Source: Dichotomocladium elegans (lineage: Eukaryota; Mucoromycota; Mucoromycetes; Mucorales; Lichtheimiaceae). Taken from it: a stretch of DNA of 64,000 nucleotides. Shown here one piece after another: positions 1 through 64,000 of this stretch. The stretch covers positions 434,001-498,000 of the forward strand of contig JAIXMN010000009.1 in NCBI GenBank assembly GCA_025716815.1, written 5' to 3'. Made by a program: the position numbers and the translations under genes. The notes beneath the pieces are model-generated. The model was given only the letters and a program-made list of their open reading frames with translations. It did no database searches and had not been told where the DNA came from. The stretch's first letter is position 1. Each line of letters begins with the position of its first letter.

Positions 1-55
1 CTCTTCTTTATTTCGTAGACAAAGCATGTATCTCAAGTCATATGATGAGTCCAGC

Positions 56-105
56 ACGCACACACACACACACACACACACATACATACACACATACACA
101 TACGA
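56..105. repeat. CA-rich microsatellite
   Basis: A run of CA dinucleotides followed by CATA units. It is a simple-sequence repeat downstream of the first gene. Nothing else is recognised in bases 1-254. Confidence 0.9.
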
Positions 106-254
106 AAAAAGTTGGTTATTTCTTCTCGCTCTGAAAAATGAGATCACATTGAGGCGAGAGCATTAATCATAAAAGATATTGATGATAATGATTTATTATG
201 TACCAAATCGAAATATAGAGTAAATACGATGGATTATTTTCGGGGTGGATTAAG

Positions 255-850
255 TTAGCCTGTCCAGCCGTGACTGAAGGCAAGGCCACCGATGGCCAGA
301 GTGATGGCATAAAAGACGGCGCTATACACGAAGCGCACGAAGCGATGGCCGTAGCCCACTTCGGAGAAAGCAACGATGGCCGTAAGAGCGAAATAGCTAC
401 AGGCAAAAGTGAGCAATGGCTTAAGACGAAAGGTTATAGGAGGCTACATTACATCCAGGTGAGGATCATAACCGCGCGAGTCGAGCCGGCTGCAAAGGTA
501 TTGAGCACCAGCACGCTCAACAAAAGGAGCGTGTTTTCCATTAGAACACGATGGGCATGGTTTAATCGTGTCTGCCACACACGATATGTTGAGTGTTTGA
601 TTCTCTGTGCATCCCCAAACCAGACTCCACTATGACTTACACCGAAGCTACCGGCGCCCATGGCAAATCTTTTCCTGGGTTTGCCTTCCTCCGTGGCTTC
701 GGGTTCGGCTGATGTTGCGGGACGCTCAGCAGCATCATAGCCAAAGATATGTCGTATGAAGTAGACAAGACCCCAGAGGACCCATTGGGTGAAAAAGGCG
801 ATCCAGTAGCTGCGGACGCTGCGGTCAGTGAGGAAGTCGGTGATATCCAT
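255..850 (-). CDS. MAPEG-like multi-pass membrane protein
   Basis: Two exons (850..453 and 396..255) with a 56 bp GT-AG intron give a 179-residue protein from the ATG at 850. An N-terminal hydrophobic segment (about residues 14-37) is followed by a polar loop, then three closely spaced hydrophobic segments. The stretch around residues 91-107, with the pattern TRLNHAHRVLMEN, resembles the Arg/His/Asn/Glu signature of MAPEG proteins (membrane enzymes of eicosanoid and glutathione metabolism). The family call rests on that pattern plus topology, so the catalytic role is unknown; it could be a MAPEG relative without glutathione chemistry. ER or other endomembrane location is inferred. The next recognisable feature is a fossil transposon 2.3 kb away. 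Confidence 0.55.
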
Positions 851-3179
851 CCGGTTAAATGTGTAGTCTTTTTTTTTGGTCTTGCTCGAGCTCCTCTTTT
901 ATATCAGCCGTTGCTGCTTCAAATAGAAAGGACCCAGTGACCCTTGACATATTTACACACGTACAAAATGCAAAACTACCACCCTCTCTCCTCGTCAAGA
1001 CTCGGTCTACAGACAAACCCACAACTCCTTCTCTTGCCACGCGTCAGTGCTTAAGAAATCATCTTGTTGTTTTGAGGTGCCATTGGATAAGCTTCTGAGG
1101 CATTCAACAGTTGATATTTTCAGCTTTATCACGGTGAAATAGAACAATTGCAGTGAAGGTCATGTGCATGTATTAGGTCAACATCACGTCTTGTCGTTTT
1201 CCCAGCGCAAGTGACTTCCATCCCAAGTTGGCTAGTCTTTGTTGTTTAGTTGCATTTCGAAGGAATCGGGGGATCCCCACGCTCTTTGAGCAGCAGGGGG
1301 GGATGAATCAGTTGATGCAATGCGTTCTAGACATCGCCTGTATGCCCAAACATACGCTCCGTGCCAATAGTGATTGACGGTCCTGTCATTTCCTTTGTCC
1401 CAACACATACAAACAAAAAGTGCCACAAAGAAAGCATGTTGGCAAGCGTCACATATTCTAACCTCACAAAGCTCTTTTGCTATCTACATATTTACATGAT
1501 CCATCATTGCATCTTAAAACGACGACAATATGTTGATCCTCCCCGTCCACCAAAAAACTAGTGGATGAAGAAAAGGGAACCCCAATCGTACGTTGAATAC
1601 CAAGGCAAGACATAGAATATTAGCCTTATTCGACTACCATTATTTAGTCAAGGATACCGTAGAAACAAGACCCCGTTTTTGTGTTCTCTCTCTGTCCCAT
1701 CACTCCATCCGGTCATGGAAAGACTCACCCATCGCTTCTAATTTTATATATCTCTTCTTCGATTCGCCCCTTTTTGGTAAGCAGACAAGCGTCACTGTGA
1801 AAATATCATGCATCCATTACGTATTAAACAAGGATAGCGCCTTGTATTGTCAATGGATCCTTTGATCTGTAGTAACTTTTATGCTTACCACGAATAAAGT
1901 TCAGTTTTGGATAGAACATCTAGGATACCAGTATGTTGTGTACATCTGTCCCAAATCCAAAAGTTATAACCACTTTGGTCTTTGCATTTCGACGGTTGCT
2001 CTCTAATAAATTGTTAATTCTACATCTCGCGTATTGCTTTCCCCATCTAACCTTTCTGATTCTCGTTTCATAAAGAATCCATCCTTGCCAGATCCTACTG
2101 CTCTCGACACATAGCTGTCCCTTCGTCTCAAATAAGATGATCCATAAGAAAACTGAATGTTCGGTTATATGCTCATTATATCCGTGATCCTATGGTTGAT
2201 TTGAGAAAATTTAAAGGCAACTTTGCAACTGAGTGATGAACTGAAATCTTAGCAAGGATGGCTGTTCGCTGGAAATATCATGTTTCATGCGTTTCTCATA
2301 TCATGCTTGCGTGTCCGTTATGTATGCCTATTTCTACCATATTTACCAATAACAGCAAAATAATGCCATAAATTGTATAGGATCGCCGTATCATTAGGCA
2401 GGAGATTTCATGAGGCAACTGAAAATGATATCCTTTCTCCATATCCTTTGACTCATCCAATCCCTGATTAACACCAAAGCTTAACGACATGTGAACCCTG
2501 AGATATCTTCGGGGTTATGAATAGCCTCATCGTATCTCTGTATTTATCCACCTCGTGCATTTGTAGTCTTAAGGAAGCTGAGATAAGGTCCGCTTACAGT
2601 CCCCTTCCTTGTAACTTGAGTAGCCCCGCTCTCTCTATTTTCCTTAAATAGTGCCTGCAAACTCTTAGGCTACCTTTAATAGCACCGGATGCCTAGATTG
2701 CTCTCGACTGTCTTTGCTATTGTCTTTGGTAACGTAGCTACTACAGAGCTGCCTTTCTTGTACCATGACATTCTATATTTCATGCTAATATCGAAGCCAG
2801 ACTCATTTAAGAAACGTGGCGTCTTCTAACGTCAGCGCTCGTCATGTCCAATCGGCGCACACAGTCAAGGCGCTACTGGACCCTTATGTTACTATTCCTA
2901 TCTACAAGTGAGCTGTCTTTAATGACAAGCTGCATTCATCTTTCATCAATCGATAGACCGACATCTTGGGCAATTGTTCCGTAGCTTGCTCGAGAAAAAT
3001 GGATGTTCTCTCATTAGCTTATTCTAAAATAAAGTTCTTATGTTCTTCGTTAAGAATAGTCTCTCTCCGAAGATTGACTGGCTATCTGCGTCCCTGCCCC
3101 TTCACTGACCCTCTTTCTCAAACCAGCAATGTGCTGTAATAACCCTTCCATGCGCGTCTAGGTAACCTTCGCAAGTTTC
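851..3179. other. gene-free stretch
   Basis: AT-rich sequence with only short, unconvincing open frames on both strands. I see no domain, RNA gene or long repeat. Confidence 0.5.
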
Positions 3180-4490
3180 CGTTCTTATTAAGGAAGAAGA
3201 GGAACAAACGTTCCGGGATCTTGCCAATGAGGCCCTGCAATGGGCGCGGCTACTCGCAAGTGTGGCCTCGGCCGTGATTGTCTTGAGAGCGCTAAGCGCT
3301 TGCATCTTGATTACTTTCCCGTGGAATCTGTTTGCCCTGCTGACGTGTTACGCTGCCGAATCCGAATGAGTCCTGAGCTCTTGCAGCGCATCGTCTGCGG
3401 TGTTTCTTAGCGTGGATGAGTATCTCTATTCAGAAACGCGATGCACCACATAACCTCGGCCCCTCACCCGAATGAAAAGGGTGCAGTCGCTCTCCCCATG
3501 ATTGCATATGGCGCCGGTATTGACTTCCTCGACGAGGACGTCTGCATGGATGAAATCCCAGCCCTGGAGTGTGTTAAAACGTTTCGCGTCCGCAGTGGTT
3601 GATGCCTTTGGGGACGAATATTTGAGGTCTTCAACCGCCGAGGTCATCGCCCGGCTTTTGAGCGAGATCGAGGAGCGCAGGTTTCATGGGATGCTGGAGT
3701 CTCTGGGTTGCATGTACAGACAGTGGGAAAGAAAAAACTATCCAAAGGCATAGCATGGTCGGTTCAAGAACCGGTCCAAATTACCAATGCTGAACCTGGA
3801 GTCAGTAGCGTCGCAGGATACTTGGATCTGGTATGGCTTTTCGTTCTTCTTGGATTATTAAATGATATCAATGATTTGCACAAATAAAATCTGTTCTCGG
3901 ATCTTGCTTCTGCGCGCACCCCCCCGTAGAATATTATGTCAACGACAAGAGGAAAACGATGGTATACTATCTTCCCAATGGGATCTACCCGAAACGGGCG
4001 ACGTTAGTGGAGAGTAAAACTGTTCCAATCAGAGTAAGAAGAACGTGTATGTCTAATCAAATTGCAAGATACTATCGTCCATTCACTAAGCTATTTCTTA
4101 AAGTACTTCAAGACAGTGCAGGAAGCATGTCGGAAAGACGTGGAACGTGCTTTTGACGTGTTGCAAGCACGCTGCCTGATCCTTCAGTACCATGCTCGAG
4201 GACGGTATCGAGATGACATTGTCCGAGTGATGAAGGCATGCAACATAATGCATAATATGATCATCAACAATGAGCGAAATTCGCCTGAGACCCAAGAAGT
4301 CAGCGATGGATCCGCTTCTGGTGCACGAGACCATATTCTTTCTCATGAACTCATAAAGGAGTTCACAGAATTCCCTTCCCGGCATGAGACCATTCGGGAT
4401 GTAAATGCCCAATATGAACTTCAGGGGGATCTTATTCAGAGTTTCCGGAACATGGGAGAATACGCCAGCTTCTTTCGTACAGAGAGATGA
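3180..4490 (+). pseudogene. PIF/Harbinger transposase fossil
   Basis: A broken reading frame that shifts between all three forward frames and contains several stops, but keeps recognisable blocks in the order of a Harbinger (DDE_Tnp_4-type) transposase. An acidic N-terminal part (about 3185-3275) leads to a block with DYFPVES and RIRMSPELLQRIV (about 3270-3410). Next come a block with LPMIAYG (about 3490), DAFGDEYLRSS followed by a degenerate CMYRQW (3600-3730), LNDINDLHK (about 3860-3890), and YYLPNGIYPKRATL (about 3965-4010). It ends with RKDVERAFDVLQARC and an ACNIMHNMI motif (4130-4270). In active members these blocks form the catalytic core. Stops and frameshifts make activity implausible. 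A fossil of the partner ORF lies convergently at 4529-4912. Confidence 0.85.
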
Positions 4491-4528
4491 TATTCTGCTT
4501 TTTTCGCATGAAGGATTCGCGGAAAATC

Positions 4529-4912
4529 TCATCCAATACCCGTCAGACCCATCCTTACGATCTCCATATCGGACCTCTTTTTCTCCTCCTCCTCGAACTC
4601 CTCCGAACGATGTGCGATCTCAAGAAGCTCAATCTGCATCCCATCTTGAGCTTTTCTTATGGGAAATTTGTCTTTCTTGTTGACAATAGGCCGCGCTTCA
4701 TCCGCATCAGAGGCATGTTCGTCGATGGCTTCTTCTGCTGCCTTATTCGTCTTGGCAGTCTTCTTGGATCGTGCTTGCACCTCACTGCACCGCTTTGGTG
4801 GGGATTTGAAAAGCCCATAGCGGTGGCGCATGTCAAAGCCTGCACCCCCTGATCTTGCTCATAATGCCCGTTGGCCATCCTCATCACATTTTTCAGATAA
4901 ATTGGCCGCAAA
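4529..4912 (-). pseudogene. fossil of Harbinger accessory ORF (Myb/NAM-associated type)
   Basis: The minus strand reads through a block with RMANGHYEQDQG (about 4860-4900), then after a frameshift a block with MRHRYGLFKSPPKRCSEV. It continues into ARPIVNKKDKFPIRKA and a charged tail with EIAHRSEEFEEEEKKRSDME. This order resembles the C-terminal region of the second Harbinger protein, the Myb/SANT-like partner whose tail matches the No-Apical-Meristem-associated domain. In Harbinger elements that protein binds DNA and assists the transposase. The two fossils point toward each other, as expected for one element. The family call is by remembered similarity. The frameshift shows it is dead. Confidence 0.6.
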
Positions 4913-6265
4913 AAAATATATTATACCTTTATCTCGTCACTTTCGTTGCCCCCTGTCTGGCCAACCTTCTTCACTTAGTCGACACAACCATGGAACCAAG
5001 GAAATGCCTTGGAGATCTTTCCCCAACCAATCTCCAGAACGCTTTGTTCGCGATTTTGCGAATCGGTACCGACCAAAATTTCGAAGACGTTGAAGACTGA
5101 TGGCCCAGTACGTCCAGAAGTCTTAGTCGATTCTTCTCATAACATCAAAGGACGTGGCAAGCAAGACTCTGTCCTCGTCAGTCGACCAGGACTTTTTGAC
5201 AGCCCCGAGATTTGGCTGGTGTTGTGGTATGGACCAACGTTCCAGGCCTCTCACTAAGAATGATGGGGGATTGGGCGGGTAAGTGCATCGTCTTCAAGAG
5301 CTTTGATATAGTATTTTAGAGAAAGCTAAAAAGCATCCACTCCCCCGTCGGTGCTCTAAGTGACGCGTGGGGTCGTATGTTACCGTATGCGGAGAGTTGC
5401 TAAAGACAGCCACTCGTTGTGGATGAGAGGGGGTCTCATCAAAAACCTGGGCCCAATGGCCGCGCCAGATGGCCATTATGTCATACGCCCGAAGACCGAA
5501 TGCGGTCGAAAGAAAACGAATAGCCGACAGATTCCAACCGCAACCTTGGATAGGCAGTAGCAAAGACAGATAGGGCAGGCAGGGTGATAGGAAGGTGGTT
5601 GGAACTCACCGATGGGGGAAGGTACGATTGGTTAGACGTCGATGGAAGGTGCGCCATAAGACTGTATGGGCTCAGGAGGGAGAAATGCCCGCAAGAAGAC
5701 TATTCGCGTTTCGTGGCAATAGGATAGTGTTCAGAAAGTTCAGCTATGTGAGGGAAGGAAGGGGAAGTCGAAACACACGTCGAGCCATTGAGATGATGTG
5801 CTCGCCAGTGCGGGGGTTTGAACATCTGGGACTATCAAACAACGAATTATGCCCGAAATTGCCAAGGAGCGGAGAAGCTCGTGCCTCGAAAGAAGGAAAG
5901 TGACCGGTTTTCGGAATCCTGCCCACTTGGTGATCGAAGATATACACGTCTTTGACCAACATGCTGGACAACATTTGTCGCAAACAAACCAAAAAAAAAA
6001 CGGATTATTCGAGAGCGTTCGACCCTGAACCCGCAAGACCCTTTCTCCGGATTCCAGTCGGTACTCTGCATTTATTGCTACGACTACATTTATTTCATTC
6101 CCCAAGTCATTACAACAAACTTCAACATCCCCATCAGTGCATTCTCAGATCTAGTATAAATATCCATATCCAACTATAATAAACCTTACCGCTGCTCAAC
6201 TCGTCCCTACGCTGGCCAAGGTTCATACGCCAAAATGGCCGGCAAACAAAATTGTCGTGCTTATA
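4913..6265. other. unassigned stretch, probably transposon debris
   Basis: Short open frames occur on both strands, but none gives a recognisable protein. Local base composition is higher in G+C around 5340-5640 than in the flanks. Part of it may be the outer portion of the Harbinger fossil, whose ends I could not locate. Confidence 0.4.
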
Positions 6266-6545
6266 TTTTGGTGGTTACACCGTAGCCAATAGGAACGACG
6301 CAAAAGTGACAATAGGTGTGCTTTCACTAGGGAAGAAGACAGAAAAGGATAATGTCGTAACACAGATTCCTCGACCAATCATGCAGCCCATCCATTTTAT
6401 CCTTTCATTCCTCTTCTCCATTATTAGATAGCAAAACAGTATAAATATCCAAGTAGTCCCATGCAATAAACGTCATCTATCCGTTACCTTTCTTCTTCTA
6501 CTGTTGCGTTTGATCGTTGCTATTGGCTATGGTGTAACCGCCAAA
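6266..6545. mobile_element. small inverted-repeat element (MITE-like)
   Basis: About 280 bp bounded by terminal inverted repeats of about 36-40 bp: the left end (6266-6303) and the reverse complement of the right end (6508-6545) both read TTTTGG-GGTTACACC-TAGCCAATAG with a few substitutions. There is no coding capacity. No convincing target-site duplication could be fixed. It lies 78 bp from the tRNA-Ser gene. Confidence 0.55.
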
Positions 6546-6616
6546 AGGAATGATATTGATTCGTCGAGCAATCTGTGCTACGACAGTCACATGACTACGA
6601 AAATTTTTCGCTGTGG

Positions 6617-6620
6617 CAAA
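6617..6620 (-). terminator. Pol III terminator of tRNA-Ser
   Basis: Four T residues on the minus strand, 3 nt past the tRNA discriminator base. Confidence 0.6.
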
Positions 6621-6623
6621 ACA

Positions 6624-6706
6624 CGTCAGCTACAGGGTTCGAACCTGTGCGGGCAGAGCCCACCAGATTTCAAGTCTGGCTCCTTAGACCACTCGGACAA
6701 ACTGAC
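6624..6706 (-). tRNA. tRNA-Ser (anticodon UGA)
   Basis: The minus strand folds as a complete class II tRNA. A 7 bp acceptor stem (GTCAGTT with AGCTGAC, one G-T pair) is followed by a D arm with GTCCGAGTGG and an anticodon stem CCAGA/TCTGG around loop CTTGAAA, giving anticodon TGA. A long variable arm (GGGC-TCT-GCCC) and a T arm with GGTTCGAACCC follow. The discriminator base is G. There is no intron. A TTTT run just downstream (6620-6617) fits an RNA polymerase III terminator. The first 15 nt of the gene are duplicated at 13383-13397 by a retroelement insertion. Confidence 0.95.
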
Positions 6707-6716
6707 TAGCCTTCTC
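6707..6716 (+). mobile_element. LINE tail fragment, left piece
   Basis: Ten bases between the tRNA gene and the LTR. Joined to 13309-13382 they align with the last about 90 bp of the LINE copy ending near 18098. The fragment was split by the LTR element. Confidence 0.6.
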
Positions 6717-7441
6717 TGACACGTCCGGTCGGAATATGTACAGGCCTCACCTACCATCTTTGGGTGAAAGGTTAAAGTCTAGCCCTTTTCTCGGTCTCCC
6801 TCCTTATGCCACACGTGACCCTCACGATTCTATCTCCCCCATCACATGACCAGAACTCGTCCTTCCATATCACGTGATCTTTTATCTTCTCTTCAAGTTG
6901 CGTCATTCATTGCTGTTATCATCACCTTTATCTTTCATACGTTATCGTCACATGCCACCCCCCCTTCTATCTGAAAATCTTATGCTTATTGCTGTTATCA
7001 TTGTCCCCGCTGTTATCATTGTCCCCGCTGTTATCATTGTCCCTGCTGTTATCTACATCCCTATCATTCCGAGTTATCACCGTTCCAGTCTATCTTCACA
7101 TGCCATCAACCTTATGTGCAATTTTTATCATTCGTCAATCATTTTAAGGAGTCGAAATATAAAGGACCTCCGAGGGGAAATCAATAAAAGGGAGGACCCT
7201 CTCGTCTATTTCTATTTTGGGGGCTAATTCTGAAGGTGCACTGAATCCACTTGACTGGTGAGGCTTGGAGCCATTTGTTATTATTGTCTCGTTGCATTCA
7301 TTGTACTTCCCTGTAGTTTAGCATCATATTACATTGACGATCTATCTTCTTGTATTTTTATCATCGATCTACGTATACATCCCTCCCCACTACTATTGTT
7401 TTCGTTCATCTTTCTGTTGGCTTCAGGTACCGCACGTGTCA
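6717..7441 (+). repeat. 5' LTR (725 bp)
   Basis: Direct repeat of 12580-13304 at a constant offset of 5863 bp. It holds a triplicated 18 bp unit, a run of AATAAA-like and TATA-like sequence (TATAAAGG at about 7158) and terminal 7 bp inverted repeats. Transcription and polyadenylation signals are presumed to lie here. Confidence 0.95.
6994..7050 (+). repeat. 18-bp tandem triplication inside the LTR
   Basis: Three adjacent copies of CTGTTATCATTGTCCCCG; the last has one substitution. The same array occurs in the 3' LTR. Confidence 0.85.
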
Positions 7442-7444
7442 TAT

Positions 7445-7462
7445 TGGTGGAGAAGCTGGGCG
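7445..7462 (+). promoter_or_regulatory. candidate primer-binding site
   Basis: The sequence starts TGGTGGAGAAGC a few bases after the 5' LTR, the usual place for pairing with the CCA end of a tRNA primer. I could not match it to a particular tRNA. Confidence 0.4.
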
Positions 7463-7518
7463 CTCAATACTTACATCGTTGACTTCAGAACCGTGCCGTA
7501 CCCCATCTATCATATTCA

Positions 7519-8349
7519 ATGGCGTCCGAAAATTGCAAGATGATATCCAAGTTTCTAGCTACTCCAGAAGCATTCTCCGGAACAAGTGCTGGCATGTCTA
7601 ACCCCATGGTTTGGCTCAGACAAATTAATCGTATTCGACGTGGTGCTGAACTCAAGGACAAGGATGCACTACTCATGGTCGGATCACACCTTCGTGGTAA
7701 TGCTGAATTGTGGTGGGACTCCATCGAGTCAAGCACTTCTACATGGTCGGCTTTCGAGGACGCATTCAAGAAGAGATTCATCAACGAAGAAATGCGTGAC
7801 CTTTGGTGGGCTGAAATCGATAACACCAAACAAGAATCGGGCCAAACCGTTGAGGAAATAGCCTTTCGTCTACAAGAGCTGTTTTCATTAGTAGGAGCCG
7901 TCGATGAAGCTTACCAATTACGTTGTTTCATTAAGTCCTTGAAACCCAAAATTGCATATCAGCTTGAAAGCAAAGGTGTACCAAACACATGGTCGAAAGC
8001 AGTCGAAGCAGCTATACGCATTGAAAATGTCATCAAGAAATACGATAGTCAAGAGCCAAGTCATGTTTCTACTCCAAGTCAATCGTCCGCTGCGGCAATG
8101 ACGTCGAATAATGGCGTCGCATCCTCTATTGTTCCAGTCGCTCCAAGCACTATCATGCCCAACGACTCGGTGTCTCAAGCCTTGCAAGAGGTTGTTCAAG
8201 GGTTGAATGACTTGAAGATCAATTTGGTTCGACGTCCGATGAACAGCAGCCGATCCCCGAAAACCTGTTGGGGTTGTAATCAAGAAGGACATATCCGTGC
8301 CAATTGTCCCAATGCGCAAAACCAGGGAAAAGAGAAAGGGCAGCAGTGA
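7519..8349 (+). CDS. gag: Gag polyprotein of the Ty3/gypsy element
   Basis: Open frame of 276 codons from the first ATG after the LTR. Residues about 25-170 match the retrotransposon Gag fold, including GNAELWWDSI and a WSAFEDAFKKRF block. Near the C-terminus is one zinc knuckle, CWGCNQEGHIRANC (CX2CX4HX4C), followed by a basic tail. Gag assembles the virus-like particle and packages RNA. The stop at 8347-8349 lies 46 bp inside the upstream-open pol frame, which is in -1 phase. Confidence 0.95.
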   Translation: MASENCKMISKFLATPEAFSGTSAGMSNPMVWLRQINRIRRGAELKDKDALLMVGSHLRGNAELWWDSIESSTSTWSAFEDAFKKRFINEEMRDLWWAEIDNTKQESGQTVEEIAFRLQELFSLVGAVDEAYQLRCFIKSLKPKIAYQLESKGVPNTWSKAVEAAIRIENVIKKYDSQEPSHVSTPSQSSAAAMTSNNGVASSIVPVAPSTIMPNDSVSQALQEVVQGLNDLKINLVRRPMNSSRSPKTCWGCNQEGHIRANCPNAQNQGKEKGQQ

Positions 8350-10955
8350 GCGGGGTCACAGCTGCCCAATCATCAACAAAACCCCGATATCAAGAAAGAC
8401 CAATACAACAAGCCGACGATCCACCTTCGAAGGTAAACTTGGTTGAAGCCCATCAAGATTTTGATCAAGTTGAAGTATTGGCCATACAAGGTGGTAAGAG
8501 GAATGCTTCGCAAATTTCCATCGAACAACAAGGCAGAGAAGATCCCAAAAGAAAACAACTGGAAGAAACAGGTAGACCAATGATTATCGAGGGACCATCA
8601 GGATCAAAACCAAAGAAGAAAAGGAGCCCACCAAGGCGCTTGCCTGTTTTGTTAAAACAGAAGGATGTATGGCAAAAATTGCAACAGCTTGATTCCGGAT
8701 TGACCATGGCTGATTGGCTCGCGTTGGATAAGAAAGCGTACCGAGATGTACGCGACGGTCTGAGATACCTTCATGCAAGAAAACTTCCTATCAAGAAAGA
8801 CCTTGGCAGCAACAACAAGGCCGGAAACAAGGTACATGCCATCGAGGTTAAAGAACCAGCTCATTCTTCTTTCGTGGATTCTGATCCTGATGACTCTTGG
8901 GTTGATTCTTCGGATGAATACGAGGATGAATCACTCCCTGATGAAGATTACGACTCTGACGACACTGATTATGATTATCCGTATGATTACCATGCGATGA
9001 GAAGAAGTGTGCCTTTGCGTGCTCCTGTGGTCCTTAACGGCGAAATTGTCGAGGCTGTTTTTGATTCCGGTGCCAGTGTTTCGGTCATTAGTTCAAGGTT
9101 GGCCAAGAGGTTGAATCTTATGGCTAATGGTGACAAGTTGCCGTTGTCTGCTTTGGATGATAAATCTGGCAAGCTGTATGACGTTACAGTGGATGTTCCA
9201 ATTCGAGTTGCCGGCAAGCTGAGACCCGAACATATGTGCATTTGCAAGGACTCCGATCGAGATCTGCTGTTGTTGGGCATGACGTGGTTTAGACAGTATG
9301 GCGTACAAGTGCAGCCTGACAAAGCACGAATCGTCATTCCAACCAGGCATGGTCGTGGATCAGTTGAATTACAAGGAAGATCACCCCCATTGGAGGGTGA
9401 ATCAGATGAACAAGAAAACAATGAGGTTCTGATGATATCGATTCGCGATGATTACAGGGATACAGGGAACGGTGAGCCACCTCTTGATGCTACACCAAAT
9501 GAAATTATCCCTATCTCTTATGTCGAAGATGTCGTCAGCTCCATTTCAAGATTGGAAGATACCTCTCAAGATAACGACCTTATACCTGTTGGATTGCAAG
9601 AATTAGTCGATGCAAATGGAGATGTCTTCTTCGAAAACACCGGCATTGGAAGAGTCTCGATCATGAAGCACCATATTCCGCTACAATGTTCTCATCCTGT
9701 ACGGTCCAATCCCTATCGGCTGACATGGGAGGAAGAAGAGCACCTCAAGAACGAATTGGACAAGTTGCTGGAGCTTGGCTTAATCCGACCATCCATGGGC
9801 AGGTGGACCTCTCCAGTTTTCTTTGTCCGAAAGAAAGATGCTGGCTTACGCATGGTCATTGACTATCGTAAGTTAAACAAGCAAACAGTTAAAGAAGGGT
9901 TTCCCATGCCCCATATCGACCAAATACTAGACAACATGGGTGGATCGAGCTGGTTTAGTACCTTGGATGCTGCTTCAGGGTACTGGCAAGTCCCTATGGC
10001 CGAAGATTCGATCGAGAAGACTGGATTCATTACTCGTTGGGGTGCATACGAGTGGTTGGTGATGGCGTTCGGAATGACCTCAGCTGGATACACCTTTCAG
10101 AAGCTCATGATGCAGTTACTCGCTCCTTATTTGGGGCGCTTCGCTTGGGTGTTTATTGACGATATTATTATCTTTTCACGATCGTATGAAGAGCATTTGG
10201 AGCATCTACATACTGTTTTCAATGTTTGCCGATCTGCCAATCTACGTTTGCGCCTTGAGAAGTGTCAATTCGGTCGTCGAAGTGTTGAATACTTGGGCCA
10301 TTTGGTTTCTGGCGAAGGGTTGCAACCATCCCCACGCAACATCAGAAAAGCTCTCGAAATGCCGTCTCCGACCAACGTGAGTCAAGTGCGCTCTTATTTG
10401 GGGACCGTGAGTTATTTCAGAAGATTTGTCAAAGACTATGCAGCGATTGCCGAACCGTTGACAAGATTACTGAAAAAAGGAGTCGATTTTGCATGGGAAA
10501 AGGAGCAGCAAGATGCTTTCGAGTTACTAAAAAAGGGGTTGACGTCACCACCCATACTTTCATATCCCGATCGCAATATGACGCAAATCTTAACCACGGA
10601 TGCATCAACTAAGGGACTCGGCGCTGTGTTATCGCAAACACCTCAAGATGATTCGAACGATGAGAAGGTGGTTGCCTATGCCTCAAGAGCATTAAGAGGA
10701 CCGGAGTTGAACTATGCGACCACTCATCAAGAAGCTTTAGCCGTCGTTTGGGCAGCCCATAAGTTCAGGCATTATCTAGCTGGGAGACATTGGATTTTAC
10801 GGACCGATCATGCAGCTCTCCAATTTATTTTTAACAACCCCACGCCATCTCCCAAGGTCCAACGATGGGCAGCAGCGATGATGGAATTTGATTTCCACGT
10901 CGAATACCGCCGAGGAATCAATAACCCAGCCGATTCCTTTTCACGTTTGATTTGA
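8304..10955 (+). CDS. pol: Pol part 1: protease, reverse transcriptase, RNase H
   Basis: A frame of 883 codons in -1 phase to gag, so expression probably needs frameshifting; the nominal start inside the overlap is unlikely to be used. Order: a linker with charged Asp/Glu-rich stretches, then an aspartic protease around residue 250 (VFDSGASVSVIS, catalytic DSGA). Reverse transcriptase runs from about residue 470 to 660 with the catalytic motif FIDD (about residue 617). RNase H (TTDAS near residue 770 through a DHAAL block) ends at the typical ADSFSRL. The frame stops right after RNase H, and integrase lies in a separate ORF 223 bp downstream in another frame. Confidence 0.95.
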   Translation: MSQCAKPGKRERAAVSGVTAAQSSTKPRYQERPIQQADDPPSKVNLVEAHQDFDQVEVLAIQGGKRNASQISIEQQGREDPKRKQLEETGRPMIIEGPSGSKPKKKRSPPRRLPVLLKQKDVWQKLQQLDSGLTMADWLALDKKAYRDVRDGLRYLHARKLPIKKDLGSNNKAGNKVHAIEVKEPAHSSFVDSDPDDSWVDSSDEYEDESLPDEDYDSDDTDYDYPYDYHAMRRSVPLRAPVVLNGEIVEAVFDSGASVSVISSRLAKRLNLMANGDKLPLSALDDKSGKLYDVTVDVPIRVAGKLRPEHMCICKDSDRDLLLLGMTWFRQYGVQVQPDKARIVIPTRHGRGSVELQGRSPPLEGESDEQENNEVLMISIRDDYRDTGNGEPPLDATPNEIIPISYVEDVVSSISRLEDTSQDNDLIPVGLQELVDANGDVFFENTGIGRVSIMKHHIPLQCSHPVRSNPYRLTWEEEEHLKNELDKLLELGLIRPSMGRWTSPVFFVRKKDAGLRMVIDYRKLNKQTVKEGFPMPHIDQILDNMGGSSWFSTLDAASGYWQVPMAEDSIEKTGFITRWGAYEWLVMAFGMTSAGYTFQKLMMQLLAPYLGRFAWVFIDDIIIFSRSYEEHLEHLHTVFNVCRSANLRLRLEKCQFGRRSVEYLGHLVSGEGLQPSPRNIRKALEMPSPTNVSQVRSYLGTVSYFRRFVKDYAAIAEPLTRLLKKGVDFAWEKEQQDAFELLKKGLTSPPILSYPDRNMTQILTTDASTKGLGAVLSQTPQDDSNDEKVVAYASRALRGPELNYATTHQEALAVVWAAHKFRHYLAGRHWILRTDHAALQFIFNNPTPSPKVQRWAAAMMEFDFHVEYRRGINNPADSFSRLI
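8325..8331 (+). promoter_or_regulatory. candidate -1 ribosomal frameshift site
   Basis: GGGAAAA sits in the gag frame as G-GGA-AAA, which fits the X-XXY-YYZ rule for -1 slippage, six codons before the gag stop. Slippage moves the ribosome straight into the open pol frame. A downstream pseudoknot was not evaluated. Confidence 0.6.
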
Positions 10956-11178
10956 CATTCATATGATAACTTCGATTGCACTCCTATTCTCTCCATTCCT
11001 TCGTATCTTATCTTCTATGACGACAGCAACCTTTCCCCGACTTGATAACAACGTATGACAAACTCATTGAATATTTAAGAAAACTCGAGCTCAAATAAAA
11101 TAGAGACACCTCTCTTGATCCTAACTCTTTGACCTGTTTCCAGAAGTCTATTGCTATACCCTACATCAACGATCTTTC
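10956..11178 (+). other. gap between RNase H and integrase ORFs
   Basis: About 220 bp with stops in all frames, holding an AATAAA-like ATAAAATAG stretch. It separates two pol domains that are normally fused. A spliced or separately initiated integrase is possible; I saw no strong GT donor in the pol frame. Confidence 0.5.
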
Positions 11179-12546
11179 GTGGGTGGTCGTTTAGGTCACT
11201 CATCAATACTTATCATGGATTATGCCTTCTATCTCAGTCTCTATTACTACTTGGAAAGTGGCACTTATCCCATCGGGTCTTCTGATGCCGTCAAATTGAA
11301 AGTGAGAAGACACGCTGCCAAATACCGCCATCATCAAGGCCGACTCTTCCTCAAGAAAACATCTGGCAGGGGTCTTTGGGGACGCGAGCTGTTACACGAG
11401 GGTAATATTGCCGATGTGATAACCCAAGTTCACGAGGAGGGCCACACGGGTATACGCAACACTTGGATCAAGGTTAAGCAGGCTTATGTGGCTCCAGGAT
11501 TACGAAACAAGGTTCAAGAGATAGTGAAAGCTTGCGAAACTTGCCAATTCCGTAAAAGACGACCTCATAAAAGATACGAACCAGCCAAGCCCATCCCTAC
11601 TCCTCTCAAGCCGTTCTATATGGTTGGCGTGGACGCCGTCGGCCCAATCAAACTTCCAAATCAAGATGACAAATACATCCTTGTTGCTGTAGATTATTTG
11701 ACACGTTGGCCTATCGCTCAAGCCGTCTCGAATATCACACAAGAAACAACTGCCGACTTTTTGATGAACCAGCTGGTAGTTGTATTTGGCGTCCCATCGT
11801 ACATCCTATCCGATAGAGGTTCAAACTTTACGTCAGGTTACATCCGTGAATTCCTTAAGGAGTTAGGCTGTCGCCACATTACCACCACTGCTTACAGACC
11901 TCAGACGAATGGCCTATGCGAAAGGATGAATCAGACGATAGTTCAAACACTATCGAAGTTGGTGCGAGATGCTGATGACCTTTTCAATTGGGACCGATAT
12001 TTGGGACCTACGCTATTATCAATTAGAACCACTCCCAATGATGCTACCAAATATTCCCCTGCCATGTTGCTATTTGGATACGAATTGAGAACACCATCAA
12101 CCTGGCCAGCTCCTAGACGCGATTTTGTGGAAGGGGAACTAGAAGAGGAAATCGCAAATCGCGTACGAGTCATCCAATATTTATGCGATAACGTTCGAAT
12201 GGTTGCCAAGGAAAAGGCTGCTGCAAGGAAAGAACAAGACAAGAAGAGATATGATCTTTCAGTCGCATTCCGCAAGCGTTTCAGAGTCGGTGAACAAGTA
12301 TTAATGCGTGACCAAAACCCTGCGAACAAGTTTGCTGATCGCTGGCTGGGACCTATGTTGATCGTCAAGGTGAATAACAACGGCACATACCGCTTGGAGG
12401 GGCCAAACACGCAACGACTTACAGGTGCTGTGCATGGAGATAATTTGACACCTTTTATAAGAAGACATAATATGGTGCCAGATGTTCAAACGAGTAATTC
12501 GATAAGGCAATTTCAAGCGTGGGTCGAACGTTGGCGCCAAGACTAA
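11179..12546 (+). CDS. Pol part 2: integrase
   Basis: Open frame of 455 codons. An HHCC zinc-binding N-domain is visible (HEEGHTGIRNT, then CETCQFRKRRP), followed by the DDE catalytic core: VGVDAVGPI (first Asp), ILSDRGSNF (second Asp), and AYRPQTNGLCERMNQTI, where the Glu of CERMNQ is the third acid. The C-terminal part has the DNA-binding-type block VGEQVLMRDQNP and RWLGPMLIVKV. No chromodomain follows. The upstream in-frame start is uncertain because the zinc domain begins well inside the ORF. Confidence 0.93.
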   Translation: MGGRLGHSSILIMDYAFYLSLYYYLESGTYPIGSSDAVKLKVRRHAAKYRHHQGRLFLKKTSGRGLWGRELLHEGNIADVITQVHEEGHTGIRNTWIKVKQAYVAPGLRNKVQEIVKACETCQFRKRRPHKRYEPAKPIPTPLKPFYMVGVDAVGPIKLPNQDDKYILVAVDYLTRWPIAQAVSNITQETTADFLMNQLVVVFGVPSYILSDRGSNFTSGYIREFLKELGCRHITTTAYRPQTNGLCERMNQTIVQTLSKLVRDADDLFNWDRYLGPTLLSIRTTPNDATKYSPAMLLFGYELRTPSTWPAPRRDFVEGELEEEIANRVRVIQYLCDNVRMVAKEKAAARKEQDKKRYDLSVAFRKRFRVGEQVLMRDQNPANKFADRWLGPMLIVKVNNNGTYRLEGPNTQRLTGAVHGDNLTPFIRRHNMVPDVQTSNSIRQFQAWVERWRQD

Positions 12547-12549
12547 AGG

Positions 12550-12579
12550 GGTAGTAGGTTCGGCCTGGAAAGGGGTATG
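12550..12579 (+). promoter_or_regulatory. candidate polypurine tract
   Basis: Purine-rich sequence ending TGGAAAGGGGTATG immediately before the 3' LTR, where plus-strand DNA synthesis would be primed. Confidence 0.6.
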
Positions 12580-13304
12580 TGACACGTCCGGTCGGAATAT
12601 GTACAGGCCTCACCTACCATCTTTGGGTGAAAGGTTAAAGTCTAGCCCTTTTCTCGGTCTCCCTCCTTATGCCACACGTGACCCTCACGATTCTATCTCC
12701 CCCATCACATGACCAGAACTCGTCCTTCCATATCACGTGATCTTTTATCTTCTCTTCAAGTTGCGTCATTCATTGCTGTTATCATCACCTTTATCTTTCA
12801 TACGTTATCGTCACATGCCACCCCCCCTTCTATCTGAAAATCTTATGCTTATTGCTGTTATCATTGTCCCCGCTGTTATCATTGTCCCCGCTGTTATCAT
12901 TGTCCCTGCTGTTATCTACATCCCTATCATTCCGAGTTATCACCGTTCCAGTCTATCTTCACATGCCATCAACCTTATGTGCAATTTTTATCATTCGTCA
13001 ATCATTTTAAGGAGTCGAAATATAAAGGACCTCCGAGGGGAAATCAATAAAAGGGAGGACCCTCTCGTCTATTTCTATTTTGGGGGCTAATTCTGAAGGT
13101 GCACTGAATCCACTTGACTGGTGAGGCTTGGAGCCATTTGTTATTATTGTCTCGTTGCATTCATTGTACTTCCCTGTAGTTTAGCATCATATTACATTGA
13201 CGATCTATCTTCTTGTATTTTTATCATCGATCTACGTATACATCCCTCCCCACTACTATTGTTTTCGTTCATCTTTCTGTTGGCTTCAGGTACCGCACGT
13301 GTCA
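12580..13304 (+). repeat. 3' LTR (725 bp)
   Basis: Identical by eye to 6717-7441, including the 18 bp triplication and both terminal inverted repeats. Confidence 0.95.
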
Positions 13305-13308
13305 TCTC

Positions 13309-13382
13309 TTTCTGCACCTCGGGGCGGACATAAGCTCCATTGAGCACGGTCCTTTATGCCTCACAAATAAACCAAGTTTCAT
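13309..13382 (+). mobile_element. 5'-truncated LINE tail, right piece
   Basis: The sequence from TTTCTGCACCTCGGGGCGG to AATAAACC aligns with 18020-18098, the 3' end of the LINE copy below. It is followed directly by a second copy of the first 15 nt of the tRNA-Ser gene. Confidence 0.8.
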
Positions 13383-13397
13383 CTCGGACAAACTGAC
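13383..13397. repeat. target-site duplication copied from tRNA-Ser
   Basis: CTCGGACAAACTGAC is the same as 6692-6706, the 5' end of the tRNA gene. The two copies flank the LINE tail, which was later split by the LTR element. Confidence 0.8.
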
Positions 13398-14095
13398 GAC
13401 ATTTCTCTCAACCTCCAGCACTTACTTTTGTTGGTTACAGAAAGAAGTCTTCCTCGACCTTTACAAAACACAACAACCTTTTACAAAAAACACACAACAA
13501 AGCACGTAGGAACACTTGTTTGCATTAACTAACGTCCCACCCGTCAAAATCGGCCAACGAATCAGCTCCCCATCTCCATTGCTAATCCCCATCTCAACCA
13601 TTAGCATGAAACGTCGCCAATCTTGCACTCCTGACCGCTGATCTTACATTCCTGCCTTTAAAAAGAACCGCATCTCTAACATCCGCCCGCCAACCCAACT
13701 ACTGAAATGGGTGCTCAAAAAAAGCAATTAACTCATCTGGTCCTTGATGTTCTGCCCCTGGCAATTCGAAGCCCGCAATCTCCCCTGCCTTCCTGCGCCA
13801 GTTTCGCCTCGACTTTTCCAGTGCAAAAGCGTCGATCGTGTGCCCCAACTCGGCCTGTGCAGACATTGGATCGATAAACATGTCTGCTAAAACGAACCCG
13901 GCGTATGAGCATCCCGCGCCAATGTTCCACTGTGGCTCATCCAGCTCACTCCTGCTATTACAGTGGCAAACCACGTGGCACCCAGGGACAAAACGATCCA
14001 TCCGAAATCCCACAAGCAACCCGCGCAGCCGACGACCACAGCTACCATAGACACTGAGCTGACTCCAGGTATGTTTTAACATACTGATCCAAATA

Positions 14096-17000
14096 TGTCT
14101 GACTGCATCCGGGAGATCATTGCTCGCCTTAAAGTAGCTGAAAAGGGTCTCTCAGATCTCACCACAGTTCTCTCTCCGGCCCTGCACTCACCCAACTTGC
14201 CCAATAATGAGTGAAATTACCATCACTCTTTGGAATGCGAGTGGTCTTATCAAGCAGGCCATCTCGCCTATTATCGGTAAGTTTTCTACTTCTACACTCA
14301 TTTTCATTACAGAAACATGGCTTCTCTCTCCCCATCGATACCCAACAGCATGGGATCAATATCACACCTACGCACTCCCCGTTAACAATTCACATCGCGG
14401 TAGGATGGGCATAGCTCTACTAGTCCATCCCGACTGTCCTTATCCTATCCATGTCCTTCCTTCATTCTCTCCTTAGGAGGTCATCCAATGTTCGCTTACA
14501 TTGCTCGCATTGGTCTAGATAAAGGCTCTACATCAGGGTATGTACAATGGTAAAGACACAATGTAACTACAGGTTATGCATGTCCAGAATGTTGACCATT
14601 GTCCAGAAAACTGTTAACCATGATTTTTAAAAACAGGATGATACTTACTGGATAAAATTCTAGAAAGAAATCCAACGTTATACCCGATTGTACATACCCT
14701 GGTGTAGAGCCTTTATCTAGACCAATGCGAGCAATGTAAGCGAGCATTGGATGACCTCCTTATCTTCTCTCCTGTCAAATCAGATATTCTCATTCATTGC
14801 TTGTACCTTTCCCTCCTCCACTTCCTTTTCCAATTCCGCCGCTTTAGATATTCTCTCCTCCCTCCCCCTTAATTCTCATCATAGCATAGCCAACACCATC
14901 ATATGTGGCGATCTCAATGACCGAAATGCCAGCCTCCTCGGTGACACCCGAACAAACTCCCGCGGTGCCTTGCTCACCAACTGGGTTGGCGAACAAGGTA
15001 TCATTTACTGGAGTTCTCGCCTTGCCTTTGGACAGCCGACTTATGTTGCTCGGCGGGTTGATCAAGATGAAGCTAGTGTGATTGACCTTTTTTGTAGCAC
15101 TAACGAACTACTAGAGGCGCATCCACATCGATCATGATCCCGACCTCGGCTCCGACCACCGGCCTGTACAGCTCAGGTTTACGCTTCCTCAACCACCCTG
15201 CCGCAGCGATCACCCTCGTCTCCTCTGGCATCTCAGCAAGCTAGATGACCCAAAACCACGGCACTTATACCAAGACCGCTTCGAAGCCCTAGTCACTCCA
15301 GTTAACGAGCATATTTCTGCTACGTTGGACATTGAGAACGTCTGTCCGGATCTCGACGGTCTCGCGGAGTCCCTCACAACGACCATTCACCAGGCCTTAG
15401 ATGACTCGGTATGTCGCCGCTCCCCCCCGCCGTACGTACAAGGAAGGGTTCTGGACCGATTAACTTGAAACCGTGTATCAAGAGCGAGAGCTTTGTCACC
15501 GCCGCCGCCGCCGCCGCGCCATAGGCATCCACCGACTATACTGGCATGGTTGCCACATTGTAGCTGCCGCCTAGTTTCGCTCCCTGCTGCAGCGCCGGCG
15601 CCGACAAACATGGGGCGAATTCTGCACCAAGATGGCTAGTGACGATTGCTCTACCACCACTACCTCCGTAAAGCGCATCCGCCAAAATCGTGCCCATCAC
15701 CCAACATTCACCGACCCTGTGGGTCCTGCGATTACTGCGAAACAGATGGCCCAGCACCTCACGTCTGTGAATGCTGGCATCTTTCTCCCTCGAGTATGTG
15801 CAGCCCCGCCCCCTCGTCCTCTTGGACCACATCCGGAGGATGATCCCTGCCCGTTTGACGAGACATCCGTGAAGAATGCAATGGGAACCGTCGCGTGCCG
15901 AGACGTTGACCCCCATCTCCGGCCTCTTAGACCCCGCCGTCACTGCCCTGTTCCAATTGTGTTGGCTCTGATCGTCTACACCTGCCGCATGGCTAGTTAC
16001 CCATGTGGTTTAATATACAAGAAAAAGTCGCCCACGGATCCAGGCAATTTCCGACAGATTAGCTTGACTTCGGTCTTGCGAAGGGTCATGGAGATCTGCC
16101 TGTATGAAGCGCTCCGCGCTGCGTCTCCGCCGTTAGATATAGCCAGGGTGAATTTAAACTTCAGCGCAGTGCCCTGGACCAAACGCTATGCTTACATGAA
16201 CTTGTCTTTCGACATCATGCATAGACCAGTCGCCTCCCGGTCTTGGTCTTTTTAGACATAAAGAAGGCCTATGATACCGTTGAGCGGGCTATCATATGAC
16301 GGGCTCTTGAACCACAGGCATCCCTTGCTCTTCTCGGCTTTCTGCAAAGCCTTTTTGACGATGTGGCCATCGAATTTCTTCTTTCCGGCGATCACTCTTC
16401 GCAATTTTGCCGTTCTACTGGTGTTTTGCAAGGCTCCATCCTCTCTTCTCACCTCTACTCGCTCATCTCCTCGCCCTTTAAGATATAAATTCGGACTCTG
16501 ACTCTGACTTTGTGGCTCCTCGGCCGGCTTTCCGGTTGGTCGGTGGAAAGTGGATCAATTGCCTTCTCTACGCAAACGATGTTGCCCTCATTGCAGATCC
16601 CAAAACCATGCCTCTTTTGCTGTCTTCTGCAGAAAAAGATTTCCAGTCTTTTGGGTACCGTTGAAATCCTGCAAAATGCGCTGTTCTCAATCCTGGCAGG
16701 GGCCAGGTCCTCCAACTATACGGCTAGGTTATCCCCGTTGCCCCATCTTTCCGGTACCTCGGGGTGCCGTTCAATCTCGTTGTCAGATTGATCCTACCAT
16801 GTTGGTCCAGCACAATGTCAGCTCTGTTCCCATCGCCATGCGGACACTCAGCTCGATTGGCTGCAGCCCTTCTGGGTTCCCTCTCTTCTCTTTGTCCGCC
16901 TGTATCAGCAGTTCATCAGACCCAACATGGGGTATGGCCTCGCCATCACTCCATTCCTCAAGAAGGACCTGAGGGTCCTGGAACGTGATCAAGACCAATG

Positions 17001-17799
17001 CCTCCGTCGCTTGTTTGGTGGCCACCAAACGTCTTCCACCATTGTGTTTCGGCACATGGCGGGACTGCGTACAATGGCTGAGCGCGTCGAGATCCTCGGC
17101 GCAAAATACCTCATCCACGCCGGAAAAGACATCGCTACCTGTCCTCCGCCATCGCCTACTCAACGACCACCGCCTGCTCTTGTCGAATCCCATCTGGGTA
17201 CGACTCCCTTTCCCAAAAGAAAATGCCGGCAGCTAAACCTTGACGTTTGCTATCCAACAATTCCGCATCCAAGGCCTACAAGCCTACTGTGCCGATCTTC
17301 ACTCAGGAGTGCTCTTTTCTGCCGCTCGCCTTGATCTTGGGATAGACCCAATCCTCTACCTCCCAATGATATCCCGTGACCGCGGTCGTTTGGTCCGCTG
17401 GCGCACGGGCTGGTTGCCTGGAAAGTTTATCGCTTGTCAATGCGGCGAAAAACGCATCAGCCGCCATCACCTCATGGTTTGCCTCTCTGTCGCTGCCCGC
17501 CTCGATATGCCAATGGATGCCTCACCCAACCCATGAACCATCGCCTCAATCGCCTCCCTCGTCGTCATCCCCTCTCCGCTGCCCACCTTCTCTTCTGGCA
17601 TACCCGCTGGCCGGCGTTGCTGGACGTTCTCTCCGACATCAGTCACGTACGTCGTCCGTACAAATCGCACACTGACGATGATGACCACTGGTTCCAATTC
17701 TTAGCCTGGCTCACCCCTTTACCTCCACGTCTTACCTCTGCATCCATTCCCCTGCGTCCGGCCGCTGATGAAGTTGTTCTCCGTGATTTTGACTTCTGA
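14096..17799 (+). pseudogene. Degenerate LINE (non-LTR retrotransposon) ORF region
   Basis: A short 39-codon frame (14096) ends by overlapping the next ATG (ATGAGTGA at 14207). The ORF2-like frame starts with an AP-endonuclease domain (ITLWNASGL, ITETWLLSP, RGRMGIALLVHP), which the MITE at 14476-14759 interrupts, then resumes (IICGDLNDRNA, RVDQDEASVIDL). The reverse transcriptase follows with frameshifts: PTDPGNFRQISLTSVLR (about 16030-16085), KKAYDTVERA (about 16260), VLQGSILSSHLYSL (about 16425), and the catalytic box read as YANDVALIADP (about 16570-16605) in place of YADD. Later blocks include FLKKDLRVLERDQDQCLRRL and a Cys/His motif CQCGEKRISRHHLMVC (about 17437). The frame ends at 17799. 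Multiple frameshifts and the altered active site make it inactive. Confidence 0.85.
14476..14759. mobile_element. Harbinger-type MITE inside the LINE
   Basis: A 284 bp element with terminal inverted repeats of about 70 bp starting GGAGGTCATCCAATG, flanked by the 3 bp duplication TTA. It has no coding capacity. The TTA duplication and the internal AT-rich spacer fit Tourist-like MITEs mobilised by PIF/Harbinger transposases. It interrupts the endonuclease domain, so it inserted after the LINE. Confidence 0.85.
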
Positions 17800-18105
17800 T
17801 GCGTCGAGAATGCCCACTGTATCTTTATCCCCATAGCTTAATTTGTATCCTTTATCCCATATATTTTATTCGACATTATTACTGGAAAAAGTCGACGGAA
17901 AAGAAGAAAAATCGTTTATCCTCCGCACTAACCCACTTAGCCTTCCGGTTATGCCATCTGCCTATAGTCTTGCCGCCCTTTCCCCTGCTCCCCCCCATGG
18001 GATTTTCATAGCGTTTTCCTTCTGCATCTTGGGGCGGAGATCAGCTCCGTAGAGTACAGTCCTTTATGTCTCCTTAATAAACCGCGTCTCACCTCAGTTC
18101 AGCCT
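17800..18105 (+). mobile_element. LINE 3' untranslated end
   Basis: Sequence after the last LINE codon, ending with GGGGCGGAGATCAGCTCCG, TCCTTTATGTCTCC and AATAAACC. Its last about 90 bp match the truncated tail beside the tRNA-Ser gene, which defines the 3' end at about 18098. Confidence 0.7.
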
Positions 18106-19096
18106 TCTGCTTTTTTCGCAGCACGTTCACAGATGGGGTCGGAGGTATGGATATACAGTGTGAAGAAATGATTAAAACAAGCCAGGGAAAGTTAACGTGT
18201 TAAAAAGCATTTGAAAGAAATGGAAGTCGTATTGTGTGGGATGACATTTACTTTTCTGCATGATGAACGGATAGAGTGCATGTTCTGGAATGCTCATGAG
18301 CAAGCTGTGGCAAATGCAAAGCATTACTTGCCCTAGGATAATAAAAATGTTATTTGAATTTCCCGTACTCACTAATCAAGGAAGGTAAGGATGGAGCAAC
18401 TATCAGGCATCCTCTAGGCTTCCTTAAAGCTACAATGGACGAAATGGACATATGAATATATGAAGGACCGCTATTTGGTAAAGAGTAAACTGGTAAGATC
18501 CAACAAATACGCCGAGTATTCTCCATTTATCTGACGTGGTTAATGCTAGGATGGGGTTTAATCGTTGCGCAGGGCGATACTTTGGAAAGCTTTATCCTAT
18601 CGATACGCTCATACTATATAGCTTATGGGACTACTATCCTATCGTCAGTGTTGATGACTAGTATAGGTCGTACTTCCTCACTCCGTTCACGCCTCGCAAT
18701 TATCTTAAGAGAGCGTTATTATATACAGTTTTCCAAAAATGAATCTAACACCTTGTGTCCTTTATAGATAAGACAGATCAAATAGGATATCAGACTCCTC
18801 GGGGAGGTCGCTTGTGCTTGCCCCTGCTGCTGGTGTTGCGTGTCCTTGCTCCTGTCGCTACTTCTGGAGCATCACCCAATCCCTCCGCCGTGGTTATCAC
18901 CACGGCCTAACCAGGATACGTCTGTTGTGAGCCGGATGGTAAGTCAAAGTGTAAAGGGATGGGATAATGTTTTCTATTGACTAACGGCATCTCTTTTACC
19001 TGCTGATATGACAATTTCATATAATTTTATGCGACATTATTTTTATCTTGTATACAAAATTTTATTTTCAAAAACAAGGTGGATGAAGTGCTTGCT
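18106..19096. other. gene-free stretch
   Basis: AT-rich with short frames only. One small palindrome, GCCGTGGTTATCACCACGGC at about 18889-18908. No gene is recognised. Confidence 0.5.
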
Positions 19097-21163
19097 TCAG
19101 CCTTGCACCCGTTTGGTATGTGACTTCCATAGCGCTTCGCGCAGAAGGAACTTTTGATACTTGCCTGTATTAAAAGTACAAGCTATTAGATAAACACACT
19201 ATGGCTATCCTCAATAATCAGGCTTACCAGTGCTCGTCTTCGGAATGCTGTCAGTAAAAATGACCTTTGAAGGGCATTTGTACCCTGCTAAATTCTTTCG
19301 ACAGTGTGCAATGACTTCTTCGCTCGTGCAGGTACGACCGGCTTTAAGGATCACATAGGCGTATGGACGCTCGCCCCACTTTTCATCTGGCCCTCCAACG
19401 ATAGCACTATAAAAGCATGTGAAGTCAGAAGGACGCATTATCACGGCCATGATTGTTTTTCCGTGTACCACTCAGAAACGGCGTCCAATTGAACAACGAC
19501 ACTCTCGACCTCGATGGAACTAATATTTTCGCCGCCGGACACAATGACATCCTTGGAACGATCCACAATTTCGACGGACCCATCCATATGGCGAACAGCC
19601 AAATCACCTGTCCAGAATACACCGCCATGGAAAGCCTTCGCGGTCTCTTCAGGATCATTATAGTATCCGAGCATGGTCATGTTGCCCGTCATGCAAATTT
19701 CACCAACAACCTTGCCGTTGGGAGGAACATCCTCAAGCGTTTCTCGGTTTATCACGCGCATTTCATCGGCCATCGACGTGGCATAACCTTGACGAGCAGC
19801 CAGCGTGAGATGAGTCTCTTCAGGGTACTGCTCCAATGCCGCTCGATCGTACGTCAGAGCTGCAGGTCCATATGTTTCTGTTAAACCGTACACCTGTGTT
19901 GGCTCAATATTGAGGTTACGCAATCTTTGGATGTGCGTTGGGGAGAGCGCTGCGCCTAGCAGAGAGCACGAAGATGTGTTAAAGCTTACGCAATTATAAA
20001 ATACAAAAATATCAACACAAATGCATCCTAGCTTTTTGTTTACCTCCGCTGAAAGAAAATACAGTGTGATTAAGACGAGTAGCGTCCTTGTGGTTGCAGA
20101 TCTCATTTTGTACAGTCGGCGCTCCACAGTAATGCGTAATACCTTCTTCTTTCAGATACTTCCAGATTACCGTGTAGTCGATCGTGTTGAGCATCACTTG
20201 TGTTGCTACACATGGCAAAATAATATGCCGTTTATGATCCAAGCCATGCACTCTCGTTCTTTCGCCTTCTCCTTTTTTACTTACCACCAACAGCTACAAG
20301 AGCCCAGGGGAAATTCCACCCATTACAGTGGAACATGGGAAGTGTCCAGAGATATACAGTTTCTGATGTCAGGCGAGTATTGATACACATTGCCATGGCC
20401 ATCATATAGCATCCACGGTAGGAAACCATGACGCCCTTGGGTCGTCCAGTGGAACCGGATGTGTAGTTGATCGAGATAACAGCGTTCTCGTCTGTTGTGA
20501 GTGGCAGCTCGTTCCAGGATCTTTTCGGGGGGTGCTCTGCAAGGATCGTCTCGTATTGGCAGAAGGGACCAGCCTCCTTGTGATAATCTGCAACTTCGAT
20601 CCGCTTCACACGCTCATTAACCGCGGGGGACACGCGGCTTCTCAATTCGTGCTGAACAATGAGCACGCTAGCGCCAGAGTGCGTGACAACGTATTCAAGT
20701 TCTGGAGGCATTAGGCGAGTGTTGAGTGGGACAATGATGGCGCCAGCGGCAGGGATGGCAAAATTAGCCTCGAGAAAAGCAGGAACATTCTGGCAAAGAA
20801 CAGCGACGCGATCGCCAGGTTTCACACCATACTGATCGATAAGAGCGTTCGCAAGGCGGAGGACACGTTCGGCAAAAGTCTGAAAGGTGATACGCCGGTT
20901 GGCATGGATAACGGCAGTTTTGTGAGGATACACCATAGCACTCCGTAAAAGAAATCGAAGAGGGTCCAGGGGGGAAAGGTATGGTACTTGACCAGGGCGG
21001 CGCTGGATTCGCACTGTAAGGATTATTAGGCAATATCGTAAGCGGCTAGAAAAAATCATTGGCGGCTGGGTTGCTCACACTTTTCAAAATAGGGACTTCC
21101 ATTCTCTGAGAGATGGTTGGCAATGCTCTGAAGTCGTCTTGCAGGGGTGGAAGTGTCAGTCAT
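19097..21163 (-). CDS. Acyl-CoA synthetase (AMP-forming), peroxisomal, copy 1
   Basis: Six exons: 21163..21079, 21013..20285, 20205..20044, 19955..19469, 19406..19228, 19164..19097; GT-AG introns of 62-88 bp; 569 residues, usual for the family. It activates a carboxylic acid with ATP to an acyl-adenylate and transfers it to CoA. The phosphate-binding motif YTSGSTGRPKGVM is at about residue 212. Also seen are YGLTETYGP, the hinge TGDLAVRHMDGSVEIVDRSKD, and the catalytic Lys in PKTSTGKYQKF near the C-terminus. Similarity is to plant AAE/short- or medium-chain synthetases; the substrate is unknown. Residues 10-18, RLQSIANHL, fit the PTS2 peroxisomal consensus (R-L-X5-H-L). There is no PTS1 (ends RVQG). 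A tandem paralog lies 580 bp upstream with exons 2-5 of identical length. Confidence 0.93.
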
Positions 21164-21743
21164 AGGGGTATGGTAATTAAAGGAGAAAAAGAGGTGAGGT
21201 TATAAAAAAAATTCCCAAGTCCTTTAAGTAGATTCCGGCTTTATTTATTTTTTCTCAGGAACTGTGCAACCTTGCATATCGCATTAATCGTCTGGGGATA
21301 ACAAAGTGCTTAATTGTTTGTCCATTTTTTTCATCTTTTTCGTCTAGGATGCTTCTCTCTGATTTTTGAAGCATCCCGACGTGTGGGGTACTCCTTTCGC
21401 CGAACCTCGGGTTTTTATTTTCAGTTTGACTTCCGATCTTTCTCCACAATTTCGTCAGTCGGTGCTCCTCTTCCCCACCTTTTGTAAGTCTCATTCCCAC
21501 ATTTCACCCGACGATCACCAATGCTCTTGATATTTCAACCCCCATTTCGTGATATTCTGACTTTAATGTTTTGCCGTGTGGGGCCGTGGGAAGTATGATA
21601 ACCATACTTACTGAAGATGAACTCCAGCCTGCGTAGACCCCCCCCAAATCATCCCTTGCTTTTTGGACGCGGACGTCATCTGAAAGCTATTCATCAAATC
21701 TATAAGAACCATCCTAATCCTAATGAATTCATGGTTCCATCAA
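21164..21743. other. intergenic region between the tandem synthetases
   Basis: Contains the promoter of copy 1 and the 3' flank of copy 2. No other gene is seen. Confidence 0.5.
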
Positions 21744-23823
21744 TTAATTGATGCGTTTTTCGTAGGATGTCCAAAGTTTTTCACGTAGAAGGAACTTCTG
21801 ATATTTGCCTGTTATCCACCACATGGAGCAATATACCAATTAGTATCGCCACTATATTATGATGGGATCCAGCTGACCTGTGCTTGTCTTCGGTATAGAA
21901 TCTGTGAATATAACCCTGGATGGGCATTTGTAACCAGCAAGGTTCTTCCTGCAATGTGTAATAACCTGGTCTACCGTCGCATGATTATTTGGTCTGAGGA
22001 CCACAAAAGCCCAAGGTCTTTCACCCCATTTATCATCAGGGCCGCCGATAATGGCACTAAGTATTACGCGAGATGACAAAGAACCGGTGATTATTATCCC
22101 GACAAAAACTGCTTCTTAAATTCCCAGTCCAGAAAACTTACCATTCCGACACGACATCCATTTTAAGGATCGCAGCCTCGACTTCGATTGAGCTGATATT
22201 CTCCCCGCCAGATACGATTACATCCTTTGATCGGTCAACAATCTCGACTGCACCATCTGGATGACGCACCGCCAGATCTCCTGTCCAGAACACGCCGCCT
22301 CGAAAAGCCTTCTTCGTTTCTTCTGGGTCATTATAATACCCATGCATCGTTGTGTTACCGCTGACACAGATTTCTCCAACATGTTTCCCGTCGGGCTTAA
22401 CATCGGTGCCTGTCTCACGATCAAGCACACGAAGCTCATCAACAATGGCGTGGTTGTATCCTTGGCGAGCGACTAGTTCAGAATGATCTTCAGGTGAATA
22501 GCTCTCTAGGGAAACTGCATCGTAAGTCGCACTCGTAGGGCCATATGTTTCCGTCAATCCGTAGAGATGTGTAGGCTCAATATTCAAAGAACGCAAGCGT
22601 CGAATATGGGTACTTGATAAAGCTGCACCTATTTATATACAGACGGTTAGTTATTTATCCCCCACCCATTCCGTTGCATATATCTTTTAAATATCTTCCG
22701 TACCTCCACCAAAAGTGAGCACCTTTTGCTCAAGACGCACTGCATCCTTGTGATTACAAATTTCATTTTGAACTGTTGGTGCTCCACAATAATGCGTAAT
22801 GCCTTGTTCCTTGAAGAGGCGCCATATTAACGAATAATCGATTGAATTTAGCATTACTTGCTTGGCTGAGAGATAAGTTAGGCCACATAATCAGCTGGTG
22901 TATTTTCCAATACCATGAGGAGCTTTTAAAAAGCTTACCACCGGCGGCCACCAGCGCCCACGGAAAGCTCCATCCATTACAATGAAACATAGGCAGTGTC
23001 CACAGATAAACGGTTTCGGGTGTTAATCTAGTAGTAATGCACATCGAGATTCCGTTCATATAGCAGCCGCGGTACGAGACCATCACACCTTTTGGACGCC
23101 CGGTAGATCCAGAGGTATAGTTGAGCGAAATGATACTATTTTCATCTTCTACCAAGGGAAGGTCGTTCCAGGCAATCTGTGGCTTTGTGCGAGCGAGAAG
23201 CTCCTCATACGGGCAAGGCGGGTCGCTTTTATTTTGGGACCCTGCCACTTCTATCCGTTTAAGCCTACCCAGCGCTTCTGGTGACACTCTTGCGAGCAGC
23301 TCTTGCTGAGCAATCAACACTGTTGCTCCCGAGTGTTCAAGAATATAATCGATCTCGGGAGCTGTCAACCGTGTATTGAGCGGGACTAGCACACCACCTG
23401 CAGAAGGTACGCCAAATTTACAGTCCAGAAAGGCCGGCACATTCTGAAGTAGAATCGCAACACGGTCACCAGGCTTGACACCAAAATTAACGATCAAAAC
23501 ATTGGCAAGACGATGGACACGGTCGGCAAAGATGCTGTAGGTATAGCTGCGGTCACCATGGACGACGGCCGTTTTGTTCGCGTACACTACGGCACTGCGG
23601 AGCAGGAATCGAATTGGATTCAGAGGAGTCAAATATGGTACCTGGCCAGGGCGTCGATGTAATCGGACTGTTTGTGTAATACCCCAAACAATCAGTTATG
23701 TTATCACAGCAACGCTATGTCAAAATACTTGCGCTTCTCAAAGGCAGGTGTATATTCATCAGATTGTGAAAGGTGTTTGGCAACAGCCCTAAGGCGGTTG
23801 GTTGCTGAAAATTGGTGAGACAT
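21744..23823 (-). CDS. Acyl-CoA synthetase (AMP-forming), peroxisomal, copy 2
   Basis: Six exons: 23823..23733, 23667..22939, 22865..22704, 22628..22142, 22056..21878, 21808..21744; 570 residues. Exons 2, 3, 4 and 5 are 729, 162, 487 and 179 nt, exactly as in copy 1, so the pair arose by tandem duplication. Motifs: YTSGSTGRPKGVM, YGLTETYGP, TGDLAVRHPDGAVEIVDRSKD and, across the last intron, TSTGKYQKF. Residues 10-18, RLRAVAKHL, again match PTS2; the C-terminus KRIN is not PTS1. Intron 1 appears to use a GC donor (GCAAGT) where copy 1 has GTGAGC; both splice in phase 1 to give FEKLR. Substrate specificity may differ between copies but cannot be read here. Confidence 0.92.
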
Positions 23824-25912
23824 TAGCCAAAAAGAAAGGCGAGTAGATGCCAGCCGCTTTTAAAAGCAGGCTATCCAAGTAGTTCGGATGTGCCATTTCA
23901 CCGTGAGATGATGCGACCTTGTGTAACAAAATGGCGATTTTTTTTTAGGTCTTAATGATCGAACAGAAGGAAGAGCAACCCCTCAATGTCATGACAATGA
24001 GGAAGTGTTCTCTGGTCTTCAAAGAAATTAAGTACTTATAGGTTGTATGCGCCTCTTTATGTGGTATCCTCCATCATAACTTTTCCATTTTATATGTTAG
24101 ATACGGATCGCAACGAAGTTTATTAGACGGAGAAGATCAATACATCTTTTTTTAAAAGATATCCGAAATCAGAGTAACGCATCCTACCATAATCTCGGAG
24201 TTCATGAAATGCACACGTACGTGCGTATATCTATAACCATTATGACACCAGCCTGGTTCCTCGCTATTCCGGTCAAGTTTGCCCTTCATCAAGTTTCATG
24301 CAGGCAATGACCGATGACTCTGTAAACCGGGAACCAGTCGGACCTTTCAGAAGACACCGGTTTATAAAAATGCATTATATGTCGCCGCTTTATTCACTGA
24401 GCAAGGATTAAAGGATTTTATAGAACGATTGGCGAAAGCACGAGCTTACACCTTCAAAACTTGCTACCCGCACAGTTCAGAAGACCATTACAGACAGAAG
24501 AAAAAAGTTGATATATTTATATAATATCATCTATATCCAAAAATACAGCTCATCCAAAATATCGATCTATCTACTTCACTAAAACCAAGATCTAATGTTA
24601 CACCAGATCTTTGAATTAAGTGTAATGGCCAGATACAATCAACATCTAGATGATCATTGTGAGTTTTACGTCTACCCCGCTCTAACTTACTGCTCCAGAA
24701 AACCTCAATGTTGGTTGCCGAGATAGGAGGAGATATATATGCGGAAAAACAGAGAGGATACCATGACACATATTTTGGCTTATTATCGTCGTTCAACTAT
24801 CGCGAAACACAAGTGCAGCGGATCAGGTTAGACCACAGCCCAGTGCCCCGCTTTTAGCTATACTATTTGAGTATCGGTCGCATTATCCTGTGATGACAAG
24901 GCTTCCAGCTTGCTTATGGCAGCCGTGCCCGATAACGGTGATAGTAATCTTGTAAAAAAGGAACCAAACAAATAGACTGAAGAGGTCAAAAGAAAGAAGT
25001 AATCGAACTGCCTGACCAATATACTTTCACATTTGGTTTTCGAGTATTGGACGCATTCACTAAAGTATTTATACTGTACCTACTGTAAGCACTGTTTTGA
25101 TATTTTTATCCCGAAGTATTGGATCTGTTGGACTTGAAGCTTTTTCGTAGTATCCTCAAGAACGTTTGCGATGAAGTCTCCCGGCTCGCACTTAAGAGCT
25201 CTGTGCTGACATCGATGTCATTCCTGGAAGATAACATCACCACCATCGATGCAGCGTAACTGTATTATGAGAGAGTCTAGACGTAGAATACGAGAGTTAT
25301 GCAAACCACTATGGGGGCATGAAATCCAGCCGGGTAGTCCCGCTGAACTCGTAAACGGCTATTGCTTTCTCTTTCTCTAAAACCAGCATGTTAATGTAGC
25401 TATAGAACGCATAGAACCATATCACATTATCCTCTTGATAGCAGACAAGATATATGCAACTTGTTTTATATTGACTATTGTCTCCTTTGACCGGAAACAC
25501 AAGATTGTTAGCATCTAACCAACCAATCCCTCCAAATTAGCGACTAGCTCGACACCAAAGCTTATCCAGATGTTCACTTGGCAAATAACCACAGCGGATC
25601 GTTGGATGTAGCCCCAAAGATTAGAGAATTGTCTGACTTGCGAATAGACACATCGTTCCTTTATTTATCAAATCATGGCTCTTCAGATGTTTCCTTTTGT
25701 CTATCTTATCCATTGTGACGTCACTGTAGGAGATCTCGGTGCTTAATGCGAAGGTGAGACAATGTCTAGTGGAAGTTTCATTGTTTATAACTTTGGATTG
25801 ATCTACCGTCTTTCTTTTCTAGATCGGTGGCTGTGGAAGTTTCCTGTTGCAGTTTATGAAGCCTGATACCGGGATTGGTCTTAAGATTGTCCCTTGTGAT
25901 TTTCTGACTGAT
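23824..25912. other. gene-free stretch
   Basis: AT-rich. One short open stretch on the plus strand (about 25118-25260, ending in IDAA then stop) looks coding-like but has no recognisable family. Nothing else is supported. Confidence 0.45.
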
Positions 25913-28630
25913 ATCACTACGGACAGATCTCTCATTGCTATGTCTCAAATAAAGAAGGAATGAGTTTAGAGCACCTAACACGATATCGAGCGAGTGAAGA
26001 GTGTGATTCGGCATCCTGATCGCCTGATTCTTATCCAGGCATACACGTGCATACCTATACGTACGCACAAACTACACCAATCTGACAAAGTTTGATTAGA
26101 GTGATTGCTTTATTAATACATTAAAATGAAATAATAGAGATCGGTCATTGAGATGCTGGAGTGCGTTTCCCAACGATTAGATACAATAAGAGCCTCTCAT
26201 GTGGCACCCAATAAAAAGGAGAGCAGGCTATTTGAGTGCAATACTGCTATAAAGCAGGAGAGAGAGAGCCTTGTTTCCACAGAGACGATGGCCTTGTTTG
26301 CAAGCAGAGGAGGGTCTTGTTTTGAAGAAGAATATGTCTTTGGTCCTATGACAGGAGTCAGTCTTGTCCATTAACAGACGGAAAAGAGGTGCTTACTTTG
26401 ATATGGAAGCATAGACGGCAGGCAATGGTTGGGATCTAATATGACGTGGCGATCCCAGACATGAAAGGAACCTGGCTGATAGCAGGAACTTTCACTGCAG
26501 GAACCTGCTGCCACGACAAGCGTCTAGCCTACGGCTTGCGGTTCGCCGCCCAACAGGTATACAGCTACACGTTGGCTGCGTCCAGAGAGCCTCACATGTG
26601 GCACTCAATAAAAAGAAAAGTAGGCCACCTGAGTGCAGTACTGCTATAAAGCAGGAGAGAGTCTTGCTTCCAAAGAGACAATGGCCTTGTTTCCGAGAGA
26701 GGGAGGGTCTTGTTTCCAAGCAGAGGACAGTCTTGTCTCCAAGAGGAAAAGGGTCTTGCATCCAGAAAGAAAGAGGCTGCTTTGTTTTAAGCCTGGTCAA
26801 TACCAGCCGCCACAGGAGAGAAGGTGCCTCCTTTGGATCTGTTCTTGTTGCACAATGGAGAGGGGTTTATTGCGTGCGTCGCTCAAATGACGACAATGGA
26901 CCAAGCAATTGCAGCAGCATTATTAAAATGGACGATGTAGGTAAAGAAGAGTGAAGGAGCGTGCGGGACGTGTGAAAACAGGGATGTGCACCTTTTATTT
27001 CGAGCATGCTTTAACGTCATTGGATTAACAACTTTCCTACTTGCTTTTTCACGTGATGCTGCTCAAAATTGATGTTCCAACCGTATCGCATCACGCCTAA
27101 TCCAACCGTGCGCTTATCGAAAAAGGCGAAATATCCTCCAATGTATACACCGGCTATCTTCACCAAGTACGATACGCTTCTTTTTCTCTAAGATGAACCA
27201 ACATGAAAGAAGAAATGAAGTAACCGCCTGCATGCGACGAGATGACCTTTCCAAAAGCAGTAAGGGTCATGCGTTGACGGATTCAGCCGCCGCTTCGGAA
27301 TGGTTGCCGGCACCGTTACCTACTTCTTTTCTGCTTTCATGTTGCTTCATCTCAGAAAAAAAGGAAGCATATCATAGTTGGTGAAGATAGCCGGTGTATA
27401 CATTGAAGGATATTTCGCCTTTTTCGATAAGCGCACGGTTGGATTAGGCGTGATGCGATACGGTTGGAACATCAATTTTGAGCAGCATCACGTGAAAAGC
27501 AAGTAGGAAAGTTGTTAATCCAATGACGTTAAAGCATGCTCGAAATAAAAGGTGCACATCCCTGTTTTCACACGTCCCGCACGCTCCTTCACTCTTCTTT
27601 ACCTACATCGTCCATTTTAATAATGCTGCTGCAATTGCTTGGTCCATTGTCGTCATTTGAGCGACGCACGCAATAAACCCCTCTCCATTGTGCAACAAGA
27701 ACAGATCCAAAGGAGGCACCTTCTCTCCTGTGGCGGCTGGTATTGACCAGGCTTAAAACAAAGCAGCCTCTTTCTTTCTGGATGCAAGACCCTTTTCCTC
27801 TTGGAGACAAGACTGTCCTCTGCTTGGAAACAAGACCCTCCCTCTCTCGGAAACAAGGCCATTGTCTCTTTGGAAGCAAGACTCTCTCCTGCTTTATAGC
27901 AGTACTGCACTCAGGTGGCCTACTTTTCTTTTTATTGAGTGCCACATGTGAGGCTCTCTGGACGCAGCCAACGTGTAGCTGTATACCTGTTGGGCGGCGA
28001 ACCGCAAGCCGTAGGCTAGACGCTTGTCGTGGCAGCAGGTTCCTGCAGTGAAAGTTCCTGCTATCAGCCAGGTTCCTTTCATGTCTGGGATCGCCACGTC
28101 ATATTAGATCCCAACCATTGCCTGCCGTCTATGCTTCCATATCAAAGTAAGCACCTCTTTTCCGTCTGTTAATGGACAAGACTGACTCCTGTCATAGGAC
28201 CAAAGACATATTCTTCTTCAAAACAAGACCCTCCTCTGCTTGCAAACAAGGCCATCGTCTCTGTGGAAACAAGGCTCTCTCTCTCCTGCTTTATAACAGT
28301 ATTGCACTCAAATAGCCTGCTCTCCTTTTTATTGGGTGCCACATGAGAGGCTCTTATTGTATCTAATCGTTGGGAAACGCACTCCAGCATCTCAATGACC
28401 GATCTCTATTATTTCATTTTAATGTATTAATAAAGCAATCACTCTAATCAAACTTTGTCAGATTGGTGTAGTTTGTGCGTACGTATAGGTATGCACGTGT
28501 ATGCCTGGATAAGAATCAGGCGATCAGGATGCCGAATCACACTCTTCACTCGCTCGATATCGTGTTAGGTACTCTAAACTCATTCCTTCTTTATTTGAGA
28601 CATAGCAATGAGAGATCTGTCCGTAGTGAT
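25913..28630. repeat. 2.7-kb near-perfect palindrome (inverted repeat)
   Basis: The left arm (about 25913-27226) and right arm (about 27310-28630) are reverse complements with mirror coordinates summing to about 54543. The 118-, 102-, 85- and 67-residue frames inside the arms are identical on the two strands; a 73-residue frame differs at one residue. Identity is near complete in the outer 1.2 kb and falls in the last about 70 bp before a unique about 85 bp spacer. The flanking sequences differ. No transposase or recognised protein is encoded. It may be a foldback element or an inverted duplication. Confidence 0.92.
26192..26740. repeat. diverged direct repeats within the left palindrome arm
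   Basis: About 150 bp around 26192-26340 and 26583-26740 share the order CATGTGGCAC, CAATAAAAAG, GAGTGCA-TACTGCTATAAAGC, GAGAGA, CTTGTTTCC. The copies have diverged by perhaps 15-20 percent. Both are mirrored in the right arm (about 27803-28351). Confidence 0.75.
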
Positions 28631-28807
28631 GTCCTTTTTTGACACACGGGGGGGGTGGCATTCTGCTGGGTTACGCGTTTGTTTCACGTTACACGCACAG
28701 CTAATTCAAAATCGCAGGCCCAGCTCATCGGCTCTCTTCAGCGGCCCGCTCTTTCTGTCACTTTATTCGTATTCCTCCTTTGCAATCGGCTGTTATTCCA
28801 TCGGGTT

Positions 28808-29931
28808 ATGGGCACGGGAACGCGCCAAATCCGTAGCCCTCAAAAAAGTTCGTCATCCAAGTACGATTTTGTTAAAGTGCGTGTTCATCTCAACGATCAC
28901 TACTATGTCCTCTCACGATTTCTCCTGTCGCGCATGCTGACGGCCTCGCGGATTGATTATGGTCATGCTCTACGAATTGCGCTGGATCTTAAGAAACGGC
29001 TGGTCGATAAAGGCGAGCTGGATGTATCTCAAGAAGCACTGCAACATGAACTATTTAGGCTTTTGAAGGAGCACGGATATGATTCAGAACATGTTCAGTG
29101 GTACAGAACCCTGGAAAGGTAAAAAAAAAAAAAAAAAGAAAAACGAGAAGATTATATAAAAGTTGTCTAAATATCAACGGATGCTAGTTTCCATCATCAA
29201 AGAATACCCCTTGTGGTGCTGATTGCAGGTACAGGTTGTACAGGGAAGTCGACTATTGCCACCGGGCTCTCGGAACGTTTGAATCTGTCTTCCGTGCTCA
29301 ATACAGAAGTCATTTATGATTTGACACACACGATCATCGAGTGAGTGTTTCCATAAAAATGTGGCTAGAAGCAGCTCTCTGATTGAGCATTCCCGCTCTT
29401 TTTTAGTGGCAAATTGCCTCCACGGTTATGGACAACGGGTGGTGATTTCAAAGCAACGGTTGTCAAAGAATCACATCTTGTCTGCAAAGGTACAAGAGAA
29501 AAAGGAAGTGGCGTGTGCTATTACTTACTTCTCGCCATAAAGGTTTGAACGCAGATTTATGCAAAACAATTGAAGAGGGTAAATCCATCATCATTGAAGG
29601 TTCTCTCGTCAGTCACTTGCTGCTGGACCACGTACACCAATCCGTCCGACAGCTCAACAAGGATGTCGTTGTCGCCCCTTTTGTTTTGATAATAGACGAA
29701 AGAGACCAGCAGCGAATGACTACAACAGACGACTCTCCTGAATCCGCAGAACGCATTGCTCAATATCAAACGTATCTGATAGCCGAAAACCAGGCACGCA
29801 TTGATCGGGGTCAACCTAGCTTCCATGCCATGCATATTGATATTGAAGCGATTCAATCCACCATTGATGCCATGCAGGCAATGATTCTCGACCAAATTGC
29901 AAATCAAGTTGCCAAAAAAGCAATGTCGTAA
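28808..29931 (+). CDS. LPA1 / 2-phosphoglycerate-kinase-like P-loop protein
   Basis: Four exons (28808..29118, 29188..29340, 29407..29489, 29543..29931) give 311 residues. The N-terminal part (KYDFVKVRV, YYVLSRFLLSRMLTA, RLVDKGELDVSQEALQHELF) matches the ATP-cone-like domain that precedes the kinase in plant LPA1 proteins. It is followed by the P-loop GTGCTGKST in exon 2 and the block GKSIIIEGSLVSHLLLD, which corresponds to a conserved LPA1 motif. The plant protein affects seed phytic acid; archaeal relatives phosphorylate 2-phosphoglycerate. The fungal role is unknown; a link to inositol-phosphate or phosphoglycerate metabolism is only inferred. It is shorter than the plant protein. The start was chosen as the ATG at 28808; the frame is open further upstream almost to the palindrome end. 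The first intron begins with a long A run. Confidence 0.85.
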
Positions 29932-30097
29932 TGAACCAAGAATGATGCGCCCGTGTTCTTTTTCGTTCAATATAATTATTTCAAAATGGATGCAAAGAAT
30001 GCTGTTGCTTTTGAATGGCAAAGGATGCAAGTAGGGAATAGGAGTAGTGTGTGGGCGGTAGATTCGAAGTAAGAACTAGCCGGTGGTGGGGTCTCCT

Positions 30098-30757
30098 TTA
30101 CTGGTTCATTTGGTAGCCGTTCTCGACAAATTGCTCGTCCTCATCCACAGGTTCGGAGGGCTCTTCTTCAATCATGGTCTCCAAGAAGAACTCAGCCACT
30201 TTCTCATGGCTGTGTTGTTGGGCTTCGTAAATTGGCGTCTTTTCTGATTTGTTCTTGATCTACTTTACCGTTGAGACTTTGCCGTCACACTTTCATTGGG
30301 TTTTCTCTCGCTTTTTATTTTATCTACCTTGCAGTCAGCACCAGCTTGTACTAGCAGCTTAACCACAGCCAAGTGGCCGTTCAGGGCAGCCCAATGAAGC
30401 GGCGTGTTGCCTTCCGCATTCTGGACATTGCTAAATGCCTTGATCTCCGTTGGCTTCCAGGCCTTAAGCTGTTCAATAATATACTCAACAACGTCTGGAT
30501 AAAGGTGACAATGAGTTTCTCTCACGATCGTCTATATGTGCAATTTGGGGAAAAGGAGGTTTTGGGATAAAGGGCGTGTCAGACACTGGCATACCAGCGT
30601 GATTGTTGGCCGAAGCCATGTGCAAAGGGGTGTTGCCCAAATCGTTCTTTTCAATCAAATATTCGGGACCGACATTGGTAGCTTTAAGATCGTCGAGTTC
30701 GCCATAGCGTGCGCAGTAGATCACGTCCTCGAGAATTTCCTGATTGACACCAGACAT
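30098..30757 (-). CDS. YAR1: Yar1-type ankyrin-repeat protein
   Basis: Three exons (30757..30595, 30494..30328, 30259..30098) encode 163 residues. The N-terminus begins with a short helix-rich region (EDVIYCARYGELDDLK), followed by ankyrin repeats with NTPLHMASANNHAG and NTPLHWAALNGHLAVVKLLVQAGAD. Then come a degenerate repeat (KTPIYEAQQHSHEKVAEFFLE) and an acidic tail. This order and size match yeast Yar1, the dedicated chaperone that holds the ribosomal protein Rps3 until assembly into the 40S subunit, in cytoplasm and nucleus. The yeast protein is about 200 residues with a longer tail. It is convergent with the LPA1-like gene, 166 bp apart. Confidence 0.88.
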
Positions 30758-33523
30758 GACGTTGCAATAAGAGTAAGAATTTTTTTTTTGGGAACCTTGC
30801 AAGGGAAAAAAAATCTCATTGTTGCTCCGGTCAACCCCGCCCGATTCATTTGCACCTATTTACAGTTTATCCACTCCTAGTGCATGTCATCCACGATGCT
30901 GCTTTATTTCGTATGGCAAGCCACAGCACTCAGTTGAATGATGCACCTAGACAGATAGACCTTTCCGGCTGGTCAAGGTCGCGTAATATTAGTGTGGATA
31001 TGTCAAAGGTGGAAAACATAGGGCATGTCAAGGCCTCTACTCCAATAAGGCAATTCCCCGGAAGGGTAGATCAGCACCCCCAAAGAAGTTAGCATAGATA
31101 TTAAGTCCCCGTAGATGCGAGAGAGGATCTGACCTGTTCCTCAATACGGGTGGATAAGTGAAATGAACCAACCGAGAGTTTGAAGTCAATCGGGAGACCA
31201 ACAGAGGAAATTGAGCAGCAGAGATTATGCTAGGCATCGCATGTGAGGAGCTAGAAACAATAAGTGCAACGCATATTGAAAGATGAAAGTGATACATAGG
31301 TGCGTTGGGTTTGTAAGGTTAATGCTGTGGGCAGACGAAGGACGATGGCCAGCGCGATTGAGATGAGGCGGAAGCAGGCGAGGCTGTAAATAAAGTGGAA
31401 AGATAGCGACTGTGAATGTTGAGCTAACTATGCAGCTGATCAAGGAGCTTCAGTGAGGATGATGAACCTCATAGTTTTATTTGCAGCCACATCCGTAGCA
31501 ACAAAAATCATGAGTATTATGGTAATCAAATAAACCATAGCTTCTCATTTCAGAATCGAATACATTGCACCGGTGAGGGCAGAACAAACGAGGTTTGATA
31601 TAGCAGTGTGGAAACATAGCACCCAAAACAACTCTCGAGGGGTGAGTATGTCGGACTCACATCTTATATACATAACCATTGGTATAAAAACAGGGAGCAT
31701 CTACAGTAAGAGCTGGATTACAGGAATCATAAATCGAGTGGTAGGATGAGTGCTGGAGGGAATGGTCAAAATTCTTCTGTTAGATGGCTGTCTGAAAATA
31801 TGCTTTGCAAAAGACACATAATTCACTCACGATTCATGTCTATCTGATACCTACAATGGATATGAGGGGGAAAGGGCTGGATGAATAGGAACTGGCAGTA
31901 TAGTATCAAGCGGCCGTGAGGGAGGGAGGTTGACGAAAGTCGGTAGTTTCTTCCGGCAAGATTGTAAACAAAATGCTGTGTTCAGGAACCAACCCCTTGC
32001 TGAGGAGATGCTAAATACGGCGTTATCGAGGAATTGCCAGTGAATACATGCTAAATTGACGAATTAATGTTCGCATGTTGAAAACTTGATTGAAAAAAAG
32101 GGATGGATAGTACAAGCATCATGGATAGAACAAAAACTTAGGACTTTTTATTTTGTCTTCGAACTGAATGAAAAAAGCTAATGGGTCAGCATCACTGAGC
32201 TGAATGGATCGAAATAACCGCGGCGGATGATTTAACCTGAGAAATGGAAGTATATGTCCATGCCGAAGAGGTTGGTAAGTATTGTGAGGACAGTTGGAGT
32301 ATGAAAGGTCTCAAATACATCTATAATATAGACAACGTATTACCTTAGTCGTGGCGCGCATTCGAGAACCATCAGCCCGAAAAAGAATGCATTGGGAATT
32401 AGGAAGTTCTCGTCAGGACAGGACCGTAAACTAAGTACCCACCCTCAAACCTAAATAGTTCTTTTTAGCTTAGCCCAGAAAGAGAAAAAGGATTGTTTAT
32501 TAATCTTATTTTCTTTTTCTTCACTTCCATATGTCCGGAAGTATGTACATGAGAGAGATAGCCTTGCAGAATAAGAAGGATTATTAGGTATAATAATTGC
32601 TGGATAGACGGGCTAGACGCAAAGTTCATCTTTGTCAAAGAAATAGCAATTCGCTTACACAAGAAAGAAAACATCCCGGAAGATCTTGGCTTTGCGCCGT
32701 CTTTCACGATAACTAGATACGCCACTGCTGCGGGTGCAACCTAATTATCCATGGCACACGTTTCCCTTTATCGCGATTGGCTATGGGACCAGATCCTGGG
32801 GCCCAAGGTGAGATCTGTGTGATGTCATTCGACAAAAGAAGAAAACACCTCCCGTCGCTAAAGAGAAAAGGAGACCAAAAAGGGACGTGCAGAGTTACAC
32901 GATATTCTCAATGCATCTGTGCGCGTATCAGGGATATGTGAAGGATCTGGTTTGCAACTGACAAAAGCCCATGAGCTTATTTTTTTTTTTGCCAAAGCGC
33001 AGAATGTTGTGTTGTACAAACTTATTTCCACACGGAAGGGGGTGGGGAGATCTCTTTCAGGTGTAATGTGTAGGTGTCGATGACTTGAAGACAATAGGCA
33101 TATTTATTACATAGATTTGTATCTGTAGAGGGCGAGTCATTGTAGATGATTAAGCAGGTGAAATACTACAATTGGCTGGGGTTGTATAGCAAGTAATTTA
33201 ATAAGTCTAAAAGGCAAATAAATATCATTCTAAGAAGTTGAGGTATGTATGCTGGAAAAATGAGAAGAAAAAGACAAGAAATAGTGGGGGGAGGGACACA
33301 CCATGGTTGTACAAGTAAAAATGCAACTTTGAAGAGAGGAGGATAAGGTCTAACATAGATTGAGGAAGAAGAAGACGACGTTGAGGGTGAGCTTAAGAAC
33401 CGATAGAAAAAGGAGGATGTCATGTAGATGAAAAAAAAGGATAATGATTAGGACAATCTAGATAAGTTGAATGAGAAAGATGCGTAATAGGAATGAGCGG
33501 GAGGAAGAACCAGGAATGAAGGT
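30758..33523. other. gene-free stretch
   Basis: About 2.8 kb of AT-rich sequence. Short frames on both strands show no domain and poor codon character. The part next to 33523 is the 3' flank of the HMG-box gene. Confidence 0.45.
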
Positions 33524-34523
33524 CTATAGTTGATCATAAGAGCACTCATACGTGTTGCAGTATCCGTTTTGCTTGAATTGCTTTGCCTCGGAATTCTCAA
33601 GCATATTGAGATGCATGATTTCTTGTTCGCATGTCAGTAGTTGGGGGTCGATGCATGAGCTTATGGGATGAGTATAGTAGCTCAGGGTATCAAAAAAGGT
33701 GTAGTTAAATGGTGCGGCCGAACAAGTCACGCCATCCAAGACTGGCACGTCTGTTGCTGTGTAATGGGTCAGCGGCATTGACGAGAGACCGGTGATTTCA
33801 TGAGAGTATGAGACGTGTTGAGGATATGGCTGTTGAGCAAAAAGAGGGTTGATAATGAATGCGCCGTTTTGGTCGGCGTAGTAAGAAATGGTAGGCTCTT
33901 CGATTGTCAAGGGGCTGTTGACATCGCTCATGAGCGGTGAAGGCGTCGTAGGGGCTACCGACACATTACCCATGACAGGATGCGCTTCTTCGTTAAATAT
34001 GGTGCATGTGGAGGTTTGCTGTTGGCGTTGTTCAATCCTAGGCGAAGTGGTTTCAGTACGGATATTGCGGCAATCGTCAAGCATTCTGGGGTTCTTGTAG
34101 AAGATCTCCATCATTCGATTGTTGCCATGATTGCGTGAGGTAAAGGTATCTTTGACTTTGCGTTCGTACTTTCGTGTTTTACGGCCGTTTTTCTTTTGTG
34201 GCTGATATTTGTATCCAGGATAGCTAGAAACGCACCGTCAGAACGGTAAAGATAGTACTGCAGGTGTCATTGACACCGTCCAACACTTACAGTTTCTCGT
34301 GTTCCAGCTTGGCAAGATGAGCGCGTCTTCGATAGGGCTCCTTTTCCTCCTCAGACATCTCCTTCCAGTACTTGGCGATGATCTTGGAGATATCGCGGTG
34401 GTTGGCACCAGGGCAGCGAGCAACGATCTCATTTTGCTTCTCAAGGCGGAACGCGAGGAAGCAGTTCATAGGACGTGGTACTTTCTTTGTAGCAGTGGAA
34501 GTGTTGGGCGACGATTTAGGCAT
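33524..34523 (-). CDS. HMG-box transcription factor (MATA_HMG type)
   Basis: Two exons (34523..34291, 34223..33524; 67 bp intron) encode 310 residues. The HMG box covers about residues 14-88: VPRPMNCFLAFR, GANHRDISKIIAKYWKEM, and after the splice YPGYKYQPQKK. The box binds the DNA minor groove and bends it. The C-terminal PGYKYQP tail is typical of the MATA/SOX-like class rather than non-specific HMGB proteins. The rest is rich in Ser, Thr, Pro, Tyr and Gln, like an activation region. The intron lies inside the end of the box. The flanking genes are not tptA or rnhA, the usual neighbours of the Mucorales sex locus, so I do not call it a mating-type gene. Its targets are unknown. Confidence 0.88.
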
Positions 34524-35627
34524 GGTGGGTTGTAGTGTTCGAGAGTGTGACGATAAAGTAGGTAAGAAAGATAAAGAATGGGTGATTGTGATGCTTATAT
34601 ATAAAAGTATCTGTGTGAACTGTCAGTGTGTGATCGTTGTTGTGGCCCTGTTATTGCACTGAAGTGTCAAGGGAGTCGTCGCCATATGGGCGATGGTTGA
34701 ATGGATCGGCCACCGAATCAGAATTCGAGCTGAGGACAACAAAAAACCAGGAGGACCCAAATGTAGTGCCGATTTTTTACCAAACATGGTAGCGCACAGC
34801 TCAGGTCCGGCGAGTCAACAGTATGCGCAGCAACGTAAAAGAAAAGTATACATGCTCCCTTCTCCTTCTTGCCCATCCAAATGCACTTTGAGTATGATGA
34901 GTCGGATTTTTCCCTTATTTGAATAATGCGGGGGAAGACCGTGCTCGCGAAGGCTCTTTGTGCTGAATTCTGCGCGCTTTAGGCCATAGCTCCATCCCCC
35001 GTCCGGTCTTTGACCATTTATATAGATCCGACACGCTTTATTTCTCTTTTACCGCAGCGCGGGCCTCTTTGTCTGTGCACAGGCTCACAAACACCGGTAT
35101 TTCCCATCTGCACGGAGACTTCTCCCCCAAATTGTCTTGCGCGCCAGCCCACATACACATACACACACACGTGCGCGCGGGCGGGACCTTACTTGTTATT
35201 TCGCACCCTTCTCGGTAAAGAAGACCTCCGACTGTACCCCAGATCGATCACTGTTACTCATGTCCTTTCTCGTAGCTCTCTGTCAATGAAATATAGTAGA
35301 TCTCCTTCTCTCTATCGTTATTAATAACAACAATATCATGGATAAATATCTATACACAGTCGATAAGAGGCAATTGGCCCCCTCTCCATCTCGTTCGATT
35401 CAAAGGAATATTAGGTAATAGTAATAGTGCCCGCCATACGCGCTCATTCTGGTCGCGCTGTTGCTGTGAAGCTAACCTTTCCTACCGGAATGAAAAATAG
35501 ATGGTCAGATACTCGTCTCTGCACTTCACTCACACTCCCTCTCTTTTTCTATTGGGTGTATAAATAGACTTCTTTATTGTTTCTCAGATCGGAAGGTATG
35601 AAATCCTACCTCCTCCTTTCAGATACC
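34524..35627. other. intergenic region
   Basis: Contains the promoter of the HMG-box gene and the 3' flank of PEN-2. It includes a CACA-rich microsatellite near 35150-35170 and pyrimidine-rich tracts. No gene is recognised. Confidence 0.5.
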
Positions 35628-35983
35628 TCAGATGCCTTTGGGTATGACAACAGTAATTTTATCGCCCACTGCACCCCACGTTATTCGTTTGTTGACGAAG
35701 AGCGCGTACCACGTGGTCAGGATAACAAACCACACGATACACCCACCAAGCGACATGTACACGTCTAATGCATACAAAACCAGATTGTTATTAGTCGTGA
35801 ATTCAAAAATCCTCATTCATTACATCGCCTCAGTTCACGCGGTGCTGTTCTTTGTTGGCTCGCACGGAAAAGATAGAGAAAATTCACCAGCCATAGCAGC
35901 GGTAAAAACGCAAAGCCGCCATAAAACATCTTTTTACTAATAGAGACTTGCTCCTCAGGGGTCATCTTGTCGACCTTTGGCAT
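35628..35983 (-). CDS. PEN2: PEN-2, gamma-secretase subunit
   Basis: Two exons (35983..35839, 35764..35628; 74 bp GT-AG intron, phase 1) encode 93 residues (human PEN-2 has 101). Diagnostic blocks are present in order: KKMFYGGFAFLPLLWLVNFL (first hydrophobic hairpin), then SLGGCIVWFVILTTWYALF (second membrane span), then WGAVGDKITVVIPKG, matching the conserved WGALGDYLSFTIP end. In animals and plants PEN-2 binds presenilin, triggers its endoproteolysis and completes the intramembrane protease complex in ER, Golgi and later membranes. Only the loop between the hairpin and the last span is poorly conserved. The window holds no presenilin, nicastrin or APH-1. The protein is too short and hydrophobic to be found easily by automatic gene callers. 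Confidence 0.9.
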
Positions 35984-37933
35984 GATGGCGGGCAGGGCTT
36001 GCTAAATGAGGGTATAGGTAAATGGGGGTAAAAAAAGAAAATGAATTTTTGCAGCTAAGAATATACTCGGGACAAGCGACGGGTCCCTTTTTTCGGTAAT
36101 ACCGCTCAAGACATGCAATACCTTCACAAGAATAAAGAATCTATGCTGCTAAATTGCCATTAAATTCATCTTCGATGGTAAGTAAGATACACCCTGCTAA
36201 TAGCCAGGATGCTGATTTAGGAGAGAAGGAGGTAAGGCAGACAAAGAAAAATGGAATACTATGCGCTCCAAAGAATAGGAGAAACTGAGTGGTCTGGCGG
36301 CGAGTGCCTCCTCTTTTCCGATCGTACTTTGGTGCACGCTTGACAGATTATTCTGCAAAGGGTTAAGTATATTGCAACATGATGATCTTTTTGACAAAGA
36401 AAATCGTTTAACTGAGGAAGACTCTGTTCAATGTAAGACGCCGAATTAGATGCATCCTGACTAATAGCAAGCACTGGTATTCGTTTAGCTTTCCCACATC
36501 TTCCGTAAATTAGATATCTCTTTAACAGTGGCTTCTTTCTGCTAGTACTTTAGACTACAATACTCACGACTTGCTCTAAATTTCTATCCTGAGCCGAATC
36601 AAGGCTCTTTGCCAGCTCGTCTGAAACTGTTGATATTTATTAGATGGCACTTCTTCATTTTGAGCCCCTTATCCCACGCTTGGATTTTTGTTACGGTATT
36701 CCTATTTGCAGGCTGAAAATCGAGCGTATTTAGCGACAAGTCGCAGTTGTTCTCCACAACCCGATGGAGAATCGTCTTCCATGTTTGTGGCCCGCACATC
36801 TCTAAAGCATTTCCTCCATCCGTTACTCTAGAAGAATGGATGGGTTCTCGTCAATACATTCTAAATAATTTTCTTATGTACCATCTTCATTGAGATCACG
36901 CGGAGAGCCTCTGCTCCTAAGATTCTTTAAAATGCTGTCAGGTTCCTTTTCGCATTGTAACGCCCATCGTTGTGCTGAAAAGGAAACGTGTATTCCTAGC
37001 AGCTTTACAACAGGTGATGTATTCAGAACCTCCTAAAGCATCAACTTGAAAGGTCTGATCTTATCTTGGTCAATGTATGTTAAATACCTACGGGTTAATC
37101 AGCTGATATTCTGTACCGCCAGCGCTCGATTTACCGGAAATACCGATGGCCGACCTAGACTTCTTCGCAATCTTACTACTAGCGTGGTAAATCTATAAGG
37201 GTTGAATATCCTATTCGACCTACTATCGGTCTCTCCAATGATTTTGCTTGTTCTCCATACAAAAACAGCTATTATTTGAACAGTTAGACAATAGAATAAG
37301 GTACCCAACCTCTACCATAGCCGAAAAGATCATGATTATCCAATCTGGGTTACTACAGCGAACACAGGTATCCAGTTTGTCAGTGGCATTTAGGGCCTTA
37401 ATTAGCTCAACAATAAACAAATACTGCATATAACCTCTCCCTTCGAGGTGTGCATAATAGCAAGCTCAAGAAAACACATATATGTCCCATGAAAACTCAT
37501 GCAAAGTAATGTTAAATATCCATGGGGCAATAACCTGGTATAATATTATATATTCCGACGGATCAAGAGATTATTTTCGAAAAAAATAAAGTATATGCAG
37601 CTTCGCCTTGGCAAGATATTGTTTATACCACGTTCATATATGATAGCCTGTTATCTGACTCAGATCCATTAATTATCAACCAGCATATTGCATTCTCTGC
37701 TATTATGTGGTGTGATAGAATCCATTCGATGTAAGAAAGATATAGCTCAGACAACAATACAGATAACCATATATCAGTTTGAAAAGGTCAATGACATCTT
37801 GGTGGATAATACAGGGTAGAATAGCTTTGTGGGCAAAAAAGTAAGCGGAAGGCATCAGGTATGATAATGGGTAGTAAGACTGGATACTATTTGAATGCTA
37901 TGGTATTTTCTGCCATTCCCCTTTTCCTGCCGT
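35984..37933. other. unassigned stretch
   Basis: Several short minus-strand frames (36197-36474, 36599-36799, 37223-37429) are separated by stops. One contains WKTILHRVVENNCDLSLN, faintly ankyrin-like. They could be exons of an unrecognised gene or decay products. I cannot support a gene model. Confidence 0.35.
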
Positions 37934-39005
37934 TTAATCAGTCATGCTTGCTGAGCGGTGACGACCCCTTGCGGTAGACGGAGGCGACAGGGATCGCATT
38001 AGACGGAAACTCTGTTTCTTATTCAGCATGACCAGCTTCTTTCGCTGTGGAGAGTCCTCACTTTCTAATATAATTTCTTGCAAGGGCGGACGGTGAACGG
38101 ACAGTGAAGAACAATATGTCTTCATCTTTGGGCTTCCTTCATCTTTCCTCTGCCTTCGTCTCCATTGTCGTGGTGGTCGATTTTCAACCCCATCATCGTC
38201 ACCTTCGTCGTTGTCTCCATCCTCGACCATAGTAACATCTGCCTCCTCATCTTCGTAATAAATTTGATCAACCCATGAACAGGTTGGATCATAGTGTTCG
38301 TCAACGGTCAGATAATCGGGCAATAGAACGTCCACGTCGCAAAACGTGCCAATAGCATATCCCTGCGTCGTGTTGTTGATATCAGCACCAACATCATCCA
38401 AGATCAACTTTTCTGATACAGTAAAGGAAGATGACAATGCTTGCAGCTGGGATGTATGATGGTGGTGTTGTGTCTGTAAAGCATGTACAAGTATATATGT
38501 ATAGAATAGAAGGCAAGCAGTATTGAGCATTTTGATTACCCTTTCCCCTCACACATCTTTCCATAGGTGCTGCACTAGCCGCGTGAGAATACGCAAACAC
38601 AAATACACACACCGGCACAAGCAGGCTGGGAGGGGATTGGTGGTGGTTGAGAGTGTGGGCACTAACCTTAGATCGTTGATCAAAAGAAATCCTGTCGGAA
38701 TCCAATACCATGGACAGGTTCGGATGATGCCTTTGGCTATTTTCTGATGTGGACTGTTTGCCACTGTTCATGCTGTCAACGGTGTCGTCACCTACGTCCT
38801 GCGAATTGTCTGCGAACAGGGTGAGTTCCCATTTCGCTCTGAAGTTTTCTGTGGGCTGATGCGAAAGATATCTGATTGTGCGTGCTTTGTCTGGCGATGG
38901 CATATTCATGCGAGGAGGTTGTGTGGAAGATGTAAGGATGTAGCGATTATCATAAGAAGTATCGCTCATTGTGCTGCTGCTACTGTTATCGTGATGCATG
39001 TCCAT
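37934..39005 (-). CDS. hypothetical low-complexity acidic protein
   Basis: Two exons (39005..38667, 38473..37934) joined by a 193 bp GT-AG intron in phase 0 give 292 residues. The start is the ATG at 39005; the frame is open slightly upstream without an ATG. The N-terminal third is rich in Ser, Asn and His, the middle contains DVDVLLPDYLTVDEHYDP and a very acidic run (EDEEADVTMVEDGDNDEGDD), then a basic Arg/Gln block and a Ser/Pro/Arg-rich tail. There is no membrane segment or known domain. The composition fits a nuclear or regulatory protein, but that is only a guess. The intron is longer than the others in this window. Confidence 0.55.
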
Positions 39006-40320
39006 GCTTGAAATAAAGTTGAGCAAAAGTGAGCAAGACCTAAAAATGTTTCAGGTCACAAAAAACCCGACCTTTATCAATTGTTCATACAGATGTTCTA
39101 ACCGTCTTTTACAGTACGCGATAGTGTTTGAGCCAGAAAGCTGCTACAGACATTTCTGATCCCCTTGTTTTCTTTGATAGCACTATACTGTGTTCGATGT
39201 TCTTGCAAGACGCCTTAATCGAGCAGATAACCTTTGTAATGGCCTCCCCTCAATCGACGACGAGTATACATGCATATTGGTAGGCCACAAGTCTAGTTCG
39301 GAGCCACTCACAGCATAAATCCAAGTCAGAGTCGTTGCTCGTGGTGATTTTGCTGATGTTTAGCCGTGCGATAGATTATTAGTTATTGTCCGAGTAGCTG
39401 ATAAGCTGGATAGACGTATAGAAAATGACAAGGTTTTCGTGACAGACGCTGTTCTGAAAGTTGTAGCACTTGTTTTTTTCCATTAGAAGCAACTCGTCGA
39501 GTAGGCCAACATAGAGACCTTTTACCCCTGAATGAGGATACTAAACGATTAAGCGTCTTTGTCATATTAATAGAAGTCATAGACGCACATATGTATGTAC
39601 CTTTTTGGAGCATGACAACCGCAGAAAAACTGTAATCATATCTAGATAAACCAGATCGTCCCTGCTATTACTCTAATTATTAGATGCCGTCAAAATGTCG
39701 ACTGCACTGTCATACCGGTTAGAACTTTTCGCCGTGCGTGAGCCATAAACCATATTAAACGATGGCAACGAAAGGAATAAGATAGTAACTCTAATATACG
39801 ACTTCATTTTGATAAATGAACTTGTAGTGGGATGAACTCGATTGCTTTTTTTATATATAAAATGACGTTACTGATATCGCGGAACAAGATACAGATCCTT
39901 CCATGGTCAATCCTCCGCGACGTTAGTTGAGTATCAAACTTCCTGGAAAGCGAGATGTGTTTGATGTGATTGTTGTTGGATGTACGAAAGTGTCCATTTT
40001 ATTTGGGTGAATACGTACAGATTATTCTAATCCCTTGGATTGTCTTGATTATCTTTTTTACTCCAAAAAAATCTATTCAGCATATATAAACCACACTCCG
40101 CCTATCGTTATGCGATATGTGTCCTGTTAATATCAGTGGTTACGAAAAGGTCTTTATAACTACATATAAGGCACGTGAAGAGTATCTGATTTATGATGGG
40201 AATATGAAAATCTTATTCTCGTAACAATAACATGAGGCAGCAGTAAATCGGATAAAACAATACATTTTGCTTGCCCCGTAATGGTACCTATTTCTGTATC
40301 TCTAACATTGGGTTATCCAG
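39006..40320. other. gene-free stretch
   Basis: AT-rich, short frames only, no recognisable feature. Confidence 0.5.
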
Positions 40321-40889
40321 TCATTTCATAGTTACTACAAAGGACAATAATGCGAATGAAGAGGAATCAACTGCAATGGCCACCATCCCGGGTACGACAC
40401 TCTTGATTCCGCTGTCTTTCTGCAGATGATGGACAGTAGTCTTCGTGAAAAAATCGGGATATATCGATGCCGCATTTTGGGCAAAAGCTCGAATAGCAAT
40501 AGAAACTCCTTGATGATGTTTCGCACTGGATGATATTGATGGGCGACATCGGGTTGTTGAGTGCTGTTCCATATTGTGATATAGATGCCGAGGTTTGTAC
40601 AGCAGGAGTCATAGTAGTGTTGGTAATAGAGGTAGCAACAGAAGGGGGATTTGTGCTGGTGGTAATGAGGAACATCAATTATTGATGAGAGGCGCAGTTG
40701 AGATGTGTCTATGGGTGGCGTTCCAATCTGATTACGTGCAAATATATATGCATATAAAAATGTTTGTATAGGGCTTACTCCTTGCTTTATGATTGGTATT
40801 TGTGTCGTTAATGCATAGTAAGGCATTGCTACGGTTGATGAAAGAAGGAAAAATAAGGGGGAGAGAATTTGGATAAGCGCACCTATCAT
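40321..40889 (-). other. possible small secreted protein gene, model unresolved
   Basis: The minus strand from the ATG at 40889 starts with a signal-peptide-like segment (IQILSPLFFLLSSTVA). A possible intron donor GTAAGC (about 40782) and acceptor follow. Further on, a different frame is rich in Ser, Thr and Pro (TTSTNPPSVATSITNTT) and a third frame ends near 40321 in a hydrophobic tail. This could be a spliced, Ser/Thr-rich wall or secreted protein, but I could not fix a frame-consistent model. Confidence 0.25.
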
Positions 40890-42107
40890 TGGACACCAGA
40901 CATCATTATCGTGGGGACGTAGGCCTGCTCACCGGATTGTCGCACTTCGGAGATGTAGTAAAACCATTGTCCATGGAGCTATACCAATATATTCAATCGT
41001 CAGTTCACCTGAATTATGTCAGCAACAAAAATAGAAAGCGGCATAGCATACCTTACACCTAATGCGTTCGTTTTTGTATTTTTGGCTCACTGGTGGACCT
41101 ATGGGAATAAATGTCTTGTATAGGCCACGTTCTCTTTTTTTTTCCGACCGAGGATAATGTGACGATGAGCTACATAGCATGGTTCTCCTGAAATAAGATG
41201 TTAACGGTGTGGAAGAATTTCCAACAGAATATCGCCTTCTGCGGGAAGCCGATGACAGCAAGTGAGGCCTGCACCGCTTTATTACACAACAGTAAATAAT
41301 ATCTCAATGACGTCTAATAGACAAGTGCTCTTCCAATGGCATAAAGAGCAAAAGTCAGATCTTACGATGTCGAGTTGTTTCTAATGTGTCTCAGGCGTAT
41401 GCGGATATAGATGTCAAGGTTTTTTGTCAATCTGTGGTCTTCACGACATATCCTATGGAATATGTCAACAGTATAACCACAATGACTTCATTCTACAGAA
41501 GTTTGTCAAGTGTAGACTGTAGTTAGTGATATGTGTTTCGTGATAGTCTTCTTGTTTTGTCCCAAGAAGGACACAGCACTCAGTTCAGAATCCCCCCTGC
41601 GCAATGATCTTAGCATAAGTTGAAAGAATATCCATTGTGTTGCAAATGTTTCTTACAATGGATTATTTTCTCAATGCTCGAGTTATTGTTTCTGTCAAGT
41701 GTCCGTTATGATTGCTCTTCCAGGATACAGTTTATGTCGTTTCTCCTTTTATTTCACCCTCGTGAAAGTCTCTTCGATCTTGCGTGAATTTGTTTCATTC
41801 AACGTTGTGAATGATAAGGTTGGATTGCAGCATTGAGTATACAAACAATAGTTTATGTTCAAAAATATTCAAGATAAAAATACCAAAGCATGTCCGTGTG
41901 CACCTGACCGTATTTAGAGATATCTTCAGACTTATGGATGGGTGCGTTATCCATCACCAAAGAATAACCTCTCGTATCTTCGTACTTATCCGTCTCTCCA
42001 TTACAGCCTTAATTTCAAGGGCGTTTTCGCTACATAAGAGATGTGGAATTTAGATATACGTGACACGCAGGAAAATCTACGGAAAGGGAGGACAAAATTA
42101 GTGCCTA
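40890..42107. other. unassigned stretch
   Basis: No supported gene. It may include decayed upstream parts of the HSPA12-like pseudogene. Confidence 0.4.
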
Positions 42108-43290
42108 TCAGTACTGGCTATTTGGGACCATGGCAAAGTGACTATGCGTGAAGCGATGGTCCATGTAGGTCCTATTAACATGAGCGATCCGCTCGAACAG
42201 CTGGTGTTTTTGGCAGAGCCTGAAGCAGTAGCTATGTACTTCAAAAAGCAATGAAGTTGGAACATGCAAGGCCAAGATAGTTTCATGATCGTCGATGCAG
42301 GCGGAAGTACAATGGATCTCATGTCTAGTCCGTCTCATCCATTCATGAGAGGATAGGAAAAGAACGAAGAAGACAATCCGGAAATGAAATCACACGAGGA
42401 TGCGTTGGGACTTGGGGTCGTGCTTACATTGGTAACAACCGGCGCATGGTTTGAAGGAAGGTCAGATCTCGAGCTGTGCTTTCGTGAATGTCATGGAGGT
42501 ACTTACACAGATAAAAATAAGGTTTGAATCCGTCCGATTGGATCTCCAGTGAGAAGAGAGTGGGTTCTATATTATTGCGGAGAAGGCCATCAACGTCTTC
42601 AACTTCCGGCAATGATCATGGCACAACTGAATGGTATGGATCCTCCTGTAGATAATATAAGTTCCCAATGCTCGCTGTTGCGACAAAAGAGTAGTCCAAT
42701 GGCATGCTATCTTCATTTTTTGTTGATCCTTTCCCTTGGTTATAGGATGGTTATCTTCTATTTCAGCTGACGAACTGAACGACGAAGCGTACATTCCTAT
42801 AGTCAAGCAAGTGTACAGCTAATTGAGGACTAACTAACACTTGTGAGCACGACTATATATTCATTATTCCTTGTGGGCCGGTTTGGGTGGCCAGAATTCC
42901 CCCAAAAAGCTTTCGAGGAGCATTTCGTTTCGCGGAATGCCCATTATATCAATGGCTCCTCGCGGCGATATCGCCGTTGCCAGGAGAGCCATTTATCACA
43001 TACTAACCCAGAATTCATATCCAGCAGTGTCCCGTGATACATCTTGGGCTACATGAGGAAACTCTGAGGAAGGTCTGCGTCCAGAAAAATCCACGATAGT
43101 AACGGATGATGGCATAAAAGTCTGTGCAACCCGATTTGATGTGGTCGCTCTAAAGGGCCAGTAATTTCAGGCAAGTATGAATTAGCAGAGACTTATGGGT
43201 TCGCTTTCCTTACGATACTGATAGTAATCCTTCGGTACGATGACACAACTGTCGAGGATGGCGGTCATGCTGCATGATTGTTCTCTGGAT
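42108..43290 (+). pseudogene. broken HSPA12-type Hsp70-like ATPase
   Basis: Blocks follow the order of the HSPA12/Hsp70-like family. First come LAIWDHGKVTMREAMVHVG and VFLAEPEAVAMYFKK (42114-42251), then an in-frame TGA at 42252. In the same frame follows IVDAGGSTMDL (about 42288-42320), the phosphate-2 motif of the actin-type ATPase fold. FLVGRFGWPEFPQKAFEEHF (about 42864) and APRGDIAVARRAIYH (about 42957, a different frame) follow, and then KVCATRFDVVALKGQ (about 43120). Stops and frameshifts show loss of function. In fungi of this group I recall these proteins as numerous; their clients are not well known. The N-terminal nucleotide-binding motif was not found with confidence. Confidence 0.65.
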
Positions 43291-46200
43291 CAAAGAAATA
43301 ATGCTGATATCTATGTAGCTGATCTTTACGTCTATTGCGAGAATGGACCGACTCACGCCAAATCACTGACCGATGAGTGCAGAGAATAAAAAAGTTTCCT
43401 ATAGCATGTCGTACTTGAATAGGTACAACTCTGAAGATGGAGTAGATATGACGATATACTCCATCTTAGGTTTGGCAGCACGAAGTTCATGGATTCACTG
43501 CTGGTAGACAGATGGAGCTTGTTAGTACATTGAGTGATGAGGCGCTGTTTGTTCGCGGCCCGAAAGTCAGACAGGTACTAGGATCGGTAGAACTCACAAG
43601 CACGCTATCCGTCCAACCAAGGGTTTTGGGCATTTCCATATCAACTGCAATTCCTTCTTACTAATTCCCGTGGTACAATGGTTTTCAGACAAGCTGTGGA
43701 GTAAAAAACGGTTTCTTAAGATAAAAACAGTGTCGCACAGCGATTACGGATTGAAGGGCTTCATGATACCATGTTATAACCAGATCCATTTCCGCAATCT
43801 TTTCCCCTCTATTTTTCTCCCACTGGGTTTTTAGGAGATTTTACCGACATGAGGATGGTCAAAATGGAGCAAGGCCACATAGTCTATGATATTGGTCAGT
43901 TATATACACGAGCACATTATCTATCATGGTGCCGCTATCTCAGAGTACGCGCGTCAAGACGGAGTATCCAGCTGATCTAATTAGGATCTCTTCTATAAAT
44001 CATATAAATAGTAGATAAATGTGTAGCGATGGAGGAATCTTGATTCCTATTCCATCCGAATAAAAGATATTCACGGGTCTCATCTTACTATATTCTGACT
44101 GTCCATCCTACAAAAACTACTAAAACCACCACAAACAGGTGCTGTTCAGCATTTGAGACTTATAAGAATATACGTGTGGTACGGGAATATACCTATTTTC
44201 CTCGCTAAGGCATAAAGATGTACGTTTCTTGCCACAGAAGTTAATTGCACATCTGCTCTCTTTGGCTTATGAAAAGGACGTAAGACCGATGGCACGAACA
44301 ATAGCTACAATGATGTGTGATTTACACGAGAGCGAGAGAGAGAGAAAGAAAGAAAGAGTCATATTACAATGCTCAATGTATTTTGTCAAACATGAATACT
44401 TGGCGATAGGCTTCCATAGCAAATAGTGGGAAGAAGCGAGTGTTGAGCAAATTATCGCATCTCCTCTTGAATTGCTTTGGTGGGAAAATCCATCGGAAGC
44501 GCTCGCACCCTTCTGGAATCGGGAGCTCCTAAGACATTGGTATCCGCAAGGTGAGCATATTTTTCTTAAAGGCTCCCTTCTTTTCCCGGAAGATTCTACT
44601 GCTTCTTCAAAGCTGTTGATTGCGAACTGATGCTCGTAACCAATGGAAACATTGGTGGTGCAGCAAGACAGTCACCGCACCGTGTTATCAACAAGGGGAA
44701 CCGCCACAGTACCGGGCAGAGCCTGGACGAGGGTCTGTGCGATCTCAAAGGGCTCTTCGATGTACTCCACGTATTTCATTTGAAGGTAAGAACCATAGTA
44801 ATTGGGGAAGATGAGAATTTTCTTGAAGATGCTAAGACGGTGCGTTATTTTCCTGAACACCTTTGTGTCATAGGTCGGTTATAACGAAGGATGTAGCTGA
44901 CGTTCACGACTCAACCGCAGGAGTTGTCATCACGATCACCTTTCATTTGAAATAATCGAAAATGTCTTCATGTTTTGAAGAGTGCGGATAATTTTCGATG
45001 AAAGAACATGCAGAAACAGAAACATAGATAGCTTTACCAAGATAAAGAACTTTTTATTACATTATGGATAGTAATAATGTACTAATCGGCAGTCCAGTTC
45101 GTCGGAGCCATGAAAGCTCTGTTTCCAGAGTTACCCACGAGAAGGTTAACTACAAATGTGTCTCCGCTCTAGAGACCAAGGTATCCGCATTTATCTTGGC
45201 CCCTTTGAGCCCCAAACCTGGTCCCGGGAGTGTATCCTTGTCCCTCACTAAGGCAAGGTATCTTACCAAGATGTATCATCTGTCTGCGGGATGCGGTGTG
45301 CGTAGAATATCATGAACATCTGATAATCGGACAGGTACTTGTTGGTCTTGTCTCAGGATACATAAAGGAACTATTCTATCTACTGCCGTTGGGTCCACCC
45401 GGTCGATCCTGCTTGTTTATCATCCGTCAATCCTCCCCGATGCCTAAGCAACCGACTGTTTCGAAAGGCACAAACACGTTGCTGCTTGGGAGGATCCGGC
45501 CCTAGATCCTCCCTCAATGCATGTCCGCTTTGAAAGAAACAAACGCGTTGGTGCTAGGGATGATCCAGCCCATATATCTTCCCAGATGCCTGAGCGGCTG
45601 GTAGTTTCTTTCTTTCCGAAGTACCACGTTGACGTTCAAACGGATCCAGCGAGTCGACTGTCTCTGATGTCAAGCAACTATTAGTTTCTTTCAAGGTTGA
45701 CAGGTTGATGCTTTGGGGAAGGGAATGGCGGGACAAGGAAAAGAAAAAGAATCATATCTATATCCCCATCTATAGCGCGAATAACGGAATAGATAAGTTT
45801 ACCGCAGTAGTTCAAAATAATGCGTACCTTGACCTGGATGGAGCTAAGGAATGGCTCATTGGTTCGTTTCAGGTAAGGTTTACGCTTTTTCGAGAATAAT
45901 TGCGCAACAAAAATGATGCATATCGAGGTAAGGTATGATGTTGCTCTACGCTATCTTCTTCGAGCTCGATTTTGCGAGTTCTCGAGTGGTCGTGGCTACT
46001 ACCAGCTGTGACATGGAAGGGGGTGCTGCATTATCAAGTTCGCGACACATGATGTTTACCCACAAGGACTATATACTTATGCCATGCGTTTAAAGGAAAC
46101 TATCCCGTTTATTTTTTCTAGGGTGTTGGAGCGCGGAACGTATTGTTGCAACACTTGTATGCCTGTGGGCCTTGGAGTTAATTGGCATGGTATAGCTGGC

Positions 46201-46590
46201 CTTGGACAGAAATGGTCGTTCATGTTTCCAGGCTATCAATCACTGAGAGAAGCAATATGAATCAGGTATACATCAATCATGGTTGGAATTCCACGTATTG
46301 GCAGTTACGAAGTCGCAGGATCGCAAAAATAGAAGCTGAGTTTTGCTAGAAAAGTTTACCCTTGATGACAAAGGCAAATGTCAGGTTCTTTTCTTTTATA
46401 CCCATCCATATATTCGGGGAATGAGCCATCTATTCTTTGGCTCTCCTGAAAGTATGGGCTACATTATGTGAGCGGGTCGTTCAGATACCCGATATCGAGA
46501 TTGATACCAAAATTCTCGTTATCTTTGCTCTTTGATCTTTGCAGCTCTGCTCTTGTTTACAGATTAAAACTGAGCCCATTCTAATGGAAA
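43291..46590. other. decayed, gene-poor stretch
   Basis: Isolated coding-like pieces without open frames. YHGAAISEYARQDGVS (about 43930-43980, plus strand) may be an N-terminal HSPA12 fragment. There are splice-like signals but no consistent model. Around 45440-45600 two diverged copies of an about 80 bp unit lie in tandem. No functional gene is supported. Confidence 0.4.
45440..45605. repeat. diverged tandem repeat, about 80-bp unit
   Basis: Two successive copies share CAAAC-CGTTG-TGCT-GGGA-GATCC-GCCC and a following ATGCCTGAGC/ATGCCTAAGC-type segment. The similarity is moderate. Confidence 0.45.
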
Positions 46591-46971
46591 TTACATTCGG
46601 TTTCGTAAACTGATAGATCGTCGACTTGGGTGCTTTGCAGCTCCCCCACAAACATCTCGAGGGCAGTAGATGAAATTCTCATCAGCACATCCTAAAGTAT
46701 AGTTTTCATATTCGTCATTCAGTATACGTTGATGATCCCCGGCTCTCCGTTTCTTAAAAATACTGTCAAATCTATTTTCATACTGCTGCGCTGGATCGCC
46801 TACACGGATATTCGTGTGAGAACAAATGCCCCTCATCAATGGTAAACGTTTAGAGCAGCTATGCTCACCAACATATGCCTCCCCGTCTTCATAAAGAAAT
46901 TGACTACACATTTCCAAAGGACGAATGGGGCGCAGACGTATTTTATATTGTTTTCTGAGCTTTCTGTGCCA
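46591..46971 (-). CDS. hypothetical ORF, uncertain
   Basis: An open minus-strand frame of about 126 codons if started at the ATG encoding MWHRKLRKQ (near 46971). It is basic at the N-terminus and has seven Cys residues further on (CSQF, EHSCS, GICSH, GCADE, YCPRDVCGG). No family is recognised. It sits in a decayed stretch and could be chance or a remnant exon. Confidence 0.25.
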   Translation of the reverse strand, partial: WHRKLRKQYKIRLRPIRPLEMCSQFLYEDGEAYVGEHSCSKRLPLMRGICSHTNIRVGDPAQQYENRFDSIFKKRRAGDHQRILNDEYENYTLGCADENFIYCPRDVCGGAAKHPSRRSISLRNRM

Positions 46972-47342
46972 CATCTTGCTCAAAGGATTTCTCGGCAAAT
47001 AGACTTCAAATCGGCTGGATATGTCTATGCTGTGTGAATGCGGTTAAGGTAAAAGGGACAGTGCAGCCTGGAGGGCTGGTGCTCCAAAACTCAACTATCA
47101 TGCATTTTCCTTGACCTTTTTAGGGAGGTGGGCACCCAAATCAGGAGATGGACCAAGCCATACCGTGATCACTTTGAATATGGTTGCATGACTACCCAAT
47201 TTAGTTTCCACCACAACAATAGTTTACTATGATTTCTTCTTATGCGGCAGACATAGGAAATTTTACCTCTCTTTCTATTCCTCACTCTCTATTCTCCTCT
47301 GTGTGAGTGTGAGTGTGCTGTGTCTGTGTGTATAATCTACCC

Positions 47343-48489
47343 ATGGCACCGGTCATCAGCAGTGGCACTGCCGTGCAGTACAGTCATTACTTAATTGCAC
47401 GCCAAAACGTGCAAGAGGCGCTTTCCCCGACGGAAGAACAAAAAAAAACGCTGATCGTAATAGGAGCTTATTCACTGGGGATCCTTGTCTTATGGAACAT
47501 GCCTGTGGTAAAGATTATTCTCGCACCCTTCAAGGTCTGTTTGAATGACATTCAATTGGCATTAATATGGTTTAAGAAGTATAAAGAGAAATACTCAACG
47601 ATAGATAAACATCCTATAACCAGCTTCTGACGGTCGGCCTTCATGAATTCTCACATGCCTTTGTCGGTTGCTTGACTTGCGCCCGTATTGAATCCATTGA
47701 GATTGATCCAGACGAAGGTGGCGCTACACGCATGGTATGGAAGATACATATGGATACCATGGGGTTGACGTACTATCAAATGCTCAACCTACTATTTTCA
47801 AATAAATGCATGTGCGCACACTCAAATATATGAATCTATTTATTATCTTCAGCAAGGCGGCAACGCAGTGTGTACGTTACCAGCGGGATACCTCGGCTCA
47901 TCTGCTATCGGCGCCGTCCTTGTATTGTGCGGCTTTAATCTGTTGGCGTCCAAAGTTGCAACCATTGTCCTGGGAAGCTGTCTGTTACTGACTTTGTGGT
48001 GGGCAAAAAATTGGCTCACAAGAGGGATCGGTCTGGCTTTTATCGGAGTTATTGTGCTCCTATGGTGGCTCGCCCATGGCGTCGGCGTAAAATATTTCGT
48101 GCTCTTTGTAGGGTAAATACTAAAGATCATCCTGCGTATACGCCTTCATTCATGGGTTTCCCGCTTCTTCAATGGACGAGGAATGGTAGGGTCATGTCAA
48201 GCTGGTATTGCCTATGGGATATTCTCGATGATCTTGTCTTTCGGAAAGCGCATGAGTCGGACGCGTCCAAATTTGCAAAACTCTGTGGCCTATCAAGTCA
48301 GATATGGGGAGCCATTTGGTTTTTCATTAGTATTATTTTTTTTGCGGGGGCCATCCTCATCGGCCTAGTTGCTTTCAAAGGTAATCATAATAAGCACCAA
48401 GAGTCCATTGTAACTGTATTCTCACTATGTATGTATGTATAGAAGACGCGATAACACAAGAAAACCAGGCAAAAGGTTTTGGTTGGTAG
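47343..48489 (+). CDS. M50B-like integral membrane metallopeptidase
   Basis: Five exons (47343..47534, 47624..47734, 47853..48112, 48190..48380, 48443..48489) encode 266 residues. Exon 2 carries LLTVGLHEFSHAFVGCL with the HEXXH zinc motif (HEFSH) inside a membrane-proximal segment, followed by IEIDPDEGGATRM and the family-typical GGNAVCTLPAGYLGSSAIGA. At least five further hydrophobic segments follow, then a conserved WDILDDLVFRKAHESDASKFAK block. This is the peptidase M50B-like family, distant from site-2 proteases; activity and substrate are unproven in fungi. The start is the ATG in a TG/CT-rich leader; the upstream GTG-like frame is ignored. Exon lengths sum to a multiple of three. Confidence 0.88.
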
Positions 48490-48608
48490 AAAAAACTTCC
48501 TTCACTCTTCTTTTGTAAATAGTTCATTCTACACATGATCCCTCCATTCCCATATAGTACACGGAATATGACATATATATTGTTGCCTCCAGCGCTCGTG
48601 ACCAGAAG

Positions 48609-50475
48609 CTATTGGCCAACCGTGACAATCTTTGGGAACGGATCGACCTTGCTTAATACTGCAAACAGCTTTTCATGGGAGAGATAGCCCTTTATGTAGC
48701 CCTATTTAATAACTCTATGGTTGAGTAATTCTACATCTTCCTTTTTCTGTTTCACGAACCTTATAGATCATAGTCGCAATAATCCACTCAGTTTCTTCAA
48801 TGTCAACGTCGATCCCGGTTGCCTTCAGAGCAGCGTTGAAGGTGGGGATAGGTATGCGTGGATTCTTGTCCATGATCAGGTATCTAGATGAGTAATATTA
48901 ATAAGGATGAGCCTAAATAACCTATTATACACTAAAAAATTACATTCTGTAAAATAATTGACGGATTGCGATATTGCGTGCTTTTTCAACAGCAAAGTAT
49001 GTGCCTTGACGGATCAGCACCCGGCTTGCAGAATAAAGACTGCGGTCAAAAGCCTTGATGTCGCCCTTTTTAATGCTTTTTACAATGTTACTGTAGGTCA
49101 CGCGTGTCTTAGGAAACTGCGCAAACAGACTTTTGCTAGGCATTACACCTCGCATTAGTCGAATGGGTAATAAAATCTGTAAGATAAGCCTTGAATTCAT
49201 ATGTGAGATAAAAAGTGAAGACTCTTTACTTCTTCGAGGTAAACCACAGCTAAAAACACTCACTCTTTGTTCTTCATGTTCGCCTGCGGACATTCTTTGA
49301 AAGCGAGGTCCAATTCGTTTTCAGCCTATACATATACACATCATTCTTAGGGTTTCAAAGGAAATAGAATCAGAGTTGATATTCTCTCTTACCTTTGAAT
49401 AATCCTCTTCTAGGAAATGGAATCGACCCAGATAATACCTAAAGGTCACTCGGTCACTTGGGGAGAAATTCTCAATACTTGGCATATCAACCGCTTTCAA
49501 TGCCCGCAAGATGTTTTTGCATAGATTTTGTTGTTTAAGCTAGACTCGTCCGAATTAACAAACAGTTTCTTTACTGACAGCCAGGACCAAACCTTGAAGT
49601 AAATACGAAATAAGATACCAATCATACTGTATGTGCCATATTTCTTGGACTGAGCCAACGGATTTCTGGCGGCTGCCATGTGAGTTATGGCTGTAAAATC
49701 TTCCCCTACCGACCTCCTTACGACCTACCTATCTGTAAGACAAGATGTAAATGATTTGCTGATAACATTAGCAGCTTCCTCGAGTTTCTTTCTCTGCGTC
49801 GACTCTTGCTGTCCCTCATCTAGCGTAGTATGTAAATCAGCCTAAAAAATTAAGTGAGAATGGCTTGTATATAGATAACACCTTTTTCTCTTTTCGCGCC
49901 TACATACTTGAGCTGCAACCGCCCGCAGATCATTATTGGTAACATAGAGTACAGGCAAACACCATCTTGAGAGCGATGGCATGATCCTTTGAAAAAGCCT
50001 TTATATTGACAAGCGTAACAATGCAAGGAATCAGAAATATGCTAGGGCAGATTACTTGTACATTCCGGTACGTATGCAACGTCATGCACACATACAAGCC
50101 TTCGCTCTCTCCTTTCATGTGCTAACTTACTGGACCATTTCCTTTTGTGAATCATACGCGTCAAAGTAATTGCCGTGATCCAAGTGGACTATGGTCTTTA
50201 AATGACATGCTGTAATATCGTCCCAAGGCGCGTCAAGCCTCTGGCTACAGGCATTGTCGATACCGTGTAACTTAAGACATGTCCAAAGTCAGGAATTCAA
50301 ATATAACTAGTAGCGTGAACGATAAGGCCGAGTAAATTCGGTTTACCTCAATATTTTGCTCGACGATGCTTTGAACATGGGTGTTTTGAATTGAATAAAG
50401 ATCAGCAAGCTGTTGGCCATTCTCATTGCGGGCATGCATGTCCACTTTTTGTAGATATAATGCTATTGCTCTCAT
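48609..50475 (-). CDS. PCID2/Thp1-type PCI-domain protein (TREX-2 or CSN12 family)
   Basis: Ten exons: 50475..50347, 50270..50131, 49998..49908, 49841..49729, 49665..49593, 49539..49393, 49325..49264, 49189..48944, 48883..48760, 48701..48609; 405 residues against 399 in human PCID2. Conserved blocks: YLQKVDMHARNENGQQLADL at the start, LPVLYVTNNDLRAVA, GILFRIYFK, RALKAVDMPS, DRVTFRYYLGR, ILLPIRLMRG. The PCI winged helix is at the C-terminus (DVDIEETEWIIATMIYKGYIKGYLSHEKLFAVLSK, then DPFP). Human PCID2 and yeast Thp1 act with Sac3/GANP in the TREX-2 complex, coupling transcription to mRNA export at the nuclear pore; CSN12 is a close paralog, so Thp1 versus CSN12 is not settled. Introns are short, 58-87 bp except intron 2 (132 bp). 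Confidence 0.9.
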
Positions 50476-52724
50476 TGCTACTGTTCGGATTTGTGAGTTA
50501 ATGAGTGATAACACGAAGACGAAAAAAAGCTCGTTTAAAATTGCGGTCTGACTTCCAAAAATGGACACACAGGAAGTCGACATTGCACTGGGAGTTGTGG
50601 ACTGTTCGTCGCCAATTCAGAAGATATGTATGCCCATACATCGGTCTCGCGAATAGTTGAAACACCCGATGGTTTAGGCCTCCATAATTTCAGGGATATC
50701 CTCGATGTAATAACCGAGTGCAGAGATTTTTGGGACAATGCGATTGCTCAGTAGGCAGCGCGCCACTTTGATCATGAAGAGAGCACATAGACGTGGAATT
50801 ATTGGGAAAAGAGCGAGTAAGGTAAAGCTTTTAGCCACAAAAGTGACAAGGACTATGTAGTGATTGCTCAGTTGAGGAGGAGGGGGGCATTCCTGAGTTA
50901 CTTTTGAATTAGGAGGATGGGTCAGGTGATGGGGTGACTCGTTTATTATTGTCCGAGTGTAACGTTGATGGTAATATCAGTCTTTGTGTGCAACATTTAG
51001 AAAACGATCATCTATCAAGTATATGTGTGGGGTTTTCTATCTTCCTGCACCTTCATTATCCTTTTGACGTCTGTGTACTGAAATATCCATAGGCCATAAT
51101 AAAGTTGGTGAAGAGCAAGGGAGATTATGCCACCTCTCTCGCGCAACTTCTTTGTACTGAATGCACGACTCCGAACTCACATTTGTCGCCTGATTTTGCA
51201 AAGAGCAAGACAGGAATGCCTTTGGGAGGAGTTTCTTCTCGCAAAAATCATATGACCATCTGCTCGTCATTCCACGGATGACTAGAACTAAAGTGGGTGA
51301 TTTCCCCCTATTCTCAGTGACCAATATAAGCAAATAGAACTACGTTCCTGTTTTCTACCTCTTTTTCCACTTTGAATGCAATGTACTAAGAAATATATTA
51401 CAGTTCGCATTGAAGAAACGAACGTTTGATACTTAATTTAGACCATGTATTTCAAGGTGGATGATATTATTCTTGTGTCGGATCAGATTTAGCGGAAAAA
51501 GGGGTATGTAGGGATATAGAGATATCAAGGATCAACAAAAACTTTAATACAAGAAGATGCGATGGTTACACACCCATTTCATTACTGAGAAGATCGGTGG
51601 AAAGAAGCGAGAGATGCGCTAATGGGAGAACGACCCAAAACAGACATATATGCTGGTGGCTGCCTCAAAAATTAGCCGTTCTTTGGACAAATTACCACGT
51701 ATAGATGTGAGTAGTTAAGCCTCTGTTTGACAGAGCATCTATGGTAGCACACTAAAATACAATTATTTCGTTGCTCTGTTTCGATCAGTGAAGCCTCCTT
51801 ACCTATCCAATATTTGTGGATAATTTTCCTTTTCTATGCGGATGAGCGAAGAAACAGTGCTCTAAGCAAGTGTGAGAGAGGGAAGGGATCATGCATGTTT
51901 GAAGAATTGCTTATTATGGACAATCGACTTTTTTAAGCACTACGGGTTACACGTGGTGAACTTTTCTTTTTCAACAGAGCAACTTCATACCGCGGCAACC
52001 TTTCCTTTCTCAATTTGCTGCGGTAACAGGAACAACAGCAATAATAACGACGATAATGTGGCCATTTAGTGCAAAACAGAAAAAGTAGGGACCATGGGGA
52101 CGAGCATGTTCTTTGGCAGAATTCTTGAGCTTCTGGTCAGCTGACGATGAAAGAATGGTTGACCATATCACTTTATAAACAAAAGACATAACACAAGCCA
52201 TCGCGTATGATTACTTACCATTTATTGGAAGTAGATGGCCCCCATTTCCCTTTTTGATTTGTTATTGTTCTATCGAAGGAACTAGACATTTGGCTGAGAT
52301 CTTGCTAACATGTCATACGACAAATTGACTCTTGTCTTTCTACCTCATTTATACTTGTAAAGCCCTCCTCTTTATTATTATCGTCTCCTCGAGAATATAC
52401 TATGTCTTCAAACAAGTTATCTATTATTAAATACTTACAAATACAAAGAAACATGCAGAGAGAAACGAGACCGCTGGAGAGTAAATACTATAAGGTTCAT
52501 CATGCAATAAAGCGTGCAACTATAATTCATATTTTATATTCGGATATCGGAGCAGGGAAGCCGCCAAACCCATTTAATCCGCCACGATTTCCCCCTTTCC
52601 GGGCTTTCCATCTTTCTTGTTCTCTCCTCTCTCTCTCTTTCTGTTGCTTCACTCGCCGCCACCAAAGCATTAGTTCACTTTTTATAATAGCTACTACCAC
52701 CATTGTACTTGACAAGTGTGCTTC
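50476..52724. other. gene-free stretch
   Basis: About 2.2 kb between two divergent genes (PCID2-like on minus, BTB/CAP-Gly on plus), so it contains both promoters. The 100-150 bp before 52725 are pyrimidine-rich. No other gene is seen. Confidence 0.5.
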
Positions 52725-55397
52725 ATGCTTCCCGCCTCCTCACTTGCCCTCCAATCTGTTCTTGCAAAGCTATACGAGTCTCCAGAGAAATATGTAGCCG
52801 ACGTCTGCTTTGAGTACCCCAGTCAAAAAATCTGGGCTCATCGGGGTAACGCTGATCGCAATGGCAAAAGTCTCTTTGACATGCTCATTCTTTCTGCACC
52901 AATAGCCATTATTCTTGCCCGTGCGCCTTCGACGTTTAGCCAAAAGTATCTCGAGAAGCTCATGCGCGATGCCAGTGCTCATCGACCCAAGATCACTGTG
53001 TTTCGAAAGCCCATACTACCGCCGCAGATTATGCAGCAATTACTCCGCTTCTGGTACACAGGAGAATTCGCCATCAATACTCTAGCGACAGACAGCGCGT
53101 CAATGCGCCTCTCAGCATTATCCATGACTAGTACTCAGAGTACTCTATCGTCTTCTATAGCCACCGCTAATGAAATTGAGAAGACCGAAATTTTTAAGGA
53201 GATCCAGGAACACGAAAAGTTGCTGGCCACGCCGCTCATGACGTACTCGTCATCTCCGTCGTCAACTCAGCAGCAGCATGAATATCAACAAGACCTGGTC
53301 GAGCAGCTCGTTACCGATATTAAACGCATGTATGATCAGGGTCTTGGTGCAGATGTGGTCTTTCATTTTGGCGGCTCAGAGTCTAAACCCCTCGCCGCCC
53401 ATCGCTGCATCCTCGCTGCACAATCGTCCCACTTCTACCAGCTTTTTTGCAGCGCCACCACAAACTTTAGCCCAACTGTAGACATGTTGGCCCACGATCC
53501 TGCTGGATTCTCAATCCTTTTAGACTATTATTATACACAGCAACTAATGGCCCCACCCTCCCTCGGCACCGGTACCAACCAGCAACAACAACAGCATCAT
53601 CACAACCAACTCACGCTTAACGCCAAAAAGCAGCGGTTACGCCTACTTCAAGCGTGTTTCCGCATCTGTGACATATTTAATGAAGATGAGAAAATATGCA
53701 CCGTCATTCTGGAGGATATGGCTGCGGTTTTGAACCACTACCGATGTCTGTGCAACGACTGTGTGAGCCTTTTGCCTTTCATGCTCTGGTTTGCCGACCA
53801 ATTCAGGCTCCGATCTTTGCGCAAGCAGCTCATGACGCTTTACACTGATCCGTTTGCACCTAGTTTGTGGTCGGCTCCTGCTTTTAGCGCCCTGGCGGAA
53901 CAGGTGCCATCTTTGCTAAACGAGCTCGAGTCACGCGTGGCAATCAAGAAGCAAACGGTTACGCAGTTACTTGAAGCCCTCCATCTTACACTCACTCGTC
54001 TCAGACCTCAAACTATTTCCATACGCCTCGTCCTGACACGCCTCATCAACCAAGCCACCTCCGTCGTTGCAGATAATTTTGACTATTACTGTTCTGAATA
54101 CCCCATCTTGCTCTCGTATCTTGACGGCATTGGCACGGCTGGGGGTGATGGAAAGGCTGACTTTTTAGAGTTTCTGCTCATGCGTGTGGTCACGCAAGGC
54201 ATCCATGATCGTAACGCGACTATCATTTATCACGGCATCGTTGGCGATCTCGTCAGTCGTATTGGCGACCCGAACCACACTGTTGTCCTTAACGCCAGAC
54301 AGAAGTGCGTCGTCTACCTTGCTAAGCGATGGCAACAAGTCAAGGCTCAGGGTAGCTTCAAAACAATGGACAAGGACATGCTCAGAAAACTGTCGGAAGG
54401 TTGGTTATTATCATCATCCGAGTCACATGTCATTGTTACCTAACTTTAATTTGTGTGTGAGTATACAGATATCGATGTGCCCTATCGCACCTTGACAAAA
54501 TCCTTCGACACCAGCTTCCGATATCTTTTGTTTGGCTTTTGCGCGAACAATAGCAACACTAATAATGGCACAAAAGACGATAACAGCAGCAACGCTGCGG
54601 TGAGCGGGGTAGCGACTGCGCTAAGCGTGAATGAAAAGACTCCTACCATCACACGTCAGGGTTCACTCTCATCCACCACAGGCATCAGTGGGGTGGGGAC
54701 GATCGGGAGTGCGCGAACTAATAAAGAACTCAAACTCCTGCTCGATTCACTCCTTCCTCTGGAAACGGGCAATTCTGCCACATCCACGTCTCCGTTAACA
54801 GGCGACAACACGACGAGCAGCAATGCGACAACGGCTACAGCAACAGGAAAACCCCAGACGACATCACGACCCTCTCGACTACGATGGGAACTCCCGAGTG
54901 TTCCTCAGAGAGAATCCCGCATCCAGGCCGCTCAACAGGAAACCCCCCATCTTCGTAACCATTACGTCCATCAACAAAAGAATCAGTATCAACATCAGAA
55001 GAAGCAGGATAAACAGTATCCAACCTCAAGATCTCCGTTCAGATGGCTACAAGGAGCCCATAAGAACGAGCAACACGTCCTTGTTCCTACCATCGGTGCA
55101 AAGGTTGAGCTATTACGCCGCCCGTTGCCTATGTACGGTGTGATAAAGTATATTGGCGAAGTGCATTTTGCAAAAGGGACGTACGTTGGTGTCGAACTTG
55201 AGAGCCGCTGTAAGTGTGCCATTGCTCGTTGTGTATGTGTGTGTGTGGAACATTTCCATTGATCGTCTCGAATGTATATAGTGGGAAGTAACGACGGGTC
55301 CATCGACGGAAACAGATACTTTCAGACTGACCACCAGCGCGGTGCGTTCTGCAAATTAGACGATTTCAAGATTATCTCTTTACCCACATCAGCATGA
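52725..55397 (+). CDS. BTB and CAP-Gly domain protein
   Basis: Three exons (52725..54399, 54469..55209, 55282..55397) encode 843 residues. Two BTB/POZ-like segments are visible: a diverged one near residues 15-130 (YVADVCFEYPSQKIWAHR and PPQIMQQLLRFWYTGEF) and a clearer one near 200-290 (GADVVFHFGGSESKPLAAHRCILAAQSSHFYQLF). A helical BACK-like region follows (CRICDIFN through the Arg/Leu-rich core to about residue 555). After a long Ser/Thr/Gln-rich linker comes a C-terminal CAP-Gly domain split by intron 2: VGAKVELLRR-type start, YGVIKYIGEVHFAKGTYVGVEL, then GSNDGSIDGNRYF. CAP-Gly binds tubulin tails or EEY/F motifs; BTB dimerises or recruits Cul3. A microtubule-linked adaptor is inferred. 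CAP-Gly canonical GKNDG reads GSNDG. The ATG at 52725 is used; the upstream in-frame codon is GTG. Confidence 0.85.
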
Positions 55398-55944
55398 CGA
55401 CCATCAGTTCATTTATCCCGGATTCTTCTGTCTCCGTTTTGTTTTGCATTCATCCCTGTACTTCAACCCCCCCACCCGTCCTTCTGTGTGCTCTCTCTCT
55501 TTACAGCATTTTTCTTAACCTATTATTTATTATATGATATACTATTGTCATTAGCTCCCGCTATGTGTATACACACGAAATAATCATAGATGTATATACC
55601 CCGTGGCAATTTACATATTCCTAACACACCTGCGCGTGTACAGAACTCAAGCTACAAGTTTTCTTTTTTGCATGGGCCGGGGAGTCCCAGTGTTGGTTTG
55701 AACTAAGCTGCGTATCAAAAGACGGTGGACTGGACTGTGGCTGAAGTGTAATGATACTCGATGGCTCAAACCAAGATGGTGGTACATTTTACCGTCTCGC
55801 CTTTAAGATGTAGTACATACAGTGGCCAAGCTTTCCATCTCCCTCACCACATCCATATGCCGAGGGATCTGTTTTTTCAGAAAGAAGGGGAAAAAAAACT
55901 TGTATTTGGTATCATAAACTAAAAATAAAATAAGAACGGCGGAT
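55398..55944. other. convergent intergenic region
   Basis: Three-prime flanks of the BTB/CAP-Gly and Ync13-like genes, with AT-rich and TATA-type runs. No gene is seen. Confidence 0.5.
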
Positions 55945-58900
55945 CTATGCGAACTGGTCGCTATGGCGACTGCACACCGTCTGCACCAGTTTGACGTAGT
56001 GCATATTCTCGAGTTTTTCAAGCGGAACAGCATCGCCATCCTCACCACCATTGAAGAGAATTTTGAGCAGCTACAAAAGAAATCAATCACATGATCGCTC
56101 TTTTCATGTAACGTGTGATAAACAGTACCTCAAGCCATTTCACCAGCACACGCTCTTCATACTCATCCAAAGGAGGAGTATCGTTATCCTGTGGCCGCAT
56201 CACATGCTCGAAATTGATCAACACCTGGTTCCAGATCTTGAGCACCACAACCTGCATATTGGTCTCGGAGAGGTTGTCATTAAGCGTCTGGAGATTCTTT
56301 TCAAGATAATCCAAAAGTGGGAAGATTGCTTCCTCACACTCCTGCAGAGACGGTTCCACGTGCTTGTTGCTCCGGCCAAAGGATCCAAAGAAGCTTTTTT
56401 CACGCTTGAGAAGCTTGTCGATAGCCTTGCGAGAGAGAGAGTACCGCATGAACTGACCCATCTAGTTGCATTCCTTCCGGTTTTAATTTTCGTGTACAGC
56501 CAGTGCCTCTGGTCATCTCTACCTGTTCTACAATCAAAGCCGCCGCATCACCTTCTGCTTGCTTGAGGGTTCTAAACGATTTGACAAACCAGAATTGGAT
56601 GTCATCCTTTTCCCCAACAAGGCTGGCACGGATATGCAACTTGCCCTGCGGATCTAGCGGCAATTGAAGATCATGGATCTGGTAGTCCTCATAGACCTCA
56701 GGTGATAATCTGAACACGGCCTGACCACATTCTTCGTTCGTACCAATGACATCCTCGTCGTACACGACCGCCAGAACATTGGCCATCCGCTCGCTCACCG
56801 TCACATCAAATGACTGGTCCCAGCGCGGATTCAGTGACTTGTACACTGTCCGTGTACGGGCAATCTCTCTCCTGTTGATAAAGAGCGAGACGTACGGGTC
56901 GCTCAATCCATTGTTGTCGAGTGCCTTCAAATCTTCGGCTTTGACAACCCGGATAGAGTATAAAAAGTTGGCCTGCCCCAATTTCTCCACTGTCGGCATT
57001 GCCGACGCAAGCTCGTGCATTCGCTCTGCAACCTCGTCAACATCCATCAGTTGGTATAGCCGGTCTAGCCTGCTACGTGCCGCCTCAATATTGTTGACCA
57101 TTATACACAGCTGAAAGATTTTAGGAATATCAATATCCAGATGTACTGCTTCTCACTCCTCCTTATACCTCAGGCGTAATATCGCGAGGCACCGATCCTT
57201 CTTTGATCGGTTGGCTGGTGCCGGTCAGAGTCCGTGCCTTGTGAAGGAAGGAGCTAGACTCGCGTTTGTCCTTGCCTGCGCTTTCAAGCGTCTTGAACTC
57301 CTCAGCGATGAAGGACTCTATCCTGCTGGTATATCGCTCCAGTGCAACCGCGAAGATCTAACGAATACGGCTCGGTGAATGACTTGATTCCTACTCGCCT
57401 TTTAACTTCATAGAAGCAACAAACAAACCTTTGCTAAGGATGTCAAGAACCGGAACAATTGGCTCTCGTTCGGCCACTGCAAGTTTTGTATGAAATCTAC
57501 GGATTGATTGAACATGCTAAACAGGTCAACAATAGACGACGAGTACACGGATTCGCTACTAAAGGCTTTGCGGTTGTCCGGCTCGTCTTCGCCTTCCCAG
57601 TTGAAGATAGCGTCTTGCTTTATCGCATTATCTACCCATTCGGGTGTGGCATTATGTGTGGTGATCAACCACTTTCGTACATGCTGCAAAAACCAGGATT
57701 CAACGCGGAACTGAGCCGTCTTCTGCCGCGGCCCACGCTGATCATATAGACGCTTGAGGCTCAAAACCTTCTGGTATAGCTCAAAGACGACTTCGATGGG
57801 GGCTTGGCGTGCTTCGGGTGTAAATGCCCAGTTCTCAATGATCAGCGTGAAAAAGGGCATATATATCGCCATCACCTGCCCTGGTACATCCAAGACTCTG
57901 AAAGATTTTCGGACATCAGTCTTTCCCTTGTTCACTTTCCGAGACGTTAGCACATACTAACCCCTTGATCGCAGTTGTGAATCGCTGTTTACTGAGCCCC
58001 ACAATTTCCTTGATCAGCTTGTCAGACAGGGTCAAAAGGTTAGTCAGACTATCCTCGCTAGCATTGTTTGCTTGGCTTTCGAGGTGACGCCATCGCCCAA
58101 CAGCAGCACCCTGCAGAGATGATCAGTGAATGTATAGCTCTCTCCCTCTCTTTTGCTAGCCCGCTCTTTACGATGCCCGCTTCGCACGCCTGGTGGGGCA
58201 AAATACTCTACCTGCAACGCTTCCTTAAGTCTCGAGAATGATCGTAGTGGGTCCGGATGGTCTTCACGGTAGGCTGGATTCTCGTAAATCTTGTCCAACA
58301 TGGAGACCAATTCATCCACCCATCCAGGCCTGACAGAGGTTTACAAGGTAAGGATATGGGTCCCACACCGCAAACTTCTATGCGCTTTTTCTTTTCACAA
58401 AACATACCGAACTCGCCAATAGTTGGATAACTGTACTTCGAGTTCTTGTAATATGGTCTGGTTCAGAGCTTCGTAGGTCCGGATCCATCCTTCTCTCTAG
58501 AAATAGAAGCCATTTGAAAACTAATTCCTCCGCGTCTGCGCGTCAAATGTACAAACATCGTTAATTGTCCAGGTGGCTGGATCCGACTCCTTGATGACCT
58601 TGTCGAGACCACGTATTGCGTCCTTGATATCATCAATATCCACTTTTTGGGCCTGGTAGAGCTCCGTCATGAACTCAAGATAAATAATTGCGCGGTAGGC
58701 TGCAGACACTCGCCATGTCTTCCAGCATTCACGCAAGAGCTCATCAGACTGTTGAGACAGCACACTTGTTTTTGCACGCTCATTGTCAGGAACCACATTC
58801 GTATCGTAGTCAATGCAGAGTTCCATCAATTTCCGATAATAGCTCTGTGGAAAGTTTGGGATGTAGGTAAAGGGGCACTGGAAGGAAGAGAAAGAGAACA

Positions 58901-60032
58901 TGTATGAGTTCGATGATGATGACCTTGCTGGAATATCCATACATTAGGTTCGCTGGATCGTGCCCCATTCAAGCCAGCGGATTCCTCTGTGGCCAGCGAA
59001 GGTTTGATGAGGATCAGCGTCTTGATCAACTCGGAGATTTGCTGGACCTCTCGCCGCTGCCAGTTATCGTATGCTTGCTGACTCGGGAAATCCTCTTTGC
59101 GTCCCGGGAACGGCTGATTAGTACTAATATGATGTAGGCATTTCTTCAGGTCCACCAGCATAGCCTATGAAGTTAAAAACCATGGCAGTGAACAAGACCG
59201 TCCTTCGGATGGTACAGCGTATCTCGCTCTGCTTTACCCCTTCCGTACAGGTCCTTTGGAGCTCCTGTAGCTTGCGCCGGTGGTCCTCATTACTGACTTT
59301 AAACAAGGCCTGGACAGTCATGACCATCGGGAACCGCTCGAGGGCGGTTGCTGATGTTAAGGGAGATGACCGCGCGTTGCTATGGCCGTTGTTTGCGGTA
59401 GGGTGGTTTCTCTGGGTTTTCTTCGTGACGGGCGCCAAGAATCCGTTAAGCAGCTCGGAGAGCTCAGGCGTCATATTGTCTGTATCCTGCAAGGTCTGAA
59501 TCAAAATTTCGGCAAAGCGGGCGACAAACTGGTTGAGTTTGTCATAGTGCTGTGGCGTCTGACCCTGCTGCTGTTCCCGGGCAAGTTCAGCTTGGCTTGT
59601 CTTGAGAAATGCAATCACGAGATCATTGACTGTGCCGGTTGGAATGTACCGCTGGGCCTGTAACTTTGGGTAAAAGGCAGCGACGGCATTCTGAAAGGTC
59701 CTGTCCTGGTGAATCATCCGGCTTTCATCCCTCCCCTTGCGAATGTCGTCCAGGCGGCGCATGAGACCGCGAACTACGTCACGTGTAAGCTTGTCGCTCT
59801 CTTTTCCACTGGAGCTAATAAGGTTGCTCATGTGCAGCGAGTGGCGTTCAGGGCGGTGCTGGGGCGGGGGCGGGGGTTCGATACTATTGCTGGCGTTGTT
59901 GGCGGTTTGTTCGTGATAAGCCCGGATGGCGCAACGCAGGGTGTAATCGTAGATGTGCATTATGTTGATGGTCGAACGACTTTGCGCCCTCCGGGCACTT
60001 CGATTGACTTTCAAATTTGTTCTCGGTTCCAT
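55945..60032 (-). CDS. Ync13/UNC13-like C2 and MUN-domain protein
   Basis: Eleven exons: 60032..59238, 59164..58943, 58877..58557, 58496..58408, 58329..58212, 58110..57962, 57897..57429, 57357..57169, 57110..56523, 56461..56129, 56070..55945; 1132 residues. The N-terminal part (HIYDYTLRCAIRAYHEQ, PTGTVNDLVIAFLKTSQAE) and the middle MHD1 region (CIMVNNIEAARSRLDRLYQ) are helical. A C2 domain (about residues 800-920: VKAEDLKALDNNGLSDPYVSLF, SLNPRWDQSF) retains Asp residues for Ca2+. The C-terminal MHD2 has VVLKIWNQVL and LLKILFNGGEDGDAVPLEKLE. The layout matches S. pombe Ync13 and Munc13/BAP3 relatives, which tether or prime secretory vesicles. Ync13 works at the division site in septum integrity. 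Location at growth tips or septa is inferred. Confidence 0.9.
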
Positions 60033-60896
60033 GATGAGAAGAGGAGGGGGGACGGAGTGCAAAACAAACGGAAGAAAAATAGACAGAAAGAGAGAGCGAG
60101 CGAGCAAGTGAGGGATGTGGAGCGAGTGAGGGGAAAAAAAAAGAGCGAGAATGAGAAGGTTCTGCTGGTCTTTGGTGAGGCTCAGATCAGATTTACTACT
60201 GTGCTTCATGCGGGGGCACAGGTCGGTGCAGCTGTCTATTTTCAACCCCACCCGCCCTTGTCCTCGGATATCCTTCATTTGTAGCGTATGCGCTTGAGCA
60301 CAGACCTCAGGAGGGGGGTGGCCCGACGGTGGCCATCATTTTCTCTGAAACAACCACCTTGGCGATTTCGCTTGACTTCTTTTCAGTAACGGTATAAATA
60401 GCATTCGTTAAACATAATCTTGGTCTGTGATTTCATCTTGTATAACCATCCGCTGGTGCTGGTTTGCCAGGAACCATCTTATTCTGACAAGGCAATTAAA
60501 GTCGCAGACTGATCGTAGTGCTCTGAGCCGCCGCCACCACCACCACCACCATCCAAAACCTAGTTCATTCACATTGATGTCTTTTGATTATTATTATTTT
60601 AGTTTTTTTTTGACACGCCACAAGAAATTTACTCCAAGTATAGTAGGTTTGCACTAGATCAAAGAATAAGATTTCCCATTTACTATGTAAGGCAAAATGG
60701 ATTCCGTTGTTAGACCTTCCTCTGGCGAGCGAGTACTTTGGATATCCATCCGTCAGTCAAACCTTATTCCTCTCCGTACCCGCTTGGGAAGCTAGAAAAA
60801 GCATCATGTTCTACTTTATTATCATTAAAAAAAAAAAGAAGAATAGCAGTACACAATAACAAAAAGACCGAACATAAGAAAAAGTCCAAACGAAGA
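60033..60896. other. intergenic region with CAC repeat
   Basis: Promoter side of the Ync13-like gene and 3' flank of the septin gene. It includes a short CAC run (60535-60552) and A/T tracts. No gene is seen. Confidence 0.5.
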
Positions 60897-62205
60897 TTAT
60901 CGGCCAATCTGGCTTGGAAGGGTTGAGATTTTAGTGGCCTGTCTGCTCATGAGTTGGTCAGCCCTGTATTTTTCATAGAAACGCTCATATGTGTCGATAC
61001 GAAGCATATCCATGTGTGCCGGACCAAAGAGCGACTTGAACTTTTGGAAATCACAGTGATTCGGGTTGCAGCACTCGACCGTGGCCCATGGATATCGGCG
61101 GCCGAGAACGGTTTCCGGTCGCTGGCTGGTGGGATTGAGCGGTGAGAAGGATGTTGGACGGCCAGTCGGTTCAATGAACACTGGACGCCCGGTCTCTGGG
61201 TCTTCTTCATAGCCGATGAGGCAGAGGGGCATATGTCGTAAATAATCGATCATGGCCGCCACGTCTTGATCATCAGGGTCCTCATCCAAGCATTCGTGGA
61301 GCATCTCAAGAATATTCCCCCACGATGTACTGCTAACTTGGGGCGCCCGCGGAGAAGGATACATGCGCTTCGGAGTATCTGCAGTCGGTGAAGCTTCTTC
61401 ATCCTCCTCTTCTTCGTTTTCTTCATCGCTGTCATCCAATCCGATGTTGCCATATACCGGGATTTGGTAGATATCAAAAAGGTCGGTTCTGCATGTCTTT
61501 TTAATATACTCCCGTTGGACGACCGTCAGAGTATCGGCCTTTCCAAGGACAGGAATAATATTCACCCTGAATGAGAGCATGCGAAGCATATATCTATCGA
61601 TGTCCGTCAGGCCGTCCACCCATTCCATCGTGTCGATAAAATAAATGCAGGCATGGATATGGGTGTCGATCGCTTTGGGGTCTCGCCTAATTTTAGTCTC
61701 CTAGTAGGGAGATTGGGGGACAAAGTTACAACCGCAGGCAATCTTTTTTATGCACACGTGTGTGTGTGTGTGTGTCAATGTTTCTTTTTTTTTTTTCGCT
61801 TGCCTCGATAAAGGTCCTTTCAAGCTGATGGTCAATGTACTTGCATATATGCTGAAGGAGATCCTCGATGGGCACCATGTGTGAGATACCCGGCGTGTCA
61901 ATCAATGTCAATGCCATCCGGTCGTCGCCGCCGCAGCCGGGTCCTTCAAGATGCATCGACACACTGTAGAACTCCTCCGTAGGCTGGAGCGCGTCGGTGA
62001 GCGCCATGGGCTTGGACTCTTTGAAGGTTCCCTGGACTACGCTCGACTTCAGATCCTCGCAGAGCGTCCGTAGGAACGTTGTCTTGCCTGCACCGGTCTG
62101 TCCAACAAGCATCACGTTAAGATTAGGGATTGGGTCTTTTCGTCTACGTTGGTAGTTGTTTCTGCTGCTGCCCATGAGATGATCTGTAAGGGTATTGTAC
62201 ACCAT
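60897..62205 (-). CDS. Divergent septin GTPase
   Basis: Two exons (62205..61804 and 61700..60897) encode 401 residues. The G1 P-loop GQTGAGKTTF is near residue 37. The switch-region DTPG motif (LTLIDTPGISHMV) follows, then IHACIYFID and the G4-like GKAD (VNIIPVLGKADTLT) in place of the usual AKAD. A long acidic insert (DDSDEENEEEEDEEAS) interrupts the G domain before the septin unique region (RRYPWATVECCNPNHCDF), and the C-terminus has no clear coiled coil. Septins form hetero-oligomeric filaments at septa, tips and infection or branching sites. The insert and missing coiled coil suggest a divergent class. The intron appears to use a GC donor (GAG/GCAAGC) and contains a TG/CA microsatellite and an A run. 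Confidence 0.88.
61753..61775. repeat. TG/CA microsatellite in the septin intron
   Basis: Run of TG repeats next to a T-rich tract (61787-61798) inside the septin intron. Confidence 0.85.
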
Positions 62206-62462
62206 GCTACCCCTCGGCGTTTTGGACGTCTGGAAGAAAGAGTTTCTTCCGAGCAGACAGGTATGACCATCTTTCTATTTAGGATGGCAAAGACCGAGCA
62301 GGATTTTAATGGCTTATACACACACCCCTTTGTGGTCAAAGTCGGAATAAACTGTGAGCAGACCAAATTACGATCTTGACAAGAAGTAAAAGACATGGAA
62401 TCATATTTTATTTATGACATTGCAATAAAGGCGCCGACCGCTGCAGGAGAAACTTTCCTGCG
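62206..62462. other. intergenic region upstream of the septin gene
   Basis: About 260 bp holding the septin promoter and the 3' flank of the CstF-64 gene. No other gene is seen. Confidence 0.5.
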
Positions 62463-63349
62463 TTATTGAGGCTGGGACATAACAAGCTGCGCTTTCTGCA
62501 ATGGAATTAATTTCGAGTCTTCCGATCGTTTGTTTGTGTGTCTTACCAATTGTCGGATCTGATCGCGGTGCTCAGGTGCGAGTGCATTGATTTGCTCGTC
62601 GGTGAGCTGCATCACTTGCATCAGCAGTGCTTTTTGCTGTTCTTTAACATCTACTGTATTGCCGGAATAATAGTAAAAGAGTGAGTTTGACGCTGTTCAG
62701 TCGCCATAAGTAAAATACCTCCGGGGTCAACAGCCATGGGCTGCTGTTGTGGTAATTGGGGTTGTGGTGGTGGTGCCATGTGTGATAGTGGTTGATGCAG
62801 CTGTTGCTGCTGAGGCTGTTGTTGAAGAGGAGATTGCATATGAGAAAGTGGCACCTGAGGCGCCATCATGGGTGGAGGTGCCTGCTGTTGTTGCTGCTGC
62901 TGCTGCGGCATCATGGGAACGATAGGTTGCTGAGGAACTGAGGCAGAAGCCATAGGTGCGGCCTGTACTGGAGGTGCGGCCCGGGACACCGAAGGGTTGC
63001 TCATGATACGCTTATGGAATTTTATCAGTCCCTTTCGAACGTGTGCCTAAAATTGCTGCTTTACTCACTGTGATAATATTCGGATCGACAATGTTCATCA
63101 TGACCATGGCCTGGAATAACGCATACGCCACCTGAGGACTGCTGTTCAGAAACTCGCGTGTGAAGTGAGGCCGCTCATACGACATTTGCTGTAGATAGAA
63201 TTTAAAATATATTAAGCTCACCATACTGATTCGAATGATGCTCCCATTTACCTTCATATGGGTCATGAGCGTAAAAAGGTCTTGGGAAGACATTGAAGCC
63301 AATACTTTAGAGATCTCATCCACTGACGAGCCTTGTTTGTTCATGACAG

Positions 63350-63381
<32 letters not shown>

Positions 63382-64000
63382 ATTTGCTGCTGCATGGGTG
63401 GACCACCCATGGGTGGAAGACCCATCGGGTGTTGTAGCTGATGTGGTTGCTGCATTGGAGGTGGAGGCGGCGCTTGCTGCTGTTGACCTCGAGGCTATAT
63501 CATAAATACCAACGTTCTGATGAATATCCTTTCTTCCTCCACCCCCCTTTTCTCTACTGAGCCAATGGTAAAGCCTGTTTCACGTACGTTGTGTTGCTTG
63601 TGCTGCCGCTGACTCTCAACATGAGGATCCATTGCTGCATAATCGACACGAAGTTGTCGTCCTCCAACATCGTAATCATTCAAATTACGTACTGCACTCG
63701 CCGCTGTTTCGGCATCTGTTTTAGAAGAGAAGAAATTCGCGTATCAATGACAGGCATCATAGAGCGCATGTACGAAAAAATAACGGACCGTAGTAATCAC
63801 AAAAGCCATATCCTTTGGGTCGTTTCGATTCGCGATCAAATAGCAAACTGAACCAAGCCAAAAAGAAAAGAGAAAAGATTACATGGTATTCGATTATATA
63901 AACTGAACTTGGAGAAGAGAAACAAACACACTACCGAAAAGAGGCCACAGGACCAACTTCCTTAAAAATGTCAATCAACTGCTCTTCCGTCATTTCGAAC
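62463..64000 (-). CDS. RNA15: Cleavage stimulation factor subunit 2 (CstF-64/Rna15), partial
   Basis: The gene runs off the right edge, so the start and first part of the RRM are missing. Visible exons give the RRM (MTEEQLIDIFKEVGPVASFR, then LLFDRESKRPKGYGFCDYY with RNP1, then DAETAASAVRNLNDYDVGG and RQLRVDYA). A Pro/Gln-rich linker with a poly-Gln run (about 63352-63382) leads to the hinge domain (VDEISKVLASMSSQDLFTLMTHMK, then QMSYERPHFTREFLNSSPQVAYALFQAMVMMNIVD). A second Pro/Gln-rich stretch and the C-terminal three-helix domain (KALLMQVMQLTDEQINALAPEHRDQI) follow, ending at 62463. The RRM binds the U/GU-rich element downstream of the poly(A) site; the hinge binds CstF-77 (Rna14), and the C-terminal domain binds Pcf11. 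All key modules are present. Confidence 0.93.
63354..63382. repeat. CTG/CAG trinucleotide repeat encoding poly-Gln
   Basis: About nine consecutive CTG units (plus strand), read as CAG on the coding strand in the CstF-64 linker. Confidence 0.85.

Follow-up and report, generated by a model that had tools for sequence, protein, structure and literature searches.

A PEN-2 gene and its partner gamma-secretase subunit genes in the mucoralean fungus Dichotomocladium elegans, and a predicted MYND zinc finger on presenilin

The window analyzed here is a stretch of 64,000 nucleotides from Dichotomocladium elegans, of the mucoralean family Lichtheimiaceae (assembly GCA_025716815.1, contig JAIXMN010000009.1, positions 434,001 to 498,000 of the forward strand) and forms part of the contig numbered C112 in our analysis. 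A two-exon PEN-2 gene lies on its minus strand:

35628..35983, minus strand: PEN-2 gene, two exons between the start and stop codons inclusive; its 98-residue product is identical to the deposited protein P0001
35824..35983, minus strand: exon 1, 160 nt; ATG at 35983; N-terminus and two short helices
35765..35823, minus strand: intron, 59 nt, GTAATG...CATTAG; CTAATAAC called by eye as a branch-point-like stretch
35628..35764, minus strand: exon 2, 137 nt with the stop codon (TGA) counted; C-terminus with TVVIPKG, preceded by the bulk of the long helix

Elsewhere in the window the following features were observed:

7483-12546: Ty3-type LTR retrotransposon with gag, protease, reverse transcriptase, RNase H and integrase frames
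6624-6706, minus strand: tRNA match, near the Ty3-type retrotransposon
19441-23695, minus strand: at least two similar, adjoining AMP-binding (acyl-CoA-synthetase-like) genes, by appearance a tandem duplication
52713-54443, plus strand: BTB domain in an open frame
56400-57152, minus strand: C2 domain in an open frame
60897-61700, minus strand: septin domain in an open frame

A six-frame profile search of the whole 39.4-Mb assembly returned two PEN-2 matches (E 2.3e-9 and 8.4e-9), both above the curated cut-off, and because these two matches of the genome are exactly the two exons listed above, the match to PEN-2 is far beyond chance. The original prediction had correctly given the gene, its strand, start, stop and two exons, but assigned it a 93-residue product, which results from a GTGAAC donor and a 74-nt intron (35765-35838); this form lacks five residues (RELRR) and has H in place of Y at the next position. 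Since GTGAAC...CATTAG is possible as an intron and keeps the frame, translation of this shorter form, either predominantly or through alternative splicing, had to be weighed. However, the GTAATG donor, located 15 bases beyond GTGAAC and used with the same acceptor, yields a 98-residue protein that equals the deposited P0001 letter for letter, reaches a higher Pfam PEN-2 score (100.3 versus 85.9 bits; the PF10251 cut-off is 25 bits), and outscores the 93-residue form against all 24 homologues tested, i.e. 24 of 42 proteins after leaving out the query's own record and 17 without an organism name. Moreover, it restores an L-R/K-R/K-Y block that is present in most of the aligned family. Judged by these comparisons, the donor site behind the 93-residue splice was very probably mistaken, and we consider it highly improbable that this form is translated. 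Likewise, the chance that this is a member of a different two-span membrane family with a mere resemblance to PEN-2 appears negligible, since the profile search assigns it to PEN-2, as had been proposed: PEN-2 was the sole Pfam match (at E up to 1 for the 93-residue form and up to 0.1 for the 98-residue form), and the two sequences that a PDB search gave at E up to 1 were PEN-2 as well.

The conserved blocks by which the gene had originally been recognized, FAFLPLLWLVNFL and WGAVGDKITVVIPKG, are present, and the predicted helices (residues 9-23, 28-42 and 49-90) suggest two half-membrane segments followed by one full span. The predicted fold matches PEN-2 chains, which make up all four best fold rows. 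Human PEN-2 (PSENEN; PDB 5a63 chain D) belongs to the same Pfam family, has 36-38% identity in the fold alignments and shows the same helix layout, two short and one long, whereas the loop ahead of the last helix is a few residues shorter in D. elegans. The C-terminal conserved block of PEN-2 is required for function; in 24 fungal PEN-2 proteins TVVIPKG is invariant and aligns with the human C-terminus, although the human letters differ from the DKITVVIPKGI found in D. elegans. Compared with PEN-2 proteins of other Mucorales (Backusella, Lichtheimia, Mucor, Rhizopus, Phycomyces and others), which are mostly 98 residues long, have 64-78% identity and carry the same blocks, the D. elegans protein has no notable difference and is an ordinary member. 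In NCBI it is named 'gamma-secretase aspartyl protease complex, presenilin enhancer-2 subunit', and several further mucoralean proteins are deposited under the PEN-2 name. The PEN-2 gene alone is thus already known and correctly named, save for the small splice correction.

The remaining subunits were found by genome profile search, presenilin on contig C31 with four exon matches (locus L013:1249-3501), APH-1 some 0.4 Mb away from PEN-2 on contig C112, and nicastrin on contig C1, and a lone relic PEN-2 without its complex is consequently unlikely. In the six-frame reading one match of each of these three genes contained internal stops, which our hand-spliced models place in introns, giving stop-free products of 594 (presenilin), 243 (APH-1) and 661 (nicastrin) residues; the APH-1 and nicastrin sequences used here are these models of our own rather than deposited ones. 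Against their own profiles the proteins scored 407 bits (presenilin), 166.6 bits (APH-1) and 139.6 and 123.2 bits for the two lobes of nicastrin, so that the small and large lobe profiles were both matched. The hand-spliced nicastrin also has, by eye, a signal-peptide-like start and a hydrophobic C-terminal stretch, and among the solved structures of the PDB list 4r12 came closest to it, ahead of human nicastrin. One of the introns in the nicastrin gene (L015:2075-2133, hand-spliced) is of the GC-AG type with a GCAAGT donor. The deposited presenilin P0043 has 583 residues, and the 11 residues by which our model differs from it fall within the variable loop that separates the two catalytic aspartates. 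P0043 keeps the WD, GLGD and PAL motifs and with them both catalytic aspartates. Furthermore, D. elegans presenilin has a WNF stretch in helix 4, a contact site for PEN-2, and so do 96 of the 120 listed homologues. The predicted structure of presenilin has moderate overall confidence (mean pLDDT 65.7). Human presenilin-1 (PSEN1; E 3.4e-76) has the catalytic motifs and fold in common with the fungal protein, but its first catalytic motif is YD instead of WD. Signal peptide peptidase (PF04258), which like presenilin is a GxGD intramembrane protease, gave three matches at one place in the genome; it is a separate gene on a different contig, while the D. elegans protein scores as presenilin.

In animals, nicastrin and APH-1 form a scaffold that presenilin joins, and PEN-2 enters last and triggers the self-cleavage of presenilin; the complete enzyme cuts type I stubs with short ectodomains that a sheddase leaves behind. 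The gene set of D. elegans fits this assembly scheme. PEN-2 would bind presenilin, aid its maturation by self-cleavage and stabilize the active complex with APH-1 and nicastrin, which would then cut stubs of single-span membrane proteins within the bilayer. Based on the four subunit genes, their open frames after splicing, the catalytic motifs and the predicted folds of PEN-2 and presenilin, D. elegans very likely has a complete gamma-secretase, of putative activity, whose PEN-2 subunit is the product of this gene, and from this gene content we infer assembly, self-cleavage, proteolysis and substrates. The original prediction of a functional presenilin complex is therefore borne out at the level of genes, which are complete, and its protease activity is putative.

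P0043 carries in addition an N-terminal MYND zinc finger at residues 36-75, which lies 66 residues ahead of the presenilin domain and past which, at residue 118, the match to human PSEN1 begins. The zf-MYND profile (PF01753) scored 28 bits against a cut-off of 22.7 bits, and eight putative zinc ligands are arranged as C-x2-C-x7-C-x2-C-x7-C-x3-C-x8-H-x3-C. In the presenilin model this region has block pLDDT values of 85-96 over residues 31-90, and in the fold list MYND structures match weakly (best 2dan, E 0.65, prob 0.99). In an alignment of 30 sequences C39, C47, C50, C58, C62 and H71 are conserved at 90% or more and the first and last cysteines less so; the Pfam MYND domain was found in 28 of these 30 presenilins, a set that favored finger-bearers and hence gives no unbiased rate. 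MYND fingers bind zinc and proline-rich peptides, and in animal presenilin the side N-terminal of the first membrane helix is cytosolic. Placed on that side of the first presenilin helix, the finger may dock proline-rich partners.

A search for presenilin homologues gave 185 at E 0.001, and among the 120 listed ones, which were examined and assigned to groups from their names, the MYND motif was found in 81 (69 with a stricter motif), a range that extends from Mucoromycota to chytrids and includes one aphelid. By group it was present in 25 of 34 proteins from Mucoromycotina (with Calcarisporiella and Bifiguratus), 8 of 10 from Glomeromycotina, 28 of 41 from Mortierellomycota, both from Basidiobolus, one of two from Zoopagales, 12 of 18 from chytrids (with Hyaloraphidium), the single proteins of the blastoclad Sorochytrium and the aphelid Amoeboaphelidium, and 3 of 9 metagenome proteins, and it was missing from the one protein each of Neocallimastigomycota and of an animal (Trichuris). 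A search for related regions with the N-terminus of the aphelid presenilin returned one of 290 candidates, the query itself, which says nothing of absence elsewhere.

Two further explanations have to be weighed against the proposed gamma-secretase with its MYND-bearing catalytic subunit. PEN-2 and its partners could be kept for a protease-independent job, such as protein trafficking or degradation, instead of intramembrane cleavage, and presenilin functions independent of gamma-secretase in a moss and mammals are indeed cited in the accessible text of Gazave et al. (2009; PMC2770060). However, like D. elegans, most of the listed homologues keep the catalytic motifs (of 120, the motif of the first aspartate and GxGD in 116 each, PAL in 109). 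PEN-2, which is needed chiefly for maturation of the protease, is itself retained, and a purely protease-independent job seems improbable to us. The second explanation concerns the finger, as the MYND-presenilin might be a fusion of two adjacent genes produced by gene prediction rather than a single protein. The two parts do lie on separate exons in D. elegans, and 39 of the 120 listed homologues are without the motif. On the other hand, the same domain order recurs in the other 81, predicted in many genomes by many annotators and reaching as far as an aphelid, the Pfam match of the finger exceeds its cut-off, and the first presenilin exon offers a single in-frame ATG, M145, which falls within the first predicted helix. 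Furthermore, 24 of the 39 finger-less models may be truncated, because fewer than 80 residues precede their aligned presenilin part, and one of these (P0156) starts inside a MYND-like stretch; the other 15, with longer N-termini and including Piromyces and five metagenome proteins, look like real absences. We accordingly rate a prediction artefact as having only a small chance and retain the view of one protein with both domains.

With respect to the origin of this protein, 15 of the 120 listed homologues share a linker of the type GRGNxAQxIN ahead of their first presenilin helix (P0064, P0069, P0070, P0074, P0076, P0110, P0112, P0114, P0120, P0125, P0130, P0132, P0133, P0137 and P0141), 13 of which have the MYND finger. 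It is absent from D. elegans presenilin, and its holders are Umbelopsis, Calcarisporiella, Glomeromycotina, Syncephalis and chytrids. The occurrence of the linker in such distant fungal groups favors a single origin of MYND-presenilin over repeated fusion.

Gamma-secretase of early-diverging fungi has already been published (Merenyi et al., 2023; PMC10406608), and a PEN-2 gene in a mucoralean was thus to be expected. The novelty implied by the original prediction was overstated, since both this publication and the PEN-2 name of the protein in NCBI precede it, while its statement that Dikarya are without gamma-secretase agrees with the accessible text of the same study. Earlier, presenilin, nicastrin and APH-1 had not been found in four sampled fungi, one of them a microsporidian, and loss was inferred, according to the accessible text of Gazave et al. 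(2009; PMC2770060). Domain architecture is not treated in the accessible text of Merenyi et al. (2023; PMC10406608), and the literature searched for presenilin, MYND and fungi gave no account of a fungal MYND-presenilin; among papers on presenilin and MYND none concerned such a fusion, judged by titles and the starts of abstracts. Database entries of presenilin homologues do display both domains. It is the MYND finger on the catalytic subunit that was not found described, PEN-2 and fungal gamma-secretase being on record. Taken alone the PEN-2 gene changes little, and its value is that it establishes the full subunit gene set in D. elegans.

Genes related to the animal Notch route were also found by profile searches of the genome. 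The DNA-binding domain of CSL (LAG1), the nuclear effector family of Notch signaling, gave 17 matches at ten places (e.g. C46:1991497-1992046 and C30:268476-269063). Reprolysin_5, a metalloprotease family with the fold of ADAM sheddases, gave 8 matches at five places (e.g. C1:1043000-1043852 and C1:1909786-1910544), and these genes are candidate sheddases only, because the family also matched 2 of 14 prokaryotic controls. The Notch repeat, a single repeat family that likewise gave no match in 14 control genomes, had no match in the D. elegans genome. Genes for CSL and gamma-secretase, both parts of the animal Notch route, thus coexist in this fungus with candidate sheddases and without a detected Notch. 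Titles in the reference list of Gazave et al. (2009; PMC2770060) indicate that CSL and ADAM genes of fungi are known. That candidate sheddases, gamma-secretase and CSL act jointly in fungi is speculation. As a tentative proposal, which we regard as possible but rather doubtful, fungi and aphelids may have inherited a form of gamma-secretase of their own, in which the cytosolic MYND finger of presenilin docks proline-rich substrates or co-regulators and couples cleavage to Notch-free fungal signaling through a pre-Notch toolkit that would comprise ADAM-like sheddases, gamma-secretase and an enlarged set of CSL transcription factors; this form would have been lost together with the complex in Dikarya. 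The MYND-presenilin could matter in that such a widespread extra domain offers a handle on the role of opisthokont gamma-secretase before Notch and APP, and since Mucorales are amenable to laboratory culture, native substrates can be sought. Results from animal presenilin should not be transferred to fungi without heed to the N-terminus.

A different kind of N-terminus was observed in the presenilin of Piromyces (P0157), where a long extension of another type replaces the MYND finger, and five metagenome proteins (P0154 and P0159-P0162) have, by eye, a stretch in common with it.
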